Shown here: in pieces, positions 1 to 64,000 of the stretch | Position numbering within the stretch: the first letter of the stretch is position 1 | Layout of the letters: each line of letters opens with the position of its first letter | Source: Branchiostoma floridae | Lineage: Eukaryota; Chordata; Leptocardii; Amphioxiformes; Branchiostomatidae | Assembly: GCF_000003815.2 (NCBI RefSeq) | Contig: NC_049993.1 | Location: 15,951,350 to 16,015,349, forward strand | Length of the DNA: 64,000 bases | Reading direction: 5' to 3' | Notes under the pieces: generated by a model | Told to the model about the DNA's origin: nothing | The model's input: the letters and a program-made list of their open reading frames with translations, nothing else | Databases searched by the model: none | Translations under genes and position numbers: made by a program

Positions 1-660
1 AACCGAAAGAAAAGAAAGAAACAGCATGCATTCTTCTGTCAAAGTCTAAATTAACAACATCCTGTTAACTGTTTATTCATGTTTCTGTCATCATTGATGG
101 CCAGAGGCTACTTGGTCGAATAGTTCAGGTGTAGGTACCTGTACCTTAAACCACCATAGAGGTACCCGGACCTGATGTTATGGTTATGTCTACTGTACCA
201 TGTATACTTAGGCATTAGACAAGCCTATAGGCTGAATTGCCCAGGGCAAGTGAAAGTGTGACAGTGCTGATCTTGCAAGTGCATTTTATACTTGCATGAC
301 CATGCCAGTACGATTTTCCAATTTTTCTTAATGGGTAGATATAGGTTCAGTTACAGCTTTAAAGTGTGTTTTTTTCTAAAGTGAAAACATGATTTCTTTG
401 CTGCAAGTAAAATTGCACAGAAATATGTAATTCAAATTTCTGGTCAGTGAAATGTCGGTTGGGGCCAGTAGACTTTTTACGTACTTGCCCTATTATGCAA
501 CTAAATTTTTTTTCAAACGTGTACAACAACTCTTATTCTCATTTATTTATCAACCTTCCTGTATACATATAGGGACCCAAAGCAATATTGAACCTTTTGG
601 GGCGGCAGAAGAAGGTGCAGTCCCAACCCACACCACTAGGGGTCTCTGCTAGACTAGTCA

Positions 661-8602
<7,942 letters not shown>

Positions 8603-8845
8603 CTTGGGGGAAAGTTCTTTTTAAAAACCTAAGGAATGTCCTAAAATTCCACACAATGACGATCACCGCTAGCTAAGGTTCCCGGTGCGAGTCACTTCAC
8701 CTGAAACACCCCTTTGCACGATTGACACCGCGCGGTGAGCTTTTAACCAATCAGAGTGGAGCATGTTAAAGCAATCAATATATTATCCAATCAGAAGTGA
8801 GAAATTTAATTTCCGCGGTAATTAATGACCAATCAGAGTAAACCA
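8603..8845 (-). promoter_or_regulatory. putative promoter / 5' UTR of the transgelin-like gene with three CCAAT boxes
   Basis: Upstream of the minus-strand ATG, the octamer CCAATCAG occurs three times in one orientation, at 8747-8754, 8787-8794 and 8829-8836, spaced 40 and 42 bp and lying about 145-235 bp before the start codon. This is the usual position and form of NF-Y sites. No TATA box and no exact SRF CArG box was seen. The transcription start is not determined. Confidence 0.5.
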
Positions 8846-9893
8846 GGAAGTTGAGGGGCGTGGACATACCAAAGATGTGACGTCAGCACGTCCATGGAAT
8901 TTTTCGAATCCGAAGTGGGAGTTTTGACTTTTGTCATCCACGATGCCGTCCCAGGAGGTAAAATTTCCGGTATTTGGAGTGAATCACGGATGTTTGGGGG
9001 GAAGTTTAGAAGTATGAATCACTCCAAATGCTATCTCGTGTCTCATTTGTTGAAAAATTTATCTGTTTTGTCGGTCATCATTTGTACCAAATCGTGTTTG
9101 AGGAAAACGGAAGGCTGGAATTTTCACAAATTAATAACGTTAACGTTAGGCCATCTTCAGATATGTATAGTAGTTGTGATATTTATAAGAACATGTTTGG
9201 GGTAGTATGCATCTGTTTTCCTCATATAATCGGGTGTAGAGTTGGATATTTGCTGTGATGTTTACATTCCCGTAAACACTAGGCAGAAAACTAGAAGGCA
9301 CATGGTGACCGACTAGCAAAAGCGCCACCTAACGTTTGTGATGGGACATGCATAAACTTAAATTTTCTTAGTTTCTGGGCTACCAAATATTCAGGCTTCT
9401 TCACTAAAATACGAGTTCACTGTTGTCAATTTTCCTGTACGTCAGTTTTAGTATCCCTGCAGCCATTAGGCTTAAAAGTATAGGAAAATCTATGTGTAAT
9501 GTTAACGTTATAACAGTTATATAAATTATTTTTACATCATCATGCATTTTTTACATGTTGTTAATAACATTCAAACTTGCATTTCCAATTGTTTACTGAA
9601 ATATTCTCTTATCTAAAATGGTTCACAACACACAATCAATGTTACAAAAATTGAAATCCTGATATAACTGCCTAAAAAAGATGTCCAAAACAAGCTGGAG
9701 CCAAACCTCTGCTTGGAGAATGATAGTTTCTGGCCAGAGGCCCCCTAACATTGCCTAACAACACTTGAAGCATGTGCATGTTCTCAGTTCCTACGTTATC
9801 TACCAGACATGCCTGTTCTGTGTTTACCCAAAGTCTCACCTCCCTCTACTGTCAACAGGTCCTACACCAGCTGTCATCAGTTGATATAGCAAC

Positions 9894-10002
9894 ATGATGA
9901 TAATTCTGACCCTGGGACTGGCGTTGCTGGGACTGACCACTACACATGCCTGCGGTCAGCAGGACCAGGCTGGCTACCATTGCATGTACAACTCCACCAG
10001 TG
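9894..10002 (+). CDS. possible orphan signal-peptide exon
   Basis: An ATG at 9894 opens a frame starting MMIILTLGLALLGLTTTHA, an ideal secretory signal peptide, followed by a Cys-containing segment (CGQQDQAGYHCMYNSTS). A possible GT donor (gtcagt) follows at 10003; the open frame itself continues to 10184. No downstream exon of a secreted protein was recognised before the SLC15 gene. It may be a dead or unlinked first exon, or chance. Low confidence. Confidence 0.2.
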
Positions 10003-11904
10003 GTCAGTGTCCGCCCTACGCACACAAACCCAAGGCTGTCTCCAGGACCCGTCCTTACGCCCCCTGGACGGAAATTTTGCTCGTTGGGACGGAGAAGAAT
10101 TTCACCCCATCCTACAAACTTCATGACATGAAAAACACTTTTTCGCCACAATTTGTCCAAAAAATCATCAAAATTCTGAGTTGAATGGACAAAAATTTAT
10201 AGCTGGAGACACCCCTGGCCTACACATACTAACCATATTAATGCTACTGTAAAACTGTCATAACACAACAGATATGGTACAGACAAAGTTGTTATCTGTT
10301 CATTGCAATGTTAAAAGTAAAATTCTAAGCTGTACTTGGCTGCCATTTCTCGTCAAAACAGACTTCTTGTTCTCTGACTACTGTACTTAGAACTGATAAA
10401 AAAGTATGTGTAGTATGTGTAATAAACACCGACAATAACAGTCGTTAGCAGGAAAGGTATTTATAGCATTGTCCAACAGCCAGGCAATTTAACCACACCC
10501 AGATTTAATGATAGCAATTCTGTTTGTGTCACTCAATAGTAGTTGACCACACCCACTTTTGAACCAAAGTCCTAATAATAATTACACATGTGTGAGGTAT
10601 GTCTTAACATAGAATATTACAGAATTCTAAAGTATGAATTAAAAAGAATATTTCATATCATAAATGCCCCTGTTCTCCTATCCCTGAAAGGAAACAACCA
10701 TGCAGAAATCCTGGCCACTATACTATCCCACCAACCATAACCTCCACTTGGAGAATAAATGCCCCCCTCCCCCAGTCAGTGCAGCTTTTATTCTCCACCA
10801 TACCATGACCTACTCACACCTGTCATGCCAAGTGACCTATCACAGCCTCAATAACAAGTAGATCAGGTTCACATTCTTCAGGTAGAGTGGTGCCAGAAAT
10901 AGAACTTCTTAACTTTCACAGAAAAGGCCTCAAGAACTTCTATCAAAAAGTTTCAGATATTGATGACATTGCTGTTTTTTTGCCCTACCAAAACGTTTCC
11001 ATTGAAAAAAAATTTAGATGTTTAAAAATTTATTAAAGAGGTATTTCTAAAATTTCCAACATATACAAATATGAACTTCAAAAATATTCAATCTTCCATT
11101 TTTAATCATTTGAATGTAATTTAGAACTATTGTGACGGAAATATTCTTTTGTCTAAAATACAATGTACGTTCAAATCAAACTCATTGCGAATACTATTTA
11201 AAAACCCTCTCTGTGACTTGGATAGACTAGACCTTGTTGGACTTTTTTTAAATCTATCCTGACTTTGTCCCGTGTTCAAGATTTTCTGAAGGAGAAGTCA
11301 TCACATAAAACTGCAAAAATGAAGCCACAAATTTTTAAAACCTAACTCCATATGTACAGTAGTGTGGAAAATTCCGTCTTCAGAAGTAAGTGCCTTCTCG
11401 GAGTAAAAGAGATCTAGAGAACAATGGCACACTTAAAGGGCACCTTGTCAGCTGACACCGGTATGTGAACCAGATGCTATTGGCACAGAACCTCCGTCAA
11501 CAGAAACTGTGTTGTCCTCTGTCTACTTCACGCAGACAGCCACATACATGCTGTCCGTCTGACACAACGACAGCTCCGAAAACAGGAAATTCTTCGTTGA
11601 CTCAGAAAAAACGGAAGGTCTCCTGTTTGCAAGCGACAAAGTTTCTCTCTCAAAATGGCTGGGTTTGACATTGGTTGTAGTTAACAATAGACTGTTGCCT
11701 GATGCCAACTGCTCACTCACAATCACTACATATTTGATATTGTTAGAGAACAAAAGTTTTGTAAAGCAGATTTCAAATCAGGCACATTATTAGCTTGTTG
11801 AAAGAAAACTTTGAATTTGAAACACAAGTACATTTCTTCACTACCAGAAATTTAAAACATCTACTTTAATATAGTAAGTATACTACATTTGTATATCTTT
11901 CATT

Positions 11905-12270
11905 CTTAGGCCCAATCTACACACAGTTTTTACCGATATCTGTGGAGATGTCGGGAGGGATCTAGAACGTAGGGGGCCGGACACCCATGGCGCTTGCAGT
12001 CATAAACATATAGCGCGATTTTCCAAATGGCGTTATATGCTAATGAGCCTTCCGGAAGTCGGGAAGCATCTACACGCGCGCGAAGCTGTCGAGGACCCCT
12101 GCTAAGCTATCGGTAAGGTATCGTACGAATGGTCCGGACCTTTCGGGAGAAATTTTCCCGATATCGTAATGGCGATATAGTAGTTCCATCTAGACGATGA
12201 AAAAGAGCTGTCGGCGAGAGGTTGTAGGCTCGCCAATATCGGGAAAAACTGTGTGTAGATCGTGCCTAAG
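11905..12270. mobile_element. palindromic MITE with TIR CTTAGGC..ATCTACACACAGTTTTT
   Basis: The left end (11905 on) and right end (to 12270) share about 36 bp as inverted repeats, including CTACACACAGTTTTT and CGATAT. Internal cgatatc motifs make further stems. No open frame of note. It is a non-autonomous TIR element; superfamily not assigned. Confidence 0.65.
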
Positions 12271-12274
12271 CATC

Positions 12275-12510
12275 ACCGCCGTGTGCGACTATACTGCATT
12301 TGTAGCTCACACGAGATGGATATGTCACGGGTTCAATTCATGGCTAGACATTGCATGGTCATGACTTTCCTCACTCCATCCAGGCGTAAAAATGGGTACC
12401 TGACTTTGGTTGGGGAGGTAAACTAAAAGGCAGTGGAAGAAGAGGGTTGGGCTCCACCTTCCAATACTGTACCCTAGACACAGTAGATAACAAACCCCCT
12501 TATGTGTATC
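12275..12510 (+). mobile_element. tRNA-derived SINE, plus strand
   Basis: A B-box-like gggttcaattc at about 12329, then a core with gactttcctcactccatc and a tail with ggctccaccttccaatact and tagacacagtagataaca. The same tail is present, inverted, at 3040-3312. It directly follows the MITE ending at 12270. Confidence 0.55.
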
Positions 12511-13010
12511 GTAATGAGAAATTTCAGCCCACAGATCGTGGTTGTTTGTCGACCAACAGGAAAACATGGTGTACTGTTTGATATCCTGGTTGTACACAAG
12601 CGATAACAGTCTCGTCAAACATCTATAGCGAGGGCACATCATTTACAAGTACCATGCAAATATAGGGGTCAACTGATATAGGCTTCTCAGTAATATGTGG
12701 TGTTCAATGACAAGTCTAATGTTATACCTGTAATGCAAAAGGAAATTACATTCAGGATATGGGTTAAATTAAGGGGCGAAGGGTATGGACAACTATTGAG
12801 TCTCTATGTCCAGTAGGAAAAAAAAGAAGAGAAAGTTGAAGATAGCTTTGCAAGAAACAATGTTTCATGGCAGCTTAAGAAGCTGTAAATCTTAAACACT
12901 CTCTCAGGAGAGCTTAGCGAGTTGTCTGGCTGTCTTTAACTAGTGTCATGGAAACCACCTCAAGGGGTCAAGTCCAAGTCCTTGTGCCAACCCTCCCCTG
13001 TGTACATGTA

Positions 13011-13338
13011 CAGGGCTCGAAATACTGGGGTTTTGTGCACCCAGGCGCACCCAAAATTGGAGCTGTGCACCCAAATATTTTCGTAGGTTTACCTATAGTA
13101 CATACTATCATGCACCATATCTTTGACATCCAACTTACTTGTTTAAGAATTTGAGGTTCAATTCGGATTCATTGAAATTTTAGTTGCTCAGAAGAGGAAC
13201 AGTAAGGTTTGTGATTAGGTTTTTCTACCTAATTCTCTAATTATTTTATGTGGTGCACCCAAAAATTGTTTGGTGCACCCAATTTTTTAGGTTGGGTGCA
13301 CCAGTGCACCTAGTCCCAAAAATGAAATTCGAGCCCTG
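13011..13338. mobile_element. hAT-like non-autonomous element (CAGGGCTCGAAAT ends)
   Basis: Begins CAGGGCTCGAAAT at 13011 and ends with the near-inverse ATTCGAGCCCTG at 13338, flanked on both sides by ATGTA. The interior repeats the phrase ggtgcaccca several times in both orientations. The CAGGG terminus is typical of hAT elements; these usually make 8-bp duplications, and only 5 bp match here. Related fragments begin at about 46598 and 59022. Confidence 0.6.
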
Positions 13339-15475
13339 ATGTAGGTTGGTGAAATGCATCAAAGCAAGTTTTATCTTAGAATTTACACATACTTATCTTG
13401 TTGGAAAGCAAGCCTAGTAACCTTTGATTGAAACATTCAGGGTCAATCCCATGTAACTTGCATGTATTCAGCGTGGCAAAACAAATTTTTCAAACAACCC
13501 TGCCAAAATATGTGACAAGGATCTAAAGAAACCATCTGGTAGATAGGGAGCAGAAAACGTTAGGGCTTTAATAGCTGTCAACTTGTGTGTCAAAACTTCT
13601 GTTAGTTTAACAAAGGAATGTGGAAGTGACTGTGATTAATTACTAAAATAAGTCTTCATCCTCAATCAATGGTCAAATATGTAGCAAAGCTGACCCAGTA
13701 ATTGTAATTGTAATCTGGTCAATATGTTGAATTTGTTGCTGTGTTTAGAGAAATTTTTAAATTTTGGATACTTGCTTTTTTTGTTCAATTCTTATTCTTT
13801 TAAACTAGAGAGTTAAGAATCACCCCCATGCAAGCTAACTAATTTTTTTTAGAGACAAGGAACCAAGAAATTGAATTGTTTTGGCCTACAAGAAAGGTTT
13901 CTTAAGGAATTCCTTTAGATAGGTACCTGACCCAGTATACAGGGCTGAGAAGGGTAGAGGATATGAAGTCAGACAGTCAAGGTACATGAAAACATGCAGG
14001 AATTCACAACATCTGGAATATGTCCCACTGTGGATGCAAAGGTCTTTCCCCCACCTTGGAACTTTGATTTACAGCCAAGAATTCCATAGGAAGATTTCCG
14101 TCTTATCCAAAAGCCTTCAGTTTGACCTCCACCATGTAAACTTGCTTTTGATATCACGTCAACAAAGATCGGATTAGGATTTCTATCATGTTTTTCTTGT
14201 TAAGATAAAGAAAACAATTTGATAGTCTTGCACATATTTGAACCTTACAGGCTTTAGGAATTGAAACATTGCAGGCATATTTTGTCTCCACCTCTAGCCT
14301 CTTAAATCGACCAAATAATTACCTTTTTAGTGTGTTATGGTGATGAGGGGGTCTGAACAGCTCGTAAACGGGTCGTTACGATAAAACAGTTTGGCAGGGT
14401 CAGACAGAAAGCACATGTTTTACATCAGAGAGAAGATAGGGACAGAGTGCAACAAGTTACACTATCTGTGTGTTGATTCTTTCATAGAATAGGCATCTTT
14501 GATTTTCTTAAACTGTTGTGTAAGAAGCATTAATTGATACCCTCGAGTTTACCCTTTTTACCTAGTGTCATAATAATGCACTTTTTAACCCTCCACATGC
14601 TTTAGGGTAGCAGTTTGGAACCAAATGTTAATTATGTTAGGTGGTAAGGAGAATTGGAGACATTTTCAGTACAGTACACAGCAACATAGAAAGATAGTAC
14701 TGTAAGTGGATGTAAAGTAATGATAATGTTGCTGAAAATGCCATGCTAATTTGCGGTAAGGAGAAATAATACCAGTGTTCGTGTTACTTTTGAGGTGGCG
14801 ATAGCTTCATAGTTTCATACTGTACAGTAATGAAAACACCAGTTCTGTGACTGTGGTTTTAAGTTTGCTGTCATCTCAAAAACTGCAAACATAAAAACAC
14901 TGCAAAAATTTCAAGAATTAGAGCACCTTCCTTCCACATTAGACTTAAAGCACCTCCCTTCCACAAAAGAGTTCACACTAATCACAGTTTGTGCTCAAAA
15001 ACTGGATGATTTCATCACATACCTGAAACTCCACAAATTTATTATGTGGAGAGGAAAGACTATAAATGCAGATCACAGAGAGGAAATATTACTAACTAAA
15101 GGCTTTCAAAGTCAGCATTTTCTTTTGCCCTTGGGTTTCAGTGTTTCCCCAACCACCATAGTCCCCAAGAATCCTACATTGAATCAGTGTCTGAGGAATG
15201 CACATAATCAGGCTGTCAGACAGTCTGTGTTGTGATAGGGATCTCTATAATTACATAAGTGACACAGTGGGGTCCTGTACTCTCTCTCCATGCCCACTTA
15301 CAAAACTCACTGGGCAGATAAATCTATTAGCTGTGCATTTATCAAGTCTTGGACAGGTCTTCTTTTTAGATCCATCTTTTTCTTACCCTTTCATACACTG
15401 CACCAGTAACAGATATAGTTCCAAAGTGGATCCAGTTGGTATTAAAGTCTTTTCACGGATATCCAGAACTCTACC

Positions 15476-15575
15476 NNNNNNNNNNNNNNNNNNNNNNNNN
15501 NNNNNNNNNNNNNNNNNNNNNNNNNNNNNNNNNNNNNNNNNNNNNNNNNNNNNNNNNNNNNNNNNNNNNNNNNNN
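15476..15575. other. assembly gap (100 N)
   Basis: Exactly 100 consecutive N, a conventional placeholder for a gap of unknown size. Sequence on each side shows no recognised gene. Confidence 0.99.
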
Positions 15576-15944
15576 GGTCATATCAGGAGGGAACAGGGGT
15601 CAAAGGCAAGGTTTCTTTCATAGAACGTCGTGCTTTTCTAGACCAAAGTAACTTTCTGGTGGAGAAGAATTTTTAAGACTGAATTTGAAAAATGGGTCAG
15701 TGCTTTTTTAAGCCTTCATTCAGTATATCATAAGTTATAACATGCTTTCCAATGGGCAGCCCTAACTGACCTGCACCTTGAACAGCTGCTTGGCATGTCA
15801 TTATATCTCACAATCAGCTGTAAGTTGCTAGATAAACATCTGCTTGCAGAAATTTCAGGCACCACAGATCTACAAAAGTCAACGACTGTTCCACATTCCT
15901 AAAAAAGTAGGGGTGTTTACGGAAATATTACAGACAGCAGAAAA

Positions 15945-16130
15945 GTTTGCTGTTTTTGTGAGGTAGTCTTACCACAAACTCAAACCCACCGCAAACATTT
16001 TTCATTACAGTATGTGACGGTTTTGTGAACGGAGTGTATGGCACTACCGCGAACTCAAAACCACCACGAACACTCCACTTTCCGGCTAACATGAAATCAA
16101 ATCCCGCGAACTTAAATGCATTTACATTTC
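15945..16130. repeat. copy of the ...GCATTTAC TIR repeat family
   Basis: Contains accaccgcgaactcaa, cgaacactccactttcc and gcgaacttaaatgcattt, matching the interiors of the elements at 1701-1894 and 43535-44107. The left terminus is unclear, so the boundaries are approximate. Confidence 0.5.
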
Positions 16131-17995
16131 TTAAAGGAAGTTTCGGTGAAAACAAAATAACATGCAATACCGCGCAGGTCCAGAATAATCATGGGCCAAA
16201 GTAAAAATGATTCGCCAAACTCCTGCTTAACTTCAATTCCATTCCAATAATTAAAACAAAACTGCAGTTACAAACAAAATGCCAGAGGGCCGTAGACTTT
16301 CACCACATATTCCCTGTTCCAAGACCTACCTACCATAATGCTATACTTATGAACCTGGCACTTTTTACCCCTAACTTTGAACCCTCGCTGCAGTACTGGA
16401 ATTTGCTACTAGAATGTCTGCATGTTATCGAACTTGACCTTAATTTTTCCGACTCCTACCATCAATTATCATGCAGGATCAGCCAAAGCTTCTTGAGTTA
16501 TGTTGTCTGCAAACAAATTAACACACAAACATACATGGCCTACTGTGGTACCAACAGAAAGTTTTTAACTTGACCTTTCATTCCATCAGGAAGCTTAAGG
16601 TCCATTTACAGCATCTCAAGTTATGTTCTGTGTGACAGGACCTACATACACACCCAAACACACACACATACCCACATACATGGCACAATCAAAAACATTA
16701 TCTTCTTGTTGAAGATAAAAAAATATCATGTTATGCTGTTTACAGACAGACACACAGAGACAATCACTCAGCCAGACATACAACCTTCTTGGCAAAAGTA
16801 AAGAGACCTACAACATTCACATAACCAACATTTCGTTAACTTTAATATAGGTACAGCAGCCAGTCTTCCTTGAATAATTTGGACATCTATGTTACATGTT
16901 TCAATATATTCGTGTACTCCAACTAAAGCTTCCACATCCAAACAACAACAATTAGTGATTCTCCCCTGACTTAGCATACGATAATCGAGAGCAGATGTCA
17001 CAGATGGCGGGAAGTTGTTTGTGTGGCCACAGAGGGGAGTCTAACGGCAAAATTTCTCTCTTCTGCTACAAATTATATCTATGCAAATCTCATTTTAAAA
17101 GAAGCATTATGACGTACAAGGCATTCCTTAAACCGTCCACAATTTCTGGTATCAAGTTCAACTACTTGAAGGCCCTTAAAGTGGTAACATGTTAACGTTA
17201 CATATTGTAGACCATAATTTGTAGACCATTTTCTGCTTAACCACTATCATGTTTTTCCCACTCTCATAACGCATAAATACAACTTAACAAGCAAGCATAT
17301 GACGAAAAAACATACCGTAAGCAAGGAGCTTTATCAGATGTTCTTCAACTTTCACACCTAGACACGGGGACTTACTTGAAGGACCAACAACACAACCGTA
17401 AACACCGCATGGGGACGGGATATCTATTTTCTTCTCCTTTCACGTCATAGAAATTTTGACACGATAAGTTGAGTTTCAAGGTAAAAATATTTTGGATAAC
17501 TTGTCGGGAGCAAAACCTTCCATGGCCTGATTCGTACATAGAAAGTGTTTCTTGTCTGTTCAGAAATTATGGTGACGCCATCTTGCACCATCAGCCTTCC
17601 GATAAAAATTATAACCTTGCCTTGGAAACAAACAAGATTTTCGTCGTGTGAAGCATCTATTAAAAATAAAGAGCAACTTACCCCCCGATATTACACGTTC
17701 CCTTTAGTCTCAGCCCTGCTGTCTTCCGATCAAAGCCGCATTCGCCAGCCAACAAAATAACTTTCTGGACGGTTTGGTACCTCCAAGGAGATTCTTTAAC
17801 CTCCTTGGTACCTCCAGTTTGTCTCCTTGCCGTTAAAAAGTTGTGTGGTATTTGTATGTGGGGGCAGTGGTTGGCCACAAGTCACGTGATAGTCCCTCGG
17901 AGAGTGACGTTTCGTGGAGTCTGTGACTGATTAGTGCCACCAGTCTAATCTCAAAGCAGATACTACGGTGGCGTAAGATAGTATCATAACTCATA

Positions 17996-18114
17996 ACTGG
18001 CCAAGGAGTGTGTACATTTAACGTTAGGTACCACGTAGGTGTGCATGTGGCAAGTGTTAGCGTCCGCCATGCCTTCTTATCCTACGGCGGTACGGGCTAC
18101 ACTCCTTGGCCAGT
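17996..18114. repeat. inverted repeat ACTGGCCAAGGAGTGT
   Basis: ACTGGCCAAGGAGTGT at 17996-18011 and its exact complement ACACTCCTTGGCCAGT at 18099-18114 enclose about 87 bp. The flank gtaagatagtatcata resembles the end of the element at 18666-18924, so it may be a relative with longer degraded arms. Confidence 0.55.
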
Positions 18115-18665
18115 TTTGATAAGATTCTTATGCCCGTGACCGCAAGATCTGCTTGGAGATTATCACTAGTCAGCGAGAATCGTGAAAATAGATAGTCTTA
18201 ACTAGGCCCTATGGGGACACGGGCATACTATCCAAGCAGAGGTTACGCTCCGGCTGTTTTTCAAACTTTTTTAAACCTCTGCCGGCAGTCGCAGGTTAAG
18301 TTGGACACAGCAAAAAAAAAAAAATGACAAAATAGACAGTCCGATAAGAACGACTAAAAAAAACGTTGAAAAAACAGCCGGAGCTGTTCAATTGCAGAGT
18401 AACACGGGCAGGCCTTCACGGGGATCCGTAGTTCAAATGATCTCAAATGTGTTGATCGATGACCGTTGATGTGTCATGGGCAGACGCCTCATCAGTTGGC
18501 ACTCTAGGCCAAAGAATCTGACAGTTGAGCCAGGGCGACAACATGTAAAAATTAACGCCTTTTTAGCGATGACATTCGTTGAGCGATCTGTCAAATCGCT
18601 CGCTCGGCGGCAGCTATGTCGCGTAGCCTCCACCAGACCTTCCTATAATCTACAAGCAGGCATTT

Positions 18666-18924
18666 CGGTGACATAAGATAGTAAGATAGTATCATTTATA
18701 AGCTGGGGAAGGAGTTTCAATGGTCATCGCGGTGTCCAATTTTTCATTTATTTATTGAGGTTTTCTCCATATACTACATATATAATGGAGGATATGGCAC
18801 AAAAGGCGACGGCAACAAAACTCCTCTGCCGGCTAAACTCCTTCCCCAAACTAGTATGTGGGGAAGGACAACCTCAAGCCAACCGTTCACACTACCCAGA
18901 TTATGATACTATCTTATGTCACCG
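18666..18924. mobile_element. MITE with TIR CGGTGACATAAGATAGT
   Basis: CGGTGACATAAGATAGT at the left end and ACTATCTTATGTCACCG at the right end are exact inverted repeats 259 bp apart. Inner sub-repeats (tccttccccaa, gggaaggag) add further pairing. No coding potential. Non-autonomous DNA element. Confidence 0.7.
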
Positions 18925-19425
18925 CACGATCTGGTTGGAGATTAGCCTTCCTACGGGGGTGGGGGATTGTAAAATTCGGCCAACAACAAAAATCGGGAAA
19001 TTTGCCAGGGGGATTCCTGTCTCCTCTCCGCGCGGCCGACCAACTCCTCTGGTAACAAAACTCCCCTGACAAATTATTCCCTCTCCATCCATGTAGTCAG
19101 TCTGATACACCCTGGTCTGCTAGGCCCCGGTCACAAGAATCGTACGATTGACTGCGATGGAGGTTTTATGCGCGGTACCGGTATAAGCACATTGTGTCGT
19201 AAGTCGGGGAAGAATCGGAAGCAATGGTCTTACTATATGAAGCCGAGTTCACAAGGATCGTAGTGCATCGTACGATGAGGTCATAGGAGCGTGCCTACGT
19301 CAATCGCAGGTAAATCATAGTAAATCGGAGAGCATCCTATGACGAAAATAGAGCTGAAATGGATTTTGAACATGTTCAAAGTTTCTCCATCGTCGTACGA
19401 TTTATATTGCCCCCATATCAGACTT

Positions 19426-19930
19426 TTTTTAAAATTTTTTTATTGATTTTCAAAGAAACGAAACACATACAAACACATGCATAGCACGTAAATCGTAAAC
19501 AGAAAGAGACATGTGTGAACCAATAACTAATAAGTAAAACACAGTGAACTTAATAAGAAATGAAGTTCAAGAAATTATACCCCAATTACCGTTGCAGTAG
19601 TACATGAGACATATCAAATTATATATAACCAATCAATTTACCCCATTTACCAATATGCTTTTTAGTTTTGTTTAGTCTTCTGGCGATGATATTTTCTAAT
19701 TTAAAATAATATGACATATATGAAATAAATGATTCTAGGCTAAGACGTCTGTTGCGGTATTTGAAAATGAAATGTTTACCTAACAAAATAACAAAATTGG
19801 ACAAAGCTGGAACACGATCACTTATAATACCAAATAACACATTAAACAAAGTAAGATGTAAATAATTCCCAGTGTGCTTAAAATACCAATCCTGTACCTG
19901 TATCCAAAATTTTGTAACAGATCATTAAGG
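19426..19930 (-). mobile_element. 5'-truncated L1/Tx1-like LINE insertion with 13-bp target duplication
   Basis: Flanked by identical 13-mers CCATATCAGACTT at 19413-19425 and 19931-19943. On the minus strand one frame reads through VTKFWIQVQDWYFKHTG, then ALSNFVILLGKHFIFKYR and ENIIARRLNKTKKHIGKW, ending in a stop near 19620. This resembles the conserved C-terminal end of L1-clade reverse transcriptase proteins. An A-rich tail (T-rich on the plus strand, about 19424-19440) marks the 3' end. It interrupts a cgtacga-rich repeat. Confidence 0.75.
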
Positions 19931-20541
19931 CCATATCAGACTTCATTAAGGCCATTTTTTTCTGCTGATGACGTTAAAGATTCAAACATTTTTAACATGT
20001 TGTGATGGTTTTAGGTTTCCCTGATATTGGAGGTTTTTTGGAGGGGGAAGGGGGTGGCTGGACCGCGATTTTCAACGTTGGCTATGTTCTATTGTGCCGG
20101 GAAAGGGAGTTTGTTGAGGAAGGGAGTTTGCCGTGATAGCGAGTTTTCCGTTATAGCGAGGGGGCAGAAACTCTCCTTTTGACGACATTAACAGTGAACA
20201 TTTGAGTAAAAAGTACACATTAGCGCTGTCAGATAAGGTTTTAACATCAAACACATGAAATGTGCAAACTTCCAAGTCTGTTGAGGAGGCTTTGAATGGG
20301 CAGTTTGGGCAGTGAAGCAAATAATGATCATGAATGCTTTCACATTGGCACCCGCAGCTGCAAGAAGGACTCGTAACTGTATTATATTATACGTTACGAC
20401 TATGGTTTAAGCTGCAGGAGCCGATGCGAAAACGAGTATTGAATAAAGCAAGACACAGGAGTATTTTTGGTCCTGAATTAAGATATGATACAATAGCTCA
20501 GCTGGGTGAAATGAAGTGACCATAATTAAACATAAAAGCAT

Positions 20542-20690
20542 TTAACAACGCACGTTTGAGTCAAGGCCGTTCCACAGCTCAGTTAAGCACGGTACAACAT
20601 TTTTTTTAACAAGTAGTATTCCAGATTGGTACATAGAAATTATGTTTGTTGCGAAGATTGTATGATGTTGTTGCGAAAACATTGTCATTG
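20542..20690 (-). pseudogene. CR1-like LINE C-terminal fragment, frameshifted
   Basis: The minus strand reads NVFATTSYNLRNKHNFYVP then, after a frame change near an A-run, a segment with ELWNGLDSNVRC and a stop at 20542-20544. The YNLRN...VP...WN signature is typical of the C terminus of CR1/jockey-like reverse transcriptase proteins. It is cut at its 5' side by the MITE that starts at 20701. Confidence 0.55.
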
Positions 20691-20700
20691 GCCGGTGCTA

Positions 20701-20893
20701 CTAGTCTCTACCAGACTCCGGATCGCTGGAAAATCGTAGAAATGGAACAAATAGAGAGGAATATAACCGACCAGGGAACAGCTCGCGATCCCGTTACTGT
20801 TGCCTAGCGGGCTATATTCCTCTGGCCGGCATACTCCTCTATTTGTACCATTTCTACGATTTTTCCAGCGACTCGGAGTCTGGTAGAGACTAG
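20701..20893. mobile_element. palindromic MITE (CTAGTCTCTACCAG ends)
   Basis: Two arms of about 60-70 bp (CTAGTCTCTACCAGACTCCG... and its complement) with a short centre. The flanks GTGCTA|element|GTGCTA look like a 6-bp target duplication. A diverged relative with similar motifs (atcgttggaaaa, acaaat) lies near 21899-22100. Confidence 0.7.
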
Positions 20894-21669
20894 GTGCTAC
20901 TACGATTTCTTGTGATAGCATATTCCGCATATCGCACGATGAGTGCAGTGAATCGCAGATAAATCGTAATCAAAATCAGCCATCGCAGAGCATCGGATGA
21001 TGTTCCAAATTTTTCCAGACGGTCGTACGATTTTTCACTTGTGTCTCTTCTAAATAGCCGCCTGACGGCTTTTGTGCATGCTTCTTCAACCAACCGAATG
21101 TGGACCTAGCTGTTGAATACCTTCCTATAATGTCTTTTACTGAAAAAAGAAACCATAACAACATGAGTCTTACAGAATTATCACATTGTTGGAGTTTATC
21201 TTAGTTCCCATTTTATTCATGGGGTTGTCAAGCTCACCTAGACCAACCTCCTTGCCCAGACTATTGCCCTGGTCCGATGGAGGTATGTACCAATCAAAAG
21301 CAGTTTCATTCCTGCAAGTTGGGTTTGTGTCCAAATGACCTCACAGTCTGTGTCCAGATCTGGTCTGTGGGTGACAATCAGATCATCCCTGTTTGCATGA
21401 AATACACCACCTCCTAGCCAATTTGTCTGTCTTTACAGTGTACAATGTAGTTGTCAGGGAAGACTTGCTGCTTGACATGTTTTCATTGAGCCATGACTCT
21501 GCGCCCGCTAATGTCTGGCTTATAAGTGTCAATCACAGTTGCCAATTCAGCAGTTTTGTTTCGAACACTCGGCAGTTTAACAGCAATAGAGTGAACGTAA
21601 CGTTGATCAGATATATCTTTTCCCAGCCAAGCTCGTGTAGAAGAGAAGAATAAGAAGACTCGCTCACGG

Positions 21670-22570
21670 CCCCAGATACCGTAAGGGTGTGGTCACATAG
21701 GTCGTGCAATCGGCGTGGGATCGCTAACTACGCGGCCATTTTAGAGGACATGTACATGTAGTCACAGTCTACAGGACGTATTAATATTACTGCCGGAAAT
21801 GTCATTTAGAGCTCGCAAACTCGTCGCCCGACCGATTTTTGCACAATGTAACAGGGGTATTAAGGTGGGGTAACACCTGCGTATATATTTAAGTCCGTAT
21901 GAGCCGCGCATGGGAGTATTTACCTCCACTAGGCTCCACAGGTCGCGATCGTTGGAAAAAAATAATAGAAATTGGACAAATCAATGTCAGACGAGTTAGC
22001 TTGGTCGCTAACCATACTTTTCGGTCAGCTAACTCATCTGTCATGTTACGTATCTATATTTGTCTAATTTGTACTATTTTCCCCGCGACAATCGGAAGTT
22101 GGGTGAACGTCGCCCAAACGTCACCCGACTAACGGGCGTTCGCCATCCGATTTGCGCTCGATGATTAATAATTATGTCTGTGCTCGCCTATCGGTCTTCA
22201 ATCGTTGGATTGACGCAAGACTATTGACCGATACCCTTGCGAGGTACGCACGATTTGCACGCACGATCTGCGACTCGGTAACGAGCTCTGCGATCTCGGA
22301 GATCTCCTGCGACTTGTCGCTTATGTTAAGAACATGTTTCGCTGCACCGCGACCATCGTAGGACTCCTGAAAATTGCCGGCGATCCCTGAAAATCGCAAG
22401 ATGATCGTGAGAACACCGGACGTCTTACGAAAAATTCATTTTGAGCTCGTAAACTCGCTTCCGATCGAATCGCGCCTAATGTGAGGCGGGTATCATGACG
22501 CGGTCACATAGGTCGTGTGATCGTTATCGATGCCATATTTCGATCCATGCGATTTTTGGGAGTCGTCCGA
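21670..22570. repeat. ggtcacataggtcgtg repeat cluster
   Basis: The phrase ggtcacataggtcgtg occurs at about 21690 and 22502. In between, about 22150-22480 is the reverse complement of 24380-24690. The DNA is rich in cgat motifs, unlike the flanks. This is probably a set of non-autonomous TIR elements; the bounds are not exact. Confidence 0.45.
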
Positions 22571-22878
22571 TGCTCGCTGCGCACCAAAACTTGTTCTAAC
22601 ATCAGCGACTAGTCGTCGGTGATGTTTGAGGTCGCAGAACTTTGAGGTGTCGAGTAGAGTCCGACTTGTTGATCGTTGGCCTCAAGTCGGATGACGTACT
22701 AGTGCTCCCGTTGGTCGGAAGAGATTCGCCTGACTCCCGGTTGTTTCCAAATGCAGACTTTCTTTGATCTAGCGAGGAGTTTTGTCATTGTGGCTCCGGA
22801 TCCTGTCTTAGTATGCGGGCTGGGTTTATCACACAATTTTTGTGGTCCACTGAATGGGTAGAAAGATCTCCACAACTT

Positions 22879-24337
22879 AAGCCCCGGTCACAAAGCGCGT
22901 TTACGTACGATTTGCTGCGATGGAGGTTTTATGCGCGATATAAGCGCAGTACGTCGTAAGTCTGGAAAGAATCGGAAGCAATGGTTTATACTAGAGTATA
23001 TATAAAACCGTGCTCACAAAGATCGTAGGACATCGTACGATAAGGTCATAAGAGCGTACCGGCTATTTTCAGGGGTCCAAGATGGTCGCGGTGTAGCGAA
23101 ACATGTTCTTAACATAAGTCACCGGTGATCTCTGAGGTCGCAGAGCTCGTTACCGAGTCACCTGCAGATCGTCCGTACCTCGCATAGGTATCGGTCGACA
23201 TTCGATTGATAGTTGGAAGTCAATCCAACGATTGATGACCGAGTTCACCTCCAAAAGTCAGACGATTCTCGCTAAAACTGAGACGGCCCGCAGAATCTAG
23301 GAGTATCGCACAAACTCTGGCGACCTTCCTCCACATCTTGCTCTTGTGCAAAGTCAGTGAAGTCGGGCGTGTTTCCTACTAGCATTCTGTTTGTGTGGGG
23401 AGAATGTTCTGCAAGCCTGGACCGAGCTTCTGTCAATTGGTCCTGTCATTAATTTTGCACATGACTGAAACATGTCCCATGCTTTCTGAATTACGTCGTT
23501 TGAATCTTTCCATGAGGATCTTTTTCTTTTCCTTGCTCTTGTAGTCAGGTTGGCCCGTAGTGCAGAGGGTCCGCCTCAAAGAAATCTGCTATGGCGTCTT
23601 CCACTTTGTCCACTGGTCCGTCATGTTTTTCCTCCTCTTTCTTCTCACCATCATCTCGGGATTCTTCGTCTCCGGAGCCACGCTCTTCTGACACTTTTGT
23701 CTTGGTAACTTTTTTGCCCTTCTTTCTCGGCGTCATCTTTCACTCTATACACACATGCGTAGGGGCTTCAGAGGTGTGGTATTAATGATATCTGTCTAAG
23801 TGCAACTATGCTCAATCTTTGTCAAGGTGATAGGCGAGCACAGACCTACTTGTTGCTCATCGACTGCAAATCAGATGGCGAACGACTTCCGTTTGTTTGC
23901 AAATATTGGCCTTTCCGAAACTTGAGGGTAATTCTGACATTGTGGCCCCGTGGTAGTATGTAGGCTGGCTTTGTGACACATTTCTTTTCTTTCATCATTA
24001 TGCCCGCGCACTCCATTCATTGGTTAAAAAGATTCATACGACAAAAGAATCAAAATCTATTGATCTTTTGCCTTTTTGTGAGGAACGTCTTGTGTTACCT
24101 CGTCCGCGTGCAAGAGGTAATGGGAGGTTCATAGATTTACTCACAGGTGATTGCACAAGCCTCGCTTATAGGTGACGTCGACAGGGACAGTTGGGGGAGG
24201 AAGAGGCACGAGTGGAAAATCGTACTACACTCAGCTGCGATGGCTGATTTCGATTACGATTTAGCTTCGACTCACTGCGATCATCGTGCAATATGCGGAA
24301 TCGCAAGGACGTCGCATGCGCTTTGTGACCAGGGCTT
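22879..24337. mobile_element. TIR DNA transposon (AAGCCCYGGTCACAAAGCGC ends) with decayed MADF gene
   Basis: The ends AAGCCCCGGTCACAAAGCGC (22879-22898) and its near-perfect inverse GCGCTTTGTGACCAGGGCTT (24318-24337) are 1.46 kb apart. Inside, on the minus strand, is a frameshifted MADF/Myb-SANT-like protein fragment (23290-23736). That domain is known as the partner DNA-binding protein of PIF/Harbinger elements, which suggests but does not prove that superfamily. Other parts recur at 22770, 24470 and 24765, so the element is mosaic or nested. Confidence 0.5.
23290..23736 (-). pseudogene. decayed MADF / Myb-SANT-like DNA-binding protein of a transposon
   Basis: An ATG at 23736 starts a Lys/Glu-rich leader, then DKVEDAIADFFEADPLHYG. 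The reading then shifts frame near 23547 into DYKSKEKKKILMERFK, and later fragments (DQLTEARSRLAEHSP) are in another frame. The combined pattern resembles a MADF domain (aromatic, acidic and DYK-basic blocks). The gene is broken by at least two frameshifts or stops. MADF assignment is by eye. Confidence 0.45.
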
Positions 24338-24339
24338 AT

Positions 24340-25050
24340 ACCCCTGTCACACTACGCGAAAATCATTCGGACGACGTTTCTGCGAGCTTTAAATGACATT
24401 TTCGTGAGTAAGACGTCCGATGTTCTCACGATCATCCCGCGACTTTTCGGGATCGCCGGCGATTTTCAGGGGTCGTACGATGGTCGCGGTGCAGTGAAAC
24501 ATGTTCTTAAAATAAGCGATAAGTCGCAAGAGATCTCTGAGATCGCAGAGCTCGTTACCGAGGAGTCGGACATCGTGCGTGGAAATGGTGCGTACCTCAC
24601 AAGGTTATCGGTCGACATTCGATTGATAGTCGTGCGTCAATCCAGCACAGATCTAGTTATTAATCATCGAGAGCAATTCGGATGGAGAATGCCCATCAGT
24701 TGGGAGACGTTCGGGCGACGATCGCCCGACTTCCGATTGTTTACAAATATTGAATTTTTGGGAATGTGAGGGTAATTCTAACATTGTGGCCCCTGTGGTA
24801 GTAAGTAGGCTAGCTTTGTGATATACTTTCCTTTCTTGTGTCATTTCTATTTATGTCCGCGCATTCCATTCATTCGTTAAAAAGATTTCGACAACTAAAT
24901 AAGCAACATTTATTGATCTTTTGCCTTCTTTGGAAACGTCTTGTGTTACCTTGGCCGCGTGCAAGAATTCATGGGAGCTTTATTATCATAGATTTATTCA
25001 CCGTCGATCACACGAGCCTCGCTTAAATGTGACGTCGACAGAGACAGATT
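24340..25050 (+). repeat. second copies of the 22-24 kb repeat family
   Basis: 24380-24690 is the inverse of about 22150-22480 and parallels about 23050-23270. 24765-25047 repeats 23930-24195 in direct orientation (acattgtggcccc, ttgatcttttgcct, cttgtgttacct, gtgacgtcgacag). A 121-codon open frame crosses the first block but looks like a by-product of the repeat. Confidence 0.5.
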
Positions 25051-26094
25051 TTTGGTGACAAATACGCATGTCCCTCTGAAGATCTTAAAATATGCCGACC
25101 TTCCTGCGATTTGGAAGTACGTCCGAAGATCGTATATAATATGACAGGGGTACAAGAAACATGCATTTCTGTGCATGAAGGTGCGAGAAAGATGAGACTC
25201 TTTTCTATACGGCGATGTATTTCTGTCAAGTTACAACGTTTTCATAGCGAGCACGTTGTTATCATAGCGAGACCTTTGCTGTTTAACGGAAAGGTCACGA
25301 CTTTCACAGCAAATGTTCTGAATGTCAAAACTTCTGTTCACAGCGATTGTTCTAAAATTGAGTGTCAAACCTCTGGTCATAAACAGACTCACTTAACAAC
25401 CGGGGAACCCTGTACATTTTGCGTCTGCGGGATATGTTGTATGCCACTGGGATCTGGTCACTGTAATGATTTCTGAATACGTGACGATTATATGTACTTT
25501 ATGTACACTGTGGTTTGTAACAAGCATATTTACGCACAGGCACATGAACGTTCATATAAAATGAGGATCCGAAGTGACTTCCCTTTTCATAATAATGCCA
25601 TCATTGGATAATTCCTTGACGTGTAGAATATGCAACGTAAAGCAATTCTGGAGTATAATGGGATCTTATTTTTCCCGTTCCATGTCATGATACAAATTTC
25701 ACGATTATACACTTTTGAGACATGCCACATGCGCCATGGTACTATCCTGCTCCGTTTTTTAATAGATTTATCTTCGAAAAATCATTATCCCTTAACACGA
25801 GTTCAAGGCCACAGCAATGTACCTTAGCAGACACTTGGTACATTTTCTAACATGCACAAAAAATCAGTGTGGGGCGAAATAAGTATTTGTTGGTCCCTGT
25901 ATATTATGGATGTTCAGCAATATAACATGAAATTAGAAAAAAAAGTCGAAACGTATCTGCATGCAGGCGTCGCACGTGGCATTCTTCGAATTTCTCCTAC
26001 TGATACCCAGATCCCCTATGATACCCTTGTATATTGAGCAAGTGGAGTGCTACATCCCTGGCGGAGGGAAGTGGTACTGCATGTAATGTAATTT

Positions 26095-26490
26095 ACTTTG
26101 AAATGCATTGTATACGACTCAGAATACTGTGTAGGACTCAGTGCAGTGTATTGGACATACTACAATGTATTTGACTAACTACGATGTATTTGACTCACTA
26201 CAATGTAATTGACTCACTACAATGTATTTGCATCAGTACAGTGTATCGGACTCACTACAGTGCATTGGGCTCACTACATTGTACTGGGCTCACTACATTG
26301 TATTGGGCTCACTACAATGTATTTTGCCCCTGGAATACATTGTATCCGTGAAATACATTGTATTTGAACCTGTAATACATTGTATTTGAGTAATACAGTG
26401 GATGTAACACATTGTATTAGAGGAATACATTGTATTAGGCCCTGGAATACATTGTATTCGCCCCAAATACATTGTATTAGGCTTTTGACT
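26095..26490. repeat. minisatellite with palindromic AATACATTGTATT core
   Basis: About 18-20 short units. The left half is dominated by actcactacaatgtattt, the right half by aatacattgtatt followed by a variable linker (cccctgg, tgaac, aggccctgg). The core ATACA-TTGTAT is self-complementary, so every unit can form a small hairpin. It sits just downstream of the SLC15 3' end. Confidence 0.75.
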
Positions 26491-26582
26491 GGAATATTAA
26501 ACCATAGGGAAGGTGGGAAGGGGTCAACGAAAGAGACGTTTTTTTTTTACAACTAGGGGACCAAAACCTTTATAATGTCTTC

Positions 26583-29500
26583 TTAAAAGCAAACGTTATT
26601 TGTCAAACAGCACCCTTGTAGCAGGCTGCGCAGGTCTCGGGGAGCCTCCGCCGTATACGCGAACTGGATTCCTGGCGGGAAGGGGAGGTGGGAAGGGGAT
26701 GGTTTTACGAAAGATATAGGAGTTCAGTAGGCCGTGTTAGATAGTCTAAAACGGGATTAAATCTGTACGATTTCTTCTCGAAAGCAAGAGGCATTTGCTA
26801 CAAAAGTCATGACAAGAGGGTAAATATTAGTGGACAACCTCACGCACTTATGCTACATCATCAGAACTGAAACTGAAAGACACTGGAGCTTCTTTTCGGA
26901 ATGAAATTATGAATCGTCTATTTGACAAAAAATCATAAGCAGAGTATGTCCAGAACATGAGATATGAAAGCCTACTGTTCTCTCATAGCACATGTACCAT
27001 AAAAACCTCTGTATTCGAATTTGCCCCTCTTCACCTACTCCCATACAAAATATCATTAGGATCCATTCACGGCCTGCTCAGTTACGCTGTTCGCCCACAA
27101 AATCACCCCACCCTTACCTCATCCCTCAATATGTCAACGAAAAGGCTCAAAACAAACAAACAAACCTACAAACAAACCGCCCTTACCCGCTGTCATAGCG
27201 AACACCTCCGCCAGCCCGATGAGAGTGAACTGTGGGACCTGCCAGAAGATGCTTAGGGTGGAGGCTTCGAACACTTCCCCCGCGACAGTCTGCTCGAACG
27301 AGCCACCATCTTCCTCCATCCTCTGTTTTCGCGCAATCTCCACAAACGCCGCCACGCAGATGGACAGTATGCCGAGGAACATGCCGATTCCTGGACGTGA
27401 AAATTATTCGATGGCGTTCATTCACACAAAGTCGAAACCCAACCTAATGAGCAGACTATATTACCGGACAAAAGAAATGTCATTGTGATAGGATTGAGAC
27501 AATAATTACATACAACTATGAAGAACACCTGCATAAAGAAACGGCAATAAGATTATAGAATGAAAGTGAAGTTGTGAGCTTTTGAAATCGCTCTTTGAAA
27601 CCAAACCACAGCCGTAACTTGTGAAGGTCACTGACTTTAAGACAAAGTAGAGATTTGTACAAAAGACTGGTTTAAAAAAAATTAGCAGGCATTCTTGTGT
27701 CTCGTACAACAATGAGACAGTACAATTTTTACTCTGTTTTTCAAATGACGTAACCTCTTCTTAAGTTCTCGTCTCCACTTAGACGTAACCTAGACGTTAA
27801 CGTTTGGACTAAAACAAAAGAAGGAAACAAAGTTTAAAAACAAACAAACAAACACACAAACAAACAAAAATATCACCTATTCTCTTGAGCATGGTTAGCT
27901 GTATGCCTCTCCTGTCCAGGATTGGGTACACGATCTTGTCCAGCGTGGGAACGAGAACCATGACGGGCACGACGTAGAACAGGTTGAGCGCCGCCACGGG
28001 CACGCTCCCGGGCTCGTCCCCAGAGTCGTCCTCGTCACTGTTAAGCAGACGTAGATCCATCCGCTCTCCCTGAAGGAAGTAGGTCGTCTGCATCTAGAAT
28101 AAATGAATGAACGAATGAATGAATGAATTTGATGTAGTCACCAGCTTTGCAGCGCCACCTATTAAAGTATTTTATTTCTATCATGACTGTACTAGCTCTA
28201 CATAGATTTTTGATAATCCAAACATGTAAACATATAAACAAAGACATATAACAAACAGACAAAACCTTCCTCACCTGGAAGAAGACGATCCTGTACATGA
28301 TCTGGAGAAGGAAGATCGGCACGATCCTGCCGAGAGCTCGCACCTCATCGACCCTGGTCTCACACCAGCGTCCACCGAACTGCTCCTGGAGACCACATCA
28401 ACAAAATGATCAAATTGAACTTTGGTCCTTAAGCCTACACCACTTCTTATTTGGAACATCATTGGAGCATGATCCGAATAAGACCAATTGTCTTTAAGTT
28501 TTAATGTGTATGATAAGGTGAGACATGTTATTGTGCCATAGTGAATAGTCGATTGTATTCATGTTCCAATTAAGACAAAAGTTGTCTTAAAGTTTTAAAG
28601 TGTATGATAAGTTGAGACATGTTATTGTGCCACGCTTGTACCGTATACGCAATTCAGCCTCTGGCTGCGAGGTATATCGTTTTTCAATAAACCATTCATT
28701 CATTCATTCATTCATTCATTCATTCATTCATTCATTCATTCATTCATTCATTCATTCATTCATTCATTCATTCATTCATTCATTCATTCATTCTTCCTGA
28801 AATAAAAAGGTATTTGTCGTGAAAACCATATGCATAGCTCCAAAACAAACGATAGCAGTTCTGCTTCATTACAAAGGACAGCCACAAGCTAGAGGCCTCA
28901 ACTGATCAAGCTCCATATGCCAAATATCATTACAATTCATCCAGACCTTCTTAAGTTATGCTAAGCACAAATACGCGGAAGCATAAACACAGACAGATTG
29001 AAATACAGACAGACGGACAGACAGTCAGATTTCACAGTTGAAAGGTTATTTCTGAATTGATTACCTTTGCATAGTCTAAGATGCCCTGGCCGTCGTTACC
29101 ATGGGAACCTTTCCTCACTCTGTTCTTGACAGCATCGCTCAAGATCAACACTACAGTAGAGACGGCGCTACCTATATAGAGGAAAACGTATTTTGTGAGA
29201 ATGAGTTAAACATTAGCTTTACAGCGAATTCTCAACCGTTGCTATTTCCGGCCCATTGTTCCAGTCCAATACCAACGGAGGTACTGCGTTTGTGAACTTA
29301 ATAACTGATAGTGTCGCAAGGCCTTATAACAAAGTTGAAGTTAAAGTTAAAATGTCTTCAGCTACATCACTCTTTCCCAAATAATGTCAATGAGTGCTAA
29401 GTAGAGAAATCAGTACGTACCGTTTTTTAAGTCTTTGGTATACATTGACAACACGACCAACCGAATGCGATGCAAACACACTACTCACTCAGCCACTGCA

Positions 29501-32500
29501 CCTCACAATAACTAGTACTAAAACTGATTTTTTGATAGGACCTCTGGCCTTTGATAGGACCTCTGAGAGGAAGACAGAGGAACCGTTGGAAAGACAACAT
29601 AAGAGAATGGACCAGGTTGAGTTTAGCAGAAGCCATAAGAGCGGCAGGGGACAGAGACAGGTGGAGGAGAATAGTGGATGGAGTCATGGTGCCCCAACGA
29701 CCCATACAGAGGTCAGGGGATAGGTGAGGTGGTCTGACCTTTTGGTTCCTCCATGTTGAGACGGCCTGCACATCGGCATGTGAGGAGGGTGAGCAGCGTG
29801 ATCCCGGTGGTGAGGACGGGGATCAGGAACCCGATCCAGAACGACACGTCCTGCTGGATCCACGCGATCACGGACAGGGAGAACCCGGCTCCGAGATTCA
29901 GCATCCAGAAAAACCTTAGCAGGGAAACAAGTTTCAGTTTGAGTTTCTTCCTTTGGGCCTTATCGATACCTTATCAACATAAATAATTAGACAAAAAACT
30001 ACACGGCAAACAGGAACATAACCCGGAGCCCGGCCGGGACTACATCCCTTATTGGCACTGGTCGGTTCAAATGGGACCCTAGCATTAATAAACTTCGCTG
30101 GTCCATTGTTAATGTTAAGTCCCATACAGGACTGGTGTTCAGCGTTATGTTACCATTGTAAGTTCCATACAGGATTGTTTGTACAGTGCTAATATCAAGT
30201 TTCATACAGGACTGGTGTCCTCTTTAAATGTTAAGTTCGTTATAGGACTGGTGTTCAGTGTTAATGCTACCATTGTAAGTTCCATAGGGGAAAAACTTCA
30301 CTATGCAGTGAGTGTGCACTGAACGACCTACCAGTTGAAGAAGCTCCGTTCTGTCTCCATGGTCATGCCCGAGGCCTGCTGTGCCGCGAACGGCGCGACG
30401 TTAGCCTTGATGCCGCCCTGCCCGATCACCACCAGGAACAACGCGACCAGGAACACGCCCCTCTCCGTCTCCTGTCCGAGGTCCGACTCCTCACCGAAAT
30501 ACTCCACGTAGGGGAAGGCAGCGATAGGCAGCAAAGCCATTCCTTCGGAAGAAAACAGATGATGTTTTGAAAAGTCAAGTTATTTATTTTCTGTATCCTG
30601 CTCTGTAGGTGCGTGATAGAATAAATCTAAGTGGTTATACTAATGTCAATGGGCTTTGACATTTTCTTAACCACAGTAAGTACTAAGTAATTGCTAAGTA
30701 ATGTGTGTGTATTTCTTTTTTGGTATCTATTTTCTTTTTATCAGTCCATTTGCATTTATATTGTTGAGGTTGATTTTTAAATTTGAGTGTGTCATCTTGT
30801 TACTGTTGTTTATGATTCCAATGAAAAGGAAATGTTAAAGGTACTTAAAAAGGTACAAAATAAATCATGAATTAATGAATGCGCACTTTTCATTGATCAA
30901 TGTCAAAATGAACTTCTTTGCCGTCTTAATATTCACTTCTTGTCAACTTCGACTAGAAGTGTACGTATAATACCACTAACTTTATGACAACTGTAGAAGG
31001 TGCATGAAAAGGTGCATAAAAAGGTACAAAGCAAAAGACAAGGTGTATTTCAATTTACCATCGTCATAAAGGACAATTTTACATTCTGAGGGTTCACTTC
31101 TACTAAAAAGTATGTATAAAACTAGTAAAATTGGAGGCAACTGTAAAAGGCCCTTACCAGACGCCATCAGCAGCCCGCTCCCCACGATGGTGAGGTACCG
31201 CCCTGCGCACGTGTCGGCCAGGAAGCCCCCTAGCGGCGGCAGCAGGCAGCCCGACCCGCTGAACACCAGGCTGATGATCACCGCTTCTGTACTGTAGAAG
31301 ACATCAAAACATAGCAATAGATTCAGTATGGTAAATACAGTAATATACGTCGTCATCTGCGCAGGCTTTAAAAGACAATGATAGGCTTTAACAGACTATT
31401 TGACTCAACCGAAAGGCATGCAGCCCGACCCACTGAACACCAGGCTGATGCTGACCGCTTCCGTACTGTATAAGACAGCACAACATAGCAATAGTATGGT
31501 AAATACAGTAATATACGTCGTCATCTGCGCAGGCTTTAAAAGACTATGATAGGCTTTAACAGACTATTTGACTCAACCGAAAGGCAGCACGACCCACTGA
31601 AACACCAGACTGATGATGACCGCTTCCGTACTTCATAAGACAACATAATATAGCGATAGATGTGTAGCATATGTTACCAAAATGAAGACAGACCTGATAG
31701 TGGATGACACTTGAAGACAGAAGAAAAATGCTAAGACATTGCATGATGACCAATAAACTGGTGGACGTACCGATCGACTGATAAGTATTTAATACCAGGT
31801 CAAATAAGACCAAGGAATAGTCAAGTACCTGAGTTACCAACCTAGGATTGATGCGTTCAAAAATTTGTATTTTCCCAGAACTATCGTAGAGTGGAATATG
31901 TTATCACAAAGCACAGTAGGGGCATCTTTACAGGACAGTATCAAAGAAGACTTGCAGATAGATGTGCAAAAGTTAGGTCTTGATCTTGATCTTGATTGGA
32001 TACTGGACAACGCCCCTCAGTTGGGGCAAAGCGTCCAGGGGGAGTGCTGCGCCTTAATGTCCCCTGAGGCGTCGGAGAACTGCCTCCTTGAACTTTGGAG
32101 CGTCTGTGATCTCCGTGACCTCGTACGGTAGGGAGTTCCAGTCTCTCACGGTTTGTGGGAAGAAGGAATGTTTGTAGCAGTCTTTGTGAAAAGGTAGAGC
32201 CTTGTAAGAATTTGGATTTGAGTGTCGCGATTGGCGCGGTACAGGCTTTAGCTGAGTTTCGACCGGTAGGGCTACTTTATGGTGTCTTGCTTTCTGTAAA
32301 ATTGTTAATCTATTTGCTGTCCTTCTGTTGCGTAAAGTATCCCACCCCAAGTCAGAGACAAGTTTGGTGACACTATCATAACTATGATACGAATTTGTGA
32401 CGAATCTGGCCGCTCTTTTTTGAACGGACTCTAACTTAGCAATATGCTCTTTGTGGTATGGATCCCAGGCAGCGCTGGAATACTCTAAATGTGGTCTAAC

Positions 32501-35500
32501 AAGGGATATATATGCATTTGTTTTGACTGATTTGGGGCAGTTATAAAGATTGCGTCTCACAAAGCCTAACGTCTTGTTAGCCTTGGAAGCACTGTACTGT
32601 ATGTGTTGTGACCAAGAGAGCTGGTTGTTGAGTGTGACTCCTAAGTATTTGTGGTTGTTAGTCTCGGCTAGAACATGACTTCCTAGTTTGTAGTCGTAAA
32701 GTTTAGGTTTACGTTTGTGGGTATAACGCATAACAAAACATTTGTCCGGGTGTAATTTCATCTGCCATGTGTTTTGCCATGTATCTAATGTATTGATGTC
32801 CTCTTGTAAGAGGGTGTGATCTCTGTCACTGTTTATCTCCCTGTAAATGACGCAGTCATCCGCAAAGAGTCGGATGTTAGAGTTGAGGTTGTCGGCTAAG
32901 TCATTAATGTACACTAAGAACAGTAGTGCACTAGTGGTCCGAGCACAGTACCCTGGGGCACTCCAGAGACTACCTCTGCCCACTCTGAGTGCTCTCCCCC
33001 AACTACCACTCTTTGTTTACGATTTTTGAGGAAATTAGAGATCCAGTGAAGTACCTTACCCCTAATACCATAATTTTGGAGTTTTAGGAGTAAGCGATCA
33101 TGAGGTACTTTGTCAAAAGCTTTTGCGAAGTCGGTTATAATCATATCTGTCTGCGACCTGGTATCTAAAGAATGGGCTAAGTCAGTTGTAGTTAAAATAA
33201 GTTGAGTTTCACATGAACGCTTTTTCCTAAACCCATGCTGCTTGTCAGATAATATAGAGTATTTGTCAAAATGATCCATCATCTGTGATTGCACTATGTG
33301 CTCCATAACCTTACTACAAACACATGTGAGAGAAACAGGACGGTAATTTGCAGGATCAGTCCTGTCCCCCTTTTTAAAGATGGGAGAGATATTGGCGTGT
33401 AGCCATGGGGAAGGGATTTGGCCAGTTTCAAGTGATTTCTGACAAATAATAGTCAGAGCAGGGGCTAACTCAGCAGCTGCTAGTTTGAGGATCCTTGTTG
33501 GTAGGCCGTCTGGTCCACTTGCTTTGTGTGGATTTAGATCTTTCAGGAGTTTGGTGACTCCGTTTACATTGATGGAAAAGTCAGGCATAGTGGGGATAGA
33601 ACTACGGGGGAGGTGGGGCATGTGTTCATCCTCTCGTGTAAAGACAGAGCTGAATTGGTTGTTAAGGATGTTAGCTTTGTTTCTGTTATCTGTTTCTAGC
33701 TTACCTTTCTGCTTAAGACTGGGGATCCCAGTTGTATCCTGTTTTAAGTGTTTGATGTGCGACCAAAACTTCTTGGGGGAATCAGAACATATAGAATTTA
33801 CATATTTACGGTAGTTTTGTCTGGTAGTCTTTTTTGCTCGTTTGCGAATAGTGCGGAATTTAGTCAAGTTCTCAGTTGTTGGGTTTTTACGATAAGAGTT
33901 GTAGGCTCGCTGTTTTTTCTTATGTATTTTCCTAACCTTGTTGTTAATCCAAGGTGAAAAATTATTATTGTTTACAGTTTTGGATGGGACATATTTATCC
34001 ATTACTATCTTGATTTTGTCCACAAATTCATTATAAAGCTCTTCTGTTGTGCAGTTGTCAATGTTCCGTTTAGCTAAATTATTACTGTATTCCTGTAGCT
34101 CAGTTCTTATGGCGGTTTCATCAGCTTTTTTCCAGAGTGAAACACGCCTGGGGCTTTGTTTGATTTTCTTAGGTTTAACATTAACAGTAATAACTGGGAT
34201 GCCGTCATGGTCCCCTATACCTGGGATCAGAGAACAAGTTTCAACAAGTGATGAATTATTAGTTAAGAAAAGATCAAGGGTGTTATTGAGACGGGTTGGT
34301 TGATCCACAACCTGTTCCAGCCCAAAGTCATGTGTTAACTCTAAAAAATGCTTAGAAAGTGCACTATAGGGAGCGCTTGGGCTCACACATAAGTTGTTCC
34401 AGTCTATACCAGGGAAATTGTGACAGGTCGTTCAGTGTACTAGTAATATAACCGGCTGCTGCCGTGTCTGCGAAGCTAGTGTGTTACGCCAAATGTAAGG
34501 GCGGTTATGCCGGCTATATAGAGAAATGCAGTAATATATCCTCTAAAGTATGTCATCATCCACATGGTAGGCTTTAAAAGACTATAATGTTGATTTGTTC
34601 AGGTTCCTGACACAAACGAAATGTTTTATTGCCCTACTGTGCCTGCTTAGCAACAGCAAAACAGGAAAGATTAATTGCAAACCTTTACCAAAACGTTAGT
34701 CCATAAAACGTATTATTTGTTTTCAGGATATTGTAATTTTGTCTCCATTTGCCACAGAAACCGGTTTTTCAACATGTCTAATTACTGTGTATCACATGGT
34801 ATGTAGACGACTCTTCAATCTTTGTCAGGTGACATAAGGGGTAAATAGAAACACTGGTATACATGTTCACCTATGTCACAAATTGTTGACATAAATTAAC
34901 AATTTGACCCGCACACCTCAGGTTGTACGAGGGGCGTGCAATAAGTAATGGTCCTGACCCACTTCCAGTTGTCTGATCTAAATGAAATTTTGTATGTGTA
35001 ACAATTCATATCTCTATGGGTTATGTTGCAAAAGACAGCTCTGAACTAATTGTGGTGTCTGATTTACTGGTGTTTGAACTTAGTCAGGTGCGAAATGGAC
35101 CAGGTGTGAAATGGAACCAGTTGAGTGTCGCGCAGTGATCCGGTTTTTGTATTTGAAAGGACGCACACCAAAGAAGACTTTTGATGAAATAAATGAAACT
35201 TATGGTGATGATGCCCCATCATATGACCTTGTAAAACGCTGGCATCCTGAATTCAAACGTGGCTGGAAGTCTGTGGAAACAGCTCCCAGACCTGGTCGTC
35301 CCTCTTGTGCCATTGATGAGGCATCAGTTGGAGGACTAACCTGGGGTGTCCTACAAAATCGGTGTCCAGAGCTGCATCAAACGATGGGAGAAATGCATAA
35401 CTCTGGGTGATTCCTATGAAGAGAAAGACTAATAACTGTGCCAAGTTTCATTAATCTCCTGCTATGGGAAATGGGTCAGGACCATTACTAATTGCACGCC

Positions 35501-36572
35501 CCTCGTAGATCTATTGTCCACTTTTTTTCGTTATCCCTTACCTAATGTTATTTGGTGTTGCCTGCAACGTAAAGATCACAATAATTTGAATTTTGGTACA
35601 CATTTATATAAGACTTTATACATGTACGCGGGGTTATCAATAAGTCCTCGGCTTTACCGAGAAATAATAAGCACAGCTCAGATTTCGAAGCATAGATGTC
35701 AGGTATAAAGTCTTATAGAAATATGTACCAAAATTCAAATTATTGTGATCATTACTTTACAGGCGACACCCAGTAATGTTAGGTAAGGGAGAAGGAAAAA
35801 ACGTGGATAATTAACCTGACCTGAGGTGTGCGGGTCAAATTGCGCTGCTGGAAGTCAGACACTTTCTCAGACAATTCTTTTTGCTTGAAATAGGAAGAGA
35901 ATCATTATCAAACATTTTGACAATGTCTTTTGTTAATTTACGGCATGGGGAACTCGACCCACACATGTCTGATCACAATTCACACCACTTTTTCTCGCCA
36001 CTTACCTTCTGATTTGCAAGAAACGAATGCCTGTATACGTACAGTAACGACTGCAATGATTTGAAATTTGGCGGATATTGATAAAAATTGAAGTTGTGGC
36101 TCAAAATTTGAGTTGTGCTTATTATTTCTGGGTTAGGCCGAGAACTTATGACCACCCCTCGTATATCAACATGTTTTTGTAATCTAGTATGCTCAGGTTG
36201 ATTCTATATTGGTCCTTGCAAGAAAAACAAAAGAAAGTCGGCCATTTACATAACAACATTTCAACACAACTCCTAAAAGTCCTACCTTGTGTAATGCAGG
36301 TCTCTGGTGCAGTACAACACGAGGTTCGACACGATGGAGTAATACGCGATCCGCTCGCACACTTCCACCATGAAGATACAGAACGTGATGCAGACAGGCA
36401 CACTGTTGTTGTTCCACGGCTCCCGTGTCGGACTGTTGTCCCGTACCTTAGCGCCATACTGCCGGGGATGCGAGCCGTTGTGCTGGCTGTAGCTTGGAGG
36501 AAGGTCGTGGGAGAGAAGCGGTGTTCTCTCCAGCAAATCGTCTTCGCGGGACAGGGCGTGTGCCTCCATCAT
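26583..36572 (-). CDS. SLC15A4-like: SLC15A3/A4-type proton-coupled peptide/histidine transporter, apparently C-terminally truncated
   Basis: Nine phase-consistent exons on the minus strand: 36286-36572, 31158-31291, 30332-30542, 29739-29914, 29065-29171, 28275-28385, 27877-28093, 27187-27390 and 26583-26671, giving 511 residues. An in-frame TAG four codons before the ATG supports the start (MMEAH...). The N-terminal tail has an acidic dileucine signal ERTPLL, as in lysosomal SLC15A4, and a PPSY motif. Helix 1 carries the proton-coupling ExxER motif (EVCER). GGFLADTCAGRYLTI, SFFNW, IQQDVSFWIGFLIP, MQTTYFLQG and FWQVPQFTLIGLAEVFA are POT/PTR-family hallmarks. By homology it would export peptides or histidine from lysosomes using the proton gradient. 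The last exon reads GIQFAYTAEAPRDLRSLLQG and then stops at 26583, lacking roughly 70 residues (final helices) of the family. Human SLC15A4 has 577 residues. Confidence 0.92.
27838..27870. repeat. (AAAC)n microsatellite beside an SLC15 splice donor
   Basis: Repeated aaac/acac units directly follow, in transcript direction, the donor of SLC15 exon 27877-28093. A similar aaac run (27149-27180) follows the donor of exon 27187-27390. Confidence 0.7.
28560..28691 (+). mobile_element. LINE 3' end ahead of a CATT array
   Basis: The stretch ending gtataccgt..cagcctctggctgcga..caataaac runs directly into (CATT)n. A second copy of the upstream part (gtatgataaggtgagacatgttattgtgcca) lies at about 28508-28540. 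An AATAAA-like end followed by a short-unit tail is typical of CR1/L2-type LINE 3' ends. Inference from architecture; no coding part remains. Confidence 0.4.
28692..28794. repeat. (CATT)n microsatellite, about 25 copies
   Basis: An uninterrupted run of cattcattcatt, probably the expanded tail of the LINE end immediately before it. Lies in an SLC15 intron. Confidence 0.95.
29566..29727 (+). pseudogene. LINE C-terminal fragment adjacent to an SLC15 exon
   Basis: The plus strand reads RGRQRNRWKDNIREW, LSLAEAIRAAGDRDRWRRIV and ends in TGA at 29725-29727. This is the familiar C-terminal signature of non-LTR retrotransposon proteins (RGR.RxRWxDxIxxW ... A.DRxxWR). It ends about 10 bp from the splice donor of the oppositely oriented SLC15 exon 29739-29914. 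Confidence 0.65.
31424..31645 (-). pseudogene. two partial tandem copies of SLC15 exon 2 with its acceptor
   Basis: The real acceptor boundary is at 31291. Copies of the same boundary plus the first 40-50 bp of exon 2 lie at 31465 and 31630, spaced 174 and 165 bp. Intron text between them also repeats (aatacagtaatata, gcaggctttaaaagac). Each copy encodes the TEAV.ISLVF-like start, loses homology soon after, and has no donor. A further trace of the intron unit is at about 34540-34585, beyond the LINE. Confidence 0.8.
31828..31975 (+). pseudogene. LINE C-terminal fragment, plus strand
   Basis: The plus strand reads RIDAFKNLYFPRTIVEWNM followed by LSQSTVGASLQDSIKEDL. This matches the FPRT..WN.LP...V pattern at the C terminus of CR1/jockey-type reverse transcriptase proteins, the same region as FFPQTVRDWNSLP in the neighbouring minus-strand element. 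It is thus a separate, oppositely oriented insertion remnant. Confidence 0.55.
31976..34430 (-). mobile_element. CR1-like non-LTR retrotransposon, 5'-truncated, frameshifted
   Basis: Minus-strand coding runs from about 34386 (C-terminal part of an APE endonuclease, with IGDHDGIPV) through reverse transcriptase (ISPIFKKGDRTDPANYRP, DFAKAFDKVPH, SGVPQGTVLGPL, then LFADDCVIY) to the C-terminal stop at 32054-32056. The first frame (32914-34386) is broken near 32925-32940, where an extra gtgcacta separates VLGPL from LFLVYINDL; the second frame continues to 32054. A short ATCAAG-type repeat at 31977-31999 may be the 3' tail. The 5' endonuclease region is missing beyond about 34430. It lies in SLC15 intron 1, in the same orientation as that gene. 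Confidence 0.9.
34928..35505 (+). mobile_element. internally deleted mariner-type transposon with TA duplication
   Basis: The inverted ends CGAGGGGCGTGCAATAAGTA (34928) and the complement at 35505 match over about 34 bp with one mismatch, flanked by TA on both sides (34926-34927, 35506-35507). At 578 bp it is less than half the usual 1.3 kb. The remaining protein (start 35111) has the mariner N-terminal helix-turn-helix (VIRFLYLKGRTPKKTFDEI, VKRWHPEFKRGW, PRPGRPS), then jumps to the C-terminal RWEKCITLGDSYEEKD in another frame. The catalytic DDD region is absent. Confidence 0.85.
35111..35410 (+). pseudogene. mariner transposase remnant (HTH domain only)
   Basis: A 99-codon frame in which the first about 75 residues form the Mos1-type DNA-binding domain with the linker GRP motif. 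The rest is out of frame relative to the transposase C terminus, which is readable separately at about 35382-35432. It cannot be catalytic. It could still bind mariner ends if expressed, but nothing here shows expression. Confidence 0.75.
35637..36161. mobile_element. second mariner-like TIR element
   Basis: The left end cgcggggttatcaataagtc and the right end (inverse of cgaggggtggtcataagttc) are related inverted repeats, each flanked by TA (35635-35636, 36162-36163). The similarity extends through ctcggc..accgagaaataataagcac on both sides. The element overlaps the right arm of the long palindrome, so the nesting order is not settled. No transposase is recognisable. Confidence 0.5.
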
Positions 36573-36660
36573 AACTCTAGTCTACAACGTCGCGATGTTT
36601 TGATGTTACGTCTAATTATTTTCAATGTGACAAAAGCACGTGAGACGTTTCACTTGGTCC
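36573..36660 (-). promoter_or_regulatory. SLC15 upstream region with a TCACGTGC E-box
   Basis: On the minus strand TCACGTGC lies at 36643-36636, about 65 bp before the ATG. TCACGTG is the core of TFEB/TFE3 CLEAR sites found in lysosomal gene promoters, which would fit a lysosomal transporter. A single E-box is common by chance, and the transcription start is unknown. Confidence 0.3.
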
Positions 36661-37910
36661 CGAAAATCTCGTAAGGCGTCACAAACCACAGAATCAGAAT
36701 GACAACTGAACGGCTCTGTTGCATAAGATATGAATAACTATAATAGACAACCACGTAAATTAGGTTGTCATAGCGGAAGCGAAGTGAACGCCTACTAAGG
36801 ACCAACAAGTATGTTAATGAGCACTTGAAAATGCAGGACACAATTCTCGAATCCACTGTGTTTTCTCGAATTTGTATTACTATTCACTAGTCGTTTTGCA
36901 TGTACATATGAGCACTTTTTAGACACAGTTATGCCAAGCTAAAGAATGAATATACGAAGACATGGCGTTTTATATGTATAGGAAAACCTTGCCGTATTAT
37001 ACCAAGAACGTCCTTGATTATATAACATTTTTTTTTACCTTTTGGTGAAATGGACCAGTCCATTTGTCTTCTCACAAGCAGGTCATGTGATAGACCGGAG
37101 GGAGAGTCTATTGTGTAGATGGGTTGTGATGAACCGCTTGTATAATGGGCGTCCACTTGTATTGTATTTGTTCAAGAAGACGCCCCATGACCTCTTTTGC
37201 ATCGCTTAACAGCTAAATGTGGAGGAACAATTAAGAAACCCAAGGACGTTATCTATATCTATATAACTTCCTTGAGAAAACTACGCATTTCCCAGCTTCT
37301 AGCTTCAGATGATTTGCGATTCAAAAGCTAAGGTGCAAAAATGTCGACACCTCACAGTTACTTCAAGCCTACTTGTACAATACCAGACTGCGCTGATATT
37401 GAATCATGCACAGCACTATGTATTGTAATGTACTGCTCAGTTAAGTAATGTTTTGCCTCTTGGTGATAAATGAATGGGACTTAGGCTGGAAAAGTTACGC
37501 GCATTGAAAAGTTGTGAGCGTAACTTTGTGGCAAGGATGGGACAACACGACCGTACAAGTGCCAATCCGATGGCAATATATTCAATAGTACATGACAACT
37601 CAAAGGAAACTCGAAACCACGAACGTTTTGCTGTTGGAATCAACAGAAAATGATGATAGGTATGAAAGTAAAAGTCAAAATTTGGCGTTTAAACACGGAG
37701 ACTTGACCGTGCAATGTTTGTAAAAGGGCAATAGAGTAAATATTTGTTTGATGTTATGTAAAGAACTCACACGTGTGTCCTTTGAGTAGGTCACGTTATT
37801 TTAGAGAACAAAAGAAGTACTGTACCAATTAAAGAAAAGCACGGGAACATCTTGTGATGCGTTCTCGGGGCACCCCGCCGGGATCAAAGGATGCTCATGT
37901 GACAGACAAC
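36660..37910. other. intergenic interval without recognised gene
   Basis: Between the divergent starts of the SLC15 gene and the C1q gene no open frame with coding character and no complete mobile element was recognised. It probably holds the promoters of both genes. Confidence 0.5.
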
Positions 37911-37914
37911 CTCG

Positions 37915-38019
37915 ACACACATAAAAGCGGGAGATTCACTTTTCCCGCATCACTCTTCCAGGAGACTCTACTACGGGTGTGCAACGACTCTGTCTGAACC
38001 AATACTTCTGTGGTAAAAC
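37915..38019 (+). promoter_or_regulatory. core promoter and 5' UTR of the C1q gene
   Basis: A TATA-like ATAAAAG at 37921-37927 lies about 100 bp before the start codon, predicting a start of transcription near 37950. No other motif was assigned. Confidence 0.5.
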
Positions 38020-40710
38020 ATGGAGTTTGTACGCTTGACGGTTCTCTGTATGCTGGCCATGGTAGGGAGTCTTGGGTTCCGGGCAGCACGTGCGAGCGCG
38101 GTGCCGAAGTGTCGGTGGGTGTGCGACGAAGAGCCGCGCAGAGACAGCAGACTGACATACCACAGTAAGTGATATAGATATGAGATGTGGTTTTCCACAT
38201 TGCGAATGTTCTGTTTCTTCTTCTTGGTGCTTCTTGAATTGAGGAATGACGGCGGCCTATATAGCTCCCGAGTCTCTCCGTCTCCTCCAATAGGACAGGA
38301 TGAAAATAAGAGACCGTCAAACTTTAGTACCAGGCTAGAATGACGAAACATGACAAACTGTACGCAGTGTCTCTGTAACAGCAGAAATCGACCAGCCGAC
38401 GGATCTGCGAGCTCTAAGAGATATTTCCAGCACTAATGCTCCCGGTGCTCTCTCGATCGCGACCATTTTTAGCGAGACGTGCGCGGTCTCCGAGCCCCGT
38501 CGAATGTGATTTTTAGCTAAAAAAAAAAAAAAAAAACAACGACCGAGTCATTACAGATATTTCAATTTTGTGACCTTTTAGAGATTAAAAAATACTGTAC
38601 GACCGGAGCTAGAGCTAGTCGACTGTATGACAGAGGTCAATATAGGTGTCATTATTTCCAGGCACTTGCTAATGAGATATGACGTTTTTCGTTTTGTCTT
38701 TCTTTCTTTTTTTCTTGTGCATTACCAAAGAGATTTTCGTTAGAGTTATCTCTTGATTTCAAACGACACTCTATGATCGCTTTTAGCCCGTAAAATAACG
38801 TTATAGTCAAACCTGTACAAATGACCATCTCATCACGATGTCCACATGGCCAATGTACTCACTTTTTGGTAGCCCCTTAGACAATTTGTCAAATTTGCAT
38901 CTGACCTAAGCATAAATAGTGTTTACGATGACCACCTGTCCATTTTTTGACCAGATTCTATCTGTTCTCGTTGGCAGTTTTGACAGTAAAACGGTTGGGC
39001 CATCCAAGGCGTTTCTACAAATTTGGTCAGGCTATTAACGTAATACATCCTTCTCTACAGGTGAAATGGAGATGAACGAAAGGGAACAACCGAGACGCCT
39101 GAGGGTCGACCCCTACCCGTACCCCCCGCAGCCGTCCCAGCAGAACCACAGGGTGGCTTTCTCTGTTGCACGAACGACCCCTATCGGCCCACTTCCGAAC
39201 GACACCATCCTGCCCTTCGACTTCATGTTCAGTAACGCCGGTGGAGCGTTCGACATGGAGACGGGCATCTTCACCGCCCCTGTTAGTGGTAAGTGCGACA
39301 CAATTTTGTGTAAAAAAAAAAGCAAAATTCATAATGAATTTGTACCCTTCTTAATTTCATAGAAACATTGTGTTGAAGTGACAAAAGAAAAAAGTACATG
39401 GCCCCACACATCCTATTTTAACACAGGACCGTTACCAGTAATTTGAGTTAAGCTACAATGATCATAAAACAAAGCAGTCAGATTCTGTATGCACAGCTGA
39501 CTATACGATGGCGACAATTGCCCTAGGGCCATTCAACTGAAAACAGATCTACATTTGCAACGCCCAGACAACAATTTGGTGGTTTCATTGTTGTTTATGT
39601 ATTTCATCCATTTTTCTAGGCACGTATTTCTTCTCGTTCCGCGGCCAGAAGCGCTCGGCGCAGTACCTGATGTACCTGGGCCTGTGGAAGAACGGGGAGG
39701 AGATGGCCGGGGTGTACGAGGACAACCTGGACCCGCAGAACCCCTCTCCGAGCCCCGGAAACGCCTCCAACAACCTCGTGCTGCATCTGTTCGAGCGGGA
39801 CCAGGTACGGGGATGGCGAGTTTTTACATTGCATGTGGGACACATTTGTCCTTCGTACGAACGAACGAACGAACGAACGAACGGACGGACGAACAAACTA
39901 ATGAACGAATGAACGAGGAACTTTATACCTCAGTCAGTCAGTCAGTCAGTCAGTCAGTCAGTCACTCACTCACTCACTCACTCACTCACTCACTCACTCA
40001 CTCTGATTCACTCACTCACTCAATCATTCACTCACTCACTCACTCACTCACTCAATCATTCACTCACTCACTCACTCTGATTCACTCACTCACTCACTCA
40101 CTCACTCACTCACTCACTCACTCACTCACTCACTCACACATACACTAACCTTTAGTTTTTGATATCAGTTCAGCACCAAGGACAGATCCTATTACAGATT
40201 TGTAATGCATGTTGTTGTTGGTGTCTCGCTTTGCACTAGCCTGGGTACCATCCTATTTCTACCGGGGTTCCTTACACTCACTTCCCTACAAAAATTTTTT
40301 AGGGGTAGCGAGTGTAAGGAGCCCCGGTAGAATACGGATGATACTCAGGCTAGCTTTGCACTTAGTAGCTAACTAATTAATGTTGCCAGAATAAGTAACA
40401 TTAGCGAACAAGGTAACCATCAGCAGCCAGCCAACTCATGTCGGAAAACCAAACAAGCAAACGGCGAAACAGCACTTACGACTGATCAGCTTTTAAAACG
40501 AATTGACCACAAACGATTTGTTATATTGATAATCGATCTTACTTTGCAAAGCCAACTTCCTAGCTTTATTACCCATAACCCTCTCCTTTACCCACAATCC
40601 CTCAGGTGTACCTGATGATCAGTGACAACGCCATCGCCTTCTCTACGGTGTTCGGCAAGTACGTGGGCTTCTCCGGCTTCCTGCTCTTCCCGGACAACCC
40701 TTATGCATAG
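38020..40710 (+). CDS. secreted cerebellin-like C1q-domain protein
   Basis: Four exons, 38020-38164, 39061-39288, 39620-39804 and 40606-40710, join in phase to give 220 residues. Residues 1-25 form a signal peptide. A short N-terminal segment has CRWVC (C31, C35) followed by DEEP, closely resembling the CxxxC-D..P motif by which cerebellins assemble trimers into hexamers. Residues 80-220 are a full globular C1q domain: VAFSVARTTPIGP, FDFMFSNAGGAFDMETGIFTAPVSG, TYFFSF and the terminal GFSGFLLFPD. There is no collagen repeat, so it belongs to the short secreted globular C1q class, predicted to form extracellular oligomers. The ligand is unknown; in invertebrate chordates such proteins include immune lectins and neural factors. 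Confidence 0.93.
39858..40138. repeat. compound microsatellite (CGAA)n-(CAGT)n-(CACT)n
   Basis: Three adjoining tetranucleotide arrays in C1q intron 3: cgaa/cgga units, then cagt units from about 39932, then a long cact array with a few tgattcact and caatcatt interruptions to about 40138. Confidence 0.95.
40236..40353. mobile_element. palindromic MITE (CTAGCCTG ends)
   Basis: CTAGCCTGGGTACCATCC at the left pairs with the right arm ending ..CAGGCTAG, as do accggggttccttacactc and gagtgtaaggagccccggt. The flanks share CTTTGCA, a likely 7-8 bp target duplication. In C1q intron 3. Confidence 0.75.
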
Positions 40711-41290
40711 ATATATGGACTACGAGGAACAGTAGCTTCCAGAAACGACGGCGTTTTTATTAGTATTTTTCGGTAAGAACGATTTCAGAAACCAATCGCC
40801 ATATCTCTGAAAACTGTCAAGGCAACATGTTAATGTGATGAAGAGTCGAGGAAAAGCTATTGCAGGATCCTCATATAGTGCTGTTGCTACAGATTAAGAT
40901 AGCTCATAGTTTCCTGCTCTTTTGTTGCAGCTTATTGCTATGTAAACGTGTTTTGTTTTTTCTGTTTTCAGTCCGATGGTCCTATATCTTACAATTTATG
41001 TAGATACAACTGCAGTTCAAATCTTTGGTCCACTGTTCAGAAAGAATGCACGTTGACATTTACTTTATTTGAATTGCAACAGGGACAATACAATGTGGGC
41101 ACTAGGCAGCTAACTAGTCGGTAGTAACTTATGTACTTCGTAAAAGATGAATGAAAGTAAGCAGTGTCCGTTTTGATGAATAGGATTTTTTTATCAACGT
41201 ATTTTGTATCCCTTTATATCACGTACATTTTGACGAGAACAACGCTTTGTATTGCCAAGTATTTCAAAATAATAAACTGGTGACAGCACT
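40711..41290 (+). terminator. C1q 3' UTR with poly(A) signal
   Basis: The first good AATAAA after the stop codon is at 41271-41276, predicting a 3' UTR of about 580 bp. No other gene lies between it and the heat-shock promoter at 41.76 kb. Confidence 0.6.
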
Positions 41291-41762
41291 TGTAAGCGTT
41301 TGGAGTTTCCTTCTAGTGTTGCTATGTCTTGCTATCCCTTCAATAGCTGCGGCACCTTCCGTTAGATTATATATCCCTGTTCAAAAAGTATTGTTAAAGA
41401 AGACATAAGACACAAACAAACATTTAGACAGATAGACGAACGAGAATACATCATTACGATGAAACTTACTGGTTACGGCTGTTGCAATAATAGACGTTGT
41501 CGGTGGATGTCGCTGCACTACAGACAACAAAGGCGACACCTGGGAACGACACGAGTATTTTGCCATGATATTCAAATTTGACCTTCAACATTATGAGTAG
41601 TGTAGAGTAGAGTAGAGTAGAGTAAATAAATTCTTTCTGTGCTCTTAATACATATACTTTCATTGTGAACATAACTATCTTAATCTGTTAAAAAAACGGA
41701 GACATGGGGGAATACCTGATAAGCTGTACCCGAGAACGAGAGCTTACCGGATGTGACGTACG

Positions 41763-41843
41763 TTCTAGAAACTTCCGGAAACTTCTGCGGGATTCCAGGT
41801 GATTCTTTCCCCACTACGTCACTTCCCACCGCAGGATAAAAGG
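41763..41843 (+). promoter_or_regulatory. heat-shock element and TATA box of the DNAJB gene
   Basis: Five contiguous, perfectly phased heat-shock pentamers: TTC at 41763, GAA at 41768, TTC at 41773, GAA at 41778 and TTC at 41783. Further TTC triplets follow in the same 10-bp phase at 41793 and 41803. A TATA box ATAAAAGG is at 41836-41843. HSF trimers bind three or more such alternating units. This is about as strong a site as natural promoters carry and predicts heat induction of the downstream Hsp40 gene. The start of transcription would fall near 41868, giving a 5' UTR of about 260 bp. Confidence 0.9.
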
Positions 41844-42126
41844 TCGGTCGGTAACATTTCCGATAGATTCTGACAGTGTTTCAGGCAATTTACAAGCCTA
41901 TCGAGCGCTAGACGAGAACCAGAGTTTCTTACGGGCCATACTGACGAAACTAGCGGCTTTTGAAGCGAAGAAATCGGTTTTGTTTTGAGGATTTCCTTCG
42001 TAACCAGGGACTGACAGTTCGCTGCTTTACTATCGATCCAGCCGAGATTCAAGGAGATTTAATCTTCGGTGGTGTCACGACAAGACCTCTGCTGCTAATC
42101 TCTGAGAGGTAAGGACAGATTCCGCC

Positions 42127-45100
42127 ATGGGGAAGGACTACTACAAGGTTCTGGGTATCTCCAGAGACGCGAACGAGGACCAGATAAAGAAGGCGTACAG
42201 AAAGATGGCGCTGAAATACCACCCCGATAAAAACAAATCTGCGGGCGCCGAGGAAAAATTCAAGGAGATCGCAGAGGCGTATGAAGTATTAAGCGACCCG
42301 AAGAAGAGAGAAATATATGATCAGTATGGTAAGTATGTCTTGGTTTTTGTTTCCGTAAAAGTCTCAGAAATATCTGGTCCAAAAGTAGGTGGATGAAACG
42401 CAGTTAGATGACAACTGTGACGTAATTATGAGAAAGGTCTATAAAACTATGACAGTTATAATATGTCATTTTCTGTGGCTAGATTTATGACAGTGGCATT
42501 TGTTTCATCATAAGAAGTTGTTGTAGTCAATTTCCAGTCCAAGTGTGTTCTGTATCGTACATCTGGCGGTACTTCCTAAGACATTGCTAGAAGTTACTAG
42601 AACGTACTCCATAATTCGCCCCGCCCCCTAAATGTAAATGTTTCTAAAACGAACCGCACAAATAACGTTACAGCCCGAGGTGCAGTGATTCACCAGGGTA
42701 TAATGTAGCTGTGTCTCAGATCTGTTTTCCGTCACTAGGTTGTTAAGTATCTAGTTTGGTTTAGTAAATTACCAAAAAATTCAATCAGAGCCTACCACAA
42801 ACGATTGAAGCCATCAAGAACTCATGCTGTCGAACATCAAAACATGTTCATATTCCTGTAATATTCAAATGCAAATACTACTGCTCAGCTGTATCTTTGA
42901 AAATGCACATAGATCCAAACTAAGAAGTGCAGTTTTACTCAGAATCTTAGTAATCGCAATAGGTAGTCCAACTGACAGTTTGACCTCTGACCTTACTTCA
43001 GGTAGGCATTAGAAATACTACACTAGTTCTTTAACACCCTCGGCTTCAAAACCCTTTTGTGGGCGGAGCAACCCTATTTGCCCATAGTATAGCCGAGTGC
43101 CCATGTTCTAATCTAACTCTTACGTAGGTGATAATTCAAGCCAATATTGATATCATAGGTTACCACATGAATATTAACAATCAACATCCTGACATTGACC
43201 ATGATCCTACCATTTATTCGGCAGGAGAGGAGGGTCTGAAGGGTGGTGGTGGCGGCGGCGGCGGCGGGGGAACCGGCGGTCCCGGCAGCTACACATACAC
43301 CTTCCACGGCGACCCCAACGAAACCTTCCAGAGGTTTTTCGGAACGTCGAACCCCTTCGAGGCATTCTCCTTCATGAGCAATGGCGGCTCCCAACGCATG
43401 TTCTTCAGGTGTGTATTCACGCTGACTCCAAATCTCCAAGCAGATGTTGTGGTACAAAATTGTGAAGTTTTCTGACAGGGATTTTTGCAGCCTTCTTAGC
43501 AGACGCTTTGGGTCTGCCTTTTTTCTGATGGCATACTGTAACAGTAAATGCATTTAATTTTGCGGGGATTTACTTTTGTAGCATCAGGAAAATGTAGTGT
43601 TCGTGGCAGGGCTTTAGCCAGCTCGAATTTTTTTTCCGTCAGCCAATTACAATTGTCGCGAAAACCGCGAAAATTGATTAGAAGGACTGAACTGAGACCT
43701 TGAAAAACGGGTTTTAATGAGATTATCGTATGCGAAAGGGCGCCGACACACATTGTCAACAATCATAACAATAGCAAAACAAACAGTGTGTGGCTTTTAC
43801 GGCCGTGGACGGCGTCCCCAAGCCGCCTGTAGCTTCCACCAAGGATTTTTGTCCGTCAAGGTTGACGGATTGGTTTTAAAATTTTTCCGTCAGACGCAGC
43901 AAATTTCCGTCAATTGACGGAAAAACGGACGCTGGCTAAACCCCTGGTTCGTGGTGGTTTTAAGTTCACGGTAGCACCATAGACTGTAGTCACATACTAT
44001 GATCGAAAAATGTTTGCCGCGGTTTTAAGTTTATGGTGAAGTAGCCACTGCGAAAACCACAAACATGAAACCACCACAAACATTTCTGCATTTACACTAT
44101 TACAGTATCAGACTTATTGCACTCTGTTTCTATTGCACTCAGATCATAGATTCCAACTTATATGCCATCAGAAAAAAAGCTGTACCCATAGAGTGTGCTA
44201 TTGTGCTCAGGAGGCCAGCTATAGTATAGGTTTCCTGACAGTCTGGCCACTAGGAATGATCAGTAAACTTCACGATTTTCCAACACAACATCTGCTTGGA
44301 ACTTCATCTGCCTTGACAGTGGAGCAGTTTTGCGAGAATAGCAGTCTGTTGCCTGTTAGCGATGTTGTGTACTTTGTCGTGATTAGTTGATGCAGGAATG
44401 GCTGTTCTTTGTGCAACTCGTGTGTTGTGTCATGTGACTTCAGCCAACCAATCAGCAGCTACAGTACAACACAGAAAATTGGTGGACTGGCACAAAATCT
44501 GGATTTTCCTGCTTTTTCTGGGGTTTGTCTGTGGCCGTTGAATTGTACTACTGTAAGTTCATTTAAGTTCGCGAGATTTTTAAGTTCGCGTATTTCGCTG
44601 AGACCTTTGCTTCGCGAAGTCATCTACTCGCGAACATGCATGTTCAATATCGTCCCCCTCCCCACACCCTCCGTCCAAAAGATCCAGTCTCTGAAACTAC
44701 GTGTTTACTATGATAGCAACTTATACCAATGACAAGACCCAATTGATAACAGACTATTTATTCTTTTCAAACCGAAATAAAAGTTGATTCAACACATATA
44801 CGATACAGGGAGTCATTATTGTATAGAAATGTGCCACCGGCGACCGGAGGAAAAAGAAACATGTCGGCTTTGTTTACAAACAAAACTTACGTACACGCCG
44901 TGACATGGCTCTTTCTTTAACCTCCTTGGCTGCGATAACAATCTACTTAGTACATTATCCTAGTTTAACTAGATTTCTACAAGTTAAAAACAGAACAAAA
45001 AAATAAAACTGAGTAGTACCGGTCTTTACAAATACAAGTAATGGCTATGGAATTACAGCAACTAAGATTTACAGCAAATTATAATGACGGGGAAATTTTC

Positions 45101-48100
45101 ACGACTAGAAACGTGGCAAACAAAACTCCGCTTACATGCCGAAAAAAAGACGTTCGTTTCATAATTCTGAGTTGGAACTACTGTAAATATCGGAGAGATC
45201 AACTCTTCACCTTCTTGTGTAAAATTTGTGTCCACAAATTACGCTGAAAGTTTAAAACTTAGCGCCGTCTTTCACGCCGAAAATATTTCAAAATGGCGCC
45301 CGCGTCGCTTGTGTTCGGCGTGGGTATCCCGTCAGCCTATGCGGCAAATGTGATTGCGACATATCAGAGGTCATTGGCCCTGTTGCGTTCCGTGCGCTGT
45401 CATCAAATCACGGCCGAAACAGGCCGAAATGAGCCCAACAATGAGACAGTGGCTTGGTAGAAACACATTTTTATTGAGTACACCTACTTTAGACATTGTT
45501 TGAAGGGTAACTATGAACTCTAAGGCGTAAATTCCGCCTTTGACGGCATGACTGGTGTTGCGGTGTGGGTGGGAGGGGGGCACTCGCGTTACCGTCATAG
45601 TAACGTTACCGGATCGTAACTTTTGAAAAATATTTGAAACACCAGCTCGCGAACTCAAAGATCTCGCGAACTCCCGATTTGCTCAAACTCGCGAAATTAA
45701 GTGCTCGCGAACATAAATGAACTTACAGTAAGTTGTAGTGCCTTGTGCTGTGGTTATACTGAGAGGACAGCTGCAGACTGTGTCAGCACAGAAGAGCTTT
45801 TTCAGAGCTGAATCTATCAGAGTCATTGGACAGAAAATAGCTGCTTATTCAGAGATTAGTTACTCATCAGGAATGATTTTTTATACGTACTTAGGTTTCA
45901 TTGGCTGCCATAACTGGCTGTATCCTTCTTGGATCAAAATAAAGCATGAGCTAGGCTTTCTCTCTGCAACCTATGATAAAATTCTCAATTTGAATATGCT
46001 TGGTGACTTTATATATAAAACTGTATCTGGTGCATGCAAACAAAGTCAGCAAAGTTTTGGCAACAAAGTACAACAAGGAGTCTACATAACCTCCTTGAGT
46101 ACACCAAGTTATGATGATGACTGGCGAATGGCTTGATGTCAGAAATGTTGACCCTGTTTGACCACAGTCAGTGGGCTGAGCTGTGTTGCATGTGTGGCAG
46201 AAATGTAAACAGCTAGGGTATGTGGGATCTACTGTGTCAGTCCTCAAAACACATTCATTGCAAAGTTGGCACCTCCGTTTGGTTACTATTAAAAAAACAC
46301 AACCCAATGCAATATTCCCAAAGTATTGTTCTATTTAAGAAACACAACTCAATGCCATGTTTCCAAAGCACAAAATTTGTCAATTTGCTGTGACAGTGAC
46401 AATGACATAATGGTTTTGGATCTAAGAGTTCTCTAGTATTACATGATGTGATACTGATAGCGAAAATGCAAATGCCATTCATGAATGGTTGGCAAATGAT
46501 TTTATCAAATTGTTTTTTCATCTTCGAATGTTTTGGTTGTACTTCTGCTATAGTCAAGGTAAAAATAAGTGGTTCTACAAATGCACAGTACATTGTCAGG
46601 GCTTGAAGTCCTTTTTTCTGCATTCCTGTACAGGTGCAGGTAACGTTAGAAATTACCTGCACCTTGCAAATTTTACCTGCACCACTCTAAATTTAGGAAG
46701 TATGGATCAAACTTAAGTTGTTCAGGAAGCATCAGAAGTAGGCATTGATATAAGATGGTGAAAAACCGTAGCAGAAGACTACCAAAACATTGGTAGGTGA
46801 GAAGTAATCTGAATTTGATTAAGCTTCTAAGGACCCCGAGAATGCAAACAAAGATGCTGTTGTGGATCCCCGGAATATCATGTTGGTTGTGAGTCTAACC
46901 GTGTATTGTACTGAAAGCATTGATATAAAACTGTTAAAGGTAGCAGAAGACTACCAAAACATATTGGTACGTGAGAAGAAATTTGATTTTGACCTGGAAC
47001 TCCAGCATCCAAACAAAGACCATGTTGTGGAATATCATGTTGGAATTGTGAGTCTAACAGTGTATTGAGGGCTGTAGATAGAATAACAGCTGCAATGTTT
47101 TCCTTATAGCAGTTCCGCAGCAGACCCCTTTGGCAGACAACAACACATGCAACACATGCACCCTTTTGGGGGATTTCACAGGTGCAACTTTAACCCTTAC
47201 TCCTGTGCTGTACTGGTCTCGTGTTGTGTTAGTACATGTATGTGTGAGGGAAAGTCTTAGTGACAAGCAACTCTGGACAAGGCAAAATGTTTATGGAGGT
47301 GCTCTGATCCAGCTAACTAGGGCTCCAGATACTTAATGTCCGTGCTCTATCTATATTACATTGTAAATTGTGATTCATAGTATTGCGCCTTGTGTTGAGT
47401 TGCCTTTGCCTTGCCAAATTGCAAAAAGGCATATAATCATTTTTTGTCTTAAATCTGTTATGTCGAAAATTGTTATCTCAGAACTTGCAACACTATTTGG
47501 AGGAAATACTCAGTATAGACAGGTTAAGTGAAGAGGGAAAATTTCAATTGCAATTTTCGACAAGCACAAGGGTCTTAAGGATTTCAACCCTTCCCAATAG
47601 CTGGATGGGGAGGAATTAACAACAGCTGGGATTCAAACCTAAGACCTTCTAAACCTTGCTTTGCCCATTGTTTATCACCAGGATTGTTTTTCTAAATACT
47701 CACAGAAGCATGGTCTCTTCCAGTGGAACTTTGTGTTGCTGCACCCTTGTTGTTCATTGAAATTTCCATTCAATACTTTTATGGTCGTTATTCAGTACTT
47801 TTAAGTCATTATTCAGTACTTTTTAGGTCATTATTCAGTACTTTTCGGTCATTATTCAATACTTTTAAGTCATTATTCAGTACTTCTTATGTCATTATTT
47901 TGTAATTTTTGGATTCTATTTCTTGCTTTCTAGCTCATTCTTTTGTGAGACATTCCTTTTCTGTTCTCCTTCCTTTCATGATGTCTGTTGCTGGTAATGG
48001 CAAGCACCACTAACAATATCATTTCTCCTTTCTACCGTACAGTTCTGGAGGAAGGCCTGGTCATGATGGGTTTGATCCCATGGAAGTGGACGATGATCCT

Positions 48101-50719
48101 TTCACCGGCTTCGGCCATATGGGAGGAATGGGAGGGGGGCACGGACCTACACGGATGAGGAAAGAAGTCCAGGTAAGGACTTGTTTATTTGTTTATTGAA
48201 GTTTTCATTGCAAAAATTGAGGGCAAGACAAAACAGGTGACAGGTCACCTGTTTTGTCTCAATAATAATTGGAAACAAAAAAACATTCCACACTACTTTC
48301 TGTTGTGTTTCAAAACTTACAAACACTTGTCAAGAACTGTTATATTCTTTTTTAGCACATCTGTTGAGCTAAGGGCACAACCTGCCCTCCGTGCAATTTG
48401 TCCGTACGTTTTTTTTTGGAGGCCACGTCCGCCACATATTTCTGAAAATGTTCAGGCTGTACAGTGCAGGCGCGTCGCCCGTACTGGCACATATGGAGGG
48501 CGAATCCGCAGCCAGATAGCATGTACGTTGCCTGCACGTTAAGTTCTACGGCATGTCTGCGTGCTCCAAAATTTGTCAGATTCCCTGCGAGTTCGTACGG
48601 AGGCAGTACTTGCCACTTACGGATCCCAAAAGATTGCCCACGTTTTGGCACGTAGACAGCACGTATTTGCACGTACAGCGGGTTGTGCCCTTAGTTTTAG
48701 TCTCCGAATGGAGTTTTGCTCCTTGGGAGATACAAAAATCCCATGTGCCTTTTGTATTGGTGAGGGCCCAGGTATAATAATAATGATGATATCGGGTGTA
48801 TTTACAGCCAGTAGGTACCCAATGTAATAATCATTTCCTTACATTTCTGATGTTGTTGAACAACGCTTTTGAACAGTGTTATTGAAGAATGTGTTAAAGA
48901 CAAGGATCGAAAGAGACATTGGACAGTCAGGATCATACTGGAAAACTTTATCTAGTACTAGTGTGCCTCACCAGTGAAAAACCTGATCCATGATGATGAT
49001 GATGATGAAGTATGTGTATTTTCTATATTCCAGGGTCAATGTAATTAAGGATTCCTTTTGAAATGTTTTCAGGACCCTCCAATCACCCACAATCTCATGG
49101 TCTCCCTGGACGAAGTTTACCGCGGGACCACGAAAAAGATGAAAATCAACCGTCAGGTGATCGGCGCGGACGGCTACGCGAGGCGGGAAGACAAGGTTCT
49201 GGAGATCCAGATCAAGAAGGGCTGGAAGGAGGGAACCAAGATCACGTTTCCCAAGGAGGGCGACCAGAAGCCCGGCCATATTCCCGCGGATATCGTCTTC
49301 GTCTTAAAGGATAAACTAAACCCGGTCTTCAAGAGAGACGGGAGTAACCTGATCTACACAGCAAGACTCTCCTTGAGAGATGTAAGTACTGCAGTTTTTC
49401 TTCTTTACTTGAAAATAATTTTTTTTGTTATTGAGTTTTCATAGACCAATAACAAAAAAGCTGGTGAACCTTCCAAGGAAAATAATGTCAACAGAAATTC
49501 AAATCTTTTGTAACAGAAATTCTGAGTTTTCCAACCAGAGAAATGTATTAAGATGAATTAGAATATGACACCACTTAAATGACGTAAATAAATTTTCTTT
49601 ATAAAGCATTTAGAATCATCTTGTATGGCAAAAATGCCATGAATCACATAATATTATTCGGTTACAAATTCTCATTGCCAAGCAGTTAAAAAGGACAACT
49701 TTCTTCATGTACAAAACAACAACAGTTGCTTCTTTAACTTCATCTGTGTTGGTAGAAGTCATCATTGAACTAGTTTAACTGTAATATCTACTTTAATACA
49801 CAAAAGTTGGACTTGACAAAGACTGGTGCTGTTCAGTCAAAAATTTGGGTGAGTCCAATTGTTGTGTTGGATATTACAGTTAAACTAGTTCAAAAGTTGC
49901 TTCCTTGATTTGAAGTCTAAACAAAATCATCATGTTAAAAAAGCCGTGCAGTTCTGTGTGTACAAGAAGACAGGAAATAGGTGTCAACTTGAGATTCTCT
50001 GGTTGCGTTCCCGACAGTCTGATTCAGACCAGTAAGGTCATAGCTAGCATAGCTGGAGACTCCGGGTATGTGCCCCGCCGGTTTTGGGTGCACCAGCTGA
50101 GGGTCCTGGACTATTTTCGGCTCCCAGACGTCGCTCTGGGAGAGTAAAGATAGCACGGCGTTACGCAGCAGTACATTCTCAGTTACATATACTAGTAGTT
50201 GATGGAAGACTGTTAGTATATAGTACATACCTCCCTAATGCCACACCAATTTTATTTGTTTCTCTGATTTGAACATTGTGTCTCATGTCAATTGTCAACT
50301 TTGGAGTTTAAATAATTCACAAAAATTATTTTGGGTCATGTCTCACCCTTCTCAGACTATCCAGCTTGCTCCAAATTTCAGGGTCAGCTACAGTTAGTGA
50401 GATTTAGCTTAAACTACATTGTGTTATTTGAAAAATAGGCACCATATTTCTCCAATAATAACAAGTCATTTCTTCTTTTCCTCAGGCCTTGGTTGGTTGT
50501 ACAGTGCAAGTTCCCACCTTGGATCAAGGCAGGACTGTTCCCATCCACTGCCAGGACATTGTCAAACCTACGTCAAAAAAGATTATCCGGGGGGAGGGAC
50601 TCCCCTTGCCTAAACAGCCAAGTCAGCGAGGAAACATTGTTGTACAGTTTGATATCCAGTTTCCCAACGGACTATCGCCGTCGACAAAGGACATTTTGCG
50701 GGACTGTCTACCAGCGTAG
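42127..50719 (+). CDS. DNAJB1-like: DnaJ homolog subfamily B (DNAJB1/4/5 type), Hsp40 co-chaperone
   Basis: Five exons, 42127-42328, 43225-43408, 48043-48172, 49073-49381 and 50486-50719, join in phase to give 352 residues (human DNAJB1 has 340). Residues 1-70 are the J domain with the HPD motif at 32-34, which stimulates Hsp70 ATPase. A G-rich linker follows ([14 protein letters not shown]) with the [22 protein letters not shown] region, then two C-terminal beta-barrel domains ([48 protein letters not shown]). There is no cysteine-rich zinc domain, so this is a class II (type B) Hsp40, cytosolic and nuclear, delivering unfolded clients to Hsp70. One gene probably stands for the vertebrate DNAJB1/4/5 group. 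The promoter has a strong heat-shock element. Intron 2 (4.6 kb) is packed with mobile elements. Confidence 0.96.
43535..44107. mobile_element. TACTGTAA-type TIR element, interrupted by a hAT insertion
   Basis: The ends tactgta..agtaaatgcattt (43535) and gcatttac..tacagta (to 44107) are inverted. The interior phrases (ggtggttttaagttc, accaccacaaac) match elements at 1701 and 15945. A 340-bp hAT-like insertion (43607-43946) interrupts it, with an 8-bp duplication. In DNAJB intron 2. Confidence 0.65.
43607..43946. mobile_element. hAT-like non-autonomous element with perfect 8-bp target duplication
   Basis: The ends CAGGGCTTTAGCCAGC and GCTGGCTAAACCCCTG are inverted. The exact octamer GTTCGTGG flanks it at 43599-43606 and 43947-43954. 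The 8-bp duplication and CAGGG end indicate the hAT superfamily. The interior has repeated ccgtca/tgacgg inverted motifs and no transposase. It shares its end type with the element at 61973-62335. Confidence 0.85.
44549..45730. mobile_element. 1.18-kb TIR element (TACTGTAAGTTCATTTAAGT ends)
   Basis: The left end TACTGTAAGTTCATTTAAGT, followed by tcgcgag, is mirrored by ctcgcgaac..aaatgaacttacagta at 45703-45730, so TA plus a CTGTAAG terminus lies on each side. Internal frames are short and unrecognised, so it is probably non-autonomous. In DNAJB intron 2. Confidence 0.65.
46735..47065. repeat. degenerate direct duplication, about 180-bp unit
   Basis: gcattgatataa, agcagaagactaccaaaacat, gtgagaag.aat.tgattt, gcaaacaaag and ggaatatcatgttgg occur in the same order in 46738-46885 and 46916-47045. 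Non-coding, DNAJB intron 2. Confidence 0.65.
47769..47898. repeat. minisatellite, about 22-bp unit, six copies
   Basis: Units of cattattcagtacttttaagt with slight variation. About 140 bp before the acceptor of DNAJB exon 3. Confidence 0.85.
48369..48694. mobile_element. MITE with TIR CTAAGGGCACAACC
   Basis: CTAAGGGCACAACC at the left and GGTTGTGCCCTTAG at the right are exact inverted repeats 326 bp apart. The minus strand is open almost throughout (106 codons) but matches no known protein and probably reflects GC-rich repeat sequence. In DNAJB intron 3. Confidence 0.7.
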
Positions 50720-51330
50720 ATATTTTTTTTAGGAAGTGCAGTTATGCTTTAGGAAGTGTCCTATCGTTGGAATTAACTTTGAGTTAGACCAGTACGGATC
50801 CTTCACAAAACACAAAGTGACAAGAGAGGACATCTCATTTAAAGTATATTTTGCAAAGTAGATGTTCGTATGGTTGTGGAATGGAGACACTAAAAATAAG
50901 GGCAATGCTACAGTCGAAAATCTGGTGTAGGCCAAATAAAGGAAAGCTATATATATATCGGTTTAACGTACATTGTGTAAGATACTGTGTAGTTAGTTGC
51001 ACAGTAGGCCAAACTGTTCACATGCCAAGTGTACAAAGACTTTCCACCAGTATAATGCAATATAGTAGAATCACTAGTACATGTACTGTACAGAAGACTT
51101 TAACTACATGTATAAGCAAGGAGGTTGAGAGAGTCTATTTTAACCTCAATGGTTCAAGTGCCAGCTGCAATGATTAAGGTATGATTATCAAACTTGCACC
51201 ACTAAGATGCAGTATAGCTGTACAGTGTTTATTTGTCTGTGGTCAACATGTGATAGTTTTAACGATAGAACACTCGCATCAATATTTTTGTATACTGGGT
51301 ATACAGTCCGACAATAAATGAGAGTGAGCA
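50720..51330 (+). terminator. DNAJB 3' UTR with poly(A) signal
   Basis: The first AATAAA after the stop is at 51313-51318, predicting a 3' UTR near 600 bp. No competing gene model in this stretch. Confidence 0.5.
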
Positions 51331-52775
51331 CATGGTTGATAGAAGTTCTGGGTATGAGAAATAAGTGTTGGATGTCTTCATGTAGAGTGTGTCTGACTTG
51401 GGTACCATCTTAGCTATGTACCCTCAGGGTTCTTGTCATTCCACCCCAGACAAACATTTCAATCATTCAGTCCCCTTTTACAGACAGAAATGGAGGCTTC
51501 ATGACATTTCTATCCTGTACATGTAGACAACAGTATTACAGAATTAAGATAAAGTAACTTGAAATTTGACCCACAAAATACAGGAAACAGTATATTTCAG
51601 TTGGTTATGAAGCTTCCTGGGGAATCATACCACAGAGTCCTTAAAATTCCTTTCACCAGGGCCCTACCAAAAATTTCAACTATTCCATGCCCCTTAACGG
51701 ACACAAATTTGAATTCCATCACACATTTCATCAAATGTTGTCACAGATACAGATGAAGCATGGAAATCAAGGTAGAATTTAAAAATGTATTACAAAATAA
51801 GTCAAGTAAGGGGAGAGTGAATACAGTTGCTTGATTTATTTTATATTATGTTAAGATGAAGCTATCTGGATTTGACCCTCATAATGCAGGAGATAGCATT
51901 TCACGTTGTCAAATTGACAGTGTATTGCCCCTGGACCCCCAAGATTCCTCAATGCGAGAGGACGGACAGAAATTTCCAGCAGGAGAGACCCCTGCTCCCC
52001 CTATTAGTCTAGTCTCCCATCCTGTGTGCCATCGTTCCAAATATGTCCCTACATTTGTGAGGTGGGGCAGTGAGTGGGGCCACTGTTAGAGGCCTGGCAT
52101 AGTTTGGGTCGGTACATTAAACATTGGGGGATGTCGGGGAAAACCAATGTTAGATATTTGCCAACTCATCTGATGGTAGTTTTATGTTATTGCTAAATTT
52201 AGCTTTATCCGATCTTGTCAGGAATATTGGGAAGTGTGATTCAAAGATGATTCTAGTTCTGAGAGAGTATCACTTGGGTGTATCTTGGACTAGCATTTTC
52301 TGTGTCAGAAGGGGGAGGGGGGCGTAGATACGTGTACATAGCCTCGGTAGCCTTCAACGGATGTATTTGTGTGTCAAAATATCTCCCGGGTTATTTTTGC
52401 TTTGCATCATGTGAGGCCATGAAGGGCAAATAGCATGGTTAAATAGGGGTGGTTTTTGTAATGGTAGCCTGGGTACAGTCCTTTGTAATGGCTTTTTAGT
52501 ATATATGTAATGCCTGGGGGTAACCTCAGTAGGTCATGGTACCGAACAAGCCTGGATTCTAGGCTAAAGTGGCAGGTTGGTGTGACAAGGAGCTGGTACA
52601 AAATAGTATCTCTCAAGGCAAACAATATAACATTACATACACTGGTGTTTTTGTTTGAGGATAAAGCAATTTTGATTAATTGCTTGGAGATGGAAAGTCT
52701 ATGAACTGTAAAGTTGTAAATGTTTTTGAAATACTTAGGTATTTAGTAGGTTTGGAACTTTTAGACATATTTAGG

Positions 52776-52921
52776 TTATGAATCATTCATTTGCAGGCAT
52801 CGTGAATGCATAGCGGCTACAGACATCCACTGTTCGCGCCAGGTTGGTCTGTCCTGGGCATACTCCCTCCAGTTGGGTCTGGAGACCCTTAGCTTATTGA
52901 GTGTGTTGAAGATATGGTCTT
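52776..52921 (-). pseudogene. LINE C-terminal fragment, minus strand
   Basis: The minus strand reads NTLNKLRVSRPNWREYA, QDRPTWREQWMSVAAMHSR and a stop at 52776-52778. The W..YAQDRPTWR pattern is the tail of RTE/CR1-like non-LTR proteins. The rest of the element is absent. Confidence 0.5.
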
Positions 52922-53149
52922 TTGGTTATAACTTACGAACCAAAAATGGCAAATGAAGAGAGGGAGAGGGGTTGGCAGGGATCCAGTACTGTTTGCACCA
53001 ATTATCAAACAAATTAGAGAAAAACATCCCACCAAATCTGACAAGTGTAAATGCACACTGAAGATTGGGCTCAGGGATTGTGCTGTACTGATATCAAAGT
53101 TTATTAGAATTGATTACAAAGAATTATTTGTTGATCTGTGTAGGGAGAG

Positions 53150-53272
53150 GTGTGCTCAGCACCAAGGACAGGTACTATCGGTTTTGGGTACAGTTGACTG
53201 CCCGGACAAGTGAGTTTACCTTTGTGTGGATGGCGTTTAGCACAAAGGACAGGTGTATTTTCCTGTTTGGAG
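53150..53272 (+). repeat. isolated units of the 43-bp minisatellite
   Basis: tgctcagcaccaaggacaggta and tttacctttgtgtggatggcg..agcacaaaggacaggtgta match the unit of the array at 57045-57450 in UROD intron 4, about 4 kb away. One to two units only. Confidence 0.6.
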
Positions 53273-53667
53273 ACAATGACCGAATGCAGGAAATATATCA
53301 TACATCTTTATCAAGCCGTGACAAGCAAGAGAAGCCACGCAACAGACTGTCAACTCGGCTATCCTACATGGTTCGCAAGATTTCATGTTGCCCTCCCCCT
53401 TTTCAAACTTGCTTCCATCCTACTCTTGCCCCGAATTCGTCGGAGAGCTGCCAGAGGAGTAAACAACAGATAGATTAGGATGACTTCGAATCAATTATGG
53501 CACTAAACAATGAATATGAAAAGCGTAAACCTACAGAATGTCTCACAGAAGCGTATATTCACCACGCGATTTCAGTTGAATTGTTCACGGTCTCACAGCG
53601 ACCCCTAGTGATCAGTTTGCAAGATGCAGGCATTTAGTTGAAATAGAAAAGGGAAAACTTGACGCTG

Positions 53668-53836
53668 ATTGGCTAATAAGTAGACATTGGCTAATTTGAT
53701 TGGACAATGTTAACCAATCGCTGACAGGTAAAATTTGAGAGACTGGGTAAAACGTACCGTAGGCGCCAGATTACTACTCTATCATTGGTCCAATTCTACC
53801 AATGAAAATGTTTGATAGATAACCGAATTGACCAAT
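53668..53836 (+). promoter_or_regulatory. CCAAT-box cluster upstream of UROD
   Basis: Eight CCAAT/ATTGG pentamers lie within 170 bp: 53668, 53686, 53699, 53714, 53784, 53790, 53799 and 53832, in both orientations. This density suggests an NF-Y-dependent promoter. It lies 0.9-1.1 kb before the UROD ATG, followed by GC-richer DNA and a possible first exon ending at a GTAAGA donor at 54157. Confidence 0.5.
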
Positions 53837-53949
53837 CACAGATAAGAAATCAAAATCTGTCCAGATGGTGTAATGGTAATAATAATTTTATCCGCAAGGC
53901 GACGCTTTCGTATCAGTACGCCATTACGTCGAAGTTTTGTTGTTGTCGT

Positions 53950-54156
53950 TGGAGTTACGTTGGTTCTTGTGACGTTTCTGTGAATATTTAGCCTAGAACC
54001 CATCGTAATCTAGCTCCTATTCGCTTAAGTACCTGCCAAATAACGTTATATTCGAGTCCTATTTCGACAGGGGAGCGACCGGAGAAGCAACCCGGAGCTA
54101 ACAGTTAGAATTTACAACGAAGCTAATGACCTTGCCAGAGCATTTGTATTCAACAA
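53950..54156 (+). other. possible upstream (5' UTR) exon
   Basis: Downstream of the CCAAT cluster, the sequence ..ttgtattcaacaaac ends at a strong donor gtaaga (54157). It contains a short frame from ATG 54126 (MTLPEHLYSTN) that matches nothing known. It might be a non-coding first exon of UROD or of an unrelated transcript. Unproven; the left boundary is arbitrary. Confidence 0.25.
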
Positions 54157-54753
54157 ACGTAAGAATTTTGATGGCGTTTCCGTCTATTGATTTATGTTTC
54201 ACATATCATCTCCTGGTATTCCATCATCCAAGGTCGGAGCGACGTAGGGACATTTTGATTTACAAAAAAGCTGATGTTGTTTCCTGTCTTGTGCAGATAA
54301 CACGTTACCAGGCTTGTCTGTGCATAAATATTGATAAGGTGGCTTCGAATTTATAGACTAGATGGGGACGGAACACACTATGAGGACTCAATCAAGTTTT
54401 CCAGTCATTCCTTGTCATAAAACAGCAGCAGTTGCACTTCTGCGGTCGAATTCGGAAACGTTGTCCTTGGTGCTGAATAATGATGGTGACTGCATTTTGT
54501 TGTTTTGTCTTGTGTAAAACATTGCTAGACAACTAGGTAACTCTGCCATCTGAAACTTAACTTCACATGCCATAGTCCTACACATTGATTAATCTTTCAA
54601 TGGCCAAACTGTTAGGAGAACAGTCGACAATCACCTCTCCCCTCCCCATTACAATTCTCCACCCAACATCTGCTTAGATATTACAAGTACACACCGTACT
54701 GAAGCGCCGCCTAGCAATTCGTGCACGCACGACACCAGAAGATTACGAAAACA

Positions 54754-54764
54754 AAGATGGCGGC
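54754..54764 (+). promoter_or_regulatory. YY1-type AAGATGGCGGC element at the UROD start codon
   Basis: An exact AAGATGGCGGC overlaps the start codon, the classic position of YY1 initiator-proximal sites in housekeeping genes. No TATA box was noticed upstream. Confidence 0.5.
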
Positions 54765-57700
54765 GAATACGGCTGAGGTGAGCGATGCTTTTCGAACATC
54801 TGTCTCGTTTTGTTTATTGTTAAAGCCATTTTAAAGAACTGAAGTCTACTAAGGACAGGCGGTTACTTTATCTATTTTCTTAATTGGATTTGTGTTGTAA
54901 TTACCTTAGAATTCGACGTAGATCATATTTTGTTAGAAGGGGGAGGGGGGTCGTCTCTTCAAAGGCCATGCCTTTACTCATTATGAAGTCTGAACATGTA
55001 ACAAGTGGTCATGTCTGAATGCAGAAAAGTGTTCCACAGTTAATCGAATGAACTACCTTTTCTCTTTTTAAAAATCGTGAAAAAATGTCGATGCTTGTAT
55101 TTATGGAGATCGGTGCACGGTAATACCATATGGTACATAGAAGTAACAGGATCAGGATAAAAGAAAAACAACAACAACAACAACATGATGGGTGGAAGAT
55201 CCATCGTAACGTTTTCTGACGGCTAGGTTTCTCTGACAGCCGCCCCTTGTATGAGTGAGTCAGTGGCTCTTGCTGTAAAAATACGGTTACGGTCTTCCAC
55301 CCCAACATCTGCTTGGAGATTATGAGCATAAACAGCTGCTTGAAGCATACAGTGTGTATGTGAAACTCCCACGCTGATTTTTATCTAGCTCTGAATAGTT
55401 TAGATGGTTAGATGCTTTAAAAACACAAGAATAACTCATTTTGACTGTTTGACAGTCTTCAATGTGTTTGATAAACAGCAGAATAGAGAGAAGAGTAGAG
55501 ATTCTTTTGACATATATATTGTTACACTGTACATTATCATATAATATTTTGCATTACATAACAACTACTCTCCAAGAAGAGGTTTGATGGGCTTCAAAGT
55601 ATGTCTTGAATAAAGAAGCACATCCTCTTTTTCGTTTTTGAGGCTACCAACTTCAATTTGCTGAAGACTTTTGTAGGTAGCCTACTAGTGTATAGGAAGG
55701 TCGTGTAATATAATAAAGTGTCTTTCCCAAGGGCACAAGATCGGTGACACGGCGGGGTTTGAACTCAGGACCTTCTGGGCCTGAGTCAAATGTGCTGCTG
55801 ATTGCGCCGCGCGGCCACGCATCTTGAGATGATTGTTACTGACTACTGTCCGTGTCACGTTGTTACAGAACTTCCCTGAGCTGAAGAATGACCTGATGCT
55901 CCGCGCCGCCCGCGGAGAGAAGACGGAACGCGTGCCCGTCTGGGTGATGAGACAAGCTGGCAGATACCTGGAGGGTAAAAACGTCCCTTTATCTCATTAC
56001 TGCAAATGCAGCAACTTTTGCCTTGGATTTATGTTTGCAATTGTTGACGTGCTAGCTTCACTGCAAACCCAAAAACGTTGTCTCCTGCTCGCGCCAGCTT
56101 GGGTACCATCCGGATAGTAGTTCGCTCCTATGTTCCCTTCTGCTATCCGTCTTGAGACTTCAGTTAATGAGTTCTAGGAACCAAGGAATGGGTTCTAGAG
56201 CACTGGTGCGATGACAACAGGCCAAGTGCTCTAACTGTTTTTCCAACACGACACTTCAATAGAGCTTACAAAATTGTGTTTTAATCCATGCAGTGTCATT
56301 GCTAATACTTGAATGTTTTTATGATTTTCCAGAGTTCAGGGCCATGAGGGCGGAGAATGAGTTCTTCAAGGTGTGTCAGACACCTGAGCTGGCCTGTGAA
56401 GTTACCTTACAGGTGAGCTCAACATGCTGAGAAGTCTTTGATGCAGTCTCCACAGTGTCTTTCTCTCTTTGTTCAATGATTTGTTAAGATGTGACTGTAA
56501 TCCTGGTAGAATATGTCATGCCAAGTAGCTGACTGCAATATAAATGCAGTCAAACCTACATACAAGTGACCACTTCTACATAAGGACCACCTGATCGTTG
56601 ATATGTATGCTAGACACTTGATTATTGTACTGAAATTAATACTCTATCCAGACCAGAAGCTGAAGTTAATCTAGAACCCAGTCATCATCATCATCGGTCG
56701 GCTGCTATTTTTATTGAACCCCTTCTATGCTTGAACCCCATCTCTGATGTAGTTTATATGTGTTATAACTTATAGTAAGAAATGTTGACTGTTCCCCACA
56801 GCCCATCCGCAGGTTTCAGCTGGATGCAGCGATTATCTTCTCCGACATTCTGGTGGTGCCTCAGGTAAAGTACTATGATCAATATTGTTATTATTATCCC
56901 TTCTTGTATTTGCGTTAAGTACATGTGCATGTGAGATTTTAAGATTGCTTATCAAATAATTGTTTTTAAAAGAATTGTAGAATTTGAAGGTCTCTGTTCT
57001 TTAACTTAAGTCTGATTTGATTCTTTGTCGTATAAGAGGATAGGTATGTGTATCTGTGTGTGGATGGTGTCTAGCACCAGGGACAGCTGTATTTGTGTGT
57101 GGATTGCATTCAGTATCAGGGACAGGAGTGTTTACCTGTGTATGGATGGTGTTCAGTACCAGGGACAGGTATGTTTACCTGTGTATGGATGGTGTTCAGC
57201 ACCAGGGACAGGTATGTTTACCTGTGTATGGATGGTGTTCAGCACCAGGGACAGGTATGTTTACCTGTGTGTGGATGGTGTTCAGCTCCCAGGGCAGGTA
57301 TGGGTGTGGATGGTGTTCAGCACCAAGGACAGGTGTGCTTACTTGTGTGTGGATGGTGTTCAGCACCAAGCACACATGTGTGTGGATGTTGTTTAGCACC
57401 AGGAACAGGTGTGTTTACCTGTGTTTAGATGGTTCTAGTACAATGACAGGTGTGTTCCAATGTTGAACAGATAATACCACGGAGAAAACAAAGTTTGGTA
57501 AGCTGTTACTGCTGAAGTTACACCCCCACGTTATACACAAAATGTATAACTGTAATGTTCTGTCAATCCAGGCACTTGGTATGACTGTAGAGATGATACC
57601 AGGGAAGGGCCCCAGTTTTCCTGAACCATTAAAGTTACCGGAGGACTTGTCCAAACTAGACAAGGATGTGGACGTGAACAAGACCCTCGGCTACGTGTTC

Positions 57701-59874
57701 GATGCCATCACTTTAACCAGGCACAAGCTGGAGGGAAAGGTGCCTCTTATAGGGTTTTCTGGAGCACCAGTAAGTATGATTCACCATGATAGTCAATCTG
57801 TTGTAACTGAACTGAGACTCCATAAAGACCCTTTTGATTCTGACAATAAAGTGCTTTAGAAAGTCCAGGTAGTACTTTTGAATAGGATTGAGCTCTAAGT
57901 CGTACCACTTTATGTTGTAGCTGTGACATAACATAAACATTTTTTCGTCTTTCAAAGCTAAGAAAAAGATGTGGTATACCAAAAATCATACAGTCAAACC
58001 TGTACAAGTGACCACCTCTATATACAGCCTACCTCTGCGTAAGGACTGCCTGAGCATTGTCGTCAGTCCGACAGTCCATGTTGTCCCTTATTTTCCCAGT
58101 GGACCCTGATGTGTTATATGATAGAGGGAGGAGGCTCAGAGAGCATGAGTAAGCTTAAACAGTGGCTGTACAAGTTTGAGGAGGAATAAACTAACTTGTG
58201 TTCCCTTATGATTTTTTTCCAAAGGATGCTGATGTGCTACATGATAGAGGAAGGAGGCTCAGAGAGCATGAGTAAGCCCAAACAGTGGCTGTACCATTAT
58301 GAGGAGGAATAAACTAACTTGTGTTCCTTTATAATTTTCCCAGTGGACGCTGATGTGTTACATGATAGAGGGAGGAGGCTCAGAAAGCATGAGTAAGCCC
58401 AAACAGTGGCTGTACAAGTATGAGGAGGAATAAACTAACTTGTGTCCCTTATTTTTCCAGTGGACACTGATGTGCTATATGATAGAGGGAGGAGGGTCAG
58501 AGAGCATGAGTATTGAGCCCAAACAGTGGCTGTACCAGTACCAAAGTTGTCCTTATTTTCCCAGTAGCTGTATCAGTACCAAAGTTGTCCCTTATTTTTC
58601 CAGTGGACCCTGATGTGTTATATGATAGAGGGAGGAGGCTCATAGAGCATGAGTAAGCCCAAACAGTGGCTGTAACAGTAACAATGTTGTCCCTTATTTC
58701 CCCAGTGGACCCTGATGTGTTACATGATCGAGGGAGGAGGCTCAGAAAGCATGAGTAAGCCCAAACAGTGGCTGTAACAGTAACAATGTTGTCCCTTATT
58801 TTCCCAGTGGACGCTGATGTGTTATATGATAGAGGGAGGAGGCTCAGAGAGCATGAGTAAGCCCAAACAGTGGCTGTACAAGTACGAGGAGGCGAGCCAC
58901 CAGCTGTTGAACATCCTGACTAAAGTCATCATCGATTACCTGGTGGGGCAGGTCATCGCTGGTGCACAGGTAAGGACACACCCCCGCCTTTAAAATGGTA
59001 GGTCCAGGGTTTGATAAGCAGTGCTCGAAATACTAGTACTCCAAATACCATGCAAGGTTGCACCATCAACATTTCCGGTTGACCCACTTCCAAGTTGTTA
59101 CTCTCTTCAACTCGGCTACTTATCCATTAACTTTTTTTTCATTTACATATATTTTGTATATCTGTGGCCTTGATATGCATTGACACTTAAGCATTAATGT
59201 AACTACTACCCAGGATTTTTGTTGTTGTTCTGAGAGCCTTCACAAACTTTGGAAAATCACAGGTGAATCCAATATCGGAAATGTTGCTTTCACCTTCTGT
59301 AGAGATTTCTTGTTGCAAGATTGAACATCACCTGTAAGGAAATCGGTTAATGAACATGTTTTGCACCAGTGAGATACCCCTAATATTTCTGATTACTGTG
59401 ATGTGATAGCTTACAGCACTGGTCAGAATGTCAGTGTTGTGTTTCACACCTGTCCAGCTGCTGCAGGTGTTTGAGTCCCACGCCGGCCACCTGTGTGCCC
59501 GCACCTTCAACACCTTCGCCCTGCCCTACCTCAGCATCATCGCCAGACAGGTGGAGGAGAAGGTTCGAGCACAGGGCAAGGAGCCCGTACCTATGGTGAG
59601 TTAAGAGTCTTCTCAAGACATAGCAGTCTGGCTGTGTAGTAGTACACTGTAGTGGTATCCAGTACAGGTAGCAGTCGGCTAGTCTTCACTCTGCACTTCC
59701 AAACTTCTAAACAGGGTAAGGAGCCCGTACCTATGGTGAGCCATGACATGGAAGTTTGACTGTCTGCCTAAATTTCCCTTGATCCCTTAACTTAATATTT
59801 TCTTTCTTTTAATATTGATTAGCATTGTGTATAAATGTCATGAACCACTAAGAAAGGTATTAAATCCTGATTGC

Positions 59875-59917
<43 letters not shown>

Positions 59918-61944
59918 TTTACTGTACATGTTTCGATATGTTGTATCTTCAGATCATATTTGCCAAGGGTGCCCACTATGCTATAGAGGACCTGGCGCAG
60001 AGTGGGTATGAAGTAGTGGGTCTGGACTGGACTGTGAACCCAAAGACTGCACGGTATGTTTTACATGGATTACAATGATGATACATGTATAGCCTTAGCT
60101 ATATTGAAAGTTCATTTCTATCACATACTGATTGTAGATATTATGTAGTAGCCTCCACCAGTCCTTCTTACAAGGGCATGGATTGTTGAATTTGGCAAAG
60201 GTGGGAGAATTGGCCAGGAGAGTCCCACTCAATAACTACTGCGCGGTTGATCAAAACCTATAATTTTTGACGTGGCAGTATTATGGCACCCAGAAGCTTA
60301 ACATTCCATAACTGTGCAGTTGGTCAAACCCTATCAACAATTTTCATGTGGCAGTATTATGGCACCCAGTGGAATTATTGTTGTCTCCAGAGAGTTGTTG
60401 CTAATAGATGTCTTTCTTTATTCCTACCACATACTTGTCATTAGCCTTCAGGCATGAACTTGCAAGTACTAGTACTTTCATCATTATATTGTTTTTTTTG
60501 TGCTCACTATTGTTCTTGTTATATCATTTCCAGACACCAGACCCAAGGAAAGGTGACATTACAGGGAAACATGGACCCTGGTGCTCTATATGCCTCAAAG
60601 GTACCGTACCATCATGTTGGTTTCTAGTGTTGTCTTGATATTCACACATGTCAGCATGTGTAATCCAGTGGTTAGCGGCACTGCATCTGGCACTATAACT
60701 TGATAGAAGCCATGCATTAGTTCAATCTGGGCTGTTCCTATCACCCGACATGCGCACTACTATGGCAAGGGTTGACGTTCTTAGGACGGGACGTTAAGCC
60801 GTGGCCTATTGTTCATGTGCACGTCAAAAAGAGCGGGTACAATGAACCTGTAAATACTGTACATAGTCACGACCAGTGGAAGAGTTCAGCTCTTCAGTGA
60901 GCTAAACTGGATTGATATCAGTTTGGTATTCTACTGCACCTTCCATGCTTTATATGAATACAGTAGAAGCCAGTTAATTGCACAACGGATAATCGCACAC
61001 TTCTCTTAATTGCACAAAATCCCCAAATCCCATGATGGTGCAGTCCAGCTTAATAACTTCACTTTGTGGCGCCATTCGGATAATTGCAAATTGCAAGAAA
61101 TGCACTGGCAAATGGGGTGTGCAATTAAGCGGCTTCTACTGAACAAGGAAATAGAGAAAAGTATGAAATACTGCAGCTAGTCTTACTTTGAATTCTAAGT
61201 CTGCCATGTAACATAATAGTCATTTCTATCACTTTGTAATATTAGACTTAATGCACCATGTATTTGTTTGTAAGTCTGATCAGTAGCTGTATGTATCTGT
61301 TTATGTATCTGCATAGATGTTTTTTATTGTATGAGCCCTAGAAGATTAGTGTGATCTGGAGCTAAAGGGCATCCCAATAAACTCAGTCCAAAAACATTTT
61401 TGCCGGTGCGTAGCACTTGCTATGAGACGGGAGAAGCGGTTGTATGGATGCATGGATGCATGGATCGGTCACTTTAACCAAATAGCCCTTCTATACGTGC
61501 TATTGCGTAATCGAGCCAGCGTGGCCGAACGGTCTACAGCACGGTACCTATCTTCCGTAGATCGTAGGTTCGAACCCCACTTGCTAAATTTTTTTTTTCT
61601 TTGTTGGACAAATCTCATGTAGTGTTTTTTTAATAGAAGAAAGACCAATTCAGTAATTCAATGTTTAAAAACTCTTTTTTCGTGTGATTTTGTTTAACAT
61701 CCAGGCTTTTCCAAAATACGCACCGGCCAGCTTTTTTCAGAAGCTTTCTTGTTTCCCTGCCCCCCAGGAGGAGATTCGGACCATCGTGAGAGAAATGTTG
61801 GAACAGTTCGGGACCCAGCAGCACATTGCTAACCTGGGCCACGGGATCTACCCAACCATCGACCCCGATCACGTGGAAGCCTTCGTGGACGCCGTACATT
61901 CCATATCTGAGGAGATCAACCTGGATAGCAAGAAGAAAAACTAG
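54757..61944 (+). CDS. UROD: uroporphyrinogen decarboxylase
   Basis: Cytosolic homodimeric enzyme of heme synthesis that removes four carboxyl groups from uroporphyrinogen III to give coproporphyrinogen III, without cofactor. Ten exons: 54757-54777, 55869-55974, 56333-56412, 56802-56864, 57572-57769, 58808-58969, 59458-59595, 59953-60053, 60534-60600 and 61768-61944, giving 370 residues (human 367). Both family signatures are present: [11 protein letters not shown] and GFSGAPWTL (the second split by intron 5). Pocket residues align with a constant offset of two from human: R35, R39, D84 (human D86), Y162, S217 and H337 in NLGHGIYP. The start is set by ATGGCGGCG inside an AAGATGGCGGC YY1-type element, common in TATA-less housekeeping promoters. 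Introns 4, 5 and 7 contain unusual tandem repeats, some derived from the gene's own exons. Confidence 0.97.
55617..55826 (-). mobile_element. tRNA-derived SINE, minus strand, in UROD intron 1
   Basis: Read on the minus strand it starts gcgtggccgcgcggcgcaat (A-box region), then gagttcaaaccccgcc (B-box) and cttgggaaagacacttta, the conserved core also seen at 3040-3312. It ends about 40 bp before the acceptor of UROD exon 2. Confidence 0.7.
57045..57450 (+). repeat. 43-bp minisatellite in UROD intron 4
   Basis: About nine units of the type ggacaggtatgtttacctgt..gtatggatggtgttcagcaccag. Inner units are spaced exactly 43 bp (ggacag at 57163, 57206, 57249). The unit length is not a multiple of three, so long spurious frames open in all three frames. 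Several units carry CAG|GTATGT, a good 5' splice-site match. Confidence 0.9.
58092..58807 (+). pseudogene. six tandem pseudo-exon copies of UROD exon 6 start
   Basis: Copies of the exon 6 beginning start at 58100, 58224, 58344, 58461, 58604 and 58706; the real exon starts at 58808. Spacings are 124, 120, 117, 143, 102 and 102 bp. Five keep a ttttcccag-like acceptor and the [13 protein letters not shown] coding text; copy 2 has a damaged junction (aaaggatgct). Each meets a stop: copies 1-3 read into GAGGAGGAATAA, copy 5 has TCATAG, and copies 5 and 6 have TAA for the Tyr codon. None has the exon 3' half or a donor. A small extra fragment is at about 58549-58600. Confidence 0.92.
59712..59740 (+). 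pseudogene. duplicated 3' end of UROD exon 7 with donor
   Basis: Twenty-nine bases repeat the end of exon 7 plus its donor (cagggtaaggagcccgtacc.. atg|gtgag) with one mismatch, 145 bp downstream of the true donor. No acceptor accompanies it. Confidence 0.85.
59877..59913. repeat. (AT)n microsatellite
   Basis: About 18 AT units in UROD intron 7, some 40 bp before the exon 8 acceptor. Confidence 0.97.
60655..60930 (+). mobile_element. tRNA-derived SINE-like element in UROD intron 9
   Basis: A-box-like ccagtggttagcggcactgc and B-box-like agttcaatctggg form a tRNA-like head. A central gacgggacgttaagccgtgg block and cacgtcaaaaagagc follow, typical of SINE central domains in invertebrates. No flanking duplication was identified. 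Confidence 0.5.
61514..61585 (+). tRNA. tRNA-like sequence with internal Pol III boxes (probably pseudogene or SINE head)
   Basis: tggccgaacgg matches the A box and ggttcgaacccc the B box at tRNA spacing; the T loop TTCGAAC is perfect with a 4/5 stem. A run of ten T at 61589-61598 would terminate Pol III. The acceptor stem and anticodon arm do not fold cleanly (AGC/GCT pairs but with mismatches), so no isotype is assigned. In UROD intron 9, about 180 bp before the exon 10 acceptor. Confidence 0.4.
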
Positions 61945-61962
61945 CAGCTGTGAGAGAAAGTA

Positions 61963-62496
61963 CAGTCCAACCCAGGGTTGTAGCCAGCACCCGTCCTTCA
62001 GTCCTTTGAAGGAATTTTGCAGCTGGGGACTGAAAAAAATTTTGCCCATTCCGTCCTCTGTAATGGACAAAAACTATATGTAAATTGTAAAGTCAGTAAA
62101 GATATAAAAAAAACTGTCTTCTCGTGTAATTTTTCACCAAAACAGATGAACAGCTTAGTCTACCAGCAAAATCTACACCTCAAAATGCAGGAAATTGGGT
62201 TTCAGGGGGTCTAGATTTCAAATTTTTCAGGGGAGTATGCCCCCGGATCCTCTTAGGAACGTTATGCCTTCGGCTTGTTCTTTCTGATTCAAAATGGAGG
62301 GGACTGAAAATGATTTCAGGCTGGCTACAACCCTGGTCCAACCTGTCTATAGTGACCAGGCAAGGCTAGGGATAGTCACTGTGGACAGGTGGCTACTAAA
62401 AACTGGATTTGGTCATTGTAGAAAATAATCTATTAAATGAACCACCAAAATGTGGTGGTCCTTATGCAGAGGCGGTCACTTGTAAAGGTATGACTG
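61963..62496. mobile_element. CAGTC(C/A)AACCTG-type MITE just after the UROD stop
   Basis: The left end CAGTCCAACCTG..TAGTGACC and the right end GGTCACTTGTAAAGGTATGACTG are inverted repeats. Related ends (agtcaaacctgtacaa.tgacca) occur near 38806, 56547 and 57991. It begins 18 bp after the UROD stop codon and is split by a hAT-like insertion (61973-62335). Without it the host element is about 160 bp. Confidence 0.7.
61973..62335. mobile_element. hAT-like element in UROD 3' region with perfect 8-bp duplication
   Basis: The ends CAGGGTTGTAGCCAGC and GCTGGCTACAACCCTG are exact inverted repeats. The octamer GTCCAACC flanks it at 61965-61972 and 62336-62343. There is no transposase. The ends are close to the DNAJB-intron element at 43607-43946, so the two are one family. 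It starts 28 bp after the UROD stop, so it is probably within the 3' UTR. Confidence 0.88.
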
Positions 62497-62764
62497 AATA
62501 TCAATGGCCAGTGCTGGTTTGACTGTATATCAATAGCCAGTGGGTATAATAATAAGTATATGATAAATTTGCCTTAATGCAGAAAATATTGCAGTAAGTT
62601 TGACTACATATATATTGGCCCGGTCACATACATCTTACGATCGTCATATGATCGCAAACTGGATACATGCTTGGGATACTCATACGTATGTCCTACAAAA
62701 TTCAGCTGTATTATAGTTACAGAAAGGCTTTCTACAATATGAGATACATTCGCATAATTCCACC

Positions 62765-63133
62765 ATTAGGCCACACCGATTTAATTTCTTGGTTCACGGA
62801 TTCGCTCGCTCCTATTTTTTGGAAAAAAAAATAAAAATAAAAATTACCACTCAGCAAATTTTCACCATTAATGAAACCATTCACCAACTTTCTGGTGTAG
62901 CAAATTGGCCTTTATATTATAAGCTCCTTAAAGTGTGGGTACAGGTGCTGTTACTGTACAAAAATAGTGTTTTTGTACTTTTTTCAAGCTGAAAACTTTT
63001 TTTCTTTATGTTTTGGATTAGCCGTTACCTTTACCCCAACCATTTTACAATTTTTATTTTTATTTCGCCCTCTCGCTCCATATTTTTTATGAAAAAATCC
63101 GTGAACCAAGAAATTAAATCGGTGTGGCCTAAT
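62765..63133. mobile_element. MITE with 36-bp TIRs (ATTAGGCCACACCGATTTAA)
   Basis: ATTAGGCCACACCGATTTAA..CACGGA at the left is exactly mirrored at the right end (63098-63133). Weaker pairing continues inward through aaaaataaaaatt. It is flanked by ACC on both sides (possible 3-bp duplication). The interior is AT-rich and non-coding and carries AATAAA motifs at 62830 and 62836. Confidence 0.8.
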
Positions 63134-64000
63134 ACCACCACCTAAAAAAAAGGTTGTTAAAGAGGCCTTCTCAAAATTGTCTTCAACACCTAAATATCTG
63201 AATTGTATTACATTTAGGATATCTAACATTCGGCCTCGATACTAACGTTTTTTGTTTTTTTGAGGTGGCGGTATTATGGCACCTGGTGGAATTATGATAG
63301 TCGATGTTATGTCGACGGTTGGTTTATGGTTTGTAGTCTGCAGGAAATGGTACAAAATCTTACAATGACCAATAACGAATGTAACTGTGCCGCATGCCTT
63401 GCAATTCTCATGATAGGAACTGAATCATCTGACATTATGGCTTGAACCACTTTGCAGCCAGCTGTTAGCTGTACTATCAAACTTGTGCTGGGCTTGGATA
63501 GCCCCAGAGACATCTTCTATTTCTCAACATCACTTTGCACAAATGATGATATGGTCCTCATAATGGTGTTATAATCAAGTTATCATGTCAGAGTTAAGTC
63601 AGTCTAGTGCAATAACTTTTTTTAAGTTGCAGTTGTAACCTAACTTAAACCAGACTCAAAGAGATAATGAATGAAATTGTCTGTTTTTCTGGAGAAAATG
63701 ACATGGTGACCCTTGCTATCCATGGATTTTGTCAATATTGAAAAATGTGGTCTTGTATTAGGCATATTTTATTGGTAAGGGAATATGACAATTTACCTTT
63801 TATTTTCAAAGTAAGGAGACGTCTGTTCTGCAATGTACTTGAGTATTCTGACATATTGAGTTTGAAAATTAAATGACGTAGAATGTGCCAATTATAAAGA
63901 GTAACATTGCTAGAGCTAACATTTGATCACATTGTACTTGAAGGTGTATGGAAGTAAATATAGTGTATTTTACAACTAGTGTACAAGTTGTTCCGTGTTG
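63134..64000. other. right-edge interval without recognised gene
   Basis: AT-rich sequence with no convincing exon. Phrases such as gtattatggcacc..ggtggaattat (about 63268) also occur near 60355, marking dispersed repeat fragments. Confidence 0.5.

Follow-up and report, generated by a model that had tools for sequence, protein, structure and literature searches.

Decoy acceptors before exon 6 of the lancelet UROD gene: a probable amphioxus mirage at a heme-enzyme locus

Why should an intron of a heme-enzyme gene carry, one behind another, several imperfect copies of the beginning of its own next exon, and are these copies ever used in splicing? The locus lies within a 64,000-nucleotide stretch of Branchiostoma floridae DNA (hereafter the window), in which exons placed on the sequence put the host gene, UROD, on the plus strand from 55.9 to approximately 61.9 kb. 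Its identity is given by a Pfam search (PF01208, E 1.9e-83) and by a structure-sequence search that returned solved UROD structures, which we take to be human, at E 6.9e-90. Exon 5 (57572..57769, plus strand) ends in phase 0 with GGAGCACCA before gtaagt, a donor scoring 7.49, and is followed by intron 5 (57770..58807, plus strand), which contains the array, and by the real exon 6 (58808..58969, plus strand), a number that assumes one first exon upstream of 55869. Exon 6 has an acceptor of 9.17 and a CAG/GTAAGG donor of 12.08; these and all other splice scores come from a Shapiro-Senapathy-style matrix rather than a trained model. A genome search with the start of exon 6, which scores best candidates only (here one of one), found no second UROD locus, since all seven matches fell at the site of the array. 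The copied segment aligns to WTLMTYMVEGGG of the UROD structure, in which the tyrosine is counted as residue 164, a residue of the catalytic pocket; a preliminary description had likewise taken the copies to encode a catalytic-pocket segment.

The array consists of six imperfect copies, each made up of the end of intron 5 and of some 80-85 nt from the start of exon 6, placed directly upstream of the exon. With the real exon, repeat finding sets seven units in register at start-to-start spacings of 123, 121, 117, 143, 102 and 102, and self-BLAST gives an extent of 58078-58892, its best pair reaching E 0.0, far beyond chance. The six tandem copies and the two final spacings of exactly 102 had been correctly described beforehand, as had the extent of the array save for its start, which is near 58078 and not 58092. 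The ends of all copies given below are approximate, and all lie on the plus strand. Copy 1 (58078..58189) has an acceptor of 9.17, a first exon-like base at 58100 and an in-frame TAA lying inside an AATAAA at 58185. Copy 2 (58190..58312, AATAAA at 58308) has lost the homologous AG, now AA and scoring -0.28; an AG two bases further on provides a shifted site at 58225 that scores 6.70 and leads to a stop after 16 codons. Copy 3 (58313..58433, AATAAA at 58429) has an acceptor of 4.62 (58344) and not one amino-acid change across its first 23 codons. Copy 4 (58434..58549; acceptor 9.18, 58461) is open for 50 codons and carries a 3-nt insertion that removes its internal GTAAGC. Copy 5 (58588..58685; acceptor 9.18, 58604) has a GAG-to-TAG change at codon 14, and copy 6 (58686..58785; acceptor 9.37, 58706) has a TAA at codon 24 and differs from exon 6 over the first 23 codons by four synonymous substitutions and nothing else. 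Read from the homologous start, copies 1 to 6 meet an in-phase stop after 29, 29, 29, 50, 13 and 23 codons, which bears out the expectation of a quick stop in every copy. The homologous AG is kept in five of the six full copies, as previously counted; the count of six full copies also holds, while a further acceptor-bearing unit had been overlooked. This is a truncated unit of 38 bp (58550..58587) between copies 4 and 5, with an acceptor of 9.17 at 58565 and a TAG directly after it.

The junctions between units are of two kinds in the alignment. In copies 1-3, the exon sequence runs into GAGGAGGAATAAACTAACTTGTG at its end, whereas in copies 4-6 it breaks off sooner, a stretch resembling TACCAGTACC or TAACAGTAACA leading into GTTGTCC. 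The truncated unit would be what is left of a unit of 102 bp after the loss of about 63 bp, between two CAGTGG motifs, and of one further base; it takes up most of the 143 spacing and, with the insertion of 3 nt in copy 4, explains it. Copy 1 is the only copy that keeps the non-repeated 5' flank, and therefore probably marks the older position of the acceptor, while the real exon 6 is the only unit to possess the downstream part of the exon. Flanks of this pattern would follow from growth of the array in the interval from an old acceptor position to today's exon.

Tandem duplications of this anatomy have been reported in amphioxus under the name of mirages, defined as minisatellite-like tandem duplications of an intron-exon boundary and described for globin and Adh3 genes (PMC3087553). 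In the globin account, BflGb6 carries a mirage of the 5' boundary with a unit of 150-160 bp and BflGb9 one of the 3' boundary with a unit of 157 bp (PMC3087553). The UROD array resembles the BflGb6, BflGb9 and Adh3 cases in that tandem units of intron end plus exon start, here 102-143 bp apart, stand before a real exon. It also shares with the globin and Adh3 mirages splice signals in many, not all, of its units (the AG of the truncated unit included), and its units may, like theirs, have exchanged sequence. Unit length is comparable too, at 102-123 bp when the 143 spacing is set aside, against 150-160 bp in BflGb6. It differs from these published mirages in its gene and in combining, within a single array, junctions of two types with one truncated unit. 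A closely similar arrangement is that of lancelet PGBD5, where imperfect tandem repeats of 60 and 108 bp lie over exon boundaries and differ in copy number between two published sequences (2 or 7, and 3 or 6); the same report, which also cites TnC, has its authors excluding a predicted extra exon within the repeats (PMC3902484). In UROD every copy has a stop. Our search of one literature library found no paper containing both 'uroporphyrinogen decarboxylase' and 'amphioxus', so that the UROD mirage seems undescribed within that library, mirages as a kind being already known.

Two better-known arrangements offer themselves for comparison. Tandem exon duplication, which can give rise to alternative exons, likewise places repeated exon sequence before an exon; such a duplication would comprise a whole exon with its donor and an open frame, whereas the UROD copies are partial, all six contain stops and none reaches the end of exon 6. 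Decoy exons of the type found in OGT promote intron retention. The UROD array is like them in placing non-productive splice sites within an intron of a metabolic enzyme gene, and unlike them in that its copies have at most weak donors.

Most likely, the UROD array is a mirage of the amphioxus kind, a minisatellite whose decoy acceptors splicing probably ignores and whose units have probably traded sequence with the real exon. Its birth would lie in slippage or exchange. The junctions suggest a duplication that linked the interior of exon 6 to intron sequence about 21 nt short of the acceptor; further slippage, unequal exchange and conversion could then have yielded six full copies and one truncated unit. 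The copies would have been drawn from, and exchanged with, an exon under translation, which would account for most of their exonic differences being synonymous. In the cell, the decoys are most likely passed over because the last copy alone leads into the long open exon with its strong donor (58969). UROD mRNA would accordingly be normal, save for a possible low rate of mis-splicing to early stops and, presumably, mRNA decay; any use of a decoy would cut the protein soon after the Tyr164 region and likely condemn the message to degradation.

The substitutions themselves fit exchange with a working exon. Over the first 23 codons of the seven units, 8 of 13 distinct changes are synonymous against an expected 0.20-0.24 (P 0.001-0.004), and 7 of 11 when codon 19, hit twice, is set aside (P 0.004); in these tests, which are small, each change counts as independent and copy 4 enters without its 3-nt insertion. 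All seven changes are synonymous in copies 3, 4 and 6, a subset picked post hoc, again without the insertion of copy 4, on which we do not rely. The same excess appears in a globin mirage of this genome, at the locus designated L037, where 10 of 13 changes are synonymous (P 0.0002), as counted by hand with shared changes taken once and codons past one copy's frameshift omitted. Such an excess is not what dead copies decaying in place would give; it would follow if a translated exon had repeatedly supplied the copies or converted them. Furthermore, among the few informative exonic sites, three of six pairs fit no single tree without repeated change, a count that allows for a three-state site (one pair with four combinations includes this site and fits a tree); these incompatible pairs fit exchange, and recurrent mutation could also have produced them. 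The label of an active tandem array, given to the locus in the preliminary description, thus draws indirect support only, from these signs of exchange. Amphioxus populations are reported to be very polymorphic, at about 3-5% (PMC7008246), and some differences between copies may therefore be old allelic synonymous variants.

How strongly the decoys resemble the real site is evident from their scores. Acceptors of copies 1 to 6 score 9.17, -0.28, 4.62, 9.18, 9.18 and 9.37, so that four full copies and the truncated unit (9.17) fall at 9.17-9.37 beside the 9.17 of the true exon 6. Scores of 9.1 or more are reached by 69 of the 7553 AGs on both strands of the window; six other real UROD acceptors, the exon near 60535 left out, range from 5.74 to 8.75, and that of the probable last exon, at 61768, scores 12.89. 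Copies 2-4 have a strict branch-site word, CTAAC, 23-29 nt before the acceptor, and the true site lacks one. Exon 6 is therefore not singled out by acceptors; donors do so. The true donor at 58969, at 12.08, is the highest of eight UROD donors scored, and the best donor-like word in the copies is TGA/GTAAGC (4.90), present in five of the six and in exon 6 itself. The earlier statement that the copies lack a donor is right as regards a strong one and too strong as it stands, because UROD's own donors range from 4.46 to 12.08, with two real ones at 4.46 and 4.91. Its suggestion that exon definition by the true donor lets exon 6 win fits these values better than competition does, with the reservation that the last decoy (58706) could in principle join the donor at 58969 in an exon of 264 nt, an outcome that exon definition would by itself permit. 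In the proposed scoring of the seven acceptors, carried out here by matrix, most decoys score like the true site, so that on sequence alone they may compete with it; a lowered or regulated UROD output is a conjecture.

Neutrality of the array for splicing is a probable reading drawn by analogy from other genes, and the local equality of most decoys and the true acceptor, with the better branch-site match in copies 2-4, counts against it. The same facts, and the early stop that follows every copy, favor a splicing sink, in which the decoys, in competition with exon 6, would draw an appreciable fraction of UROD transcripts into frames with early stops and so lower or regulate enzyme output, copy number thereby becoming a quantitative trait. 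We consider this unlikely: published mirages of globin, Adh and TnC genes are suggested, in the accounts given of them, not to disturb splicing (PMC3087553, PMC3902484), the globin decoys at L037 in this genome are equally strong, and the copies offer no donor-like word above 4.90. For the globins, the suggestion comes from RT-PCR and is joined to Adh3 data on regular splicing, the authors allowing for cryptic use (PMC3087553). It is tempting to speculate further that the decoys are used at a measurable rate and that the copy number of an unstable array forms a heritable, perhaps somatically variable, dial on heme-enzyme output; this we hold to be quite improbable. Misassembly of the repeats, or merging of haplotypes, could have inflated the copy number, and one globin mirage does appear aberrantly assembled in the draft genome, according to the legend of Additional file 4 (PMC3087553). 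In UROD, however, the copies differ from one another by substitutions and indels and show two junction types, and the region has no N and lies on a single 21.5-Mb contig, so that an artefact is very unlikely indeed; the exact copy number may nevertheless vary between haplotypes.

Two further alternatives would turn copies into exons. Copies 1-3, each with an exon-like start and a stop codon overlapped by AATAAA (58185, 58308 and 58429), might serve as terminal exons, intronic polyadenylation then yielding a shortened UROD. The three hexamers, however, occupy one repeated stretch and therefore probably descend from a single chance event multiplied by duplication, the 7.7 kb scanned contain four more such motifs (55609, 55712, 57845 and 61376), and the product would lack all that follows the Tyr164 region; we give this scarcely any credence. 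Alternatively, one copy might be on the way to recruitment as a short exon, whether through its TGA/GTAAGC word, whose 4.90 in five of six copies lies within the range of real UROD donors, or by the route from mirage to intron that has been proposed in print for globins (PMC3087553). The internal donor, however, would delimit a piece of 49 nt (58100-58148 in copy 1) and shift the frame. Intron gain of the Rogers type, moreover, places an AGGT within the duplicated exon segment, and the sole AGGT in 58090-58969, at position 58950, is inside real exon 6 and outside the copied piece, so that no frame-keeping intron could arise at a duplicated AG/GT. A nascent intron or exon is thus barely to be entertained.

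Within the window, a second 5'-boundary mirage occupies 31242..31659 of the minus strand, in an SLC15-like gene (SLC15A3 structure, E 8.1e-10; in Pfam, only a sub-threshold MFS_1 match). Two copies stand upstream of an exon that starts at 31291 with an acceptor of 6.03; their first exon-like bases are 31630, where the acceptor is broken (0.49), and 31465 (5.13). UROD itself carries a donor-side, mirage-like copy in the intron after exon 7, where 59711..59740 repeats the 3' boundary of that exon (59571..59600, plus strand, donor after 59595) in 29 of 30 nt, 140 bp downstream of the original. A 21-nt micro-exon derived from this copy was considered and rejected: between 59600 and 59740, AGs scoring above 2 precede only 59640 (2.11) and 59668 (4.46).

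Our search of the genome gave nine globin loci, of which two have exon-touching repeats; at the other seven, no repeat touches the matched exon stretch, and the arrangement is far from universal. At L037 (1036-1506), a globin exon with a real acceptor of 10.26 is preceded by three decoys scoring 9.81, 9.48 and 10.26, the spacings between the four sites being 154, 158 and 158 bp. At the second locus, L033 (1642-1921), the end of a globin exon and its donor are repeated at 157 bp. These arrays match the published unit lengths and, by boundary side and unit length together, the two loci appear to correspond to the BflGb6 and BflGb9 mirages, in keeping with an origin in Branchiostoma floridae or a very close relative; two Rfam mir-2060 matches (see below) likewise point to Branchiostoma.

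Over the 264 kb around the window, Tandem Repeats Finder (TRF) listed 24 rows with a period of at least 60. Those whose period is a multiple of 84 are probably zinc-finger coding repeats, and other arrays lie at 21303 (period 246), 48197 (255), 147768 and 157223 of the joined stretch. Five further array places were checked for open frames. In one of them, about 5 kb upstream of the window (L018, 4515-5117), a frame that encodes a hydrophobic segment is preceded by three decoys, whose acceptors end in CCCCCACACAG or a similar sequence; the array ends in this frame and repeats its start, and the Pfam matches are sub-threshold only. This is probably a further 5'-boundary mirage, of a putative coding frame. 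The other four places gave no clear coding sign (of three scanned with Pfam, two had no match and one a sub-threshold match). With two clear acceptor-side arrays and one probable in about 264 kb, mirages would not seem to be rare.

The wider interest of these arrays lies in the near-perfect decoy splice sites that stand in strings within lancelet genes, apparently ignored, and so offer natural tests of how a true 3' splice site is chosen. UROD adds a heme enzyme to the genes with mirages, and one in which most decoys score the same as the real site; it also suggests the working exon as the template from which mirage units are copied, or by which they are converted.

Some observations were made alongside. 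A bacterial promoter and terminator scan returned four promoter-like matches, all on repeat units and meaningless in an animal gene. Intron 4 of UROD contains a 43-bp minisatellite (57038-57433) that twice matches the Rfam family mir-2060, a family named in Branchiostoma belcheri, above its gathering score, at 57138-57223 (86.7 bits) and 57298-57385 (79.7), with 57048-57137 just below it (53.9 against 54.5). The published sequence of bbe-miR-2060c-3p agrees by eye with 57315-57334 in 19 of 20 bases. Either the minisatellite of this heme-enzyme intron gave rise to a microRNA, or the microRNA as annotated derives from a repeat. Elsewhere in the window, two open frames at 32054-34431 on the minus strand are retroelement-like, 32914-34431 matching the reverse transcriptase PF00078 (E 2.7e-20). 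Finally, 39039-39362 is a frame with a C1q domain, and 42106-42396 and 49049-49444 are DnaJ and DnaJ_C frames, the latter two probably belonging to one DnaJ-type gene.
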